Shown in pieces: positions 1-64,000 of a DNA stretch of 64,000 nt. Below the pieces are notes generated by a model. The model worked only from the letters and a program-made list of their open reading frames with translations. It did no database searches and was not told where the DNA came from. The DNA comes from Hydrogenophaga sp. Its GTDB lineage: Bacteria; Pseudomonadota; Gammaproteobacteria; Burkholderiales; Burkholderiaceae_C. The stretch is taken from assembly GCA_016741995.1 (NCBI GenBank), contig JACVCO010000009.1, forward strand, positions 1 through 64,000, read 5' to 3'. Positions within the stretch are counted from its first letter, which is position 1. Each line of letters opens with the position of its first letter. Position numbers and translations under genes: made by a program.

Positions 1-1374
1 GCCATGGAGGGTGCGGGCAAGCTCATCGAGGACGACGAGCTGCGCGAGGCCATGCACGAGAAAGGCCTGGGCACGCCGGCCACGCGCGCGGCCACCATCG
101 AAGGCCTGCTGGCCGAGAAGTACATGCTGCGTGAAGGCCGCGAGCTCATCCCCACCGCCAAGGCCTTCCAGCTCATGACGCTGCTGCGCGGGCTGGAGGT
201 GGAGGACCTCTCCAAGCCCGAGCTCACGGGCGAGTGGGAATACAAGCTCGCGCAGATGGAGCACGGCAAGCTGTCGCGCGACGCCTTCATGGCCGAGATC
301 GCGGCCATGACCGAGCGCCTGGTGAAGAAGGCCAAGGAGTACGACCGCGACACCGTGCCCGGCGACTACGCCACGCTCACCACGCCCTGCCCCAACTGCG
401 GTGGCGTGGTGAAGGAAAACTACCGCCGCTTCGCGTGCACCGGCGCCGATGGCAACAGCGAAGGCTGCGGTTTCTCGTTCACCAAGTCGCCCGCCGGGCG
501 CACCTTCGAAACCGCGGAGGCCAACGCCTTCCTGCGCGACAAGCACATCGGCCCGCTGGAGGGCTTCCGCTCCAAGGCGGGCTGGCCCTTTGTGGCCGAA
601 CTGGTGCTCAAGCGCAGCGAGGAAGACAACAACTGGAAGCTCGAGTTCGACTTCGGTGACGACCGCAAAGACGAAGAGACCGGCGAGCTGGTCGACTTCT
701 CGGCCAGCGAATCGCTGGGCGCGTGCCCCAAGTGCGGCGGCGCGGTGCACGAGCACGGTGCCAACTACGTGTGCGAGCGCGCCGTGCCCACCGCGAAGCA
801 ACCCACGCCGAGCTGCGACTTCAAGAGCGGCAAGATCATCCTGCAGCAGCCGGTGGCGCGCGAGCAGATGAGCAAGCTGCTGGCCACCGGCAAAACCGAT
901 CTGCTCGACAAGTTCGTCTCCATGCGCACGCGCCGCCCGTTCAAGGCCTTCCTGGCCTGGGACGCCGAGGCCGGCAAGGTGAACTTCGAGTTCGAAAAAC
1001 GCGACAGCAAGTACCCGCCGCGCAAGAGCGCCGCGCGCCCGACGGCCAAGGCCGCTGCGCCGGAGAAGAAGGCCGCACCGGCCAAGAAGGCGCCGGCCGC
1101 GAAGAAAGCCCCCGCCGAGAAGAAGGCCCCGCGCAAGACCACCGCGGCCACCGGCAAGCAGCCCAGCGCCGCGCTCGCCGCGGTCATCGGGGAAGGCGCG
1201 GTGTCGCGCCCCGAGGTCGTCAAGAAGCTGTGGGACTACATCAAGGCCAACGGCCTGCAGGACGCCAAGGACAAGCGCCGCATCAATGCCGATGCCAAGC
1301 TGCGCCCGGTGTTCGGCAAGGACTCGGTGACCATGTTCGAGATCGCGGGCCTGGTGGGCAATCACCTCAGTTGA
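1..1374 (+). CDS. topB: DNA topoisomerase III, C-terminal part (5' end outside window), with Lys/Ala-rich linker and C-terminal SWIB/MDM2-like domain
   Basis: Open frame from window start; GLGTPATRAATIEGLL motif typical of type IA topoisomerases, Cys-rich zinc-finger-like segments (CPNCGG, CPKCGG), terminal SRPEVVKKLWDYIKANGLQDAKDKRRINADAKLRPVFG = SWIB-like. Confidence 0.9.
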   Translation, partial: AMEGAGKLIEDDELREAMHEKGLGTPATRAATIEGLLAEKYMLREGRELIPTAKAFQLMTLLRGLEVEDLSKPELTGEWEYKLAQMEHGKLSRDAFMAEIAAMTERLVKKAKEYDRDTVPGDYATLTTPCPNCGGVVKENYRRFACTGADGNSEGCGFSFTKSPAGRTFETAEANAFLRDKHIGPLEGFRSKAGWPFVAELVLKRSEEDNNWKLEFDFGDDRKDEETGELVDFSASESLGACPKCGGAVHEHGANYVCERAVPTAKQPTPSCDFKSGKIILQQPVAREQMSKLLATGKTDLLDKFVSMRTRRPFKAFLAWDAEAGKVNFEFEKRDSKYPPRKSAARPTAKAAAPEKKAAPAKKAPAAKKAPAEKKAPRKTTAATGKQPSAALAAVIGEGAVSRPEVVKKLWDYIKANGLQDAKDKRRINADAKLRPVFGKDSVTMFEIAGLVGNHLS

Positions 1375-1400
1375 GCCCTTTCCACCCTGGAGACCGACCC

Positions 1401-2045
1401 ATGAGCCTCAAGCTGTACTACGCCTCCGGCGCCTGTTCCTTCGTGCCACACACGGCCCTCGAACTGGCCGGCGCCACCTTCGAGCCCTCGCTGGTGAAGC
1501 TGCACCGCGGCGAGCAGCGCACGCCCGAGTACCTCGCCATCAACCCGCGCGGCCAAGTGCCCGTGCTGGAGGACGGCGGCGAGGTGATCACGCAGATCGT
1601 GGCCATCCTGCTGCACCTGGACGCGAAGTTCCCGCAGGCCCACCTGCTGCCCGCCAGTGGGGTGGCGCGTTCGCGCGCGCTGCAGACGCTGGTGTGGATG
1701 AACAACACCGTGCACCCCACCTTCACGCACGTGTTCATGCCCAACAAGTTCGCGCCCGACGAGACCACGCAGCAGGCGGTGAAGGCGCACGCGGTGCAGG
1801 CCTACCGCGGCCTGCTGGCCGAGATCGAAGCGCTGGCCGGGAAGGCCTCGCCCTGGCTGGGTGGCGAACACCCGGGCGTGCTCGACGCCTACGCGCTCAC
1901 GCTGCTGCGCTGGGGCGGCTTCGCCGGCATCGACCCGCAGACCCTGCCGCAAACCTGGGCGCTGGTGCAGCGTTTCGCGGCCCTGCCCGCGGTGGCGCGC
2001 GTGGTCGAGCGCGAGCGCCTGGAGCTGAACGTCTACAAGGCCTGA
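1401..2045 (+). CDS. Glutathione S-transferase family protein
   Basis: MSLKLYYASGACSFVPHTALELAGATFEPSLVKL...NPRGQVPVLEDG, GST N-terminal thioredoxin-like fold. Confidence 0.9.
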   Translation: MSLKLYYASGACSFVPHTALELAGATFEPSLVKLHRGEQRTPEYLAINPRGQVPVLEDGGEVITQIVAILLHLDAKFPQAHLLPASGVARSRALQTLVWMNNTVHPTFTHVFMPNKFAPDETTQQAVKAHAVQAYRGLLAEIEALAGKASPWLGGEHPGVLDAYALTLLRWGGFAGIDPQTLPQTWALVQRFAALPAVARVVERERLELNVYKA

Positions 2046-2060
2046 GGCCGCGCCCGCCGC

Positions 2061-3611
2061 TCAGTCGGCGGGGTCGTGCTTGGGCGCGAAGCGCACCGAG
2101 ATGCGCAGCCCCGGGTGCGCGGGGCGCTCGGGGTGGGCGTCTTCCATGTGCAGCGTCGCGCCGTGCTGCTGCGCGATCTCCTGCACGATGGCCAGGCCCA
2201 GGCCCGAGCCGTCGACGTTGGTGCCGAGCGCGCGGTAGAAGGGCTGCAGCACCAGGCCGCGCTCGTTGGCGGGAATGCCCGGCCCGTTGTCTTCCACCTG
2301 CACGATCTGCACGCCACCGAAGCGGTCCACCAGCACCCGCGCGGTGACGATGCCGCCCTTGCCGCTGTAGGCGATCGCGTTGTCCACCAGGTTGCGCACC
2401 ATCTCCTGCAGCAGCGTGGGGTTGCCCGTGATGAGCATTTCGGGCGGTACTTCGTCGATGCCTTCGAGGCCGAGATCCACGCCGTGCTCGAGCGCGCGCG
2501 GCACCGAGTCGCGCACCACCCCGGCCACCAGCCGGGCCAGGTCCACCGGACCGCTCGGCAGGGCGCGGCCGGTGGTTTCGGCGCGCGCCAGGGCCAACAG
2601 CTGGCTCACGGTGTGGTTGGCGCGCACGGCCGAGCGCGCAATCTGCTGCAGCGAGGCACGCAGGCCGGCCGGATCGGCCTCGCGCTGGGCCAGTTCGGCC
2701 TGCATGCGCAGGCCGGCCAACGGGGTCTTGAGCTGGTGCGCCGCGTCGGCGAGGAAGCGCCGCTGTGTGTTGAGCGAAACCTTCAGCCGCGCGAGCAGGT
2801 CGTTGATGGATGACACCAGCGGGGCCACCTCCTGCGGCACGTCGAGCTCCTCGATCGGGCTCAGGTCGTCGGGCCGCCGCGCGCGGATGCGCTGTTCGAG
2901 ATCGGACAAGGGGCGGATGCCACGCACCAGCGCAAGCCACACCAGCAGCACCGCCAGCGGCAGGATCACGAACTGCGGAACCATCACGCCCTTGATGATT
3001 TCGTTGGCCAGTGTGGAGCGCCGGCCCGTGGTTTCGGCCACCTGCAGCAGCACCGGGCGCAGCGGATCGGGCCGCGCGAGCCAGGTGTAGGCCACCCGCA
3101 CCGTGTTGCCGCGCATGATGTCGTCGCGCTGGCGCACGCGCCCGGCCTCGGGCACCTCCTCAAGTGGCGGTGAGGGCAGGTCGAGCTCGCCGCCGATGTG
3201 CTCGCCGCGCGCATTGCGCAACTGGTAGTAGAGAAGGTCGGTTTCGTCGGCGCGCAGCAGATCGCGGGCCTGGCTGTCGAGCTCGAAGCGGGCTTCGCCG
3301 TTGTGCACGACGACCAGCTGTGCCAGGGCCTGCAGGTTGAATTCCAGTGCGCGATCGAACGGCTTGTTGGCAATGCCCTGCGCCACGATCCAGGTGAGGG
3401 CCAGCGACAGCGGCCACAGCAGCAGCAGGGGCGTGAGCATCCAGTCCAGGATTTCGCCGAACAGGCTGCGCTGCTCGCGCTGGAACAGCCCGAAAGACAT
3501 CGGGCTGGCGCGCCGCTCGGTGGGCAGCGCCGCTTCGCCGGTGGCCCGCTCGCGCGACGGCCCGTCCGGGGGCGGGGCGATGGTGCGCAGCTCCGGCGCG
3601 GGCAGGGTCAC
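2061..3611 (-). CDS. Two-component sensor histidine kinase (TctE/QseC-like)
   Basis: HAMP/HisKA (FLADAAHQLKTPLAGLRMQAELA) and HATPase (VEDNGPGIP, GSGLGLAIVQEI); GTG start at 3611 overlapping the response-regulator stop, or ATG at 3500. Confidence 0.9.
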   Translation of the reverse strand: MTLPAPELRTIAPPPDGPSRERATGEAALPTERRASPMSFGLFQREQRSLFGEILDWMLTPLLLLWPLSLALTWIVAQGIANKPFDRALEFNLQALAQLVVVHNGEARFELDSQARDLLRADETDLLYYQLRNARGEHIGGELDLPSPPLEEVPEAGRVRQRDDIMRGNTVRVAYTWLARPDPLRPVLLQVAETTGRRSTLANEIIKGVMVPQFVILPLAVLLVWLALVRGIRPLSDLEQRIRARRPDDLSPIEELDVPQEVAPLVSSINDLLARLKVSLNTQRRFLADAAHQLKTPLAGLRMQAELAQREADPAGLRASLQQIARSAVRANHTVSQLLALARAETTGRALPSGPVDLARLVAGVVRDSVPRALEHGVDLGLEGIDEVPPEMLITGNPTLLQEMVRNLVDNAIAYSGKGGIVTARVLVDRFGGVQIVQVEDNGPGIPANERGLVLQPFYRALGTNVDGSGLGLAIVQEIAQQHGATLHMEDAHPERPAHPGLRISVRFAPKHDPAD

Positions 3612-4276
3612 ACCTTCTCCAGGCAGTAGCCCAGCCCGCGCACGGTGGCGATGCGGATCGGTCCTTTCTCGATCTTCTTGCGCAGGCGGTGGATGTAGAC
3701 CTCGATGGCGTTGTTGCTCACCTCTTCGCCCCACTCGCACAGCCGCTCGACGAGCTGGTCCTTGCTGACCAGGCGGCCCGCGCGCTGCAACAGCACCTCG
3801 AGCAGGCCGAGTTCGCGCGCCGAGAGCTCCACCATCTTGCCGTCGATGGTCGCGACGCGCCCGGCCTGGTCGTATTCCAGCGGGCCGTGGCGGATGGTGT
3901 TGGTGCTGCCGCCCATGCCACGGCGCGAGAGCGCACGCACGCGTGCTTCGAGTTCCTGCAGCGAGAACGGCTTGGCCATGTAGTCGTCGGCGCCGAGGTC
4001 CAGCCCCTTAACGCGTTCTTCCACGCTGTCGGTTGCGGTGAGGATGAGCACCGGCATGGCCGAGCCGCGCGAGCGCAGGCGTTTGAGCACATCGAGCCCG
4101 TGCAGGCGAGGCAGGCCGAGATCGAGGATGAGCAGGTCGAACTCGTTGTTCGTCAGCAAGGCGGCGTCGGCCTCGGTGCCGCTGGCGACGTGGTCCACCG
4201 CCGCACCGGTCGCGCGCAAGCTGCGCAGCAGGCCGTCGGCCAGCACCTGGTCATCCTCGGCGATCAGGATGCGCAT
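3608..4276 (-). CDS. OmpR-family response regulator (TctD/QseB-like)
   Basis: MRILIAEDDQVLADGLLRSL..., LILDLGLPRLHGLDVL, winged-helix C-terminus; overlaps HK. Confidence 0.92.
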   Translation of the reverse strand: MRILIAEDDQVLADGLLRSLRATGAAVDHVASGTEADAALLTNNEFDLLILDLGLPRLHGLDVLKRLRSRGSAMPVLILTATDSVEERVKGLDLGADDYMAKPFSLQELEARVRALSRRGMGGSTNTIRHGPLEYDQAGRVATIDGKMVELSARELGLLEVLLQRAGRLVSKDQLVERLCEWGEEVSNNAIEVYIHRLRKKIEKGPIRIATVRGLGYCLEKV

Positions 4277-4336
4277 GGCGTGTCTCCTCGTTGTGTGCGG
4301 GCCATTGTAGGTTTGCCCCTCGCCGTGGCGCTGCCC

Positions 4337-4810
4337 TCAGGCCTGCGCGTAGGCTTCCAGGCCGAGGGCCACCACGGTGGCCACGTCGCCGCCGACCTGG
4401 GTGGCGAACTCGGCCTCGGCCCGCGCCACGGCGCGCCGGAAGGCGTCGAGCCAGAGCAGCCCGTCGGGGGTGAAGACGATGCGCCGCGCCCGTGCATCGA
4501 GCGGATCGGTCTCGCGCTGCACCAGGCCCCAGGCCTCGCACTGCGTCACCAGGTCACCCATGGCCTGCTTGCTCATGCCGGCGTTGTGCGCCAGCTCGGT
4601 GAGCCGCGAGCCGCGCAGCGAGAGATGGCGCGTGATGTGCACGTGCGCGGCACCCACCTGGTCGCGCGCGGCCAGATTGGACAGGGCCAGCGGCACCTGT
4701 GCGTCGTGCGCCATGAGGTGCAGCACGCGGGCATCGAAGCGGCGCAGCGCGTCGCCCAGCAGCCGGCCCAGGTGGCCGCCGCGCCAGCGGTCGTCGGGCG
4801 GGGCATTCAT
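4337..4810 (-). CDS. MarR-family transcriptional regulator
   Basis: RLTELAHNAGMSKQAMGDLVTQCEAWGLVQRETDPLDARARRIVFTPDG wHTH. Confidence 0.8.
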   Translation of the reverse strand: MNAPPDDRWRGGHLGRLLGDALRRFDARVLHLMAHDAQVPLALSNLAARDQVGAAHVHITRHLSLRGSRLTELAHNAGMSKQAMGDLVTQCEAWGLVQRETDPLDARARRIVFTPDGLLWLDAFRRAVARAEAEFATQVGGDVATVVALGLEAYAQA

Positions 4811-4848
4811 GGGGGCAAATGGTAAGGCAAACTGACCAAATATTGAGG

Positions 4849-4903
4849 TTGTTGCCGGGTATCTCGCCGCTACACTGCTGGCCATGCATCCAGTGCTGGA
4901 TGC
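4849..4903 (+). promoter_or_regulatory. Putative recA sigma70 promoter (TTGTTG-N16-TACACT) followed by 18-bp perfect palindrome GCATCCAG-TG-CTGGATGC (4886-4903)
   Basis: Sequence read directly; palindrome lies at/after the predicted start site; overlapping CTGG-N8-ACAG at 4896-4911. Confidence 0.45.
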
Positions 4904-4964
4904 GATCACAGGTCAGGCGGTTCGCCGCAAAGTCAACACCCACTCACCGCTCAGGAGCCACCGA

Positions 4965-6071
<1,107 letters not shown>

Positions 6072-6077
6072 TCGGTC

Positions 6078-6542
6078 GTGGGCTTCGACAAGCCCTCGCT
6101 CAAGGGCCGCGCGCTGCGCCTGTTGGCGCAGCGTGAACACTCGCGGGCCGAACTGCAACGCAAGCTCGCCACGCACGAGGAAACGCCGGGTGAGCTCGCC
6201 CGGGCGCTGGATGAATTGCAGGCCAAGGGCTTCATCGACGAACAGCGCGTGATCGACTCTGTGGTGCACCGCCGCGCGGCCCGTCTCGGCGCGTCGCGCG
6301 TGCGCCAGGAGCTGCAGGCCAAAGGCCTGCCCGCCGAGGCGGTGGCGCAGGCGGTGGGCGCCCTGCGCGGCAGCGAGCTCGAGCGCGCGCGCGAGGTCTG
6401 GCGCAAGAAGTTCGGCCACCTGCCGCCGCCGGCCGACGCGGCGCAGCGCGCGCGGCAGATGCGTTTCCTGGCGTCGCGCGGCTTTGCCACCGCTGTGATC
6501 CGCCAGCTGGTTCAGGGGGCCGCGCAAGAGTTGCCCGATTGA
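6078..6542 (+). CDS. recX: Regulatory protein RecX
   Basis: Directly downstream of recA, GTG start; [23 protein letters not shown]...[13 protein letters not shown]. Confidence 0.95.
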
Positions 6543-6630
6543 GCGGTCCACGCGACCCGTCGCGCCCGATGCGCCGCCTGGTGGGCCCCTAGAATCCGCC
6601 CGCCGATCCGTCGCAATCCGGGAGAAACGC

Positions 6631-8400
6631 TTGACCAGCGCATCGCAAGGGCCGTCGCCCGTCGAACCGCCATCGCCCCAGCGGGCCGGCCCGCCATTGA
6701 TCGGCATCGACCTCGGAACCACCCACAGTGCCATCGCCTGCTGGCAAGGCGGCGAGCCGCGCCTGATCCCGAACGCCCTGGGCCACACGCTCACACCTTC
6801 CGTCGTCAGCGTCGACGAGGCCGGCCACGTGCTGGTTGGCCAGGCGGCGCAGGACCGACGGATTTCGCACCCGCAGCAAACGGCCGAGGTCTTCAAACGC
6901 GCCATGGGCAGCGCCAAGCGCTTTCGCCTCGGTGCACGGGAGTTCGGCCCCGAGGAGCTCTCCAGCCTCGTGCTCGGCAGCCTCAAGCGCGACGCCGAGG
7001 CCGCGCTGGGGCAGGCCATTCACGAGGCCGTGATCAGCGTACCCGCCTACTTCAACGACACGCAACGCAAGGCCACCAAAGTCGCGGCCGAGCTGGCCGG
7101 CCTGCGCGTGCTGCGGCTCATCAACGAGCCCACCGCCGCGGCGCTGGCCTTCGGCCTGCACCGCCGCAACGACGAAACCAGTTTCCTGGTGTTCGATCTC
7201 GGCGGCGGCACCTTCGACGTGAGCATCGTCGAGCTGTTCGATGGCGTGGTGGAGGTCAAGGCCTCCACCGGCGACAACTACCTCGGCGGTGAGGACTTCA
7301 CACAGGCCGTGGCCAACGCGCTGATGCAGCAACTGGGCCTGACGCCGCAGCGGCTCGAAGCCGATGGCCAGCTGCGCAACCGGCTTCATGGCCTGGCCGA
7401 ACACGTCAAGCGCGCCCTGAGCACGGAGAAGAATGTTCGCGGGCGCTTCGCGTGGGACGGCCAGGAGCGCGACTACGCGCTCGACGAGGCCACGCTCGAA
7501 ACGCTGTGCGCCGACCTGATCGCCCGCTTGCGCAGCCCGGTCGAACGCGCCGTGCGCGACTCGCGCTTGCGGCCGGATGCCTTGAGCCATGTGGTCATGG
7601 TCGGCGGGGCGAGCCGCATGCCGCTGGTGAGAAAGATCGTCACGCGCATGTTCGGGCGCTTCCCGGACGTGAGCATCGATCCCGACCACGCCATTGCCTT
7701 GGGCGCCGCGACGCAGGCGGCCCTGATCGCGCAGGACGAGGCGCTGTCGGAGGTGTTGATGACCGACGTCTGCCCCTACTCGCTGGGGGTGGAGGTGTCC
7801 GAGCAGATCTCGGCCACGCAGTCGGTGCATGGGCTGTTCTCGCCTGTCATCGAGCGCAACACCGTGGTGCCCGCGAGCCGAACCGGCACGTATCACACCG
7901 TGGCCGATGGGCAGCGCGTGCTGGCCCTGAACGTGTACCAGGGCGAACACCGCTTCGTGCGCGACAACGTTCACCTGGGCAGCCTCACGGTGCCGGTGCC
8001 GCCGCTCAAGCGGGGCGAAGTCACGGTCGAGGTGCGGTTCACGTACGACGTGTCGGGGCTGCTCGAGATCGATGCCACCGTCGTCAACACCGGTGAGACC
8101 CACAGCCTGGCCTTGCTCGGCAATGCGTCGTCCTTGAGCGAAGAAGAAGTGGCACAGCGCAAGGACAACCTGGCCCGGCTCAAGATCCATCCGCGCGACG
8201 ACATGCCCAACAAGGTCGTGGTCACCCGACTGGAGCGCCTGTACGCCGAGCACTCCGGGCCGTTGCGCGAAGCCGTCGGCCGCGTGCTGACCGAGTTCAT
8301 GGCCGCCCTGGCGACCCAGGATCCCGAGCACATCGCGCGCGACCGCAAACGCGTCAGCCAGTGGCTGGAGCAACTGGACGTTTCGCCGCTGGGCCCGTGA
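6631..8400 (+). CDS. hscC: Hsp70-family chaperone, HscC type
   Basis: TTG start with upstream [53 protein letters not shown]; shorter than DnaK, adjacent J-protein. Confidence 0.88.
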
Positions 8401-8415
8401 CGGCCACCTCGACCC

Positions 8416-10296
8416 ATGTCTTCTCACCACCCCTGGAACGAACTCGGGCTCGACGGCCCCGCCGACAGCCGCACCATCCGGCGCTGCTACGCGGCCCTGG
8501 CCAAACAGCACCGCCCCGACACCGATCCGCAAGGATTCCAGCGCCTGCGTGCGGCTTACGAAGCGGCGTTGCAGTGGGTCGCCGACGAAGACGGCCCGGC
8601 GCCCGCGCCGCCCATCGATGAACCCGCCGCGGCCGCGATCGATGAGACCGATGGGGCCGATGCGGGCGGGATGGTCGAGGCGATGGCCAACCCGCCGCCC
8701 GCCATCGACGAGGGGCCACAAGACGACTGGCGCCGGCAGGTGCAGGCCTTGATCGATCTGTCCGAGGCGCGCGGTGCGGAGGCCGGGGGCAGCGGCCCGG
8801 GGCAGGAAGGCCTGGTGGCGCTGGTGCAGCGCGTGATGGCCCACCCCGCCAACGAAAACCTGAACCTGGCGCGCGAAACCGAGGGCGTGCTGGTCACGCT
8901 GGCGGCGCGCAGCGATGCCTGGCCTGTCGAAGCGGTCGACCTGGTGTGGCAGCACTACGCCCTGGAGCACCGGTTGGCGTTTTCCGTGGCCTGGCACCCG
9001 GTGCACCAGATCCACCGCCGCCTGGAAGACGCGCGGCAATGGCGACAAGTCACCCAGATGGCGCAGACCGATCCGGCGAGCCCGGAGGGCATGCTGTTCC
9101 ATGCGCCAACCTTGGCGGGGCGGTTGCGGTGGTGGTTTGCCGGCGCGGTCCGTGCCCGTTCCATGTCCGTCATCGAATGGGTGCGCGCATGGCAGCCGGC
9201 GCGCATGGCCGATCTGAACCCGGCTTCGGTGGCCACGCTGGAGCGGATGGCGGCCTGGATCGGGCGCTTGCCGGTGCTGGGGCCGCTGGGCATGCTTCTG
9301 CTGATCGCCCAGGCCTTGTTGTGGCAGTTCCAGGTGGCGGCCTGGTGGCCATCCCTCGGCAACGACTGGCCCAACCAGGTGTGGCTCTGGGGCGTGCTGA
9401 TCTACCTGGGCCTCATGGCCGCGAAGCGCTGGGCCCTACCCTGGCTGCAGACGGCGAACGCGCGCCACCCGCGTACCGCGGATGGCGCGGAACTTCTGGC
9501 GGCCGGTGGCGTGGTGCTGGCCCATGCCGTGGGAGCGGCCGCTCCTGTGCTGTGGGCGGTGGTCGGCCTGCTCTGTGGCTCGCTCATGCTGGGCTTGCGG
9601 GCGCTGCATGCCCGCCAGGTGCAGTTGGGGCGGCTGTCCCTGGGCATGCCGCTGTTCGGGGTGCTGATGCTGATGTTGCTCGGTGTCCTGCCCTTCGCGG
9701 CCACGGCACCCCAGCACTTTCATCTCATGTGGGCACTGTTGGCGATCGCGGTGCTGCAGCCGCACCTGCCGCATCCGCCCCTCGTGCTCGACGAGCGGGC
9801 CCGGCGCTTCCTCTGGCGTTCCGATCCGGCCAGGGGCTTCGATGCGCGGGCGACCTGTGGCGCGCTCGTGCTGGCCATGGTGGCCTGGTCGGCGGTGATC
9901 CTGTGGATGGGCCCGGCCTATGATGCGTCGCCGTGGGCCGGTGTCGGCGCGCTGCTGGTGTACGCCCCGTGGTTGCTATTGGGTTGGTTGACGTTCGCGG
10001 GCAGCACGGCGCAGCGTCTGGCGAGCGGTACCGCTCTCGTGCTGGCCTTTGTGGTGGGCGTGTCCCTGGTGGCCAATGACGGGCTGCTTGGCCGGGCGGG
10101 GGCGTGTCAGGTGGCGGTGGCCCTGCTGGGCTCCGCCCAGGCCCTGTGGACGCTGTGGCAAAGCCGCGCGGGCCGGCCCGCGCCGGCCCCGCAGGACGTG
10201 GCGCCCCAGGCGCCGTCGTCCTGGTGGCGTTTCTGGTGGATTCCGCTGCTGATCTACGGCTTCATCCGGCTGGCATCGGGCTTGGCCGGCGCCTGA
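8416..10296 (+). CDS. Membrane J-domain protein (DjlB/DjlC-like HscC co-chaperone)
   Basis: N-terminal NELGLDGPADSRTIRRCYAALAKQHRPDTDPQGFQRLRAAYEAAL with HRPD at the HPD position; C-terminal multiple TM segments. Confidence 0.82.
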   Translation: MSSHHPWNELGLDGPADSRTIRRCYAALAKQHRPDTDPQGFQRLRAAYEAALQWVADEDGPAPAPPIDEPAAAAIDETDGADAGGMVEAMANPPPAIDEGPQDDWRRQVQALIDLSEARGAEAGGSGPGQEGLVALVQRVMAHPANENLNLARETEGVLVTLAARSDAWPVEAVDLVWQHYALEHRLAFSVAWHPVHQIHRRLEDARQWRQVTQMAQTDPASPEGMLFHAPTLAGRLRWWFAGAVRARSMSVIEWVRAWQPARMADLNPASVATLERMAAWIGRLPVLGPLGMLLLIAQALLWQFQVAAWWPSLGNDWPNQVWLWGVLIYLGLMAAKRWALPWLQTANARHPRTADGAELLAAGGVVLAHAVGAAAPVLWAVVGLLCGSLMLGLRALHARQVQLGRLSLGMPLFGVLMLMLLGVLPFAATAPQHFHLMWALLAIAVLQPHLPHPPLVLDERARRFLWRSDPARGFDARATCGALVLAMVAWSAVILWMGPAYDASPWAGVGALLVYAPWLLLGWLTFAGSTAQRLASGTALVLAFVVGVSLVANDGLLGRAGACQVAVALLGSAQALWTLWQSRAGRPAPAPQDVAPQAPSSWWRFWWIPLLIYGFIRLASGLAGA

Positions 10297-10312
10297 GCCG
10301 TGGCCGCGGGCT

Positions 10313-11239
10313 TCACAGCCCGAGCATCAGCTTGAGGTTCTGAACCGCGGCGCCACTGGCACCCTTGCCCAGGTTGTCCAGGCGCGCGATCAGCACCGCG
10401 TGACGGTGCGTTTCGTTGGCGAACACACGCAACTCGATCAGGTTGGTGTCGTTGAGCGCGGTGGCGTCGAGCTTGCCGTCGGCGGTGGGCGGCAGCACTT
10501 TCACAAACCCACCCGCGGCCTCGCTGGCGGCGTAGTGCTTCACCAGCGCATCGTGCAGGTCGGCCGCGCCGGGCCGGCCGGGCAGGCTGTCCAGGTGCAG
10601 CGGCAACTGCACCAGCATGCCCTGGCGGAAGTTGCTCACCGCGGGGATGAAGATGGGGCGGCGCTTGAGGCCGGTGAGCGCCATGATCTCGGGCAGGTGC
10701 TTGTGCGACAGGCCGAGCGCGTAGGCCTCGAACAACGGCGCGGTGCCGGCCTCGTAGGCTTCGATCATCGCGCGGCCGCCACCCGAATAGCCACTGACGG
10801 AAGGCAGCGACAGCGGGAAGTCGGCAGGGATCAGGCCGGCGTCCACCAGGGGGCGGATCAGCGCGATCGCACCCGTGGCGTAGCAGCCGGGGTTGGCCAC
10901 GCGGTCCGCCTGCTTCACGGCTTGTGCCTGCGTGGCGGTGAGCTCGGGAAAGCCGTAGACCCAGCCCGATGCCGTGCGGTGCGCGGTGGAGGCGTCGATG
11001 ATGCGCGGCTTGCGGCCGGGCAGGCCATCGACCATGGCCACCGACTCGCGCGCCGCGTCGTCGTGCAGGCACAGCACAACGAGATCGGCCCGCGCCATCA
11101 GTTCGCGCTTGGCTTCGGGGTCTTTGCGGCGCTCGGGCGCGATGCCGAGCAGTTGCACGCCGGGTTCCTGCAGCAGGCGTTCGCGGATCTGCAGGCCGGT
11201 GGTGCCGGCTTCGCCGTCGATGAAGATCTGATGGGCCAT
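10313..11239 (-). CDS. argC: N-acetyl-gamma-glutamyl-phosphate reductase (type 2)
   Basis: [48 protein letters not shown]. Confidence 0.95.
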
Positions 11240-11302
11240 GTGCAGTCCTCGGAGATCGATGAGCCGACGAACGCCCTTGCGATGCGGCGCCGCGACCCGG
11301 TT

Positions 11303-11317
11303 TGGTGCATTGCACCA
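11303..11317. promoter_or_regulatory. 15-bp perfect palindrome TGGTGCA-T-TGCACCA in argC-sucC divergent promoter region
   Basis: Read directly from sequence. Confidence 0.4.
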
Positions 11318-11406
11318 TGATACATTCCTTGGTTGCTCGTCCAAGAGCCCGTCTCCCGGCCGCTGTTGCCGCGCCGGACACACGTTCCATCCCTGAGAGA
11401 GACCTC

Positions 11407-12573
<1,167 letters not shown>

Positions 12574-12588
12574 GCCCGGAGAACCACC

Positions 12589-13482
12589 ATGTCGATCTAC
12601 ATCAACAAAGACACCAAGGTCATCACCCAGGGCATCACGGGCAAGACCGGCCAGTTCCACACCGAGAAGTGCCAGGAATACGCGAACGGCAAGCACTGCT
12701 TCGCCGCCGGCGTGAACCCCAAGAAGGCCGGTGAGTCGATCTTCAACATCCCGATCTACGCGTCGGTGAAGGAAGCCGCCCAGCAGACGGGCGCCACCGT
12801 GTCGGTGATCTACGTGCCGCCCGCGGGCGCCGCCGCCGCCATCTGGGAAGCCGTCGAGGCCGACCTGGATCTGGCGATCTGCATCACCGAAGGCATCCCC
12901 GTGCGCGACATGCTGGAAGTGCGCAACAAGATGAAGGCCAAGGAAGCCAAGGGCGGCAAGAAGACGCTGCTGCTGGGCCCCAACTGCCCCGGCCTGATCA
13001 CGCCCGACGAGATCAAGATCGGCATCATGCCCGGGCACATCCACCGCAAGGGCCGCATTGGTGTGGTCTCGCGCTCCGGCACGCTGACCTATGAAGCCGT
13101 GGCCCAGCTCACCGAAATCGGCCTGGGCCAGTCCAGCGCCGTGGGCATCGGTGGCGACCCCATCAACGGCCTCAAGCACATCGACGTGATGAAGGCCTTC
13201 AACGACGATCCCGAGACCGACGCCGTGATCATGATCGGCGAGATCGGTGGCCCGGACGAAGCCGAAGCCGCGATGTGGTGCAAGGCGAACATGAAGAAGC
13301 CCGTGGTCGGCTTCATCGCCGGCGTCACCGCGCCCCCCGGCAAGCGCATGGGCCATGCCGGTGCGCTGATCTCCGGCGGTGCCGACACGGCCGACGCCAA
13401 GCTCGCCATCATGGAAGAGTGCGGCTTCAAGGTCACGCGCAACCCGTCCGAAATGGGCAAGCTGCTCAAATCGCTGATCTGA
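12589..13482 (+). CDS. sucD: Succinyl-CoA synthetase subunit alpha
   Basis: [38 protein letters not shown]. Confidence 0.98.
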
Positions 13483-13501
13483 ACGGCTTGTTCGGGTGTG
13501 C

Positions 13502-13531
13502 AAAAGGCAACGCGTGCGTTGCCTTTTTTTT
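13502..13531 (+). terminator. Rho-independent terminator of sucCD
   Basis: AAAAGGCAACGC-GT-GCGTTGCCTTTTTTTT hairpin plus T run. Confidence 0.9.
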
Positions 13532-13701
13532 CGCCTGTCCCGCCGAGCGTGACGCTTGTCACCGACAGTGCTTGTCGCCGGGTCGCGCGCTGAAACAAAA
13601 TGCTACATCCATGGGACGGCCCTGCTGTTCCAGTCCCAGCACCGCGTGAGGCCGATGTTCCCGGCTCGCACGTTGTCGCGAGCCGACGCCGGAAAGCCTC
13701 T

Positions 13702-16320
13702 GTGACCCTTGCCGATCTGCCCGTTCCTGCGCGCCGCGCGCGCTGGCGCCCGACCGCCGATGCCCTCACCGCCGTGGGGGTGCTGGTCGTCGTCGGGCTG
13801 CTGCATGCGGGGTCGGACCTGATCGGCTCGCTCGAGCGGCGGTTCTATGACCACGCCAGCACGGCGAGTGAGCGCCAGCCTGGCGACCGGATCACCATCG
13901 TCGCGATCGATGACGCGAGCATCAACGCCATCGGCCGCTGGCCCTGGCCGCGCGAGGTGCACGCGGAGCTGATCGACCGACTGGGCGCGGCCGGCGCCCG
14001 CACCATCGCACACACCGCCTTCTTCTTCGAACCCCAGACCGACCGCGCCTTGGCGCCGTTGCGTGCCTTGCGCGAACGCATCGAGGGCGCCGATCCGGCG
14101 TTGGCCGATCTCGGGCCACAGGCGCGCGATCGGCTGTCGGCCGATTTGCGTGCGACCGAACGCCAGCTCGACAGCGATGCCCGGCTGGCCGCCAGCGTGC
14201 AGGCGTCCGGCCGGGTGGTCCTGCCCTCGGTGTTCGAGCTCGGCGAGCCACGCGGCCGGCCCGACGCGCCCCTGCCCGCCTTCGCCCAGCGCAGCGCCGT
14301 GCCGGACGCCTCGGCCTTCGGCGTGCCGGCCCAGCGCAGCTTGCAGCCGCTGCCCGCCCTGGGCGAAGCGGCCGCGGCCGTGGGGCACCTGAACCAGTGG
14401 CTGGACCCCGATGGCGCGGTGCGCCGCGAGGCCCTGCTCGTGCGCTTCGACGGCGTGGCCGTGCCTTCGATGGCGCTGGCCACCGCGGCCCACAGCCTGA
14501 ACCTGTCGGCCGACGACATCGACCTGCGCCCGGGGGAAGGCTTGGCGCTGGGCCCGGCCTTCATCCCGACCGACGCCGCTGCGCGCGTGCTGCCGCAGTT
14601 CTACGCGGACCGCGCCGGCGCTGGGGCCTTCCCCACGGTGGCCTTTCACGATGTGCTGGCCGGGCGGGTGTCGGCCGATCTGATCCGCGACCGCATCGTC
14701 ATCGTGGGCGCCACCGCGGCCGGCGTGGGCACGCTCTTCACCACGCCGGTCTCACCCGCGTTGTCACCTGCGGCGATCGTGGCGCACAACACCGCGAGCC
14801 TGCTCAACGGGCACTTCATCGCGCAGCCGGTGTGGACGGGCGCGGCGGTGGTGGCCATCGTGCTGTTCATCGCCGCCTACCTCGCATTCGGCCTGCGCCG
14901 CCTGTCCGCCGCGGCGGGCGCGGTTGTCACGGGCTTGGCGCTGGTCGCGCTGCTGGCGGCCGAGCACCTGCTCCTGTCGCGCGCCGCCCTCTGGTTGCCG
15001 CTGGTGTTGCCGGCCGTGCTGTTGCTGGCCGGCCACCTGGCGTTGACCACGCGGCGCTTCCTGGTGACCGAGGCCGGCAAGCGCCGCTCCGACCAGGAGT
15101 CGGCCGAGACCAACCGGATGATGGGCCTGGCGCTGCAAGGCCAGGGCCAGCTCGACATGGCCTTCGACCGCTTCCGCCGTGTGCCGCACAGCGTTGCGTT
15201 GATGGACAACCTCAAGCACCTGGCGCTCGATTTCGAGCGCAAGCGCCAATTCAACAAGGCCGAAGCGGTGTACGAGCACATGACGCAACTGGACCGCACC
15301 GACCCCGACGTCCGCACGCGGCGCCTTCGCGCGCAGTCGCTGGCGCAGACCGTGGTGCTGGGGGGCGGCCAGGGCGCCCACCCCGGCGGAACGCTGGCAC
15401 CCGATCGCCCGGGTGTCGAGCAGCCCATGCTGGGCCGCTACCGCGTGGAAAAGGAGCTCGGCAAAGGGGCCATGGGCGTGGTTTACCAAGGGCGCGATCC
15501 CACGATCGGCCGCACGGTGGCGATCAAGACGCTGGCCCTGACCGCCGAGTTCGAGGGCGCCGAGCTCGAGGAGGCGCGCCAGCGGTTCTTCCGCGAAGCC
15601 GAAACCGCCGGGCGGCTGCAGCACCCCAACATCGTGACCATCTTCGACGCCGGGGAGGAGCACGACCTGGCCTACATCGCGATGGAGTTCCTGCACGGCC
15701 GCGATCTGCAGGCCCACGCGCGCCCGGCAACGCTGTTGCCGTGGGCGCAGGCGGTGGGCATTGCCGGGCAGGTGGCGCTGGCCCTGGACCACGCGCACCG
15801 CCAGAACGTGGTGCACCGCGACATCAAGCCCGCCAACGTCATGCTCGATCCGGCGACCGGGCAGGTGAAGGTGACGGACTTCGGCATTGCGCGCATCACC
15901 GACAGCAGCCGCACCAAGACGGGCGTGGTGCTGGGCACGCCCAGTTTCATGGCGCCGGAGCAACTGGCCGGCCACCGGGTGGACGGCCGGGCCGACCTGT
16001 ACGCACTCGGCGCCATGCTGTTTCAACTGCTCACGGGCGAACTGCCGCTCAAGGGCGATTCTTTGTCCGCGCTGATGTATCAGATAGCCAACACCGTCCC
16101 GCCCGATGTGCGCACCCTGCGCGCCGAACTGCCGGCCGATCTGGCCGTGCTGTTGAGCGCGCTGCTGGCCAAGCAGCCCGAGGATCGCCCGGCCACTGGC
16201 GCCGAGGTGGCCGCCTTGTTGCAGCGCATCAACCGCGACAGCGCCGACGCCACCGCCAATGGCACCCAAACCCCGCGGCCGTCCCGTGACGGCCGTGCCT
16301 CTCCTTCCATCCCGGTATAA
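13702..16320 (+). CDS. CHASE2-domain transmembrane Ser/Thr protein kinase
   Basis: N-terminal extracytoplasmic CHASE2-like segment (RITIVAIDDASINAIGRWPWPREVHAELID), TM helices, TPR-like linker, kinase motifs VAIK, HRDIKPANVMLD, DFGIAR, APE. Start GTG 13702 (GGAAAG upstream) or ATG 13600. Confidence 0.92.
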   Translation: MTLADLPVPARRARWRPTADALTAVGVLVVVGLLHAGSDLIGSLERRFYDHASTASERQPGDRITIVAIDDASINAIGRWPWPREVHAELIDRLGAAGARTIAHTAFFFEPQTDRALAPLRALRERIEGADPALADLGPQARDRLSADLRATERQLDSDARLAASVQASGRVVLPSVFELGEPRGRPDAPLPAFAQRSAVPDASAFGVPAQRSLQPLPALGEAAAAVGHLNQWLDPDGAVRREALLVRFDGVAVPSMALATAAHSLNLSADDIDLRPGEGLALGPAFIPTDAAARVLPQFYADRAGAGAFPTVAFHDVLAGRVSADLIRDRIVIVGATAAGVGTLFTTPVSPALSPAAIVAHNTASLLNGHFIAQPVWTGAAVVAIVLFIAAYLAFGLRRLSAAAGAVVTGLALVALLAAEHLLLSRAALWLPLVLPAVLLLAGHLALTTRRFLVTEAGKRRSDQESAETNRMMGLALQGQGQLDMAFDRFRRVPHSVALMDNLKHLALDFERKRQFNKAEAVYEHMTQLDRTDPDVRTRRLRAQSLAQTVVLGGGQGAHPGGTLAPDRPGVEQPMLGRYRVEKELGKGAMGVVYQGRDPTIGRTVAIKTLALTAEFEGAELEEARQRFFREAETAGRLQHPNIVTIFDAGEEHDLAYIAMEFLHGRDLQAHARPATLLPWAQAVGIAGQVALALDHAHRQNVVHRDIKPANVMLDPATGQVKVTDFGIARITDSSRTKTGVVLGTPSFMAPEQLAGHRVDGRADLYALGAMLFQLLTGELPLKGDSLSALMYQIANTVPPDVRTLRAELPADLAVLLSALLAKQPEDRPATGAEVAALLQRINRDSADATANGTQTPRPSRDGRASPSIPV

Positions 16321-16330
16321 ATCCACGTCC

Positions 16331-17116
16331 ATGAATTTCGAGTTTCACGCCTTGACCGATCCGGGTCTGGTCAGGGACAACAACGAAGACTCCGTTTCGC
16401 TTGACGGCGACAACGGCATCGCCGTGCTGGCCGACGGCATGGGCGGCTACAACGCCGGTGAAGTCGCCAGCGCCATGGCCACGACCTTCATCAAGTCCGA
16501 ACTGGGCCGCTGGCTTGCCGAGGGCGGCGGCGAGGCCAGTTCGCGCGAACTCAAGCGGGCGATGGAGGTCTGCATCGACAACGCCAACCGCTCGATCTTC
16601 AACGCGGCCAACGGCAACGCCCAATACGCCGGCATGGGCACCACCCTGGTCATGGGCGTGTTCCTGGACGGGCGCGTGATGATCGGCCACGTGGGGGATT
16701 CGCGCTGCTACCGGCTGCGTCGCGACGAGTTCGTCCAGATGACGCGCGACCACTCGCTGCTGCAGGAGCAGATCGACGCCGGGCTGATCTCCCTGGAGCA
16801 GGCCCAGTACGCCACCCACCGCAATCTGGTCACGCGCGCGCTCGGCGTCGAGGACACAGTGTTGCTCGAAGTCAACGAATACCGCGTTGAAGACGGCGAT
16901 CTTTATCTGCTCTGTTCCGACGGCCTCAACGACATGCTCAATGACGAGCGCATCGCTGCGCTGCTCATCACCGCCGGCACGCTGGAAGAAAAGGCGGCCG
17001 CGCTGGTTGAAGCCGCCAATGCCGCCGGTGGCCGCGACAATATTTCGGTGATACTGGCGCATGCCCGCGCCAAGGCCGCGCGTCGCGGCTTGCTGTCGCG
17101 CATGCTCGGACAATAA
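16331..17116 (+). CDS. PP2C-family Ser/Thr protein phosphatase (PppA/Stp-like)
   Basis: LTDPGLVRDNNEDSVSL, VLADGMGGYNAGEVAS, VGDSRCYRLR, CSDGLNDM, GGRDNISVIL. Confidence 0.95.
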   Translation: MNFEFHALTDPGLVRDNNEDSVSLDGDNGIAVLADGMGGYNAGEVASAMATTFIKSELGRWLAEGGGEASSRELKRAMEVCIDNANRSIFNAANGNAQYAGMGTTLVMGVFLDGRVMIGHVGDSRCYRLRRDEFVQMTRDHSLLQEQIDAGLISLEQAQYATHRNLVTRALGVEDTVLLEVNEYRVEDGDLYLLCSDGLNDMLNDERIAALLITAGTLEEKAAALVEAANAAGGRDNISVILAHARAKAARRGLLSRMLGQ

Positions 17117-17173
17117 TTCCGCTCCGCCCAGCACCCCATTCCGCGCTCAAAAGAATCCCAAGAGGAGTCGGCC

Positions 17174-17797
17174 ATGCCGAAAATGATCGTTTCCATCGAC
17201 GGCGTCGTCATCAAGGAGGTCCAGCTCACCAAGGACCGCACCACGCTGGGCCGCCGTCCGTACAACGATGTGGTCATCGACAACCTGGCGGTCAGCGGCG
17301 AACACGCCGTGTTGCAGATGTCCGGCTCCGACGTCTTCCTGGAAGACCTGAACAGCACCAACGGCACCTACGTCAACGGCAAGGCAATCAAGAAGCAGCA
17401 GCTGCAGGGCGGCGACACGATCGAGATCGGCAAGTACAAGATCAAGTTCGTGCATGAGGGCAGCGAGCCCTACGAGAAAACCATGGTCATCAACGCGGGT
17501 GCCGTGGTTTCCGGTGACAGCGGGGCCGCACCGCTTGCGCCCGCCGCGATCAAGGTCATCAGCGGCTCGGCCGCTGGCCGCGAGGTCGCCCTCACCAAGG
17601 TGGTCACCACCATCGGCAAACCCGGCGTGGCCGTGGCCGCCATCACGCGCCGCCCGCATGGCTACGTGGTGGCCATGGTCGAAGGCACGGTCAAGCCCAC
17701 CATCAACGGTGCCCCCCTGAGCACCGACGGCAAAGACCTGCGCCACGGCGACGTGCTGGAGCTTGCCGGCACCCAGATGCAGTTCGTCCAAGGCTGA
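17174..17797 (+). CDS. FHA-domain protein (N-terminal FHA plus degenerate second FHA-like half)
   Basis: TTLGRRPYNDVVIDNLAVSGEHAVL...LNSTNGTYVNG; second half TTIGKPG...TINGAPL...LRHGDVLEL. Confidence 0.9.
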   Translation: MPKMIVSIDGVVIKEVQLTKDRTTLGRRPYNDVVIDNLAVSGEHAVLQMSGSDVFLEDLNSTNGTYVNGKAIKKQQLQGGDTIEIGKYKIKFVHEGSEPYEKTMVINAGAVVSGDSGAAPLAPAAIKVISGSAAGREVALTKVVTTIGKPGVAVAAITRRPHGYVVAMVEGTVKPTINGAPLSTDGKDLRHGDVLELAGTQMQFVQG

Positions 17798-17893
17798 CGG
17801 CTCTACAACAGCGCTCGTAACGCCCGGATACGGCGCCCCGGCGCGCGAAAAAAATCACAGCCCCGGGCGCCGCCCCCGGGTACCCTGCGGCCT

Positions 17894-18712
17894 GTGTCCT
17901 TGTCGCCGCCTTCTTCCCCCATGCGGGTCCGCGTCCTCGGTTGCTCCGGCGCCATTGCGCAGGGCTGCCGCACCACCGCTTTCCTGCTGGACGATGACGT
18001 GCTCATCGACGCCGGCACCGGCGTCGGTGACCTCAGCCTCGAGGCGATGCTGCGCATCGACCACGTGCTGCTGAGCCACTCGCACCTGGACCACGTGGCT
18101 GCGCTGCCGCTGATGATCGACGCCGTGGCCTCGGGGCGGCTCGCAGCGGGGGCGCCAGCCCTGCAGGTGCATGCCCTGCCCGGCACCATTCAGGCCCTGC
18201 GCGCGCACCTCTTCAACGACACCATCTGGCCCGACTTCACCACCATTCCGAACGCCCAGGCGCCGCTGATGCGCTTCGTGCCGTTTCAGATCGGCGATGT
18301 CGTGGCCATCGGCGACAAACGCATCGAAATCCTGCCGGCCGTGCACACCGTGCCCGCGGCCGGCTTTGCGGTGGCGGGCCAAACGGGTTCGGCGCACTGG
18401 GTGTTCAGCGGTGACACCGGGCGCAACCCCGCGTTCTGGGCGCGCGTGAACCAGCTCGATGTCGCCCACCTCGTCATCGAAACCGCCTTCAGCGACCGCG
18501 AGACCGACCTCGCGCTGCGCAGCCAGCACCTGGCGCCTTCGCTGCTGGCCGAAGAACTGGCCTGCCTTTCGCCCAGCCGGCGCCCCCTGATCCACATCAC
18601 CCACACCAAGCCGGCCGAGACCGCGCTCATCATCGAAGAGATCCACCGCCTGGACACCCAGCCGCGGCGCGACATCCGCTGGCTTAGCGCCGGGCAGGTC
18701 TTCGAGGTGTGA
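17894..18712 (+). CDS. Metallo-beta-lactamase-fold class-II cyclic-nucleotide phosphodiesterase-like protein (start may be the internal Met at about 17921)
   Basis: [37 protein letters not shown]; resembles class-II PDE HxHLDH signature. Confidence 0.8.
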
Positions 18713-18753
18713 CAAAGCTTGTCGCAGCGTCACGCTGTGACACTTTTTGTCGC
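18711..18753 (+). promoter_or_regulatory. Two tandem GACA-N5-TGTCGC dyads (18711-18725, 18739-18753) upstream of pilin; candidate bEBP (PilR-like) enhancer
   Basis: GACAAAGCTTGTCGC and GACACTTTTTGTCGC, about 85-130 bp upstream of the -24 element. Confidence 0.5.
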
Positions 18754-18837
18754 CATGAAATGGCAAGCCCCCTGGCAATACATCACACCCGCGCCGGCCA
18801 TCGCGGCAATTCGCGCGCTCATCTCCCCTGGCCGGGC

Positions 18838-18853
18838 TGGCACGCCATCTGCA
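18838..18853 (+). promoter_or_regulatory. Sigma54 (-24/-12) promoter of pilin gene
   Basis: TGGCACGCCATCTGCA: GG-N10-GC spacing, one mismatch to TGGCACG-N4-TTGCA. Confidence 0.8.
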
Positions 18854-18900
18854 AAGAGGATCGCGTCCCGACCCCAACCCCCCCTGCTGAGGAGTTCTCC

Positions 18901-19383
18901 ATGCAAATGAAACGTGCCATGCAAAAAGGCTTCACCCTGATCGAATTGATGATCGTGGTGGCCATCATCGGTATCCTGGCCGCGGTTGCGCTGCCGGCGT
19001 ATCAGGACTACACCAAGCGCGCCAAGATGTCGGAAGTGATTCTGGCTGCTTCGGCTTGCCGCACCAGCGTGACGGAAATTTACCAGTCGAACACCTCGGT
19101 TTCGCTGCCCGACGCTGGCGCCTGGGGTTGCGAGGCCTCTGTCTCGACCTCCACCTACGTGCAGCAGATCGCCACGAACGCAGCCGGGGCCGTGCAGGTC
19201 ACGTCGCAGAACATCGGCACTGGTGCAAACGGCACGGTCTTCTTGGTGCCCCAAATCTCTGGTGACTCGGTCTCCGGCTGGCTTTGCGGCCCTGGCTCGG
19301 TGGAGGCCAAGTTCCTGCCGGGCTCGTGCCGTGACACCACGGTTGGCACTACGACCGGTCCTTTCGTCGCTACCACGCCCTGA
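18901..19383 (+). CDS. pilA: Type IV pilin major subunit (PilA/PilE type)
   Basis: [36 protein letters not shown] class III signal; C-terminal Cys pair; AGGAG upstream. Confidence 0.93.
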
Positions 19384-19426
19384 TCCCCGGTCATTGCTGG
19401 TCCTCCCAAGGGCGCCAGCGATGCAC

Positions 19427-19460
19427 AAAAGCGCCCTCTCTTCGAGGGCGCTTTTTCTTT
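19427..19460 (+). terminator. Rho-independent terminator after pilin gene
   Basis: AAAAGCGCCCTC-TCTTC-GAGGGCGCTTTTTCTTT. Confidence 0.88.
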
Positions 19461-19468
19461 GCACTCCC

Positions 19469-21184
19469 ATGACTCATCCCAAACTCGTCCTTGCGGCGCT
19501 CCTGATGTTGTCGGGGTGGTTGACCACCAATCACTTCACCCCCTGGGTAAGTTGGCACGCAGAACTGCCGTTCTTTGTGTTGGTCCTGGTTGTCGCGGCC
19601 TGGGGAGTTTTTCGCCCAGCCGCTAGAGGGCATCTGGCATTCCCGTGGGTGGTGGGGCTTCCTCTGTTGCTGAGTGCCTTGGTCGGACTGCAATACGCCT
19701 TTGGGCTGGTGCCCTGGGTGGGTCACGCCGTTGTCGCGGCGCTGTACGGGTTCCTGGTCTTGGTGGCCATCCAATGGGGATGGCAGGACGCCACCGCGCG
19801 GCAGATTGCCCCTAGGCAGGAACCCGCTCCAGGCGAATGGCTCGCCTGGACGCTGGTTGTCGCCGGAGTCCTTTCGGTGGCCGTCGCTTGGGTGCAGGTG
19901 CTCGACCTGTGGGAGGGTGCTTCATTCATCACCCGCCAAAGCCAGCTTCGTCGGCCGGGTGGGAACATGGGGCAGGCCAACCACCTTGCGACGTTGCTGG
20001 TGATGGCGATGGCTGCCACACTGTTCCTGAACCTGCAGGGGCGGCTGGGCCTGTTCGTCACGACATTGACCGTGATGTTGCTGGCGGCGGGCGTCGCACT
20101 GACCGAATCCAGAACGGGCTTGCTGACTGTCTTGAGCATCTGCGTGCTGTGGGCGTGGAAACGCCCGGATGTGGGGCTTGGGGTGCCTCGGGTGTTCGCC
20201 GGCGTTCTTGGTGCGGCGGGGGTCTCAATGTTCGCTGCCTGGCCAAGCCTCTACACGTTGTGGTCTGGTGGCGTGGCAACCGGGGCATCTGCAGCGGAGA
20301 GGATCGGGTCCAGCGGTTCGGACCCGCGCCGTGTGCTTTGGGAGCAGGTGTTGGAAGCGTCGCTGCTCAAGCCTTGGGCGGGTTGGGGCTTCCGTGGCAC
20401 CGCTGAGGCGCACAACGCGATCGCACATCAGGACATCACGACGCTGCCCATCACCTACAGCCACAACCTGCTGCTCGACCTCGCGGTATGGTTTGGGTGG
20501 CCGGTTGCGTTGATCGTCTCGATCGCCGTGATGGTGTGGGGTTGCCGTCGCTTCCTCGCGATCCAGACCGCCCCCTTGGCCTGGTTCGGATTTGCACTGG
20601 TCCTGCCCTTCGGCATTCACTGCCTGCTCGAGTTTCCGTTCGCATACGCCTACCTCCTGATGCCCGCCATGTTGGGCGTGGGTTGGATTGAAGGCACGTT
20701 GCGGCCGAACCAAGCGGCGTTGCGGGTGCGCGCCCTCTGGATCATTCCGCCCGTGCTCTTGGTGGTCGGGGTGGCAATCTGGTCGGTGGTCGACTACCTG
20801 CGCGTCGAAGAAGACTTCCGTGTGGCCCGGTTCCAGATGCTTCGTATCGGGCCTCCGCCTGACGTGCCGCCTCCGCAGATCCGCTTGCTCGACCAGTTGG
20901 GAGACATGGTGGCCTCCACACGCGTGCCGCTGAAGCCCGGTCTTGGGAACAAGCAGTTGGAGCTTCTGCAGATGGCGGCTGTTCACAATCCGTGGTCGGG
21001 CAGCCAGTATCGCTATGCTGCGGCGCTTGCGCTGAATGGCCATCCTGCCGAGGCCCGCCGGCAAATGCAGGTACTTCGCGCGCAGCATGGCTTCCGTGCG
21101 TATCGAGGTTTGGCCGAACAGCTCGAGAAGGACCTCGCGAAGCATGGTCTCCCTGAACTGGCTTTGCCGCTGGAGAACCCCTGA
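19469..21184 (+). CDS. O-antigen-ligase/PglL-type pilin oligosaccharyltransferase (TfpO-like)
   Basis: Multi-TM; GGNMGQANHLATLLVMAMAA, GWGFRG, YSHNLLLDLAVWFGWPVAL; adjacent to pilin. Confidence 0.82.
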   Translation: MTHPKLVLAALLMLSGWLTTNHFTPWVSWHAELPFFVLVLVVAAWGVFRPAARGHLAFPWVVGLPLLLSALVGLQYAFGLVPWVGHAVVAALYGFLVLVAIQWGWQDATARQIAPRQEPAPGEWLAWTLVVAGVLSVAVAWVQVLDLWEGASFITRQSQLRRPGGNMGQANHLATLLVMAMAATLFLNLQGRLGLFVTTLTVMLLAAGVALTESRTGLLTVLSICVLWAWKRPDVGLGVPRVFAGVLGAAGVSMFAAWPSLYTLWSGGVATGASAAERIGSSGSDPRRVLWEQVLEASLLKPWAGWGFRGTAEAHNAIAHQDITTLPITYSHNLLLDLAVWFGWPVALIVSIAVMVWGCRRFLAIQTAPLAWFGFALVLPFGIHCLLEFPFAYAYLLMPAMLGVGWIEGTLRPNQAALRVRALWIIPPVLLVVGVAIWSVVDYLRVEEDFRVARFQMLRIGPPPDVPPPQIRLLDQLGDMVASTRVPLKPGLGNKQLELLQMAAVHNPWSGSQYRYAAALALNGHPAEARRQMQVLRAQHGFRAYRGLAEQLEKDLAKHGLPELALPLENP

Positions 21185-21978
21185 TGACCACAGCCATGTC
21201 CACCCGATTGCGGGCAGCAGTCCTGCCGGCAGTCATTCACCTTGGTCTGTCCCTTCTCGTGGCCTTTGGCTCGGCCCTGTTGGTCTGGGGCGTCTGGTAT
21301 CCGCCCCCTTTTGATCAGCTGTCTGGTGGCGCTGAGCTCTTCCTGTTGATCGTTGTGGTCGATGTGGTGTGCGGCCCGGTGTTGACGTTCGTGGTTTACG
21401 ACCGCCTGAAGCCGCGGGCCGAGTTGGTTCGCGACATTTCCATCATTGGCATTCTTCAATTGGCGGCACTTCTGTACGGGCTCTGGACCGTGGCAGAGGC
21501 AAGACCTCTGTACCTGGTCCATGAAGTGGAGCGATTTCGTGTGATAACGAAAGCGGACTACCTGGGGGTGGACGTCACACAGGCGATTGCAGACCTGCCC
21601 TCTGCCTTGAAGCCGCGCTTGTTTTCGGGCCCTGTTCTCGTCGGCGCGCGGCCACCCCTGGATCCGAAAGTGCGCAACGAGGTGCTTATGGAGGCGCTGG
21701 GAGGGGGGCGGGACTTCGTTCAGCGACCTGAATACTACGTGCCATACGATGACGACTACGCCCTCGCAGTTGCCTCGCGGGCAAAACCGCTCACGCTGTT
21801 CGCCCAGCGTTTCCCGGACAGGGCCGGCGATTTGCAGGCGCTCCTGAAACAGCACAGCCTTTCCCCGGACAACGCACTTTTCCTGCCGGTGGTGCACCGG
21901 CAGGACTGGATCGCGGTTCTGGATGCCAAAGGCCGCGTGCTGGGCTTTGTGCCCGGCGATGGGTTCAGCGTTCGCTGA
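21184..21978 (+). CDS. TfpX/TfpZ-family type IV pilin accessory protein
   Basis: LLVAFGSALLVWGVWYPPPFDQLSGGAELFLLIVVVDVVCGPVLTFVVYD...KPRAELVRDISIIGILQLAALLYGLWTV; TGATG overlap with upstream gene. Confidence 0.85.
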   Translation: MTTAMSTRLRAAVLPAVIHLGLSLLVAFGSALLVWGVWYPPPFDQLSGGAELFLLIVVVDVVCGPVLTFVVYDRLKPRAELVRDISIIGILQLAALLYGLWTVAEARPLYLVHEVERFRVITKADYLGVDVTQAIADLPSALKPRLFSGPVLVGARPPLDPKVRNEVLMEALGGGRDFVQRPEYYVPYDDDYALAVASRAKPLTLFAQRFPDRAGDLQALLKQHSLSPDNALFLPVVHRQDWIAVLDAKGRVLGFVPGDGFSVR

Positions 21979-21990
21979 ACCCGGCAGTAG

Positions 21991-22512
21991 TCATTCGGTG
22001 GTCTGACCTGGCGCCTCAAAGTCGCCACTCTTCCCCCCCCGCTTCTCCCTCAACCGCACCCCCCCCACCACCATCCCCCGATCCACCGCCTTGCACATGT
22101 CATAAACCGTGAGCAAGGCTACCGACGCGGCGGTGAGGGCCTCCATCTCGACGCCGGTCTGACCGTTGCATTCGGTGCTGGCGGTGCAGCGCACGCTGTT
22201 CGCATCGCGTTCGATTTCGAACTCCACCGCCACGCGCGTCAGCGCGATCGGGTGGCAGAGCGGGATGAGGTCGCTGGTTTTCTTGGCGGCCATGATGCCG
22301 GCCAGGCGGGCCACGCCGAGCACATCTCCCTTCTTGGCCGTGCCCGATTCGATCAGTGCCAGTGTCTCGGGCTGCATGCGGATGCGCCCTTCGGCGACCG
22401 CAATGCGGTGCGTGTTGGCCTTGGCGCCGACGTCGACCATGTGGGCCTGGCCCTGGGCGTCGAAGTGGGTGAGGGCTTGCTCTGCTGTTGGGGCGGGCGC
22501 TGGCGTTGACAT
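21991..22512 (-). CDS. moaC: Cyclic pyranopterin monophosphate synthase
   Basis: [61 protein letters not shown]. Confidence 0.97.
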
Positions 22513-22587
22513 GGTGTAACCGCGTTTCACCGGCGCTTGACGCGCCGGTTGGGTGAACTGGTGGGGGTTGCGGGCATCATACGGCGC

Positions 22588-24183
22588 ATGGTTTTCATCC
22601 CCCCTTCGCCGCGGCGCGCGGTCTGGTTGGCGGTCGGTGCGTTGGCGCTGGTCTTGTGTGCGCCAGTCGGTGATGGCGCGTGGGCGCAGGCCGTCGGTGC
22701 TGCCGCGCCCAGGTCGGGCGCCGCTCCGCAGAACCTGCCCAGCCTGGGGGATGGCGAGGACCTCACGGTGTCTGCCGAGCGCCGGCTCGGGGACCGCATC
22801 GCGCGCAGCATCTACCGCGATCCCGACTATCTGGACGACCCGGTGCTCGGCGATTACCTGCAACTGCTCTGGCAGCCCTTGCTGGCCGCGGCGCGCCAGC
22901 GCGGTGAGGTACCGACCGAGCTGGCCGAGCGACTGGCCTGGGAGCTGATGATCTCGCGCGACCGGCGCGTCAACGCGTTCGCGCTGCCGGGTGGCTACCT
23001 CGGGGTCAACCTGGGCCTGCTGGCGGTGACCGATCGGCCGGAAGAGCTCGCGTCGGTGCTCGCGCACGAACTCAGCCACGTGTCCCAGCGCCACATCGCG
23101 CGCCTGATGTCGAACGAGCAGCGCATGGCGCCGTGGATGATCGCCGGGATGATTCTCGGCGCGTTGGCCGCGGGATCGAACCCGAACGCGGCGGGTGCGG
23201 CCATCGCGGGCAGTTCGGCTGTCGCGGCCCAGCAATCGCTGAACTTCTCGCGCGACATGGAACGCGAGGCCGATCGCATCGGCTTCGGTGTGATGACGGG
23301 TGCGGGCTTCGACGGCCAGGGCTTCGTGGGCATGTTCGACAAGCTGCAGCAGGCATCGCGCCTGAACGACGACGGCGCATTCCCCTACTTGCGCAGCCAC
23401 CCGCTCAACAGCGAGCGCATTGCGGACATGCAGGCGCGCCTGCCAGCGGGCGCACCCGCCGCCGGGCCGCGGGCCGATGCGCCGGTGCGCGCCACAGGGC
23501 TGCCTTCGGCGGCCTTGCACGCCCTGGCGGCCGCGCGGGCGCGGGTGCTGGCCGAGCGCAACAGCACGCGCTGGGCCGCCTGGGTGGAATTGGGCCAGGC
23601 CGCGGGTGCCCGAGCGCCCGAGCTGTATGCCGGCGCCATGTCGGCCCAGCGGCTCGGGCAGCACGCGCGGGCCGCGGAGTTCGCGGCGCGGCTGCGCCAA
23701 GCCACCGCGGGCAGCGACGCGCGTCAGGCCGCCGATGCGCTGGCGCTGGAGCTGCTGCTGTCGCCTGGCGCAAGCCCCAACCCCGAGCTGCTGACCGAGT
23801 TGCGCGATGCGGCGCTGGCCGCCGAGTCGCGCGCGCAGGTGCTGCTTGGTGCGCAGGCGGCGCTGGCCAGCGGCCAGGCGCCGCGCGCGGCCGCGCGACT
23901 TCAAACCTGGGTGGTGGAGCGCCCGCGCGATGCGCTGGCCTGGCAACTGCTCTCGCGCGCGCACCAGGCGCAAGGCCAGACGTTGCGTGCCGTGCGGGCC
24001 GACGCCGAAGCCCGCGCGGCGCATTTCGACTGGGACGGGGCGCTCGAACGCCTCAAGGCCGCGCAGGCCCTGCCGCCCGCGCAACGCAACGCCGATCCGA
24101 TCGAACTGGCCATCGTGGACAGCCGCCGTCGCGACGTGGAACTGCGCCTGCGCGAGGCGATGCGCGAAGACGAAAGGCGCTGA
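22588..24183 (+). CDS. M48-family metalloprotease, BepA-like, with TPR-like C-terminus
   Basis: Signal peptide; [34 protein letters not shown] (HExxH). Confidence 0.9.
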
Positions 24184-24198
24184 GCGCCGGGCGCGACC

Positions 24199-24549
24199 TC
24201 AGCGCAGGCGAAGCCCGCGCAGGGCCGAGTCCACCACGATCATGATGACCGAGTAGATGAGCGAGCCCAGCAGGGCCGCCCAGAAGTCGCGCACGTGGAA
24301 GCCGTCGAGCAGCGAAGCGGCTGCCCAGAACAGCAGCGCGTTGATGACGAACAGGAACAACCCGAAGGTCACCACCGTCACCGGCAGCGTGAGCAGGATG
24401 AGCACCGGCCGCAGGATCAGGTAGAACAACCCGATCACCGCGGCGGCGATGAGTGCCGACGGGAAGCTGCGGATCTGCACGCCGTTGTAGACGTAGGCCA
24501 CCAGCAGCAGGGCACACGCCGCCAGCAGCCACCGCAGGAGCAGCTTCAT
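24199..24549 (-). CDS. Phage-holin-IV/YvlD-like small membrane protein
   Basis: Four hydrophobic segments; LRPVLILLTLPVTVVTFGLFLFVINALLFW. Confidence 0.75.
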   Translation of the reverse strand: MKLLLRWLLAACALLLVAYVYNGVQIRSFPSALIAAAVIGLFYLILRPVLILLTLPVTVVTFGLFLFVINALLFWAAASLLDGFHVRDFWAALLGSLIYSVIMIVVDSALRGLRLR

Positions 24550-24555
24550 GCCGTG

Positions 24556-25266
24556 TCAGGCCTTGTCGGCGGCTGCAGCGCGTTGGGCGACGCGGCGGTT
24601 GTGCAGCCAGCCCAGCGCCAGCACCGCGACGATGGTGACGAGCACAAAGCCCCAGTAGGCGGCCACGTGCGAGGGCTCCGGGCCTTTGAACCAGGGCGCC
24701 AGCAGCTTCTCGTTGACCACCATCTTGCCGGCGGTGAACGCCAGCACGCCCGCGCCGATGTACATGATGGACGGGTACTTCTCGACGAGCTTGAGGATCA
24801 GCGTGCTGCCGAAAACCACGATCGGAATGCTAATGAGCAGGCCGATGACCACGAGGTCGAACGAGCCCTGTGCCGCACCAGCGACGCCGAGCACGTTGTC
24901 GATGCCCATCACGGCGTCCGCAATGATGATGGTTTTCATGGCGCCCCAGAACGTGGTGGCACCGCCGCCATGCTCCTCGCCGCCGCCTTCGTCTTCCGCG
25001 ATCAGCTTGTAAGCGATCCACATCAGCGCGATGCCGCCGACGGCCATGAGGCCCGGGATGCGCAGCAGCCACACCACCACCAGCGTCATGGCCGAGCGCA
25101 CGACGATGGCACCGACGGTGCCCCAGACGATCGCCTTCCTCTGGTGCTCCTTCGGCAGGTTGCGGGCGGCCAGCGCGATCACGATCGCGTTGTCGCCGGC
25201 GAGCACGAGGTCGATGAGGATGATGGCCAGCAGGGCAGACCACCAGGCCGCGGACATGAATTCCAT
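24556..25266 (-). CDS. TerC-family integral membrane protein
   Basis: LAIILIDLVLAGDNAIVIALAARNLP, DAVMGIDNVLGVAGAAQGSFDLVVIGLLISIPIVVFGS. Confidence 0.92.
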   Translation of the reverse strand: MEFMSAAWWSALLAIILIDLVLAGDNAIVIALAARNLPKEHQRKAIVWGTVGAIVVRSAMTLVVVWLLRIPGLMAVGGIALMWIAYKLIAEDEGGGEEHGGGATTFWGAMKTIIIADAVMGIDNVLGVAGAAQGSFDLVVIGLLISIPIVVFGSTLILKLVEKYPSIMYIGAGVLAFTAGKMVVNEKLLAPWFKGPEPSHVAAYWGFVLVTIVAVLALGWLHNRRVAQRAAAADKA

Positions 25267-25297
25267 GAAATGGCTCCAAAGAGGGGGAAGAGTTCCG

Positions 25298-25433
25298 AAG
25301 GTCTCGCCCGGCGCCACGTGACCGTGTGCCCAGCGTGCCGGGTGCCGCCGGGCGGCACCGTATTGACGACACGCTGACGGGCACGGCAAGGCACCCGAAG
25401 GAGCCGCCACCGCGCCGGGAGCTACTCCCCTTC
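25298..25433 (-). ncRNA. yybP-ykoY (Mn2+-sensing) riboswitch upstream of terC
   Basis: On minus strand GGAAGGGGAGTAGC ... GTCGTCAATACGGTGCCGCCCGGCGGCACC ... GGGCGAGACCTTCGG, then SD TTTGGAG and ATG of TerC. Confidence 0.85.
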
Positions 25434-25602
25434 CGCGAAAGCCGGCATTGTATTCGGCGGCGTCGGCCGCCCGCCATGCGTGGTTCCCGCAACGGGGCCC
25501 GGGGATACGCACAAGCCCTCACGGCGCGCGGGGAACGCCTGACTAAACTGCCACCAGCCGACCCGCCACGGCGCGGGCCGGCCCAACGCCGAAGGCCGCA
25601 CC

Positions 25603-26280
25603 ATGGAACTGCTCGCGAACCCCCTCTTCTGGCTGGGGCTGGGCCAGATCATCTGGATCAACATCATCCTGTCGGGCGACAACGCGGTGGTGATTGCGCT
25701 GGCCGCCCGCGGGCTCGATCCGCGCCGGCAGAAGCAGGCCATCTTCTGGGGCACGGCGGCGGCCGTGGTGCTGCGCATCGCGCTCACGGTGGTGGCGGTC
25801 AAGCTCATGCAGCTGCCCTGGCTGCAACTGATCGGCGGTTTGCTGCTGCTGTGGATCGGCGTTCAATTGCTCAATGGCGGCGACGACGGCGCGGCGGACA
25901 AAGGCGAGGCCAAGGGTGGCCTGTTCGCGGCCATTCGGACCATCCTGGTGGCCGATCTGGTGATGAGCCTGGACAACGTCATCGGCGTGGCGGCCGCGGC
26001 CAACGGCAACCTCACGTTGCTGGTGATCGGCCTGCTGATCGCGATTCCCATCGTGGTCTTCGGCAGCACGCTCATGATCAAGCTCATGGGCCGCTTCCCG
26101 GCCATCGTCACCCTCGGTGCGGCGCTGATCGGCTGGGTGGGCGCCGAAACCATCGTGTCGGACAAGGTCATCGAGCCCCTGGTGCCGCACCATTCCGTGG
26201 GCTTCTACGCCGCCGCGGCGCTGGGCGCGCTGCTGGTGGTGGCCCTGGGCAAGTTCCTGCAGAACCGCAAGGCGGGCTGA
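25603..26280 (+). CDS. TerC-family integral membrane protein (second paralogue)
   Basis: IIWINIILSGDNAVVIALAARGLDPRRQ, VADLVMSLDNVIGVAAAANGN. Confidence 0.92.
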   Translation: MELLANPLFWLGLGQIIWINIILSGDNAVVIALAARGLDPRRQKQAIFWGTAAAVVLRIALTVVAVKLMQLPWLQLIGGLLLLWIGVQLLNGGDDGAADKGEAKGGLFAAIRTILVADLVMSLDNVIGVAAAANGNLTLLVIGLLIAIPIVVFGSTLMIKLMGRFPAIVTLGAALIGWVGAETIVSDKVIEPLVPHHSVGFYAAAALGALLVVALGKFLQNRKAG

Positions 26281-26355
26281 GCATCCCGGCGGCGCGCCGG
26301 GCCTTGTGGCGGCGGGGTGATGGCCTGGCGGGGGGCGCTTATCATCCCCGTCCCC

Positions 26356-26760
26356 ATGGCCGGCATCCACATCACCGACATCGAAGCGGCCATCAACTGG
26401 TGGCGCGAGCGCTCGCCCTCTCCCGACGGCGTGGCCCTGCCCGCGCCCACGCGCGCGCTGGCCGAGGTCTATGCGCTGATGGTCTTTTTCCACGAGACCG
26501 AGGCCGACGAAGGCACCCTGCCCGACAGGGCCCGCGAAGCCTGGCTGGCCTGGTACGCCACCACGCCCGACACCCCCTGCATCGCGATCTGCTCCACCAG
26601 CCAGGGTGACCCCATCTGCAAGGGCTGCGGCCGCCGCTTCGACGAAGTGCAGCGCTGGACGGAAATGAGCCCGGCCGAAAAGCGCCAGTGCTGGCGCCGC
26701 ATCACCATCGAGGGCGATGCCTGGCGCTTCAACCGCTACAAGGAACGCGCGATCGAGTGA
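26356..26760 (+). CDS. DUF3717-like plus DUF1289-like fusion protein
   Basis: MAGIHITDIEAAINWWRERSP followed by C-terminal ICKGCGRRFDEVQRWTEMSPAEKRQCWRRI. Confidence 0.75.
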   Translation: MAGIHITDIEAAINWWRERSPSPDGVALPAPTRALAEVYALMVFFHETEADEGTLPDRAREAWLAWYATTPDTPCIAICSTSQGDPICKGCGRRFDEVQRWTEMSPAEKRQCWRRITIEGDAWRFNRYKERAIE

Positions 26761-28914
<2,154 letters not shown>

Positions 28915-29361
28915 TCAGCGGTTCGCGCGGCGCTTGAGCCAGCGCATCAACGCGCCCACGGCCGGCAGCTTCTCGTACAGCTCCTCGGCCGCGTCCCAGT
29001 AGTCGCGGTGGTCGGCGATGCGGCCGTCGGCCGCGAGCACCAGGTGCGAGCCGCCGCGCACCACCTGCGCGGTGCGGGTGTCGAAGCGCCGGAAGCGAAA
29101 GCGGAATTCCCACACCAGAAAACACTGCGCGCCATCGACCACGCGTTGCGTGACCACAAAGCGCGGCTCGTGCAGGCTGGCGTACATGTGCTCGAACACG
29201 CCGCGGATCGCGGCCACACCACGCACCTCGTTGAACGGGTCCTTGAAGCGCGCGTCGTCCGTGTAGAACTCGCCGAGCCGATCGAGCGCGGCGGGCGAGA
29301 GCGATTCGTAGAAGCCGACGATGCGCTCCGTCGCGGCGCGGGGGTCGGTGGGCGCGCTCAC
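28915..29361 (-). CDS. NTF2-like (SnoaL-type) protein
   Basis: FYESLSPAALDRLGEFYTDDARFKDPFNEVRGVAAIRGVFEHMY; GTG start overlapping SDR stop. Confidence 0.85.
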   Translation of the reverse strand: MSAPTDPRAATERIVGFYESLSPAALDRLGEFYTDDARFKDPFNEVRGVAAIRGVFEHMYASLHEPRFVVTQRVVDGAQCFLVWEFRFRFRRFDTRTAQVVRGGSHLVLAADGRIADHRDYWDAAEELYEKLPAVGALMRWLKRRANR

Positions 29362-30203
29362 AGGCCGGTGGCGCGGCGCACCACCGCGAAGAAGGGTCGA
29401 TAGGGCAGCAGGCGCAAGAGTTTCATCCAGTGCGTGAAGCGCTTGGGGAAGTGGATCTCGAAACGGCCGCGCGCCCAGTCGTCGAGCATGGCCTGCGCCG
29501 CTTGCTCGGGGGTGATCAGGGCGGGCATCTCGAAATCGTTCTGCGCCGTCAGCGGCGTCTGCACGAAACCGGGGTGCACCACGCTCACACCCAGGCCCTG
29601 CGGCGCGAGATCCAGGTACAGATTCTCCGCGAGGTGCGTGAGCGCCGCCTTGGTCGGGCCGTAGGCCACGCTCTTGGGCAGGCCGCGAAAGCCCGCCACG
29701 CTGCTCACCAGGCTGATGTGGCCGCGCCCGCGCGCCAGCAGGGCCGGCAGCAGTGCGTGCACCACGTTCAGTGCGCCCTCGTAGTTGATGGCGAGGTGGC
29801 GCCGAAGCTCCGCGAGGTCGAGCGCGGTGGCGCGCATGCCGCGGTAGTGGCCTGCGCAATAGAGCACCAGGTCCACCGGGCCCTGGGCCAGGATGGCGCG
29901 CGCCGCGCGCGCCACCGCCTCGGCGTCGGTCACGTCCAGCGGCCAGGCCTGCGCGCCCGGGTGGGCCTGCACGAAGGCGTCGAGCGCGACCGCGCCGCGC
30001 GCCGACACCAGCACCTGCGCGCCGCGCGCGTGCAGCGCGTGGGCGATGGCCGCACCAATGCCGCTGGACGCGCCCACCAGCCACACGCGCTGGCCGCGCC
30101 AGTCGGTGAGGGGTGGGTTCATGGGGCCGAACAGGCCGGGCGCGCGCGGCGGCAGCGCCGGCGCATCGGCCCGGCGTTCGACGGTGGCGGGGCGCGTGCT
30201 CAT
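29358..30203 (-). CDS. Short-chain dehydrogenase/reductase
   Basis: VWLVGASSGIGAAIAHAL, YCAGHY, YGPTKAAL. Confidence 0.92.
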   Translation of the reverse strand: MSTRPATVERRADAPALPPRAPGLFGPMNPPLTDWRGQRVWLVGASSGIGAAIAHALHARGAQVLVSARGAVALDAFVQAHPGAQAWPLDVTDAEAVARAARAILAQGPVDLVLYCAGHYRGMRATALDLAELRRHLAINYEGALNVVHALLPALLARGRGHISLVSSVAGFRGLPKSVAYGPTKAALTHLAENLYLDLAPQGLGVSVVHPGFVQTPLTAQNDFEMPALITPEQAAQAMLDDWARGRFEIHFPKRFTHWMKLLRLLPYRPFFAVVRRATGL

Positions 30204-30742
30204 GCCGCGCGCTTCACGAAGCTCAGCGTCACTTCGCCGAGGCGGATGCCGAACTTGCTCATCGTGGCCTTGTTGAGCATCACGCGCGAGTCCATCAGGT
30301 ACATCCAGTCGTCGAACTGCACGGCGTAGGTCGTGCCGTCCACCGGCAGCAGCAGCGTGTAGTTCCAGCGGAAAGCGTTGCCCGCGGTGCGCCCGCGCGC
30401 TTCGCCCTGCACGTCGTCGGCGGTGCCGGTGTATTCGCCGTTGCCCAGGTGGCGCAGGCGCCAGATGCGCTTCTGCCGCTCGCCGTCCGCGTAGATGAAG
30501 TCCTCGTCGAGCACGCCTTCCTCGCCTTGCCAGCTGCAGCGCATCACCACGGTGAAGCGGCGCACCACCTTGCCCGAGCGGTCGGTGAACACGCCGTAGG
30601 CATCGAGCACGCCGTTGAAGTATTCGCGCAGGTCGAGTGTCGGTTTCTCGCCGGCGAAGTCGGCCACCTGCGGGCCGGCGCAGCCGGCGAGGGTGCCGAC
30701 GCCGGTGACCAGGGCCGCGGTGAGCAGTTGTCGTCGTTGCAT
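30200..30742 (-). CDS. DUF3833-family lipoprotein
   Basis: MQRRQLLTAALVTGVGTLAGCAG lipobox; LDLREYFNGVLDAYGVFTDRSGKVVRRFTV, DDWMYLMDSRVMLNKATMSKFGIRLGEVTLSF. Confidence 0.85.
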   Translation of the reverse strand: MQRRQLLTAALVTGVGTLAGCAGPQVADFAGEKPTLDLREYFNGVLDAYGVFTDRSGKVVRRFTVVMRCSWQGEEGVLDEDFIYADGERQKRIWRLRHLGNGEYTGTADDVQGEARGRTAGNAFRWNYTLLLPVDGTTYAVQFDDWMYLMDSRVMLNKATMSKFGIRLGEVTLSFVKRAA

Positions 30743-30751
30743 GGTGTGGCC

Positions 30752-32077
30752 TCAGTGGGGGGCGGCGTGGGGCCGTGCCGCGCCGCGCGGTGTACGGATC
30801 ACCAGCGTGTAGAGGGCCGCGCCCGCGATCAGCTTGAGCACGCAGGGCAGCAGGCAATAGGCGAGGGTCAGCGTCTGCAGGGCGGCGGGGTCGCGCGTGC
30901 CGGGCTCGTAGCCGAGCGCGCCGAGCAAGGGCAGCGCGGTGCCGGCGGCCAGCGCCAGGTTGAACTTGGCGGCGAAGTTCCACCAGCCGAAGTACGCACC
31001 CTCGCGCTGCCCGCGTTCACCGAGCTGGCCGATCAGGCCGGCGAGCAGGGCGCCGGGCAGCGTGAGGTCGGTGCCGAGCGCGATGCCCGAGAGCGCACAC
31101 ACCACGAGGAAGGCCCACGCATCGCCCGCGCCGAGTGTGGCGGCCCACACGAACGCGAACACCGAGAGCAGCATGCCCGCGAGCCAGGTGCGGGCCAGGC
31201 CCAGGCGCGGCACCAGCCGCAGCCACAGCGGGATGGCGAGCGCCGCACTCAGGAAGTACACGCCCAGGAACGCGGGCTCCAGCGCGGCGGGGGCCTGCAG
31301 GCGGTCCTGCACGAAGAACAGCACCAGCGTGGCGGGCACGGCGCTGGCGGTGCCGTTGATCACGAACACCAGCAGCAGGCGCCGGAAGGCCGGCGCGTGC
31401 CACGGCGAGCGGCCACCGCCGAGCAAGGCGATCGAGCGGTCGCCGGGCGCGAGGCTGCGCGACCAGGCCCACCAGCCCGCGGCCAGCAAGAGCGCGAACA
31501 CAACGACCGTGGCGCCGAGCCCGGCCAGGCCGGGCAACACGGCCGCCAGCAACACACCCACCAGCGAGAGCGCCTCGCGCCACGCGACCACGCGTGCGCG
31601 CTGCGGCTCGTCGCCACCCAGGCGCGCGCCCCAGGCCTGGTGCGCCACCGCCACCACGCTGTAGGCGGCGCAGGTGACCGCCATGATCCCGCCGGCCCAG
31701 GCCAGCAACGGCGCCGCGCCGGCCTGCACCACCGCGGCCGGCGGAAACAGCAGCGCCCACAAGCCCAGCACCAGCACCACGGCGCAGGCGCCGGCCACGC
31801 CCAGCAAGGCGCGGCGCGAGCGGGCGGCGAGCCGGTCGCACCAGCGGCCGATCCATGGGTCGAGCACCGCGTCGATGCCGCGGGCGGCGAGCAGCACGAA
31901 GCCGAGCGCCACCAGCGGTGCCGCGAAGGCGCGCGCGTAGTGGTTGGGCAGCAGCACGTACAGCGGCAGGGCCACGAACGCCAGCGGCAGGCCCAGCAGG
32001 CCGTAGCGCAGGCCATGGCGCCAACCGCCCGGCGCCATGAAGGCGGCCGCGGGATCGGGGTGGGCCGGTGTGCTCAT
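30752..32077 (-). CDS. MFS transporter (GPH/sugar-cation symporter-like)
   Basis: 12-TM-like; LPLYVLLPNHYARAF, RGIDAVLDPWIGRWCDR. Confidence 0.88.
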   Translation of the reverse strand: MSTPAHPDPAAAFMAPGGWRHGLRYGLLGLPLAFVALPLYVLLPNHYARAFAAPLVALGFVLLAARGIDAVLDPWIGRWCDRLAARSRRALLGVAGACAVVLVLGLWALLFPPAAVVQAGAAPLLAWAGGIMAVTCAAYSVVAVAHQAWGARLGGDEPQRARVVAWREALSLVGVLLAAVLPGLAGLGATVVVFALLLAAGWWAWSRSLAPGDRSIALLGGGRSPWHAPAFRRLLLVFVINGTASAVPATLVLFFVQDRLQAPAALEPAFLGVYFLSAALAIPLWLRLVPRLGLARTWLAGMLLSVFAFVWAATLGAGDAWAFLVVCALSGIALGTDLTLPGALLAGLIGQLGERGQREGAYFGWWNFAAKFNLALAAGTALPLLGALGYEPGTRDPAALQTLTLAYCLLPCVLKLIAGAALYTLVIRTPRGAARPHAAPH

Positions 32078-32631
32078 GGCGTGCGTGGCGCGGCCGGCAA
32101 GGTTTGCAGCAGCGCCTCGCGCATCGCGGGTTGCGAGGTGCGCGGCGAGAGCCAGATGGCGAAGAAGCGGCGCGAGAAGGCGTCGTCGTCCACCGCGCCG
32201 AGCCAGCGCCCGTTGAGGTAGAAGCGCGCGCCCACGCCCGGCGCGTGCACCCCGGTGATGCGGTCGCCCGGTGCCACGTCGGGGAACAGGCCCTTCATGG
32301 CCGCCAGCCAGCGCGCGGCGGTGGCGTCGTCGATCGGCGCCTGCGCGCGCATCTCGTCGATCGAGCGCTGGGCGATGTCGGCGCCCTCGAAGCGGCGCAG
32401 GTAGGCGAGTTCGAGCCCGAAACGCTGCGCTTCGTAGCGCTGGGCGTCGAAGCCCGCACCGGCGTAGAGCGTGGCGTCGTACACCTGAAAGCCCCACACG
32501 CGCAGGCGCGCCTGGCCCACCGCGGCCTTGCCCTGCAAAGCGGCCGTCAGCGTGGGCGGCGGCTCGCTGGCCCACGTGGGTGGGGCAAGCAGCGCCACGG
32601 CGGCCAGCAGCAGGGGGGCGATGACGGACAT
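32074..32631 (-). CDS. Chalcone-isomerase-like periplasmic protein
   Basis: Signal peptide; LRVWGFQVYDATLYAGAGFDAQRYEAQRFGLELAYLRRFEGADIAQRSIDEM. Confidence 0.8.
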   Translation of the reverse strand: MSVIAPLLLAAVALLAPPTWASEPPPTLTAALQGKAAVGQARLRVWGFQVYDATLYAGAGFDAQRYEAQRFGLELAYLRRFEGADIAQRSIDEMRAQAPIDDATAARWLAAMKGLFPDVAPGDRITGVHAPGVGARFYLNGRWLGAVDDDAFSRRFFAIWLSPRTSQPAMREALLQTLPAAPRTP

Positions 32632-32641
32632 GGCGGGGGCC

Positions 32642-33874
32642 TCAGCCGGGCTTGCGCAGCGTGTACTGCACGACGTCGGTGCTGCCCTGCGCGAACGCGG
32701 CCTCGCAGTACGCCAGGTAGAACTCCCAGGTGCGCAGGAAGCGCTCGTCGAAGCCGAGCCGCAGCACCTCGGCCTGTTCCTGCAGGAAGCGCTCGCGCCA
32801 GTGGCGCAACGTGCGCGCGTAGTCGGCACCGAAGGCGAATTCGTCGACCACCTCGAGGCCGGCGCGCGCGGCCTGCTCGCGGAACACGCGGGGACAGGGC
32901 AGGCAACCCCCGGGGAAGATGTACTGCTGGATGAAATCCGTGCCCTGGATGTAGCGATCGAAATGCTCGTCGGCGATCACGATGCTCTGGATGCAGGCGC
33001 GGCCACCGGGTTTGAGCAGGCGCGACACGGTCTGGAAGTAGGTCGGCCAGTAAGCCTGGCCCACGGCCTCGACCATCTCGATCGAGCAGATCGCGTCGAA
33101 GGGCAGGTCGTCGATGTCGCGGTAGTCCTGCAGGCGAAGATCGGCGCGGATGTCGGTGCCGATGCGCTGCAGGCGCGCGTTCGCGTAGGCGAGTTGTTCG
33201 GTCGAGAGCGTGACGCCGACCACCGACGCGTCGAACTCGGTGGTGGCCTTCTCGGCCAGCGCGCCCCAGCCGCAACCGATCTCCAGCACCCGGCTGCCGG
33301 GCCGCGCGCCGGCCATGCGCAGCGCGCGCCGCACCTTGGCGTGCTGGGCGGCTTCCATCGACAGGTCCGGCGTCTCGAACCAGGCCGACGAGTAGTTCAT
33401 CGTGCTGTCGAGCCAGCGCTGATAGAAGGCGTTGCCCAGGTCGTAGTGCGCGTGGATGTTGCGGCGGCTGTTGGCCTTGCTGTTGTGGTTGAGCAGGTGG
33501 CGCACGCGGTGCACCAGGCGGCCCAGCCAGTTGCCGTGGATCACGGCTTCGACGGACGCGCGGTTGCGCAGCATCAGGTCCATCAGCGCGACCAGGTTCG
33601 GCGTGCTCCAGTCGCCCGCGATGTGCGTTTCCGCGAAGCCGATGTCGCCGGACTTGAGCACCGCCGCGCACACGTTCCAGTTGTGCAGGCGGATGCTGGC
33701 GTGCGGCCCCTCGCTGTGGCCGAAGCGCTGTGTGCTGCCGTCGGGCAGCGTCACGCTCAGGCTGCCCTGCGACAGGCGTTGCAGCAGGTGCAGCACGGTG
33801 CGCGCGGCCATGGGCGCGTTGCGGGGCAGCGCGAAGCCGGCGGGCTGGCGGGTGGCGGTGGTGGTGTCGCTCAT
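32642..33874 (-). CDS. cfa: Cyclopropane-fatty-acyl-phospholipid synthase family methyltransferase
   Basis: NIHAHYDLGNAFYQRWLDSTMNYSSAWF, VLEIGCGWGALAEKA, EMVEAVGQAYW. Confidence 0.93.
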   Translation of the reverse strand: MSDTTTATRQPAGFALPRNAPMAARTVLHLLQRLSQGSLSVTLPDGSTQRFGHSEGPHASIRLHNWNVCAAVLKSGDIGFAETHIAGDWSTPNLVALMDLMLRNRASVEAVIHGNWLGRLVHRVRHLLNHNSKANSRRNIHAHYDLGNAFYQRWLDSTMNYSSAWFETPDLSMEAAQHAKVRRALRMAGARPGSRVLEIGCGWGALAEKATTEFDASVVGVTLSTEQLAYANARLQRIGTDIRADLRLQDYRDIDDLPFDAICSIEMVEAVGQAYWPTYFQTVSRLLKPGGRACIQSIVIADEHFDRYIQGTDFIQQYIFPGGCLPCPRVFREQAARAGLEVVDEFAFGADYARTLRHWRERFLQEQAEVLRLGFDERFLRTWEFYLAYCEAAFAQGSTDVVQYTLRKPG

Positions 33875-33887
33875 GGCTCGGCCTGTG

Positions 33888-34679
33888 TCAGGGAAGGCGC
33901 CGCTGGACCGCGGTGGTGACGAATTCGCCCGGTGCGGGCGGTTGGCGGAAGAAGGGGGCGCGCTTGAGCCAGAGCCGAAGCGCCTGCCAGTGGATGCGCG
34001 CGACCACACCCAGGCCGACGGCGGCGTGCGACCACAGCGCGCGGCGCACCGTGTGCGCATCGAGCGCGTGCAGCTCGCCGCTCACGCTGGTGTTGAGCAG
34101 CGGCTGTGCCTGCTGCGCGTCGTCGAAGTAGTCGATGCGCACCACGGTGCGCGCGGGTTTGTCGCGCGCGGCCGTGCGCATGAACACGAAGCGGTAGTGC
34201 CCGCGCACCGGGCAGAACGGCGACACGTGGAACACCTTGTCGGCCTCGCAGGGCACGCCGTGGCGCGGCGCGTCGATCAGGTAGGCGTGGCGCTCGCCGA
34301 AGGTGTTGTTGACCTCGGCCAGCACCGCGCGCAGCGTGCCGTCGGCGCGCTCGCAGTACCAGAAGCTCACCGGCTTGAAGGCGTGGCCGAAGGCGCGTGC
34401 GTAGGTGTGCAGCCAGACCTCGCCGTCGGCGTCGTGAATGCCGTGCTGGCGCAGCACGCTGTCGAGCCAGGCCAGGCAGTCGTCGCGCCCGTCGCCGTGG
34501 TCGCGATCGTGGAAGCCGAACAGCGCGCGGCGGTTGCGCGCCAGGGCGCCCGGCCCGTTGGCGCGCAGGCTGCGCAGCGGCAGCATCAGGAAGGCCGTGG
34601 GGTAACGGAACGCGTGCGGGCGCGGGCGGTTGCGCGCGTGGCGCACCTCGCCGAAGCCGATCTGCGCCACCGCGTTCAT
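33888..34679 (-). CDS. DUF1365 family protein
   Basis: VRHARNRPRPHAFRYPTAFLMLPL, VWLHTYARAFGHAFKPVSFWYC, VNNTFGERHAYL, KVFHVSPFCPVRGHYRF. Confidence 0.9.
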   Translation of the reverse strand: MNAVAQIGFGEVRHARNRPRPHAFRYPTAFLMLPLRSLRANGPGALARNRRALFGFHDRDHGDGRDDCLAWLDSVLRQHGIHDADGEVWLHTYARAFGHAFKPVSFWYCERADGTLRAVLAEVNNTFGERHAYLIDAPRHGVPCEADKVFHVSPFCPVRGHYRFVFMRTAARDKPARTVVRIDYFDDAQQAQPLLNTSVSGELHALDAHTVRRALWSHAAVGLGVVARIHWQALRLWLKRAPFFRQPPAPGEFVTTAVQRRLP

Positions 34680-36076
34680 GCCAGCACCCCGGGCAAGGCC
34701 GCGGTGCGCGGTGCCGGCGACCCAAGCTGGAAATGATCGATCAACCCGCGCGCCGCGTGCAGGCCCGCCTTGAGGCCGTCCTCGTGAAAGCCGTAGCCGC
34801 ACCACGCGCCCGCGAACCAGGTGCGTTGCCGGCCTTGCAGCGCGGGCACGCGCGACTGGGCCTCGATCGCCCCGAGATCGAACACCGGGTGGTCGTAGTC
34901 CCAGGCACCCAGCACGTGGGACGGTGCGATCTCGCGCTGCGGGTTGAGCGACACGAGCACGGGCTGCGCCACCGGCAGCGGTTGCAGCCGGTTGAGCAGG
35001 TAGTGCAGGCACACGCGCGCCGACTCGGTGCCGTCGTGCGCGGCGCGCTCGTAGTTCCACGCCGCCCAGGCCCGCGGGTCGCCGGGCAGCACGGAGGTGT
35101 CGGTGTGCAGCACCGCGCGGTTGGGCTGGTAGCGGATCGCGCCGAGCACCTCACGCTCGTCCGTCGAAGCCGCATCGCCGAGCAGGCGCAGCGCCTGGTC
35201 GGTGTGGCAGGCCAGCACCACGGCGTCGAAGCGCTCGGCCTGCTGGTCGGTGACGACGCGCACCCCCTGGGCATCGCGCACGAGCTGGCGCACGGGCGTC
35301 GCCAGCCGGGCGTCGCCCACACCGGCCACGATCTTCTGCACGTACTGGCGCGCACCGCCCGCCACTGTGAACCAGCGCGGCCGGTTCGCCACCTGGATCA
35401 GGCCGTGGTTGTGGCAGAAGCGGACCATCGTGGCCACGGGGAAGCGCAGCATCTGGTCGGTGGGGCAGCTCCAGATGCAGCCCAGCATGGGCAGGAAATA
35501 CCAGTCGCGGAACTCGGCCGAGAAGCCGTGGCTGCGCAGGAAATCGCCGAGCGGCTGCAGGAGCGGGCTGCCGGGGCGCAGGTCGTCGCCGCGCTCGGCC
35601 AGCCGCGTGCACAGGCTGTTGAAGCGCAGGATGTCGGCCAGCATGCGCCAGAAGCGCGGGCGAAGCAGGTTGCCCCGCTGCGAGAACACGGTCGACAGAT
35701 CCGACCCGCTCCACTCCAGCGCTGCGCCGCGCGGGCCCGCACCGGGCACCTGCACCGAGAACGACATGTCCGATGCAGCCATCGGCACGCCCAGCTGATT
35801 GAACAGCGCGATCAGGTTGGGGTAGGTGCGCTCGTTGAGCACCAGGAAGCCGGTGTCGACGCCGAAGGTGGCGGGTACGCCGCGCGCGTCGGGCAGTGTC
35901 ACGTTCACCGTGTGCGTGTGGCCGCCGAACCAGTCACCGGCCTCGAACAGGCTCACGTCGGCCAGGCCCTGCAGGGTGTGGGCCGCCGCCAGGCCCGAAA
36001 TGCCCGAGCCGATGACGGCCACCCGGGGCTGGGGACGGGCCGTGTGGCCGCTGTGGGGGGAAGGGTCTGCGTACAT
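34676..36076 (-). CDS. FAD-dependent amine-oxidase-fold oxidoreductase
   Basis: RVAVIGSGISGLAAAHTLQGLADVSLFEAGDWFGGHTHTV, GFLVLNERTYPNL, AWCGYGFHEDGLKAGL. Confidence 0.9.
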   Translation of the reverse strand: MYADPSPHSGHTARPQPRVAVIGSGISGLAAAHTLQGLADVSLFEAGDWFGGHTHTVNVTLPDARGVPATFGVDTGFLVLNERTYPNLIALFNQLGVPMAASDMSFSVQVPGAGPRGAALEWSGSDLSTVFSQRGNLLRPRFWRMLADILRFNSLCTRLAERGDDLRPGSPLLQPLGDFLRSHGFSAEFRDWYFLPMLGCIWSCPTDQMLRFPVATMVRFCHNHGLIQVANRPRWFTVAGGARQYVQKIVAGVGDARLATPVRQLVRDAQGVRVVTDQQAERFDAVVLACHTDQALRLLGDAASTDEREVLGAIRYQPNRAVLHTDTSVLPGDPRAWAAWNYERAAHDGTESARVCLHYLLNRLQPLPVAQPVLVSLNPQREIAPSHVLGAWDYDHPVFDLGAIEAQSRVPALQGRQRTWFAGAWCGYGFHEDGLKAGLHAARGLIDHFQLGSPAPRTAALPGVLA

Positions 36077-36157
36077 GGCAGCCCCTCAAGCGGGCGCCGC
36101 CGGGCTGGGCCGGCGGCGGATAAGAGAAATTGCTGCGAAGCGCCCCGAAACGAACAA

Positions 36158-36182
36158 GGGAGGGAGGGAGGAGGAGGAGAAG
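36158..36182 (+). other. Polypurine tract GGGAGGGAGGGAGGAGGAGGAGAAG
   Basis: Read directly; near-G-quadruplex/triplex-type tract in the divergent intergenic region. Confidence 0.7.
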
Positions 36183-36552
36183 CGCCCCGGGATTGCATTC
36201 AGGCCATGGGGGCCCGAGAGGCTTCGCAGCGGAAAACGGTGGTTGTTCGACGACTCCCTCGTGCAACCGGTCGGTGGGAGCCGGGGGGTGGCGCAGAAGT
36301 TCCCCGGGCCACAGGCGGGTGACGGGGCGGGGTGCGAGGGCATGAACATGCTTGACTTGAACTGATCGGTATAAGTGTGACTGTGCGGTAAATAAATGAT
36401 CCAGTCAATCCTGAAAGTACCTGAGCTTTCTTGTATGAATTGACCGGCGCCCCTTTGACCGCACGCGGCGGTCGGGCCTTGGCCCGCGCAGGAAACCCCC
36501 CCGCCTACAATCTCGCCCGTTTTTGCCGCGCTTGTTACAGAGAGAGACCGCC

Positions 36553-37410
36553 ATGCTTTATCCCGAACTTTTCAAACAGCTCGAGTCCGTTCGCTGGGAC
36601 ATGGAGAAGGACATCCCGTGGGCGCAGTTCGATGGCGCGAAGCTGAGCGACGAGCAGGCGCAGACCATCAAGATGAACGCCATCACCGAGTGGGCGGCGC
36701 TGCCGGCCACCGAGATGTTCCTGCGCGACAACCGGGACGACTCCGATTTCTCGGCCTTCATGTCGATCTGGTTCTTCGAGGAGCAGAAGCACTCGCTGGT
36801 GCTGATGGAATACCTCAAGCGCTTCCGCCCCGACCTCGCGCCCACCGAGCAGGAACTGCACGAGATCCGCTTCGAGTTCGACCCGGCGCCTGCGCTGGAA
36901 ACGCTCATGCTGCATTTCTGCGGCGAGATCCGCCTCAACCACTGGTACCGCCGCGCGTCCGAGTGGCACACCGAGCCGGTCATCAAGCACATCTACACCA
37001 CGCTCAGCCAGGACGAAGCCCGCCACGGCGGTGCCTACCTGCGCTACATGCGCCGCGCCATCGGCAAGTTCGGCGACGAGGCCCGCTCGGCCTTTGCCAA
37101 GGTCGGCGTGCTGATGGCCAGCGCGCGCCGCACCGCGCAGGCGCTGCACCCCACCAACCTGCACGTCAACAAGGCCCTGTTCCCCAAGGACACCATCCAG
37201 AGCCGCCTGCCCAACCCCGAGTGGCTCGAGCATTGGCTGGACAAGCAGATCGCCTTCGATGCCGTGTGGGAGGGCAAGGTGGTTGACCGCATCCTGCACA
37301 ACATGAGCCTGTTGATGGACAGCAGCTTCAAGTCGGTGCAGGAACTCAACCGCTTCCGCAAGTCGCTCTCCGTGGGCGGCGCCGGCGGCCCGTTGCCGTC
37401 GGCCGCGTGA
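36553..37410 (+). CDS. Ferritin-like/diiron-type domain protein
   Basis: Helical protein with EEQKH and QDEARHGG carboxylate/His motifs. Confidence 0.75.
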   Translation: MLYPELFKQLESVRWDMEKDIPWAQFDGAKLSDEQAQTIKMNAITEWAALPATEMFLRDNRDDSDFSAFMSIWFFEEQKHSLVLMEYLKRFRPDLAPTEQELHEIRFEFDPAPALETLMLHFCGEIRLNHWYRRASEWHTEPVIKHIYTTLSQDEARHGGAYLRYMRRAIGKFGDEARSAFAKVGVLMASARRTAQALHPTNLHVNKALFPKDTIQSRLPNPEWLEHWLDKQIAFDAVWEGKVVDRILHNMSLLMDSSFKSVQELNRFRKSLSVGGAGGPLPSAA

Positions 37411-37423
37411 CGCGGGCGGCCGA

Positions 37424-38029
37424 CTAGGGCCGCGTTGCCGGGCCCGGCGCGCGGCGGGCCCAGAAGGCGCTGAGCGCGCCCAGCAGCACCCCCCAGACCA
37501 CGCCGGTCAGGTGGGCCGCCTGCACCACCGGCAGGTCGGTGTCGGCGTTCAGCACCACCGGGTGGTACCAGCCCCGCTCGAGCATGACCTTGAACAGCAG
37601 GCCGCCGAGCAACGTGGCACCCCAGGGCCGCGCACCGCGCGGAGCCGCGCCCATCAGCAAGTGCAGGCCCAGCACCGCCACGCCGGCGTGCAGCAGGCCC
37701 GACAGGCCGACCGCGTGACCCACCTGGGGCCACAGGATCAGGCTGGCCTGCAGCAGCGGCCAGCTCAGCGCCCAGGCCAGCGCGGCCGACAGCGGCGGGC
37801 GCCGCATCCAGCCGGTGGCCGTGAGTGCGCCCAGCGCGAGCTGGTTGCCGATCAGGTGGGGGGTGTTCAGGTGCACCCAGGCGCTGGTCCACAGCGTCCA
37901 GGCGTGCGAGGGCCAGTCGTCGGCGTGCCAGGTGAGTGCCTGCACCGCGGGCTCGCGCGCCCACCACATCAGCATGCTGGCCACGCCATGCAGCACGCAC
38001 AACAGCAACCAGGCGCGCGTGCCCCTCAT
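37424..38029 (-). CDS. rrtA: Rhombosortase (rhomboid-family intramembrane serine protease)
   Basis: Multi-TM; HLIGNQLALGAL, GHAVGLSGLLHAGVAVLGLHLL (GxSG), final AHLTGVVWGVLLG. Confidence 0.8.
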   Translation of the reverse strand: MRGTRAWLLLCVLHGVASMLMWWAREPAVQALTWHADDWPSHAWTLWTSAWVHLNTPHLIGNQLALGALTATGWMRRPPLSAALAWALSWPLLQASLILWPQVGHAVGLSGLLHAGVAVLGLHLLMGAAPRGARPWGATLLGGLLFKVMLERGWYHPVVLNADTDLPVVQAAHLTGVVWGVLLGALSAFWARRAPGPATRP

Positions 38030-40830
38030 GCGGTGGTTGTGTCCCCGAGCACTTCCTGCCACAGGCGGCGCACGGCCTGTGCCTCGGCCTGCAGTTCGGC
38101 CGGCTCCACCTGCGTGGGGGACTCGTCCAGGCGGGCGCGGTGCTGCACCTGACGCAGGCGGCGGTAGGCCCGGGCGGTCTCTTCACCCAGCCCCGGGGCC
38201 AACAGGCCCGCGGCCTCGGCACGGCGCAGCAGGTTGATGTTGCCCGTGTTGGCGCGCAGCTCCGGGTGCGCGCGCGAATGCAGCAGCACCAGGTACTGCA
38301 CCACGAACTCCACGTCGACCATGCCCCCCGGGCTGTGCTTGACGTCGAAGCGCTCGCCGCGCACGGGGTGGGCGGCACGCACCTTCGTGCGCATGGCCAC
38401 GATCTCGCCGGCCAGTGCCACCGCGTCGCGCGGGGCGGTGATGACGGCTTCGCGCACGGCGTCGAAGCGGCCCGCCAGGCCCGCGCTGCCGAGCACGAAG
38501 CGCGCGCGCGTCATGGCCTGGTGTTCCCAGGTCCACGCGGTGTTGCTGCCGCGCTGGGTCTGGTACTTCTCGTACGCCTCGAAGCTGGTGACCAGCAGGC
38601 CCGAGTTGCCGTTCGGGCGCAGCGCGGTGTCGATCTCGAACAGGTCGCCCTCGCCGGTCTTGACGGTGAGCCAGTTGATCATCTTGCGCACGAAGGCGGC
38701 GTAGATCTCGGCGGCGTTCTCGTGGGCGTCCTCGTAGACGAAGACGATGTCGAGATCGCTGCCGTAGCCCAGCTCTTTGCCGCCGAGCTTGCCGTAGCCG
38801 ATGATGGCGAAGGCCGGGGTGTCGCGGTGGCGGTTCTTCAGGCGCTGCCAGCACCAGCGCGCGGTCAGGCGCAGCACCGCGTCGGCCAGCGCCGAGAGGT
38901 CGTCGGCCACCTGCTCGACGGTGAGCTTGCCTTCGACATCGCGCGCCAGCGTGCGGAAGGTCTCGGCGTGGTGGGCGCGGCGCAGCAGGTTGAGCAGGGC
39001 CTCTTCGTCGTCCTCGCGCGTGGCGCGCAGCGAGGCCAGGCGCGCTTCGCATTCGGCCTCGAACGCCTCGGCGTCGAAGCGCTCGGCCAGCAGTTGCTGG
39101 CTGGCGAGTTCGTCGATCACGCCCGGGTGCTGCATGAGGTAGCGCGCCGGCCATTTGGCCGCACCCAGCAGGCGCAGCAGTCGCTCGTGCACCGAGGGCC
39201 GCTCCTGCAGCAACGCGAGGTAGCTTTCGCGGCGCAGCAGCGGCTCGATCCAGTCGGTCATGCGCAGCGCGGCCAGCTCGCTCACGCGGCCTTCCTCGAG
39301 CCAGGCGCCGGTGCGCTGGACCAGGCGGACCAGCCGCATGCGCGCGTCCTCGCGCAGGGCCTGCACGCGGGGGTGCTCGCGCCACTGGCGCACACGCGCG
39401 GCGAAGCCTTCGGGCAACTGCTCCAGCACGGCGTCGAGCGTGTCGCCCGCGGTGCGGGGCACGCCGCCGTTGCAGCCCTTGCCCTTGCAGGCGGCCTGTT
39501 TGTCGCCACCGAGCAGGATGTCGAACTCCTCGGCCACCGTCTCGCGGTGCGCGTCGAGCGCGTGCAGGAAGGCGCAGGTGTTGGCGAAACCCATGGTGGC
39601 CGCGAGCCAGGCGAGATCCTCGTCGCGCTCGGGCATCACGTGGGTCTGCTGGTCGTCCAGGTACTGGATGCGGTGCTCCACCTGGCGCAGGAACTCGTAG
39701 GCACGGGCCAGCGCCTCGGCCTTGTCGGCGGGCATCAGGCCGGCTTTGCTCACGCGCTGCAGCGCGCCCAGCGTGGGCCGCGTGCGCAGCTCGGGGAACT
39801 GGCCGCCACGCACCACCTGCAGCAGCTGCACGGTGAATTCGATTTCGCGGATGCCGCCGCGCGAAAGCTTCACGTCGTTGGCGCGGCCCGGGTTGCCCGC
39901 GGCGCGCTTGGACGCGTGGTCGCGAATCTGGCGGTGCAGCACGCGCAGCGACTCGAACACGCCGTAGTCGAGGTAGCGGCGGAACACGAAGGGCAGCACC
40001 GTGCCGCGCAGCGCCTGCATGCCCGGCGCCTTGATCGCCGCGGCCGGCGCGATCACGCGGCTCTTGAGCCAGGCGAAGCGCTCCCACTCGCGGCCCTGCA
40101 CCAGGAAGTACTCCTCGAGCGCCCCGAGCGAGACCACGCTCGGCCCGGAATTGCCGTTGGGCCGCAAGGCCAGATCTACGCGGAACACGCAGCCGTGTTC
40201 GGTGGTTTCGCCCACCGTCTGGTACAGGTGCTTGACCACCTTGGCGAAGTACTCCTGGTTGCTCACGCGGTTGCGCCCTTCGGCGTTGCCCGCGGTCTCG
40301 CCGTCCTGGTCGTACACGTAGATCAGGTCGATGTCGCTCGACACGTTGAGCTCGCGCGCACCCAGCTTGCCCATGCCGATGACCCAGATCTGCGCGCGCT
40401 GGCCGCTGGCCGCGGCCACGGGCATGCCGTGCAGCGCATCGAGTTCGGCAAACGCCAGCTGGCAGGCGGCGTCGAGGGCCAGTTCGGCCAGCTCGGTCAC
40501 GGCGCGCGTGACGGCCGACAGCGGCGCGCCCTGTTCGGTGTCGATCACCACCAGGCGCTCGAGCACCAGGTGGCGCAACACACGCAACGCGGCCGGCACG
40601 GGCAGGCCGCGCGCGCCGGTGAGCGTGTCCAGGCAGGCCTGCATGGTGGCCTTGTCCGGGGCACCCGGCGGCAGGCAGGCCAGCGCGTCGGCGTAGCGGC
40701 GCCGGATGCGCTGCACGAAGCGGGAGTGGTCGGCGCGGCGGTCGGCGGTGCCGAACGCGGCGTCGGAGTTCACATTCGTTGACAAGAAGCGCTCACCGAA
40801 GTCGGAACCCGGGCAGGGATGCCCCGTCAT
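38026..40830 (-). CDS. glnE: Bifunctional glutamine synthetase adenylyltransferase/deadenylase
   Basis: WVIGMGKLGARELNVSSDIDLIYVYD, IGYGKLGGKELGYGSDLDIVFVYED. Confidence 0.97.
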   Translation of the reverse strand: MTGHPCPGSDFGERFLSTNVNSDAAFGTADRRADHSRFVQRIRRRYADALACLPPGAPDKATMQACLDTLTGARGLPVPAALRVLRHLVLERLVVIDTEQGAPLSAVTRAVTELAELALDAACQLAFAELDALHGMPVAAASGQRAQIWVIGMGKLGARELNVSSDIDLIYVYDQDGETAGNAEGRNRVSNQEYFAKVVKHLYQTVGETTEHGCVFRVDLALRPNGNSGPSVVSLGALEEYFLVQGREWERFAWLKSRVIAPAAAIKAPGMQALRGTVLPFVFRRYLDYGVFESLRVLHRQIRDHASKRAAGNPGRANDVKLSRGGIREIEFTVQLLQVVRGGQFPELRTRPTLGALQRVSKAGLMPADKAEALARAYEFLRQVEHRIQYLDDQQTHVMPERDEDLAWLAATMGFANTCAFLHALDAHRETVAEEFDILLGGDKQAACKGKGCNGGVPRTAGDTLDAVLEQLPEGFAARVRQWREHPRVQALREDARMRLVRLVQRTGAWLEEGRVSELAALRMTDWIEPLLRRESYLALLQERPSVHERLLRLLGAAKWPARYLMQHPGVIDELASQQLLAERFDAEAFEAECEARLASLRATREDDEEALLNLLRRAHHAETFRTLARDVEGKLTVEQVADDLSALADAVLRLTARWCWQRLKNRHRDTPAFAIIGYGKLGGKELGYGSDLDIVFVYEDAHENAAEIYAAFVRKMINWLTVKTGEGDLFEIDTALRPNGNSGLLVTSFEAYEKYQTQRGSNTAWTWEHQAMTRARFVLGSAGLAGRFDAVREAVITAPRDAVALAGEIVAMRTKVRAAHPVRGERFDVKHSPGGMVDVEFVVQYLVLLHSRAHPELRANTGNINLLRRAEAAGLLAPGLGEETARAYRRLRQVQHRARLDESPTQVEPAELQAEAQAVRRLWQEVLGDTTTA

Positions 40831-40838
40831 AATTCGCG

Positions 40839-43800
40839 ATGGACATGATGCGATCCCACCAGGCCAGCACCGACCGCGACGACGGTGCCGCACCGGCCGG
40901 CCGCGTGCTGCGGCTGTGGGCGCTCGCCATGCGCGTGCTCCTGTGGCTGCTGGCCGGGCTCTGGGGCATCTTCCTGCTCACCTGGATCGTTTTGCAGGCG
41001 TGGATTGTGCCGCGGATCGAAACCTGGCGCCCTGACCTGGAACGGTGGGCGACCCAGGCGGTCGGGGTTGAGGTGCGCATCGGTTCGATCCACTCCCTGC
41101 CCGCCCCTGCGGGCGCCGGCTGGCTGCCCCCGCTGGTGCCGTCTTTCGAGCTGCGCGAGGTGCAACTGCTCGACGCCGGCGGGCGCCGCGCGCTGCAATT
41201 GCCGGTGGTGCGCGGGGCGGTCTCGGTGGCCTCGCTCTGGCGCGGGGGTTTCGAGCAAATCCTGATCGAGCGGCCGGTGCTCGACGTGCGCCGGCTGGTC
41301 AGTGGCCGCATCCAGATCGCGGGCATCGAATCCTCGGCCGAGGGCGGCGGCGGCGGCGGCACGGGCATCGATTGGTTTTTCGATCAGAGCGAGTTCGTGA
41401 TCCGCGGCGGTACCGTGCGCTGGATCGACGAACGCCGGGCCCAGCCGCCGGTGCTGCTGCGCGAGCTCGACTTCGTCGCGCGCAACGGCCACCGTTCGCA
41501 CGAGCTGCGGCTGGATGCCTCGCCCGAGCCCGAATGGGGCGACCGCTTCAGCCTGCGCGCCCAGCTGCGCGAACCGCTGCTGCGCCTGCCCGGCGCCGCA
41601 CCGCGGTCCGAGCCCTGGCAGGACTGGACGGGCCAGGTCTACGCCGAGTTCGCGCGTGTCGACGTGGCGCGCCTGCGCCGCCACGCCGACTTCAGCGAAC
41701 AGGGCGTGGAGGTGCGCAGCGGCCAGGGCGCGCTGCGCGCGTGGGTGCGCCTGCAGCGCGGGCAGGTCGAGGGGGTCACGCTCGACGCCGCACTCGGCGG
41801 CGTCGATCTGCAGCTCGGGCCCGAACTGCCGGCGCTGGCGCTCGAACACCTCGATGGCCGCCTGGAGGCGAGCTGGTCCGGCGCCGCCTGGACCCTGAGC
41901 ACCGAGCGGCTGGCGTTCCGCACCCCCGAAGGCCTGGCCTGGGACGGCGCCTCGGTGCGGGTGGAACACCAGCCGGCGCGCGAACGCCAGGGCCCGCGCA
42001 CCGCGGTGCAGGCGCAGGGCGTGGACCTGGCCACGTTGGCCGGCATGGCGGAACGCCTGCCCCTGCCGGCCGACGCTCGCGGCTGGCTGGCGCGGCTGCA
42101 ACCGCGCGGGCGGCTCGAACGCATCGACCTGCTGTGGCAGGCCCGCGGCAGCGGGCCCATGGCCGAACACACCGTGGCGCGAGCGCAAGGCCGCGTCAGC
42201 GGTCTGGCACTCGCGGGCGAGCCCAGCGGCCGGCTCTCGCGCAGCGGGCGCTTCCCCCTGCCCGGGCGCCCCGGCGTGGAAGGGGCCGACATCGATTTCG
42301 AGCTCGACCAGGACGGCGGGCGCGCGCAGCTCGCGCTGCGCCAGGGCGCGCTCGATTTCCCCGACGTGTTCGAGACCACCCGCATCGACCTCGACCGGCT
42401 CGACGCCCGTGTGCGCTGGCGCGTGCAGGGCGAGCGCATCGAGGTCGATCTCGACGAGGGCAGCTTCGCCAACGCCCACGCCGAAGGCAGCTTGCGCGTG
42501 CGTTGGCACACCGGCGACCCGGCCACCAGCCCGGCGCGCGCGCGCTTTCCGGGCGTGCTCGACCTGACGGCCAACCTCACGCGCGCCGACGGCACGGCGG
42601 TGCACCGCTACCTGCCGCTGAGCGTGCGCGAAAGCGCACGGCACTACGTGCGCGAGGCGGTGCTGGCGGGGGGTTCGCGCCAGGTGGGCTTTCGCGTCCA
42701 GGGCGAAATCCAGGACATACCCTTCGACGAGCCGCAGCACACGCCCGGCACCTTCCGCATCACCGCCGCGCTCGAGGGCGTGGACTTCAACCACCTGCCC
42801 ACGTTCCTGCAGGCGCCGGGCGACGCTCCCTGGCCCGGCGTGCGCCGCGCGCGCGCGCAGTTCGAGCTCGACCGCGCGGCCATGCGCATCACCGGCATCG
42901 AAGGCGAACTCGAAGGGGCCAGCGGCGTGCGCGTCGACCGGGGGTCGGTGATCGTCGAGAACCTCGTGCACGAGCCCGTGGTGCAGGTGCGCGTGCGCGC
43001 CAGCGGCCCGGGCGCGTCGATGCTGGGGCACGTGCAGCGCACGCCGATCAACGCCTACACGCAGCAGGCGCTGGCGCGGGCCACGGCCAACGGCCCCGCG
43101 GTGGCCGAGGTGCAGATCGACCTGCCGCTGCAGGACCTGCGCGCCACGCGCGTGCGCGGCAGCGTGCAGCTCGACGGCACCGACCTGCGCATCACGCCCG
43201 CCTCGCCGCTGCTGGCCAGGGCGCGCGGCAAGCTCGACTTCACCGAAGACGGTTTCACCTTCACCGGCGCGCGCGCCCAGGTGCTGGGCGGCGAGCTGGT
43301 GTTCGACGGCGGCCTGCGCGCCGATGCGCAAGGCCAGCCCGCGCTGCAGTTCCGCGGCCAGGGCACGGCGAGCGCCGCCGGCCTGCGCGAGGGGGGGCTG
43401 GGTCCGGCGTCGGCGCTGTTCGCCCACGCCAGCGGCAGCACCGCCTACGCCGTGCAACTGGGCTTTCGCGGCGGTGAGCCCGAGCTGCGCATCAACAGCA
43501 CGCTGCAGGGCCTGGCGCTGCAACTGCCGGCGCCGCTGGCCAAACCCGCCGAGGCCACCTGGCCGGCGCGTTTCGACAGCAGCGTGTCGGCCCTGCAGGC
43601 CGATGGCCGCGCCGCGCGCGAGCGCTGGTTGCTCACGCTCGGGCCCGCGAACCAGCCCGTGATCGATCTGCACCTGGAGCGCGAGCTGGGCAATGCCGCC
43701 GCGGGCCCGCGCGGCAGTGTGGCCATCGGCCTGCCGGCCGGCGAGCGGGCGCCGCTGCCGGAGCGCGGGATCGCGGTGCAGGCGCGCGTGGGCGAGCTCG

Positions 43801-44990
43801 ACCTCGACCGCTGGCGCCGCCTGGCCGACGCGACCCCGGTGCCTGGCGTCGAGGCCGCGGCCTGGATGCCCGACACGCTGTCCTTGCAGGCCGATGCCGT
43901 CGTGATGGACGCACGGCGCTTTCAGCGTGTGCTGATCGGCGCGTCGCGCGAGGGCGCGTCGTGGCGCGCCAGCGTGGACGCCGACGAGCTCAACGGCTAT
44001 GTCGAATACCGCCCCGCCGGGGCCGGCAGCGCCGGCAGCGTGTACGCGCGCCTGGCCCGCCTCACCCTGCCCAAGGCCGCGCCGCGCGAGGTCGAGCGGC
44101 TGCTGGAACAACCCACCACCGTGCCGGCGCTCGACATCGCGGTGGACGAGCTGCAGTGGGATGGCCGCTCGCTCGGCCGCGTGGAGGTCGAGGCCGTGAA
44201 CCGTGGCGGGCCGGTGCGGGTGGGCGAATGGCGGCTCAATGCGCTGCGCGTCACGCTGCCCGAAGCCCGGCTCAGCGCCAGCGGCAACTGGGCGCCGCTG
44301 GCCGCCCAGGGCGATGCCGGCACCGGCGCGCAGCGCCGCACCGCGCTGCAGTTCCGCCTGGATGTGCAGGACAGCGGCGCGCTGCTCGAGCGCTTCGGGC
44401 GCGAGGGCCTGGTGCGCGGCGGCCGTGGCCGGCTGGAGGGCAACGTGGGCTGGCTGGGCACGCCCTTCGCGCCCGACTACCCCTCGCTGGCCGGCCAGCT
44501 GAAGCTCGACGTCGAACGGGGCCAGTTCCTCAAGGCCGAACCCGGCGCCGGCCGGCTGCTCGGTGTGCTCAGCCTGCAGGCGCTGCCGCGCCGCCTGACG
44601 CTCGACTTCCGCGACGTGTTCTCCGAAGGCTTCGCGTTCGATTTCGTGCGCGGCGACGCGCGCATCGAACGTGGCGTGGTGCACACCAACAACCTGCAGA
44701 TGAAGGGCGTGAACGCCGCGGTGCTGATGGAAGGCACGGCCGACCTCGCGCGCGAGACGCAGGACATCAAGGTGGTGGTGGTGCCCGAGCTCAACGCCGG
44801 CACCGCCTCGTTGATCGCCACCGCGATCAACCCCGCGGTGGGCCTGGGCACCTTCCTGGCGCAGTTCCTGTTGCGCCAACCCCTGCAGAGCGCGGCCACA
44901 CAGGAGTTCCGCGTCAGCGGCAACTGGGCCGACCCGCAGGTGGAGAAAGTGGCGCGCAGCCCGGCGCCCGCCTCGCCCACGCTGCAGTAA
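40839..44990 (+). CDS. yhdP: YhdP/AsmA-like family protein (large envelope protein)
   Basis: N-terminal TM, about 1383 aa; DVERGQFLKAEPGAGRLLGVLSLQALPRRLTLDFRDVFSEGFAFD...VVVVPELNAGTASLIATAINPAVGLGTFLAQFLLR. Confidence 0.92.
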   Translation: MDMMRSHQASTDRDDGAAPAGRVLRLWALAMRVLLWLLAGLWGIFLLTWIVLQAWIVPRIETWRPDLERWATQAVGVEVRIGSIHSLPAPAGAGWLPPLVPSFELREVQLLDAGGRRALQLPVVRGAVSVASLWRGGFEQILIERPVLDVRRLVSGRIQIAGIESSAEGGGGGGTGIDWFFDQSEFVIRGGTVRWIDERRAQPPVLLRELDFVARNGHRSHELRLDASPEPEWGDRFSLRAQLREPLLRLPGAAPRSEPWQDWTGQVYAEFARVDVARLRRHADFSEQGVEVRSGQGALRAWVRLQRGQVEGVTLDAALGGVDLQLGPELPALALEHLDGRLEASWSGAAWTLSTERLAFRTPEGLAWDGASVRVEHQPARERQGPRTAVQAQGVDLATLAGMAERLPLPADARGWLARLQPRGRLERIDLLWQARGSGPMAEHTVARAQGRVSGLALAGEPSGRLSRSGRFPLPGRPGVEGADIDFELDQDGGRAQLALRQGALDFPDVFETTRIDLDRLDARVRWRVQGERIEVDLDEGSFANAHAEGSLRVRWHTGDPATSPARARFPGVLDLTANLTRADGTAVHRYLPLSVRESARHYVREAVLAGGSRQVGFRVQGEIQDIPFDEPQHTPGTFRITAALEGVDFNHLPTFLQAPGDAPWPGVRRARAQFELDRAAMRITGIEGELEGASGVRVDRGSVIVENLVHEPVVQVRVRASGPGASMLGHVQRTPINAYTQQALARATANGPAVAEVQIDLPLQDLRATRVRGSVQLDGTDLRITPASPLLARARGKLDFTEDGFTFTGARAQVLGGELVFDGGLRADAQGQPALQFRGQGTASAAGLREGGLGPASALFAHASGSTAYAVQLGFRGGEPELRINSTLQGLALQLPAPLAKPAEATWPARFDSSVSALQADGRAARERWLLTLGPANQPVIDLHLERELGNAAAGPRGSVAIGLPAGERAPLPERGIAVQARVGELDLDRWRRLADATPVPGVEAAAWMPDTLSLQADAVVMDARRFQRVLIGASREGASWRASVDADELNGYVEYRPAGAGSAGSVYARLARLTLPKAAPREVERLLEQPTTVPALDIAVDELQWDGRSLGRVEVEAVNRGGPVRVGEWRLNALRVTLPEARLSASGNWAPLAAQGDAGTGAQRRTALQFRLDVQDSGALLERFGREGLVRGGRGRLEGNVGWLGTPFAPDYPSLAGQLKLDVERGQFLKAEPGAGRLLGVLSLQALPRRLTLDFRDVFSEGFAFDFVRGDARIERGVVHTNNLQMKGVNAAVLMEGTADLARETQDIKVVVVPELNAGTASLIATAINPAVGLGTFLAQFLLRQPLQSAATQEFRVSGNWADPQVEKVARSPAPASPTLQ

Positions 44991-45028
44991 GCTCGGCCGC
45001 TTCCCTGCACGCTGTCACAGGAAGCCGC

Positions 45029-45835
45029 ATGAAAGTCGCCGCCATCCAGATGGTCTCGGGCATCAGCCTGGACGCCAACCTCAGCGAAGCCCTGCGCCTG
45101 CTGCGCCTGGCCGCCGCCGCCGGCACCGAACTCGCGGTGCTGCCCGAGTACTTCTGCTTCATGGGTGCGCGCGACGCCGACAAGCTCGTCATCGCCGAAA
45201 CCCAGGGCCTCGGCCGGGTGCAGGATTTCCTGAGCGACGCCGCGCGCGAGCTCAAGATGACCATCGTCGGCGGCACATTGCCGATGGCCACCGACGATCC
45301 CACGCGCGCGTCGAACAGCTCGCTCGTCTTCGACGCCAAGGGCCACCGCGTCAGCCGCTACGACAAGATCCACCTGTTCCGCTACGACAACGGGCGCGAG
45401 CGCTACGACGAAGCGGCCGTGCTGCGCGCGGGCGACGCACCCACCACCTTCGAACTGCGCGACCACGCGGGCGAGGCCTGGCGCATCGGCCAGAGCGTGT
45501 GCTACGACCTGCGCTTCGCCGAGCTCTACCGCACCCTCGCGGCCGACGTGCTGCTGGTGCCCGCGGCCTTCACCCACACCACCGGCTCGGCGCACTGGGA
45601 GGTGCTGCTGCGCGCCCGCGCGATCGAGAACCAGGCCTACGTGATCGCCAGCGCCCAGGGCGGCATCCACGAGAACGGCCGCCGCACCTGGGGCCACAGC
45701 ATGGTGATCGACCCCTGGGGCCAGGTCATGGCCCTGCACGCCGAAGGCGCGGGCCTGGCGCTGGCCGACATCGACATGGCGCGCCTGCGCCAGGTGCGCG
45801 AGCAACTGCCCTCGCTGCAGCACCGCGTGCTCTGA
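45029..45835 (+). CDS. Carbon-nitrogen hydrolase (Nit1-like)
   Basis: VAAIQMVSG, LAVLPEYFCFMG, YDKIHLFRYD, SVCYDLRFAELYR. Confidence 0.94.
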   Translation: MKVAAIQMVSGISLDANLSEALRLLRLAAAAGTELAVLPEYFCFMGARDADKLVIAETQGLGRVQDFLSDAARELKMTIVGGTLPMATDDPTRASNSSLVFDAKGHRVSRYDKIHLFRYDNGRERYDEAAVLRAGDAPTTFELRDHAGEAWRIGQSVCYDLRFAELYRTLAADVLLVPAAFTHTTGSAHWEVLLRARAIENQAYVIASAQGGIHENGRRTWGHSMVIDPWGQVMALHAEGAGLALADIDMARLRQVREQLPSLQHRVL

Positions 45836-45839
45836 CGCC

Positions 45840-47879
45840 ATGGTCATGAAGCCGCCCCGCTGGCCTTTGTGGGGCGCATTGCTGCTGCTGCTGACGGCCT
45901 TGCTGGTCGTGCTGGTGTTCCTCGCGGGCGAGTACGAAGAAAGCCGCGATCAGGCCGCGCTCGATCAGGACGCGCTGGGCGTCACCGGTGACGTGCGCTC
46001 CGGCCTGTTGCGCAACGTGCAGACCCTGCAGTCGCTGCACGCCTTTTCGCCCACGCCGCAAAGCTGGGAGGCGCCCGCGGCCGATCTGCTGGTGGGCCGG
46101 CGCGAGATCGTGCGCCTGGAGTGGCGCGACGCCGCGCTGCGACCGCTCGCCGAGCGGCTCTCACCCTTCACCAGCGATGTCTTCGGCGCGTTCGGGCGCA
46201 ACCAGTCGCTGCCCGAGGTCCGCCAGGCCTGCGACGCCGCGCGCCGCCTTTCCGGGCCGGCCTATTCGCCCAGCTACTTCTGGCCCATGCGCGACGGCCG
46301 TGGCATGGAAGTGATGGAGCTGTGCCTGCCGCTGACGGAGGCCGGCGTGGTGCGTGGTTACCTGGTGGCCACCTACTCGCTGCGCGGCATCCTGGCCGAA
46401 CTCACCGAACCGGCCACGCTGCGCGGGCGCGGCCTGAGCTTCGCCGAGGTCGACGGCACGCGCCTGGCGGTGCTGCAGGCCCTGAATGCACAGCGCCGCG
46501 CCTTGCGCGCGCAGGCGCTGCTGGATCTGCCCGGCCACACCCTGCTGATGCAGCTGGAGAGCCCGCGCCGCGCACTCGGCCTGTTTCCCAACGTGCTCAC
46601 CGCGGTGGTGGGCGCGCTGTCGATCGCGTTGCTGGTGGTGCTGTACCTGCTCGCCCGCGACATGCGCCGGCGCCAGCACGCCGAGGAACGCGCGGCCGAG
46701 GCGCTGGCCTTTCGCAAGGCGATGGAAGACTCGCTCGTCACGGGCCTGCGCGCGCGCGACATGGCCGGGCGCATCACCTACGTGAACCCGGCCTTCTGCC
46801 AGATGGTGGGCCTGAGCGCCGAGCAGCTCATCGGCACCGGTCTGCCCGCGCCGTGGTGGCCCCCCGAGCTGGTGGACGAATACCAGCAACGCCAGGCCGT
46901 GCGCCTGGCCGGCAAGACGCTGCCGCGCGAAGGCTACGAATCGGTGTTCCAGCGCAGCGACGGCACGCGCTTTCCGGTGCTCATCATCGAAGCCCCGCTG
47001 ATCGACGCGCGCGGCGTGCAGACCGGCTTCATGAGCGCCATCATCGACCTCACCGAACAGCGCCAGATCGAGGACCTCAACCGCGCCTCGCAGGACCGCT
47101 TGCAGGCCACCGCGCGGCTCGCCACCGTGGGGGAGATGGCCTCGCTCATCAGCCACGAACTCAACCAGCCGCTGGCGGCCATCGCGAGCTACGCCAGCGG
47201 CACGCTCAACCTGCTGCAGCGCGACGGCAGCGTCGCCACCACCGACATCGACGGCGCAATCCGTCGCATCGCCGAGCAGGCCGACCGCGCCGGCCGCGTG
47301 ATCCGCGGCGTGGCCGATTTCGTGCGGCGGCGCGACCAGGTGCGCGAGGACGTCGCGCCGCAGCGGCTCATCGACGCCATCACCACGCTGCTGACCCTGC
47401 AGGCCAAGAAGCAGGGCATCCGCCTGGCCATCGAGATCGCGCCCGCCACGCCGGCCGTGCATTGCGACCGCACCATGGTCGAGCAGGTGCTGCTCAACCT
47501 CGCGCGCAACGGCATGCAGGCCATGCCCCTGGGTGATCCATCCACCGCCAGCGGCCTGCGGTGGTTGCGCATTGCCATCGCGCCGGCCCCGTCGGCGCCG
47601 CACGGCGGCCCCGGCTGGGTGCGCTTCGACGTCATCGACCACGGCCACGGTCTGCCGGACGAGGTGTCCCGGCGCATCTTCACGCCCTTCTTCACCACCA
47701 AGGCCGAAGGCATGGGGCTGGGCCTGAGCCTGTGCCGCACGGTGATCGAACAGCACGGTGGTGCGCTGTCGTTCGAGCCCGTGCAACCGCGCGGCACGCG
47801 CTTCTCGTTCACGCTGCCGGTGGCGCCGGCCACCGCTCCCGCGCCCGACGCCAGCAGCGCCGCGGCCTCGGTGGCCTGA
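45840..47879 (+). CDS. dctS: PAS-domain sensor histidine kinase, DctS-like
   Basis: Two TM segments with periplasmic sensor, PAS, HisKA (ATVGEMASLISHELNQPLAAI), HATPase (GMGLGLSLCRTVIEQHGG). Confidence 0.82.
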   Translation: MVMKPPRWPLWGALLLLLTALLVVLVFLAGEYEESRDQAALDQDALGVTGDVRSGLLRNVQTLQSLHAFSPTPQSWEAPAADLLVGRREIVRLEWRDAALRPLAERLSPFTSDVFGAFGRNQSLPEVRQACDAARRLSGPAYSPSYFWPMRDGRGMEVMELCLPLTEAGVVRGYLVATYSLRGILAELTEPATLRGRGLSFAEVDGTRLAVLQALNAQRRALRAQALLDLPGHTLLMQLESPRRALGLFPNVLTAVVGALSIALLVVLYLLARDMRRRQHAEERAAEALAFRKAMEDSLVTGLRARDMAGRITYVNPAFCQMVGLSAEQLIGTGLPAPWWPPELVDEYQQRQAVRLAGKTLPREGYESVFQRSDGTRFPVLIIEAPLIDARGVQTGFMSAIIDLTEQRQIEDLNRASQDRLQATARLATVGEMASLISHELNQPLAAIASYASGTLNLLQRDGSVATTDIDGAIRRIAEQADRAGRVIRGVADFVRRRDQVREDVAPQRLIDAITTLLTLQAKKQGIRLAIEIAPATPAVHCDRTMVEQVLLNLARNGMQAMPLGDPSTASGLRWLRIAIAPAPSAPHGGPGWVRFDVIDHGHGLPDEVSRRIFTPFFTTKAEGMGLGLSLCRTVIEQHGGALSFEPVQPRGTRFSFTLPVAPATAPAPDASSAAASVA

Positions 47880-47902
47880 AGGGCGGCTCCTATCATCCGC
47901 CC

Positions 47903-48532
47903 ATGACCGAGTTTCCCGACGCCAAGATCTACCTGGTCGACGACGACGCGGGCGTGCGCGAGGCGCTGGCCTGGCTGCTGCGCACGCGCCGGCTCGTGAG
48001 CGACGGTTTCGACAGCGCCGAGGCCTTCCTCGCCGGCGCCGCGGTGGCGCAGCGCGAACCGGAGGTGCCCTGCTGCGTGCTGCTGGACGTGCGCATGCCG
48101 GGCATGAGCGGGCTGGCGCTGTTCGAGCGGCTGCGTGTGCTGCCCTGGTACGCGGCCATGCCCGTCATCTTTCTCTCGGGCCACGCCGACGTGCCCACCG
48201 CGGTGGACGCCGTCAAGCGCGGCGCCTTCGATTTCTGCGAGAAGCCCTTTTCCGACAACGCCCTGGTCGACCGCGTCGAGCAGGCCTTGCGCCAGTCGGC
48301 CGGCGAGCTGGCCCAGCGCGCCGTGCAACGCGGCCTGCAGCAGCGCCTGGCCAGCCTCACCGAGCGCGAGCGCGACGTGATGAACCTTGTGGTGGCGGGC
48401 CTGCCCAACAAGCTCGTGGCCGATCAGTTGCAGATCAGCGTGCGCACGGTCGAGGTCCACCGCTCGCGCGTGTTCGACAAGATGGGCGTGAAGTCCGCCG
48501 TCGAACTGGCCAACCTGTTGCGTAGCGCATGA
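47903..48532 (+). CDS. dctR: FixJ/LuxR-type response regulator, DctR-like
   Basis: IYLVDDDAGVREALAWLL, LLDVRMPGMSGL, LTERERDVMNLVVAGLPNKLVADQLQISVRTVEVHRSRVFDKMGVKSAVEL. Confidence 0.9.
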   Translation: MTEFPDAKIYLVDDDAGVREALAWLLRTRRLVSDGFDSAEAFLAGAAVAQREPEVPCCVLLDVRMPGMSGLALFERLRVLPWYAAMPVIFLSGHADVPTAVDAVKRGAFDFCEKPFSDNALVDRVEQALRQSAGELAQRAVQRGLQQRLASLTERERDVMNLVVAGLPNKLVADQLQISVRTVEVHRSRVFDKMGVKSAVELANLLRSA

Positions 48533-48553
48533 ACGCCGCGCCGGGGGCAGGGG

Positions 48554-48715
48554 TCAGTCGGCGCGCGGCGGTGGCCGCGATTCGTGTCCGGCGCGCTTTT
48601 CGCGCTCCACGTCGTCGGGCAGCTCGCCTTTCTTGCGGCCAGAGAACATGGTCCACCACACGATGAACACCAGAAGAACCAGCGCACCAAGCGCTTCGAG
48701 CAACAGCAAAGTCAT
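48554..48715 (-). CDS. Small single-TM hypothetical protein (53 aa)
   Basis: MTLLLLEALGALVLLVFIVWWTMFSGRKKGELPDDVEREKRAGHESRPPPRAD. Confidence 0.6.
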   Translation of the reverse strand: MTLLLLEALGALVLLVFIVWWTMFSGRKKGELPDDVEREKRAGHESRPPPRAD

Positions 48716-49868
48716 GGATCGGGAAACGGTGGGCCGCGGCCTGCGGTGGCTCATGGCCGCGGGCATTGTAGGCAGCCTGCTGGCTTGCGCCGGCGCGCCG
48801 GTGGTGGTGCCCGAGCCCCGCCCCGGGGTACACGACGGCGCCCCGGCGCCCGCGGTGCAGCAACGCGCGCGCAGCCGCTGGGTGGCGGTGGACTGGCGCG
48901 AGTTGCCCGGCTGGGGCCAGGACGCCTTGCACGAGGCGTGGAACGCGCTGCTGCGCGGTTGCGAGAAACCCGCGGCCGGCTTCGAGACCGTGTGCGCCGA
49001 AGCGCGCCCGCTGTCGATCGCCGGCGCGGCCGAACAGCAGGCCTGGCTGCAGCGGCGGTTGCAGCCCTACCGCGTGAACGAGATCGACGGCCGCCCGCCG
49101 GAAGGCCTGCTCACCGGCTACTACGAACCCATCCTCGACGCGGCGCGCCAGCCCACGGCCACGCAGCGCGTGCCGCTGTACGCGGCGCCGCCCGGCCTGC
49201 CCGCCGCGTCCAGCGGCCAGCGCTGGTATTCGCGCCAGGAGATCGACACCCTGCCCGAGGCCCAGGCCGCGCTGCGCGGGCGTGCCATCGCCTGGCTGGC
49301 CGATCCGATCGATGCGCTCGTGCTGCAGATCCAGGGTTCGGGGCGCATCAACATCACCGAGCCCGATGGCCGCGTGTCCGCGGTGCGCCTGGCCTTCGCG
49401 GGCCACAACGGGCACCCGTACCAGAGCGTGGGCCGCTGGCTGCTCGACCAGGGGGCGATCCGCGAAGGCTCGTGGGACGGCATCCGCGCCTGGGTGCGGC
49501 AGAACCCGCAGCGCCTCAACGAGATGCTGTGGGCCAACCCGCGCACCGTGTTCTTCCGCGAAGAGGCGCTGAGCGATTTCGATGCGCGCTTCGGCCCGCG
49601 CGGTGCGCAGGGCGTGCCGCTCACACCGGGGCGCTCGATCGCGGTCGACCCGCTCAGCATTCCCTACGGCACACCGGTGTGGCTGGCCACGCAGGGGGCG
49701 GCGCTCAACACGCAGCGCCTGGTGCTCGCGCAGGACACGGGCGGCGCCATCGTCGGTGCCGTGCGGGCCGACCTGTTCACGGGCTGGGGCGGCTGGAACG
49801 ACGACACCTACCGCCTGGCGGCCTCGCTCAAGCAGCCGCTGCAGATGTGGGCCTTGTGGCCGAAGTGA
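48714..49868 (+). CDS. mltA: Membrane-bound lytic murein transglycosylase A
   Basis: LPGWGQDALHEAW, LLTGYYEPIL, QIQGSGRI, DTGGAIVGAVRADLFTGWG; lipobox LLAC. Confidence 0.94.
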   Translation: MDRETVGRGLRWLMAAGIVGSLLACAGAPVVVPEPRPGVHDGAPAPAVQQRARSRWVAVDWRELPGWGQDALHEAWNALLRGCEKPAAGFETVCAEARPLSIAGAAEQQAWLQRRLQPYRVNEIDGRPPEGLLTGYYEPILDAARQPTATQRVPLYAAPPGLPAASSGQRWYSRQEIDTLPEAQAALRGRAIAWLADPIDALVLQIQGSGRINITEPDGRVSAVRLAFAGHNGHPYQSVGRWLLDQGAIREGSWDGIRAWVRQNPQRLNEMLWANPRTVFFREEALSDFDARFGPRGAQGVPLTPGRSIAVDPLSIPYGTPVWLATQGAALNTQRLVLAQDTGGAIVGAVRADLFTGWGGWNDDTYRLAASLKQPLQMWALWPK

Positions 49869-49874
49869 CCTGCG

Positions 49875-50573
49875 TCAAGGCCGCGCCGCGTCGCGCAGCG
49901 GCGCCCCGGGCACGCGCGAGGTCGCTGGGGCTTCGTCGCCCGGTAGCGCACTCGCCTGCGCCGGCAACGAAGCCTCGTCGCCCCTCGGGCCGATGAGCAG
50001 GAACGCGCCCGCCACGAGCACGGCACCGGTGCCGGCCCATGCCAGCCGGCTGCGCGTGGGCCACCCGCGGGCCGGTGCCTGGCCGCGGGGCAGCGAAGGC
50101 CTGGGCAGCATCGGCCGCGGGCGCATGGGCACACGCGGCGGCGCGGCGCGGTGTGGCGGTGCCTGTGGCGACGAGAGCTGGTCCTTGGCCAGGTTGACCC
50201 GTGTGGCGGCGTCGGCCGGCCAGCGCTCGCCCTCGGCGCTGAAGTCCGGGTGCGTCAGGCGGATCATCAATCGGTAGTGCTCGCGCAGTTGCGTGGGCTC
50301 GAAGCCGGGGCTCAGGCCCAGCAGGGTGAAGGGGTCGGCCCCCGGGCGCAGCATCACCGTGCGCACGAAGTAGCGCGCGGCGCGGCGCAAGGCCTGTTCG
50401 GCCGCGGGCGTCACCTGCAGGCCGGCCACCGGGCGCGCGCTGGCCAGCAGGATCACGCTGTCGATGTGCTCGAACAGCGGGCGCGGCTCGCGCAGCGCCA
50501 CCGGGTACCGCCCGGGCGCGCGTTCGAAGTCCAGCAAGGCGGGTTGCAGGTGGCGCCACGGCGGCGGGTTCAT
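49875..50573 (-). CDS. J-domain-containing single-TM protein of EPS locus
   Basis: DPFTLLGLSPGFEPTQLREHYRLMIRLTHPDFSAEGERWPADAATRVNLAKDQL (HPD present); C-terminal TM; ATGA overlap with wzc-like gene. Confidence 0.75.
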   Translation of the reverse strand: MNPPPWRHLQPALLDFERAPGRYPVALREPRPLFEHIDSVILLASARPVAGLQVTPAAEQALRRAARYFVRTVMLRPGADPFTLLGLSPGFEPTQLREHYRLMIRLTHPDFSAEGERWPADAATRVNLAKDQLSSPQAPPHRAAPPRVPMRPRPMLPRPSLPRGQAPARGWPTRSRLAWAGTGAVLVAGAFLLIGPRGDEASLPAQASALPGDEAPATSRVPGAPLRDAARP

Positions 50574-52984
50574 GCGCTCGCTGCCGACGAGGGACCCAGT
50601 GTCGGTTCGATGCGGGTGCCCGCGGGCAGCGGAACCGGCGGGGGCGCGGGGGCGTGCCGGGCCGCGCGCGGCGGGTTCGGCCCGGCCTGCGCATAGCCGT
50701 GCCCGTAATAGACGGCATAGGCGCGGTCGCCGGTGTGCTCGTCGCGCGCGTGCGTGAGCGCCACGCCCATGGGGCTCAGGCCCGCCGAACGCAGGCGGCG
50801 CAGCGCGTCCTTGACGCTGTCGTTGCGGGTCGCCCCGGCCCTCACCGTCAGCACGATGTTCTGGACCTGGTTGCCCAGCACGATGGCGTCGGAGATGCCC
50901 AGCAGCGGCGGGCCGTCGATCACGATCTGCTGGTACCCCAGGGCCTGCGCCTGCTCCAGCAGCAAGCCCAGGCGCGGGCCCATCAGCAGCTCCACCGGGT
51001 CGGGCGGCACCGGGCCCGCGGTGATCAACGACAGGTTGGCCACCGCGGTGTCGCGGATCAGCACGTCGCAGTCGAGGTCCTCGCTCAGGAAGCTGGACAG
51101 GCCACTGTCGTTGTGCACCTTGAGCATGGTGTGCATCCAGCCCTTTCGCATGTCGGCATCGATCAGCAGGACCCGCTGGCCCATCTGCGCGAAGTTGATG
51201 GCGAGAGCCAGCGCCGTGGTGCTCTTGCCCTCGCCCTTGCCGCAACTGGTCACCATGAAGCGTTGGGGGGCGCCCTCGGCGTTGCTGAACTGCAGCGCGG
51301 TGCGCATGGAACGGTAGGACTCGGCGAAGGTGCCGCGCGGCTCGTGGTGCGCCAGCAGGGCCACCGGTTCCTTGCGGCCCCGCTCGGGCCGGGTGAAGGG
51401 GATCAGCCCCAGCAGCGGCAGGTGGTACCGGGCCTCGATGTCGTTGGCGTTCTTCACCGAGTCGTCCATCTGCTCGCGCAGCAGCGCCAGCAGCATGCCC
51501 AGGAACAGGCCCAGCATCGCACCCAGGCCCACGTTCACCTTCATGTCGGGTGCGGCGGGCAGCAGCGGCACCGAGGCCTCGTCGATCACGCTCACGTTGT
51601 TGGTGGTGATGCCGGCCGTCACGCTCACCTCCTTCAAGCGCTGCAGCAAGGTGTCGTAGACCAGCCGGTTGGAATCGAGCTCGCGGGTGAGCAGGTTCAT
51701 GTCCACGCTGCGGTCCTGCACGGTGAGCACCTCGCTGCGGCTGCTCGCCACCTTGTTGCGCAACAGGCCTTCGGCCCGTTGGGCGGCGATGTACTGGCCC
51801 TGGATGCTCGCGAGGATGTTGTTCACCTCGGTCTTGATGCGCCCATCGAGCTCGGCGATCTGGGCCCGCGCCTGCACCATGGCCGGGTAGTCCGGCTTGA
51901 ACACCGAGCGGTTCTTGGCGTAGTCGGCCTCGAGCCTGGCGCGCTGTTCCTTGTAGGCGCGGATGGCCTCGTTGGTCACCGCCTGCGGGGCGCTCTCCGG
52001 GTTCAGCCGCACCTGGTTGTAGAGCGTCTCGGCGCGGATGCGGTCCTGCTCGGCCTTGGCGAGCGCCGCGGAAAAATCCACGAAGGTCTGGGTGGCTGCG
52101 CTGCCCTTGTCGCCGAGGTTCAGGATCTCGTTCTGCTTGGCGTAGGTGTTGATGACCCGCTCGCTCTCTTCCAGCTTCGCCTTGGTCTGGCGGATCTGCT
52201 CCTCCAGGTACTCGCGCGCGTAGACCGACGAATGCATCTTGCGTTCGATGTGGGTGGCGATGAAGGACCTGGCCAGCGTGTTGGCGATGGCCGCGGCCCG
52301 TTCGGGGTCGGGGTTGCTCACGCGGACCTGGACCAGGCGCGAATTGCGGATGGGCTCCACGCTCACCGACTGCTGGAACTGCGCCACCGCGGCGGCCCGG
52401 CTGGGCGGGCCGGTGTTGTCGGGCGCGGGGGCGATCAGCGCGTGCAGCCTCGCCCACCAGGTGCTGGCCCAGGCCGCGGCCTGCTCCAGTGGATCGCCGC
52501 TGCTGGCCTGCGCGGCGCGCGCCTGCACGGCGTCGAGGGGCGCGGGGGCGGCCGCCCGGGGTTGGTACAGGCCCATGTCGTCGATGACGCGCTCGGCCAG
52601 GCTGCGGCTCTTGAGCAGCTCGACCTGCGTACGCAACTGCAACTGCTCGGACAGCGGGCCTTCGTCCACCTCGACCTCGGTGTTGAAGCCCACCACCTTC
52701 TGCGCCACGCGGTCGATCTGCAGCAGCGTCGTGCTCTCGTACCGCGGCGTGAGGGTCAGCGTGTAGGCGAGCGCCACCAGCGCGCACATGGTTGCGACGC
52801 CAACGATGGTTCGCTTGTGCCGCGCCAGCGCGCGCCAGATGGTCTTGAGGTCGAGGCGGTCCGGTGCCTCGCTGCCGGGGTCGACCCGGGTGTACACGCG
52901 CTCGGACAGGGCGGCCTCGCGGCGCCAGTCCGGCGGGCCTGCGGCGCCGGGCACCGCGGGGAGCGGGTGGTGTTCGATGGCCAT
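50570..52984 (-). CDS. Polysaccharide co-polymerase/tyrosine autokinase (Wzc/EpsB-like)
   Basis: Wzz domain, Walker A SCGKGEGKSTTALALA, LLIDADMRKG, C-terminal Tyr cluster YAVYYGHGY. Confidence 0.93.
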   Translation of the reverse strand: MAIEHHPLPAVPGAAGPPDWRREAALSERVYTRVDPGSEAPDRLDLKTIWRALARHKRTIVGVATMCALVALAYTLTLTPRYESTTLLQIDRVAQKVVGFNTEVEVDEGPLSEQLQLRTQVELLKSRSLAERVIDDMGLYQPRAAAPAPLDAVQARAAQASSGDPLEQAAAWASTWWARLHALIAPAPDNTGPPSRAAAVAQFQQSVSVEPIRNSRLVQVRVSNPDPERAAAIANTLARSFIATHIERKMHSSVYAREYLEEQIRQTKAKLEESERVINTYAKQNEILNLGDKGSAATQTFVDFSAALAKAEQDRIRAETLYNQVRLNPESAPQAVTNEAIRAYKEQRARLEADYAKNRSVFKPDYPAMVQARAQIAELDGRIKTEVNNILASIQGQYIAAQRAEGLLRNKVASSRSEVLTVQDRSVDMNLLTRELDSNRLVYDTLLQRLKEVSVTAGITTNNVSVIDEASVPLLPAAPDMKVNVGLGAMLGLFLGMLLALLREQMDDSVKNANDIEARYHLPLLGLIPFTRPERGRKEPVALLAHHEPRGTFAESYRSMRTALQFSNAEGAPQRFMVTSCGKGEGKSTTALALAINFAQMGQRVLLIDADMRKGWMHTMLKVHNDSGLSSFLSEDLDCDVLIRDTAVANLSLITAGPVPPDPVELLMGPRLGLLLEQAQALGYQQIVIDGPPLLGISDAIVLGNQVQNIVLTVRAGATRNDSVKDALRRLRSAGLSPMGVALTHARDEHTGDRAYAVYYGHGYAQAGPNPPRAARHAPAPPPVPLPAGTRIEPTLGPSSAASA

Positions 52985-52997
52985 GGAGGGTCCCCTG

Positions 52998-53699
52998 TCA
53001 CTTGAACGGGTTGAGGGTGCTCAGGATGTCGCTGAAGAGCGAATCGCGCAGCGCGGTCCGCCGGGCATTGCGCTGGACCACGATCACGTCGTCCGCGCGG
53101 ATGTCCGGGTCCTGGACCTGACCGGCGCGCACCTTGTCGAGGTCGTAGCTGAACTGCTCGCGCGCGCCGCCGCTGCCGTGCCGGTAGACGACGATCTGGT
53201 TGATGTCCGCATACGGGGCGAAGCCACCCGACAGCGCCAGGGCGCGCAGCAACGTGAGCTGCCCCGTCACCGGATAGATGCCGGGGCGGATCACCGCGCC
53301 TTCGATGGAGACGCGTTGCGTGGTGAACTCCTTGATGAAGAGCGAGACCTGCGGGTCCTGCAGGTACTTCTCGCCGTAGCGGTCGGCGATCAGCCGCTCC
53401 GCGGCCTGCGCCGTGAGCCCGGCCACCGGCACCTGGCCAATGAGCGGCAGCGAGACCTCGCCCGAGGCATTCACGCGCACGTCGCGCTTCATGTCGGGCA
53501 CGCCGAACACGTCGAACTGCATCAGGTCGTTCGGTGAAATGCGGTAGTTCGCATCCATGCCCTCCGCGGGTGGCGCGCTCATCGCCGGCGTGGTTCCGCT
53601 GGCGTCTGGCGCGGCGCTGGTTGCAACAGGCGTCTGGGCGTGCAGGGGCAGGGCCGCTGCCGCGATGGCCCAGGCCATCAGGATGGGTTGTGGGCGCAT
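52998..53699 (-). CDS. Polysaccharide export outer-membrane protein (Wza/EpsA-like, SLBB)
   Basis: NYRISPNDLMQFDVFGVPDMKRDVRVNASGEVSLPLIGQVPVAGLT...VSIEGAVIRPGIYPV. Confidence 0.92.
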   Translation of the reverse strand: MRPQPILMAWAIAAAALPLHAQTPVATSAAPDASGTTPAMSAPPAEGMDANYRISPNDLMQFDVFGVPDMKRDVRVNASGEVSLPLIGQVPVAGLTAQAAERLIADRYGEKYLQDPQVSLFIKEFTTQRVSIEGAVIRPGIYPVTGQLTLLRALALSGGFAPYADINQIVVYRHGSGGAREQFSYDLDKVRAGQVQDPDIRADDVIVVQRNARRTALRDSLFSDILSTLNPFK

Positions 53700-54940
53700 G
53701 TCGCTTCTCCTTTCCGGCCCAGGGCCAGCAATTGGGCTTCGAACCGGCGCAGGACGGCGTCCTGGCTCAGCGAGGCTTCGGCATGGCGCCGGCCGTTGGC
53801 GCCCAGTTCGGCGCGCAGGGCCGGGTCGGCCGCCAGCACGCGCAGGGCCTCGGCCATGGCGGCGGGGTCGTCGGGTGGCACCACCAGGCCGCAGGCGGCG
53901 TCCTGGGCCACCACCTCGCGGAGTTCGGTGTCGGGCCATGCGGTGGCCAGCACGGCGCGCCCGCTGGCCAGCATGCCGGTGAGCTTGGAGGGCATCACCA
54001 GGTCCGCCGCGTCGGCCCGCTGCGGCAGCAGGTGCACGTCGGCCAGGCCGAGCCAGTCGTTGAGCCGCTCCGGCGGTTGCAGGTCCATGAAGCGCACGTT
54101 GGGCAGGTCGGCGCAGCGGGCCTGCAGATCGGCCCGCCCCGAGCCGTCGCCACCCAGCACGAACTGGATGCGCGGTTCGTCCTGCAACAGGCGGGCCACC
54201 TCGGCGAGCACCTCTAGCCCCTGCTTGTTGCCCATGTTGCCGGAGTACAGGGCCACCACGGCGTCGGGCGCCAGGCCGAGCTCGGCGCGGTAGGTGCTGG
54301 GGGTGGCCAGCGGTGCGATGCCGCCGATGTCCGCCCAGTTCGGGAGATGCACCAGGCGCTGTGGCGCGACGCCCTTGCTCAGTGCACGGTCCCGCATGCG
54401 TTTGGATATCGTGGACACGCGGTCCGAACGGCGCATCAGCCAACGCTCGACGCGTTCGACGCAGTGGCGCAGTGCCCGGCCCTTGATGAGACCCAGTTCG
54501 AACGCGGCGTCGACCTCGTGGTCCTGAATGTGCAGCCAGCTCCTCGCGCCCCGCAGCGAGGCGAAGGTCACCGCGGCGGGCGCGCACACCAGCGCGGGCT
54601 CCACCGTCCACACCACGTCGGGCTTCCACCGCCACTGGGCCCACAGCACCGGCAGGCTGGTCAGCGCGAAGCTGGCCAGGTGCAGCAGGCGCTTGAGGCC
54701 CCCGGGCTGGCGCGGTACCCACAGCGGTGCGCGCATCACATGGACGCCTTGCCACGACTCGCTGCGGTATTCGTGCCCGCTGTGCCCGGCGCCCACCTGC
54801 CAGGCGGGGTAATACGGGGGCGCGGTGATGACGCGCACCTCGTGCCCCGCGGCGGCCAGCCATTGCGCCATCTCGCCGGTGTACTTGCCGATGCCGGTGG
54901 GCTCGGGCGCGAAGTTGATGCCGTAAATGAGCAGCTTCAT
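53678..54940 (-). CDS. WcaI-like glycosyltransferase (GT4 fold)
   Basis: MKLLIYGINFAPEPTGIGKYTGEMAQWLAAAGHEVRVITAPPYYPAWQ. Confidence 0.92.
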   Translation of the reverse strand: MKLLIYGINFAPEPTGIGKYTGEMAQWLAAAGHEVRVITAPPYYPAWQVGAGHSGHEYRSESWQGVHVMRAPLWVPRQPGGLKRLLHLASFALTSLPVLWAQWRWKPDVVWTVEPALVCAPAAVTFASLRGARSWLHIQDHEVDAAFELGLIKGRALRHCVERVERWLMRRSDRVSTISKRMRDRALSKGVAPQRLVHLPNWADIGGIAPLATPSTYRAELGLAPDAVVALYSGNMGNKQGLEVLAEVARLLQDEPRIQFVLGGDGSGRADLQARCADLPNVRFMDLQPPERLNDWLGLADVHLLPQRADAADLVMPSKLTGMLASGRAVLATAWPDTELREVVAQDAACGLVVPPDDPAAMAEALRVLAADPALRAELGANGRRHAEASLSQDAVLRRFEAQLLALGRKGEATCAHNPS

Positions 54941-55818
54941 GGCGTGCCTCCGTTGCGTGGTGCGGGCGCAGCGTCGCCCACGAAGGCGCGAACGCCCATG
55001 AACCGCATGTGGTAGTCGCTGACGTTGCGGTGGCTTTGCGCCGACACGATCAGGTAGAAGTTCTGCCGCCGCGCGATCTCGGGCACATGGGGGTGCGCCG
55101 CTTGCAGCACCTGCCGTCCGTTGAGCCACCAGCGCACGGTCAGGGTGTCGGGCGAGTAGGACACCCCGAACACATTGGGTCGGGTCCGGTCCAGCGGCAC
55201 CTTCGACGTCGGTTCGGGGTTCTGGATCTTCTGGTAGTTGGGGTAGATGCCGGACCACGAGATGGCGGTGTGGTGGCCGCCGGGGCCGAAGCCGCCTTCG
55301 TCGATGTCCAGTTCGAACCAGCGCTGGAAACCCTTGGGGTCGGGCGGGTAGACGTCTTCCATCCGCTGGTTGTGCTCGATCGGCATGAGCCAGATCGCGG
55401 GGAAGTTGTCGCGGTGGTTGGACGAGGTCGCGACCTGCGCTTCGATGTAGAACGGCCGGTCCCCGCGCAGCAAGGGAAAGCGGCCGGGGCGCGCGCTCGT
55501 CTTCACCGTGGCCAGGATGCCGCCCTTGTGGATGATCACGCCATCGTCGGCCGGTGCGTAGAGGCTTCGGTCCCGGGGCGGCAGAAAGTAGATGCCGGCG
55601 TGGTACTTGTGGCCGTCGGCCTGCCCGCTGAAGTCCACGTCGTCGATCCGCGGGCAGTCGCGGAACAGCGCCTGCCGCGCGCCCACCTGCGTGGCGCCGG
55701 CCGGTGGGGTGGCGTCCTGGCAGATCAGGCCGTCGTCGGCGTGCGCCCAGGCCGGCCAGGCCAGGCAGGTGGCGGCCAGAACGCGCCAGGCCGTGGGGAA
55801 AGCGGGGTGGGTGTGCAT
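54937..55818 (-). CDS. Secreted glycoside hydrolase family 16-like protein
   Basis: Signal peptide; RPFYIEAQVATSSNHRDNFPAIWLMP, FELDIDEGGFG. Confidence 0.78.
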   Translation of the reverse strand: MHTHPAFPTAWRVLAATCLAWPAWAHADDGLICQDATPPAGATQVGARQALFRDCPRIDDVDFSGQADGHKYHAGIYFLPPRDRSLYAPADDGVIIHKGGILATVKTSARPGRFPLLRGDRPFYIEAQVATSSNHRDNFPAIWLMPIEHNQRMEDVYPPDPKGFQRWFELDIDEGGFGPGGHHTAISWSGIYPNYQKIQNPEPTSKVPLDRTRPNVFGVSYSPDTLTVRWWLNGRQVLQAAHPHVPEIARRQNFYLIVSAQSHRNVSDYHMRFMGVRAFVGDAAPAPRNGGTP

Positions 55819-55831
55819 GTCGCTCCTGTCG

Positions 55832-56800
55832 TCAGTGCCGCGGCGCCAGCCGCTCTTCACCGGTGCCCGGTGCGGCTTGCGTGGGCTGCGCCACCAGCCG
55901 GTGCCCGGTCAGGCGGCTCAGTTCGGCGCAGATGTCGGCCTTGTCGTGGAGATGGGCCACGGCCCGCTCCAGCTCCATGAGCCGGGCGCCCACCAGAAAG
56001 CGGTACCAGCCGCCCTGGAGGAAGTGGTAGACCAGCCCGCTGCGACCATCCAGAAAGCCCAGCTGGACGACGTAGCGCCACAGGAAGTACAGCGGCGCGC
56101 TGACGGTGAAGGGCAGCCGGTTGTAAAGGCGCTCCTTGGCCCAGCGCCTCACCGAGGCCTGCAGCGATGCGCTGCGGGCGTTGAGCACCTCGTCGCGTGC
56201 GAACAGCCCCAGCCGCTGGTTCAACACCTCGATGGCTTCGCGCGTGGCGTAGCGGTTGTGCTTGTCGACGAAGTAGCACAGGTCGTTGAGGTTGTGATCG
56301 GCGAAGCCGCCGTCGAACGTGACCGTGCGCCCGCCCCAGACCACCATGTGCTCGTCCATCCAGCGGTCTTCGATGCGGCCGTGGCCATGGCGCCAGAGGC
56401 GCAGCATCACCAGGGGGTAGCGCCCGCCGTGGCGCACCCAGCGGTCCATGAAGATGTGCTTGCGCTTGAAGTTGACGCCCACCACGTCGGCCGGCAGCCG
56501 GGGCAGGCGTTCGGCGATCTCGCGCGCGAGGTCGGGTTCGATGATCTCGTCGGCGTCCAGGCGCAGCACCCACTGGCCGCGGATGGGCAGCGTGTCCAGG
56601 GCCCACTGGAACTGCCGGGCCTGGTTCACGAAGGGGTGGGTGCAGACCTCGGCCCCCAGCTGTTCCGCGATCGCGGTGGTGCGGTCGGTGGAGCCGGAGT
56701 CGACCACGCAGATCTGGTCGGCGAAGGGCTGGATGGACCGGATGGCGCGCTCGATGTGGAGCGCCTCGTTGTGGGTCAGGATGATCGCGGTGATGTTCAT
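55832..56800 (-). CDS. Glycosyltransferase family 2
   Basis: ITAIILTHNEALHIERAIRSIQPFADQICVVDSGSTDRT, LRLDADEII. Confidence 0.92.
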   Translation of the reverse strand: MNITAIILTHNEALHIERAIRSIQPFADQICVVDSGSTDRTTAIAEQLGAEVCTHPFVNQARQFQWALDTLPIRGQWVLRLDADEIIEPDLAREIAERLPRLPADVVGVNFKRKHIFMDRWVRHGGRYPLVMLRLWRHGHGRIEDRWMDEHMVVWGGRTVTFDGGFADHNLNDLCYFVDKHNRYATREAIEVLNQRLGLFARDEVLNARSASLQASVRRWAKERLYNRLPFTVSAPLYFLWRYVVQLGFLDGRSGLVYHFLQGGWYRFLVGARLMELERAVAHLHDKADICAELSRLTGHRLVAQPTQAAPGTGEERLAPRH

Positions 56801-56810
56801 CGTGATCCCT

Positions 56811-57767
56811 TCAGGCGTGCAAGGTGGCGATTTCCGCCGCGGGCCGCCGGGGCGAGAACGCCACCCGGGTCTGCGGGGCGATGGGCTCACCGAAGGCGAT
56901 CATCAGGATCAGCCGCTCGCCGGCCGGAATGCCGCCCGCGCGGCGGATCGCGGACTCGGTCCGGTGGTCGATCGCGAGGTTGAGCGGGCAGGCGCCCCAG
57001 CCCATCGAGCGGCAGGCGAACATCAGGCACATGGCGAACAGCGCGCCGTCCACATACGCCTGGTTGCGTTGCCCGGGGCCACCCCAGGCGCAGATATCGG
57101 AACTCACCACGAACAGGTTGCCCACGTTGTCGGCAAAGCCGCGCGAGCCGCCCTGCAGCGCGAGCAGTTCCTGGATGCGGGCGCGGTCCTGGTAGGTGTG
57201 CACGCGCGTGGACTGCCGGTTGCACTGCGAGGGCGCCAGTTGCGCGAGCGAGATCGCTTCGACGATGCGGTCGGGGTCGAGCGGCGCGGGCCGCAGCGTG
57301 CGGATGCTCGAGCGGCTGGCCATCAACTGCGGCAGGTCGCCCGGGGGCTGGCCGTTGAACGAGTAGTCGCGCGTGCCGCCCTGCCAGGGCTTGGGCAGCC
57401 TGTCTTCCCACGCCGCCAGGTAGGCCGCGATCTCGTCGAGCAAGGGGTCGCTCACCCCCAGCCGCGCGTGGAAGTTCGCGTAGGCCTGCAGCGCGCCGAG
57501 CGACATGTGGGCCGGCACCGGCGAGTGCCGGATGTCGTAGCGCGACAGCGCGGCCATCACGAAGCGGACCTTGTCCTTGCCGAACAGCGGCTTCGGGTTC
57601 GGCAGCGACAGGCCTTTCTCGATCGTGTGCGCCTCGATGAGGATCTTGTAGAACGCGCGCTTGGACGGGTCCACGAAGGGCGAGTACGCGTTGAACCGCA
57701 GGAACAGCGCGGCATCGCGCAGGGCCTCGCTGAAGATGCCCGCCACCTTGAGCAGCTTGCTAAGCAC
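56811..57767 (-). CDS. Nitroreductase-family protein
   Basis: SRSSIRTLRPAPLDPDRIVEAISLAQLAPSQCNRQSTRVH, GALFAMCLMFACRSMGWGACPLNLA. Confidence 0.85.
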   Translation of the reverse strand: MLSKLLKVAGIFSEALRDAALFLRFNAYSPFVDPSKRAFYKILIEAHTIEKGLSLPNPKPLFGKDKVRFVMAALSRYDIRHSPVPAHMSLGALQAYANFHARLGVSDPLLDEIAAYLAAWEDRLPKPWQGGTRDYSFNGQPPGDLPQLMASRSSIRTLRPAPLDPDRIVEAISLAQLAPSQCNRQSTRVHTYQDRARIQELLALQGGSRGFADNVGNLFVVSSDICAWGGPGQRNQAYVDGALFAMCLMFACRSMGWGACPLNLAIDHRTESAIRRAGGIPAGERLILMIAFGEPIAPQTRVAFSPRRPAAEIATLHA

Positions 57768-58335
57768 GGCGCCGCTCCTTCAGCACGCGGTCCTTGAGCT
57801 TGCGGCAGGGATGTCCGGCACAGACGGACCAGGCCGGCATGTCCTTGAGCACCACCGAGCGCGCACCGATGACGGCGCCCTCGCGGATCACCACGTTCGG
57901 GTGCACGAAGCTCTCGGCCGCGATCCACACGTGGTTCTCGATCACGATGGGCCCGGTGATCAGGGGCCTGTCCAGCGTGCGAACGTCGTGCGAGCCCGCG
58001 CACAGGAACGTGCGCTGGCTGACGGCGACCTTGGAGCCGATGGTGATCCGGTCCATGCTGTAGCAGTCCACGCCATCGCCGAGCGCGGAGAAATCGCCCA
58101 TGACGAGGTTCCAGGGGGCCCAGACGCGGCACGACGGCGCGATGCGGCAACCGGCACCCACGCGGGCCCCGAAGCTGCGCAGCAGAAAACGCCGCCAGCC
58201 ATGCAGCGCCCAGCGGGGCGTCGGCCGGAAGGCCAGCAACCACACCGTTTCCCACACGAACCGGCGCAGCAGCGCCGCGTTGGTGAAGCCGTTGCGGTAC
58301 CTCAGTGAACGGAGCTCGCTGACGGATTCGCTCAT
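57760..58335 (-). CDS. WcaF-like hexapeptide acyltransferase
   Basis: Left-handed beta-helix repeats: VHPNVVIREGAVIGARSVVLKDMPAWSVCAGHPCRKLKDR. Confidence 0.88.
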   Translation of the reverse strand: MSESVSELRSLRYRNGFTNAALLRRFVWETVWLLAFRPTPRWALHGWRRFLLRSFGARVGAGCRIAPSCRVWAPWNLVMGDFSALGDGVDCYSMDRITIGSKVAVSQRTFLCAGSHDVRTLDRPLITGPIVIENHVWIAAESFVHPNVVIREGAVIGARSVVLKDMPAWSVCAGHPCRKLKDRVLKERRRA

Positions 58336-59480
58336 GGGGTGACCGCCTTCAGTTGTGCGCTCAGGAACGCGTTGCCGCTGTGCCGCAGATCGGCCAGGCG
58401 CTGCTCCACATCCACCCAGTCGATCTCCTGACTCGCCAGCGCCTCCACGTTCGATGCCGAGAACGCGGGCGCGAAGCGGTCTTCCAGGCCGACGGCGCGC
58501 AGCAGGTGCAGCGCGCGCGCGTTGGCGGTGGCCTTGTCGCCCGTCAGCCCGGCCACGATGAAGGGCTTGCGCAGCAGCAGCGAGAACACGGTGCCGTGGA
58601 AGGAGTTGGTCACCACGAAGCGCGCGTTCTCGAGCAAGGCAACCCACTCGCCGGGATCGGGGTACACCGTGCGGCCGATCTCGGCCCAGCGCCGGTGCGG
58701 GTTGTGCGCCGACAGGATGGGGCAGGCCAGTTGCCGCGACACCTGCTCGGCGGTCTGGCGGATGTTGTCCGGCGAGCGAAGCGCGTAGCAGAAGAGGTAC
58801 GGGTCGGCGTGCCCGGACGGCGCGCGATTGGTCAGCTCCGGGTAGTGGCTGTGCAGCAGGGTCGGGTCGGGCACGTTGGTGGCCGCCCGCCCGGTGGCGC
58901 GTTCGACCAGCGCGACACCGGAGGCTTCGCGCACCGAGATGGCGTCGAAGTTGTGCAGCAGCCGCGGCAGTTGCGCGGCCTCGGCGGGCGACACCTGGTC
59001 GCGGCCGAAGCTGGCGGCGTACGCGATCTTGCGGGCGCGGAACGCGGTGGCGAAGTCCAGGAAGTAGTTCGGGTCGAAACCGAAGTGCTGCGACGGGCTC
59101 CAGATCTGGTCGCTGCCCGCCACGATCAGGTCGAACGCCTGCGCCGCGGCGAGCGATGCCCCGTTGTCCCTCGCTGCGCCATCGCCGGCGATGCCGAGGA
59201 AGTGCTCGCGGAATCGCACGAACTTCTCTCGCTGGCCCGCGTGGCCGAAGTGGCGGTTCAGGAAGGACGACAGCGCCAGGTAGGCCACCTTCAGGTTGGC
59301 CTTGAACGCCGCCGGCGAGGTGGGCAGGCTGAGCCGGCCGCCGTGTTCGATGTGCGCGGGCCGGTAGTCGATGAAGCTGGTGTGGTGGCCCTGCTCCGTC
59401 AACCAGCGGCGCAGCGCGTAGGCCTGCAGCGCGGCACCGTAGTTGTCGCTGAAGTGGAAGGTGAGGATGCCGACGTTCAT
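58332..59480 (-). CDS. Polysaccharide pyruvyl transferase family protein
   Basis: MNVGILTFHFSDNYGAALQAYAL, FDLIVAGSDQIWSP, ARFVVTNSFHGTVFSLLLRKPF. Confidence 0.92.
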   Translation of the reverse strand: MNVGILTFHFSDNYGAALQAYALRRWLTEQGHHTSFIDYRPAHIEHGGRLSLPTSPAAFKANLKVAYLALSSFLNRHFGHAGQREKFVRFREHFLGIAGDGAARDNGASLAAAQAFDLIVAGSDQIWSPSQHFGFDPNYFLDFATAFRARKIAYAASFGRDQVSPAEAAQLPRLLHNFDAISVREASGVALVERATGRAATNVPDPTLLHSHYPELTNRAPSGHADPYLFCYALRSPDNIRQTAEQVSRQLACPILSAHNPHRRWAEIGRTVYPDPGEWVALLENARFVVTNSFHGTVFSLLLRKPFIVAGLTGDKATANARALHLLRAVGLEDRFAPAFSASNVEALASQEIDWVDVEQRLADLRHSGNAFLSAQLKAVTP

Positions 59481-60616
59481 CGTTTCACCATCGAGGCGGC
59501 GGTGCCGTGCACGGCGGACTGCCGCGCCATGGGCGCTGGCTTTGCCGTGGTCATCAGTTGCATGACCTTGTGCTGAAAGCGGGCCGCCACGGCCGGCCCG
59601 CTCAGGCGGGCGGTTTCGGTGTTCGCCAGCGCTGTGCGGCTCCAGCTGAAGTCGTCGCAGTACTGGCGCAGGCACCACAGCAGATCGGCCGTGCTGCCGG
59701 CCTTGAACACGTAGCCGTTGCGCCCTGGCTCGATCACGTCGCTGGCGCCGCAGCGGTTGCTGCAGATCACGGGCGTGCCCACCATCAGCGCTTCGTTGAC
59801 CACCGCACCCCAGCCGTCGAAGCGGCTGGGCAAGACCAGCAGGTGGGCCGCCGCCATGGCGGTCACGGTCTCGGCGTTGGGCAGGCCGGGCGAGAAGCTC
59901 ACCCGGTCGGCGATGCCGAGCCGGGCCGCGAGCTGGCGCAGCGCCGGCTCTTGCGGACCCTGGCCGATGATGCGAAGGCGTGCCGTGGGCACCTCGAGCC
60001 GGCTGAGGGCGCGCAGCAGCAGATCGACCCGCTTGCGCTCGATCAGCTGGCCCACGTACAGGATCCGCAGGTGGCCGCTCGACGCCAGCGGGGGCTCCAC
60101 CGGCACGGGGTCCACCACGTGCACGAAGGGCGCGATGCGCGCCTTCGGGTAGCCGCAGGCCGCGAAGAAACGCGCACCGCCATAGCGGCCGGAATGGCCG
60201 ATGCAGAACACGCCGCTCAGGTGCTGGCGGTAGCGCAAGGCGTCCCAGGTGTAGGCCAGCCAGCGCGGCAGCAGGCGCGGGCCCGGCTCGTAGCGGTTCT
60301 CCGTCATCAGGAAGCGGTGCACCGGCGCGCCCAGGCTGGCCTCGAAGGCGGCCAGCGGCAAGGCAAACCCCCGCAGGCCGAAGAACACCTGCACCGAACC
60401 GGGCAGCCGGGACAGCCTCGCGATCTGCGCCGGCGTGGGGGCCACGTGCACCCGCACCGCGCCGGTGTCGGGCACCGGGTAGCCGCGCTCGCGGTAGTGC
60501 GCGGGCAGCGCCTCCGTCACGCACCAGTGCACGGTGTTGCCGGGCATGTTCGCCAGTTCGCGGATGTACGCGGCCTGGTGGAACATCAGGTAGGAATGCC
60601 AGAAGACGTAGTGCAT
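59477..60616 (-). CDS. Glycosyltransferase family 4
   Basis: LRILYVGQLIERKRVDLLLRAL, LRIIGQGPQEPALR, LLVLPSRFDGWGAVVNEALMVGTPVICS. Confidence 0.92.
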   Translation of the reverse strand: MHYVFWHSYLMFHQAAYIRELANMPGNTVHWCVTEALPAHYRERGYPVPDTGAVRVHVAPTPAQIARLSRLPGSVQVFFGLRGFALPLAAFEASLGAPVHRFLMTENRYEPGPRLLPRWLAYTWDALRYRQHLSGVFCIGHSGRYGGARFFAACGYPKARIAPFVHVVDPVPVEPPLASSGHLRILYVGQLIERKRVDLLLRALSRLEVPTARLRIIGQGPQEPALRQLAARLGIADRVSFSPGLPNAETVTAMAAAHLLVLPSRFDGWGAVVNEALMVGTPVICSNRCGASDVIEPGRNGYVFKAGSTADLLWCLRQYCDDFSWSRTALANTETARLSGPAVAARFQHKVMQLMTTAKPAPMARQSAVHGTAASMVKR

Positions 60617-60635
60617 GGCGGGTGCTCCGTTGGGG

Positions 60636-61640
60636 TCAGGCGGGGGCTGGCTGGAACAGGCGCGAGGCGCCCGCGGTCATGCGGCTGGACAGCCAGCGCG
60701 TGAGCACGGAGAACACCAGCAGGGGAACCAGGGCCAGGAGCAGGAGGACCAGGTGGCCGTAAGGCGTGTCTTGCGCTTCCAGCCAGCGGATCCACGCGGT
60801 CTGCGTCAGGTAGATCTCGAGCGTCAGGCCACCCAGCAGCGCGATGAAGGGGAACAGCGGTGTGGCCCGCAGCGGCTTGAGCACCGCCTCCGAGGCGAAC
60901 ACGTGGAAGCAGCCGTAGACGATCGGGTACAGCAGGGCCTGGAACACGAACTGCAGGTGGCCCATGTCGAAACGGAACACCGTGAGCTTGGCGACCAGGA
61001 ACAGCAGCAGGGAGAGCAGCAGCGTGGCGACGGACGAGGGCGTGAACCGCGGCGTCAATTGCAGGCGCGCGACCAGGCAACCCAGCAGCGTGATGCCGAA
61101 GTAGTTGATCCACTTGAAGTGGTTGGCCCAGGTGAAGTCGTTGCCCCGCCCTTCGACGACGAAGGTCGACAGATCCAGCTGGCTGTAGAAGAAGCCATAC
61201 GGCACCAGCAGCAGGGCCATCGCCGTGGCGATGCCGGCCGGGCGCAGGCGCGCCAGGTAGAACACGGGCAGGTAGAACGCCATCACCGCGGAGACGAACC
61301 AGAACGGCGTGGGCCAGGCGAAGACCGCGACCAGATCGGCGAGGCCGTTGATGCGGACCATGCCGATCGCGAGCATGGTGCAGGCGACGATGAGGACGGC
61401 CGGGTACAGCCGCACGACCCGTTTGCGCAGGTAGGTCGCCAGCGACGGCGCGGCAGCGTCCGCCGCCGCGTTCAGGCTCTTGGCCAGACCGAAGCCCGAG
61501 AGGAAGAAGAAGAGCGAATTGCCGATGGCACCGCCCGTGGCGATCCGCGGGTCCGGCACGAAGGCGTCCAGGTGCGACAGGGTGATCAATGCCGTCGCCA
61601 GGAACAGCATCAGCGTGGTGTCTGTGTCTCGGTGTGTCAT
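60636..61640 (-). CDS. Acyltransferase family 3 membrane protein
   Basis: Multi-TM; NSLFFFLSGFGLAKSLN, YLRKRVVRLYPAVL. Confidence 0.88.
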   Translation of the reverse strand: MTHRDTDTTLMLFLATALITLSHLDAFVPDPRIATGGAIGNSLFFFLSGFGLAKSLNAAADAAAPSLATYLRKRVVRLYPAVLIVACTMLAIGMVRINGLADLVAVFAWPTPFWFVSAVMAFYLPVFYLARLRPAGIATAMALLLVPYGFFYSQLDLSTFVVEGRGNDFTWANHFKWINYFGITLLGCLVARLQLTPRFTPSSVATLLLSLLLFLVAKLTVFRFDMGHLQFVFQALLYPIVYGCFHVFASEAVLKPLRATPLFPFIALLGGLTLEIYLTQTAWIRWLEAQDTPYGHLVLLLLALVPLLVFSVLTRWLSSRMTAGASRLFQPAPA

Positions 61641-62896
61641 GTCGGTTCACCCTTCAAGCCGGCGAGTGCCGGTGAGTACCGCGAAGCGGCGCGCGCGGTG
61701 CTCGCTGCCGGCAGGTTCAGTTGAAGAACCAGCACGAGGATCCAGAGCGAGTAGGGGTTGCCCACACCGATCAGGTACCGGTTGAAGATGGACTGGGCCA
61801 GGATGAAGACCAGCATCAGCCCGGCCATGAACACCTGGTGGCGCGCCGGGCCGGGCTGCAGCCCGTGCCGGAGCGCGCGGCCGGCGGTGACGATGAACGC
61901 CAGTGCGATGAGCGAGCCGAAGAACAGCCCGTGTTCCAGCGCCAGGTTGATGTACGAGCTCTCGACCGGGAAGCCGATGATGTCGGGCAGGGCCGAGCGG
62001 ATGCCGCGGCCGGTGAACATCAGCGCGCCGTCGGAGAACACCAGTTCGATGCCGGCCTGCCAGAGATCGGCGCGCCCGGTGGCGCCGGAGTCCACGCCCC
62101 GGGTGGGGGAGTCCACGTCGAGGATGAGGGACAGGTAGTCCTTGATGTCGGCCCACTTGAAGAGGACCAGCGCCAGCCCGGCGAGCGCCGCCAGCACCAG
62201 GCCCATGCGCGCACGGCGCGAACCGCGCCAGGCGATCAGGGTGACGCCCGTCAGGCCGGTGATGCACAGCGCCAGCATCCCGGCGCGTGCCGAGGCGGCC
62301 AGCAACACGCAGAGGCACAACCCCGCCATGGCCAGCGCAAACAGCTGCCGCGGCCGGGTGTGCACGGCCAGGTAGCGCTGGAAGAACAGCAGCGCGCCCC
62401 CGCCGTAGACCAGCCCGCTCAGGTTGGGGTGCATGCCCAGGGGCTGGTAGCGGATCAGCCCCTGGCCGTATTCCACGTTGCCGGCGAGCGAGGCGAACAG
62501 CGCCTGGGGCTCCACGAGCAGCAGCGTGGCGAGGAGCGCCACATAGGCCCACCGGAACACGGCGGCCAGCTCGCTGGCGCGGTTGTGGCGGACCACCAGC
62601 GCGATGGCCGTCAGCACCAGCAGCAGCATGGCGCCGTACATCGTCGACAACAGGTTGCCCGTTGCCCACGCCACCAGCATGGCAAACAGGAAGGCGGTGC
62701 TGAACAGCCATTCGACGAGGCTGGGCCGCACGCGCAGCGTGTCGCCCGACAGCACGGAGAAGAAGCCCGCCATGAGCAGCATGCTGATGGCGCCCATCTG
62801 GGCCGCTTGAAGCGCCGGGCCTTCGTAGTACCACCCCGTGAGGTAGATGGAGCCGCCCAGCAGCCAGCGAGACAGCTGTGTGTTCAGTTCGCGCAT
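61637..62896 (-). CDS. O-antigen ligase/polymerase family membrane protein
   Basis: Multi-TM; YQPLGMHPNLSGLVYGGGALLF, LLAASARAGMLALCITGL, FTGRGIRSALPDIIGFPVESSYINLALEHGLFFG. Confidence 0.88.
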   Translation of the reverse strand: MRELNTQLSRWLLGGSIYLTGWYYEGPALQAAQMGAISMLLMAGFFSVLSGDTLRVRPSLVEWLFSTAFLFAMLVAWATGNLLSTMYGAMLLLVLTAIALVVRHNRASELAAVFRWAYVALLATLLLVEPQALFASLAGNVEYGQGLIRYQPLGMHPNLSGLVYGGGALLFFQRYLAVHTRPRQLFALAMAGLCLCVLLAASARAGMLALCITGLTGVTLIAWRGSRRARMGLVLAALAGLALVLFKWADIKDYLSLILDVDSPTRGVDSGATGRADLWQAGIELVFSDGALMFTGRGIRSALPDIIGFPVESSYINLALEHGLFFGSLIALAFIVTAGRALRHGLQPGPARHQVFMAGLMLVFILAQSIFNRYLIGVGNPYSLWILVLVLQLNLPAASTARAASRYSPALAGLKGEPT

Positions 62897-63831
62897 GGGG
62901 CACCTGCCTGCGCGAAGGCCGTGTGAAGCGTCTGCATGGTCGGCCGCCACCGGGCCGAACCCGTGACGTGCCAGACGAGTTCGAGCGTGGTGACCAGCCG
63001 GCGCGGCTGGTTGGTGGAGAAGAGCAGGCGGCTGGGCCAGCGCGCCAGCGCATAGGCCAGTGCCAGGGCCCCGGTCGCTGCGGCCGGGTCGGTGCCGGCG
63101 GGCAAGAGGCTGGCCAGTTGCTCCTTGAGCCGGGCGTCCTGTTCCATCTGCTGCGCGATGGCCGGGGCAATGAACCGGAACGCCCCGTGCAGGATGTCGG
63201 TGGGCGCGGCGGGGGCGTCGTCGGTGCCGGGCGCGGGGCAGCGGTATTGCCGCACCGTGCCGAAGCGCACGAGCCGGGCCGCGGGTTCCCCGGTGGCGCT
63301 GCCATAGGCCCCCAGCTGGCCCTGGGCCACACAGCGGTCGAGCAGCGGCGTCAAGGGGGCCAGCGCGTCGTGCGCTTGTGCCTCGTGCAGCAGCAGGCCC
63401 TCCACCTGGTCGCGTTGCAACAGACGCCGGCTGGTGTCGAACGAGCGGGCGATGAAATCGGGGTGGAAATGGGCGGGCGCGGCGCGGTGGGCCATGCCCT
63501 TGAGCACGGCGGTGCGCAACCCGGGGATGTGGTTGGCCAGCGGCCTGACGAGGGCCCGCGCCGTCTGCATGAGGCCGGGCGATGCGGGGCGTGCCAGCCC
63601 GGCCTTGGTGAACACGGTGACGGGCTCCTGCCGCCCCTTGAGGGCCTCGCCCAGCACCGCTTCCGACATGCCCAGCCCATACGGGGGCGCGGTGTCGAAG
63701 TGGCGGATGCCGAGGTCCAGCGCGGCGTGCACCAGCCGCAGGGCGTTGGCCTTTTCGTGGCCACCCTTGAGGCGGCCGCAGCCAAAGCCCAGGCGTTGGG
63801 TGATGAGGTAGGCGTGGCTGTCCATCGTCAT
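62884..63831 (-). CDS. Aldo/keto reductase family protein
   Basis: RLGFGCGRLKGGHEKANALRLVHAALDLGIRHFDTAPPYGLGMSEAVLGEALKG. Confidence 0.9.
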   Translation of the reverse strand: MTMDSHAYLITQRLGFGCGRLKGGHEKANALRLVHAALDLGIRHFDTAPPYGLGMSEAVLGEALKGRQEPVTVFTKAGLARPASPGLMQTARALVRPLANHIPGLRTAVLKGMAHRAAPAHFHPDFIARSFDTSRRLLQRDQVEGLLLHEAQAHDALAPLTPLLDRCVAQGQLGAYGSATGEPAARLVRFGTVRQYRCPAPGTDDAPAAPTDILHGAFRFIAPAIAQQMEQDARLKEQLASLLPAGTDPAAATGALALAYALARWPSRLLFSTNQPRRLVTTLELVWHVTGSARWRPTMQTLHTAFAQAGAPCAN

Positions 63832-64000
63832 GCCCCGGCCGGTTCGCGGCACAGGTGATCGGCCAGCCGCGCCGTGAGCGCCATGGCGGTGAACGTGGGG
63901 TTGGCGTAGCTGGAGGTGCGGAACACCGCGGCACCGGCCACGTACAGGTTGGTGGTGCCGAACACGCGCAGGTTGTGGTCGACCACGCCGTCGCGCGGGT
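63828..64000 (-). CDS. GMC-family oxidoreductase, C-terminal fragment (5' end beyond window)
   Basis: My translation of minus frame: DPRDGVVDHNLRVFGTTNLYVAGAAVFRTSSYANPTFTAMALTARLADHL; ATGA overlap with AKR gene; not in ORF track because truncated. Confidence 0.8.
   Translation of the reverse strand, partial: PRDGVVDHNLRVFGTTNLYVAGAAVFRTSSYANPTFTAMALTARLADHLCREPAGA

Follow-up and report, generated by a model that had tools for sequence, protein, structure and literature searches.

The yybP-ykoY class of riboswitches and its link to terC are already well established. Mn2+ is bound by an invariant adenosine in loop L3 and stabilises helix P1.1 (PMC6754395, PMC9190785), the switch helix whose stabilisation on Mn2+ binding has been described in X. 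oryzae (PMC6754395) and which in L. lactis forms in competition with a terminator (PMC11087558). The L. lactis Mn2+ site comprises L3 residues U39, C40, A41 (N7), U44 and C45 together with a G of L1, and U44 contacts the ion through its phosphate (PMC9190785). Reporters of the E. coli mntP and alx riboswitches are induced by Mn2+ (PMC9603457). Here, we compare these systems with a leader found in a 64,000-nucleotide stretch of Hydrogenophaga sp. DNA, referred to as the window; our literature search found no paper joining riboswitch, Hydrogenophaga and manganese.

Judged by its sequence, the minus-strand leader spanning 25294-25436 (143 nt) is a true yybP-ykoY (Mn2+) aptamer of the E. coli alx/terC subtype. 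We consider it very probable that the whole is a Mn2+ riboswitch of this class and subtype that switches on translation of the downstream terC, with a predicted response to Mn2+. The element is an ordinary member of a well-known class, located where one would expect it, which Rfam 15 RF00080 overlooks. Its class, strand, gene and position are as the original prediction had claimed, with an independent covariance model, R1, tying the window to E. coli alx and mntP. The landmarks named there, AAGGGGAGTAGC (25432-25421), GGGCGAGACCTT (25309-25298), the hairpin GGTGCCG-CCCGG-CGGCACC (25359-25341), a C-rich stretch and the hexamer TACAAT, all lie on the minus strand at the places given, and 30 nt separate the last P1 base of the aptamer (25297) from the terC ATG at 25266. 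The covariance model sets the aptamer edges (25436-25294) slightly outside those first proposed, and the claim that no open reading frame captures the element does not hold, as a mechanical frame (24556-25512) that opens at a GTG farther upstream runs across the leader in the terC frame.

R1 was built from 31 terC leaders of other genera and contains no leader of the window's genus. It scores the window at 68.4 bits (E = 2.9 × 10−17), the sole match across the 3.57 Mb genome, and the same model finds members of the class that are experimentally established, namely E. coli alx (40.1 bits, E = 2.8 × 10−9) and E. coli mntP (28.7 bits, E = 3.9 × 10−6). Helices P1.1, P1.2, P2, P3 and P4 were assigned on the 31-leader alignment before pairs were counted; 89.8% of cells are paired, and double-sided changes occur in 23 of 36 pairs (134 cells). 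No shuffle out of 500 reached the observed value on any covariation measure, and slid versions of the structure were only 28-44% paired. Amongst 80 orthologous terC loci, 75 carry a full-length aptamer; of the other five, three are without it, one is cut by a contig end and one offers too short an upstream region.

A search with RF00080 had been proposed as the test by which the original prediction could be refuted. Run with cmscan, RF00080 matched nothing in the window at its 45-bit gathering cut-off and nothing over the leader at E ≤ 10, which places the leader below a threshold of the database, not a biological one. This negative is uninformative for the window because the same model also returns no match at E ≤ 1 for the leader of E. 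coli alx (L112), an experimentally established riboswitch, and scores E. coli mntP (L113) at 41.6 bits, under its own cut-off. RF00080 matched none of 20 related terC leaders, and it missed 53 of the 56 R1 sites in 121 genomes of the family, the three that overlap its matches by coordinates being in G157, G148 contig 3 and G113 contig 42; it recovers an mntP/GDT1-type copy elsewhere in the window's own genome (L001) at 109 bits. RF00080 is blind to the alx/terC subtype of this textbook riboswitch, so a negative cmsearch must not count as absence, and annotations built on this model would miss many Burkholderiales Mn2+ riboswitches. That a GC-rich leader merely resembles a riboswitch by chance, as the missing RF00080 match at E ≤ 10 might suggest, is extremely unlikely given the R1 E value and its sole match in the genome, the covariation among relatives and the failure of RF00080 on validated alx; the covariation and the R1 matches to the window, alx and mntP already refute it. 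Rfam matches to toga_FSE, MIR2907 and ALIL at the locus score far under their cut-offs and are due to chance.

The R1 alignment places the parts of the aptamer on the minus strand as follows. The switch helix P1.1 joins GAAGG (25429-25433) to CCUUC (25297-25301), and the L1 box GGGGAGUAGC (25421-25430), whose columns are invariant in the 31-sequence alignment, forms the 5′ side of the L1 internal loop opposite GAGACC (25305-25300); both this partner and the GGGGAGUA characteristic of the class (25430-25423) are present and are invariant, or nearly so, in relatives. P1.2 pairs GCUC (25419-25422) with GGGC (25306-25309), 98.4% of its helix cells being paired in relatives, and all eight P1.1/P1.2 pairs tested can form in the window. 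The P2 arm (approximately 25379-25417, from folding and covarying helix 3) is variable and is missing from some relatives. The P3 arm (25331-25376), placed by alignment and covariation, consists of P3.1 (25376-25368 with 25339-25331), the L3 loop GUCAAUAC (25367-25360) and the P3 hairpin GGUGCCG/CGGCACC (25359-25341), and the P4 arm spans 25310-25330. The four-way junction of P1.1/P1.2, P2, P3 and P4 that marks the class is present, with covariation behind it; the aptamers of known structure, from L. lactis and X. oryzae, share this junction, the docked L1 and L3 and the P1.1 switch helix (PMC9190785, PMC6754395), which for the window are predicted from sequence.

The L3 loop carries the invariant Mn2+-binding adenosine within CGUCAAUACG (25368-25359), the same motif as CGUCAUUACG of alx, with the equivalent of A41 at 25364. 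Mapped by motif, L. lactis U39, C40, A41 and C45 would fall on 25366, 25365, 25364 and 25360, where U, C, A and C are kept; L3 UCA and C45 are common to L. lactis, X. oryzae and the window (PMC9190785, PMC6754395). The position equivalent to U44 is an A in the window, as it is in E. coli alx, and on this mapping the Mn2+-site bases match those of alx. The alx leader (the PRE element) further shares with the window the L1 GGGGAGUA, an L3 CGUCANUACG followed by CCGG and GGGCA, the P1.1-closing GAGACCUU and a TerC-family gene downstream. An element that has decayed or been retuned, keeping its fold while losing its switching or sensing another divalent ion, could account for an R1 score of 68 bits where many relatives reach about 90-124 bits, and the sensor seems to have been wholly lost in a sister clade described below. 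We nonetheless regard this as improbable, since both boxes (L1 and L3) are intact, as are the bases of the Mn2+ site and every P1.1/P1.2 pair, and the lower score would stem largely from GC-rich composition and the variable P2 and P4 arms.

The downstream gene (24556-25266, minus strand) encodes a 236-aa YjbE-type TerC membrane protein (PF03741, E = 3 × 10−48; TIGR03717 R_switched_YjbE, 227 bits against a cut-off of 134.8), in line with the manganese-homeostasis-type genes (TerC, MntP, GDT1 and others) that follow leaders of this class. Its conserved start is the ATG at 25266, and its relatives are up to 95% identical; its substrate specificity is inferred from homologues. A second terC paralogue (25603-26280, plus strand; PF03741) diverges from the same intergenic region, and R1 has no match on the plus strand of the window that would provide it with a riboswitch. 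At another locus (L082), the gene in the divergent position is a terC of Alx type that, unlike this paralogue, has an aptamer of its own.

The -10-like TACAAT just upstream of the aptamer (25447-25452, minus strand) is conserved at a like distance in related leaders, which supports its original assignment: a TATAAT-like hexamer (at least five of six positions) lies just 5′ of the aptamer in 69 of 83 related leaders, compared to 2 of 80 in a control interval farther upstream, and TACAAT itself is present in all six leaders of the compact clade discussed below. We found no −35 match upstream of the aptamer. Because the hexamer is kept at the same interval in relatives, transcription probably starts at the aptamer's 5′ edge, at about 25440.

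Between the aptamer and the start codon lie the Shine-Dalgarno GGAG (25274-25277) and the C-rich stretch CTTCCCCCTC / CUUCCCCCUC (25281-25290), the predicted partner of the L1 G run in RNA whose aptamer is not folded. The alx leader differs here in being longer, its ATG lying about 80 nt beyond GAGACCUU, and in having an alternative hairpin GACCUUGCC/GGCGAGGUC, where the window has 30 nt after P1. Translation control is favoured over termination because no intrinsic terminator separates the aptamer from terC, unlike in L. lactis, which uses antitermination; the most likely mode, as far as folding models can indicate, would be an ON switch in which Mn2+ stabilises P1.1 and so opens the ribosome site. 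The sequence supports a transcription start just 5′ of the aptamer and an RNA able to fold into P1.1-L1-P1.2, P2, P3-L3 and P4, with the Mn2+-site bases retained. At low Mn2+, P1.1 would remain unformed and the Shine-Dalgarno region would be locked in alternative pairings, in which either the C-rich stretch binds the L1 G run or the Shine-Dalgarno itself is taken up by the P1.1 3′ strand. As Mn2+ rises, L1 docked on L3 would stabilise P1.1 and disrupt these pairings, and the freed Shine-Dalgarno would allow more TerC to be made and excess manganese to be handled.

In window transcripts ending 6-15 nt into terC, folding pairs the L1 G run with the C-rich stretch at a probability of 0.87-0.98. 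The pairing between the C-rich stretch and the G-rich 5′ box that had been suggested is hence predicted for this leader, but it is only partly common to relatives: it appears in short transcripts of the window, L004 and L032 (0.87-1.0), while in L003, and in longer transcripts of L034 and L004, the Shine-Dalgarno is predicted to pair with the P1.1 3′ strand. In ligand-free folding of six Hydrogenophaga leaders, all related in sequence, P1.1 has a predicted probability close to zero and most of the Shine-Dalgarno is tied up in pairs (mean unpaired 0.19-0.33). The predicted alternatives vary among relatives and with transcript length, such that single-sequence folding leaves the OFF state unsettled, and forcing P1 in the window leader opens the Shine-Dalgarno only modestly. 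We also considered GCUCC of P1.2 as a conserved anti-Shine-Dalgarno for GGAGC and rejected it, since both sequences are conserved for other reasons and folding does not favour the pairing.

The same aptamer might instead act on transcription elongation, through Rho or a pause, or on mRNA stability. Other members do use terminators, as in L. lactis (PMC11087558), in the genome's second copy (L001) the aptamer is followed by a hairpin and a U-rich tail, and Vibrio RNA-seq left the mode unsettled (PMC13274385). Against this, no intrinsic-terminator-like site is found in 25250-25610 and the aptamer-to-start-codon gap is only 30 nt, the Shine-Dalgarno included, and we judge such a mode unlikely, at perhaps a minor share of the probability, relative to control of ribosome access.

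Comamonadaceae terC leaders (Ramlibacter, Variovorax, Xylophilus and others) have the orthologous terC and the aptamer in common with the window but differ in their platforms. P1 and the start codon stand 27-32 nt apart in the window's clade and 38-195 nt (median 116) apart in leaders outside it. A UCGAA strand able to pair with the P1 3′ strand is present in 44 of 51 leaders examined outside the clade and in none within it, whereas a helix between the P1.1 strand and the Shine-Dalgarno can be extended by at least three pairs in all seven leaders of the window's clade (two of them identical) and in only 4 of the 51 others. In the terC gene tree, six compact leaders and six aptamer-less leaders form sister clades (support 99/97 and 100/98) nested in aptamer-bearing relatives.

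The aptamer-less leaders, all from sister Hydrogenophaga (L005, L006, L007, L035, L036 and L039, at about 70 nt upstream of terC), represent three distinct sequences in which both ends of the aptamer are kept. They retain GAGGGAGGGGGAG...GGGCAGRACCTTCGG immediately 5′ of the Shine-Dalgarno. When their 3′ part was compared to riboswitch leaders, 0-2 of 500 dinucleotide shuffles scored as high in 10 of 12 comparisons (5/500 and 11/500 in the other two); the 5′ part stood clearly above dinucleotide shuffles against L032 only. The simplest reading seems to be that the sister clade deleted the sensor core and left its two ends. More tentatively, and with slightly less than even confidence, we propose that an ancestral long platform with an anti-P1 strand gave way to a compact element acting on the Shine-Dalgarno in the window's clade, while the sister clade lost the core and presumably expresses terC without manganese control. 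Between them, the compact leaders and the apparently deleted ones of sister Hydrogenophaga species allow a natural comparison for the change of output and the loss of a riboswitch. Of 67 genomes of the genus searched for an exact match to the aptamer-less leader pattern, three carried it. The 5′ segment of these leaders (GGRCUUU...GGGGAGYYC) can also make a small hairpin, the pairs of which vary across the three distinct sequences.

Elsewhere in the window's genome, a second yybP-ykoY riboswitch (L001:1501-1679(+), corresponding to G000 contig 15, 24701-24879) lies before a GDT1 (UPF0016/MneA-type) exporter gene, and R1 also picks up this element. This RF00080-matched copy shares with the window the L1 box, the GCAAGACC end and a Mn2+-exporter-type gene downstream; it differs in its mntP/GDT1 subtype, its L3 GUCAACANAC and its hairpin with a U-rich tail. 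In several further Burkholderiales families, a yybP-ykoY aptamer stands before a LysR-type regulator (L011:1029-1124(-), L012:1092-1198(-), L009:1223-1330(-), L146, L132 and L139), and those of L009, L011 and L012 are divergent from a neighbouring terC. A LysR regulator under Mn2+ control would, if true, be atypical among the targets of this class; a literature search on the combination returned reviews and unrelated work only. At L009:1501-2769(+), the TerC frame runs on into a C-terminal region resembling a universal-stress-protein domain, an apparent fusion.
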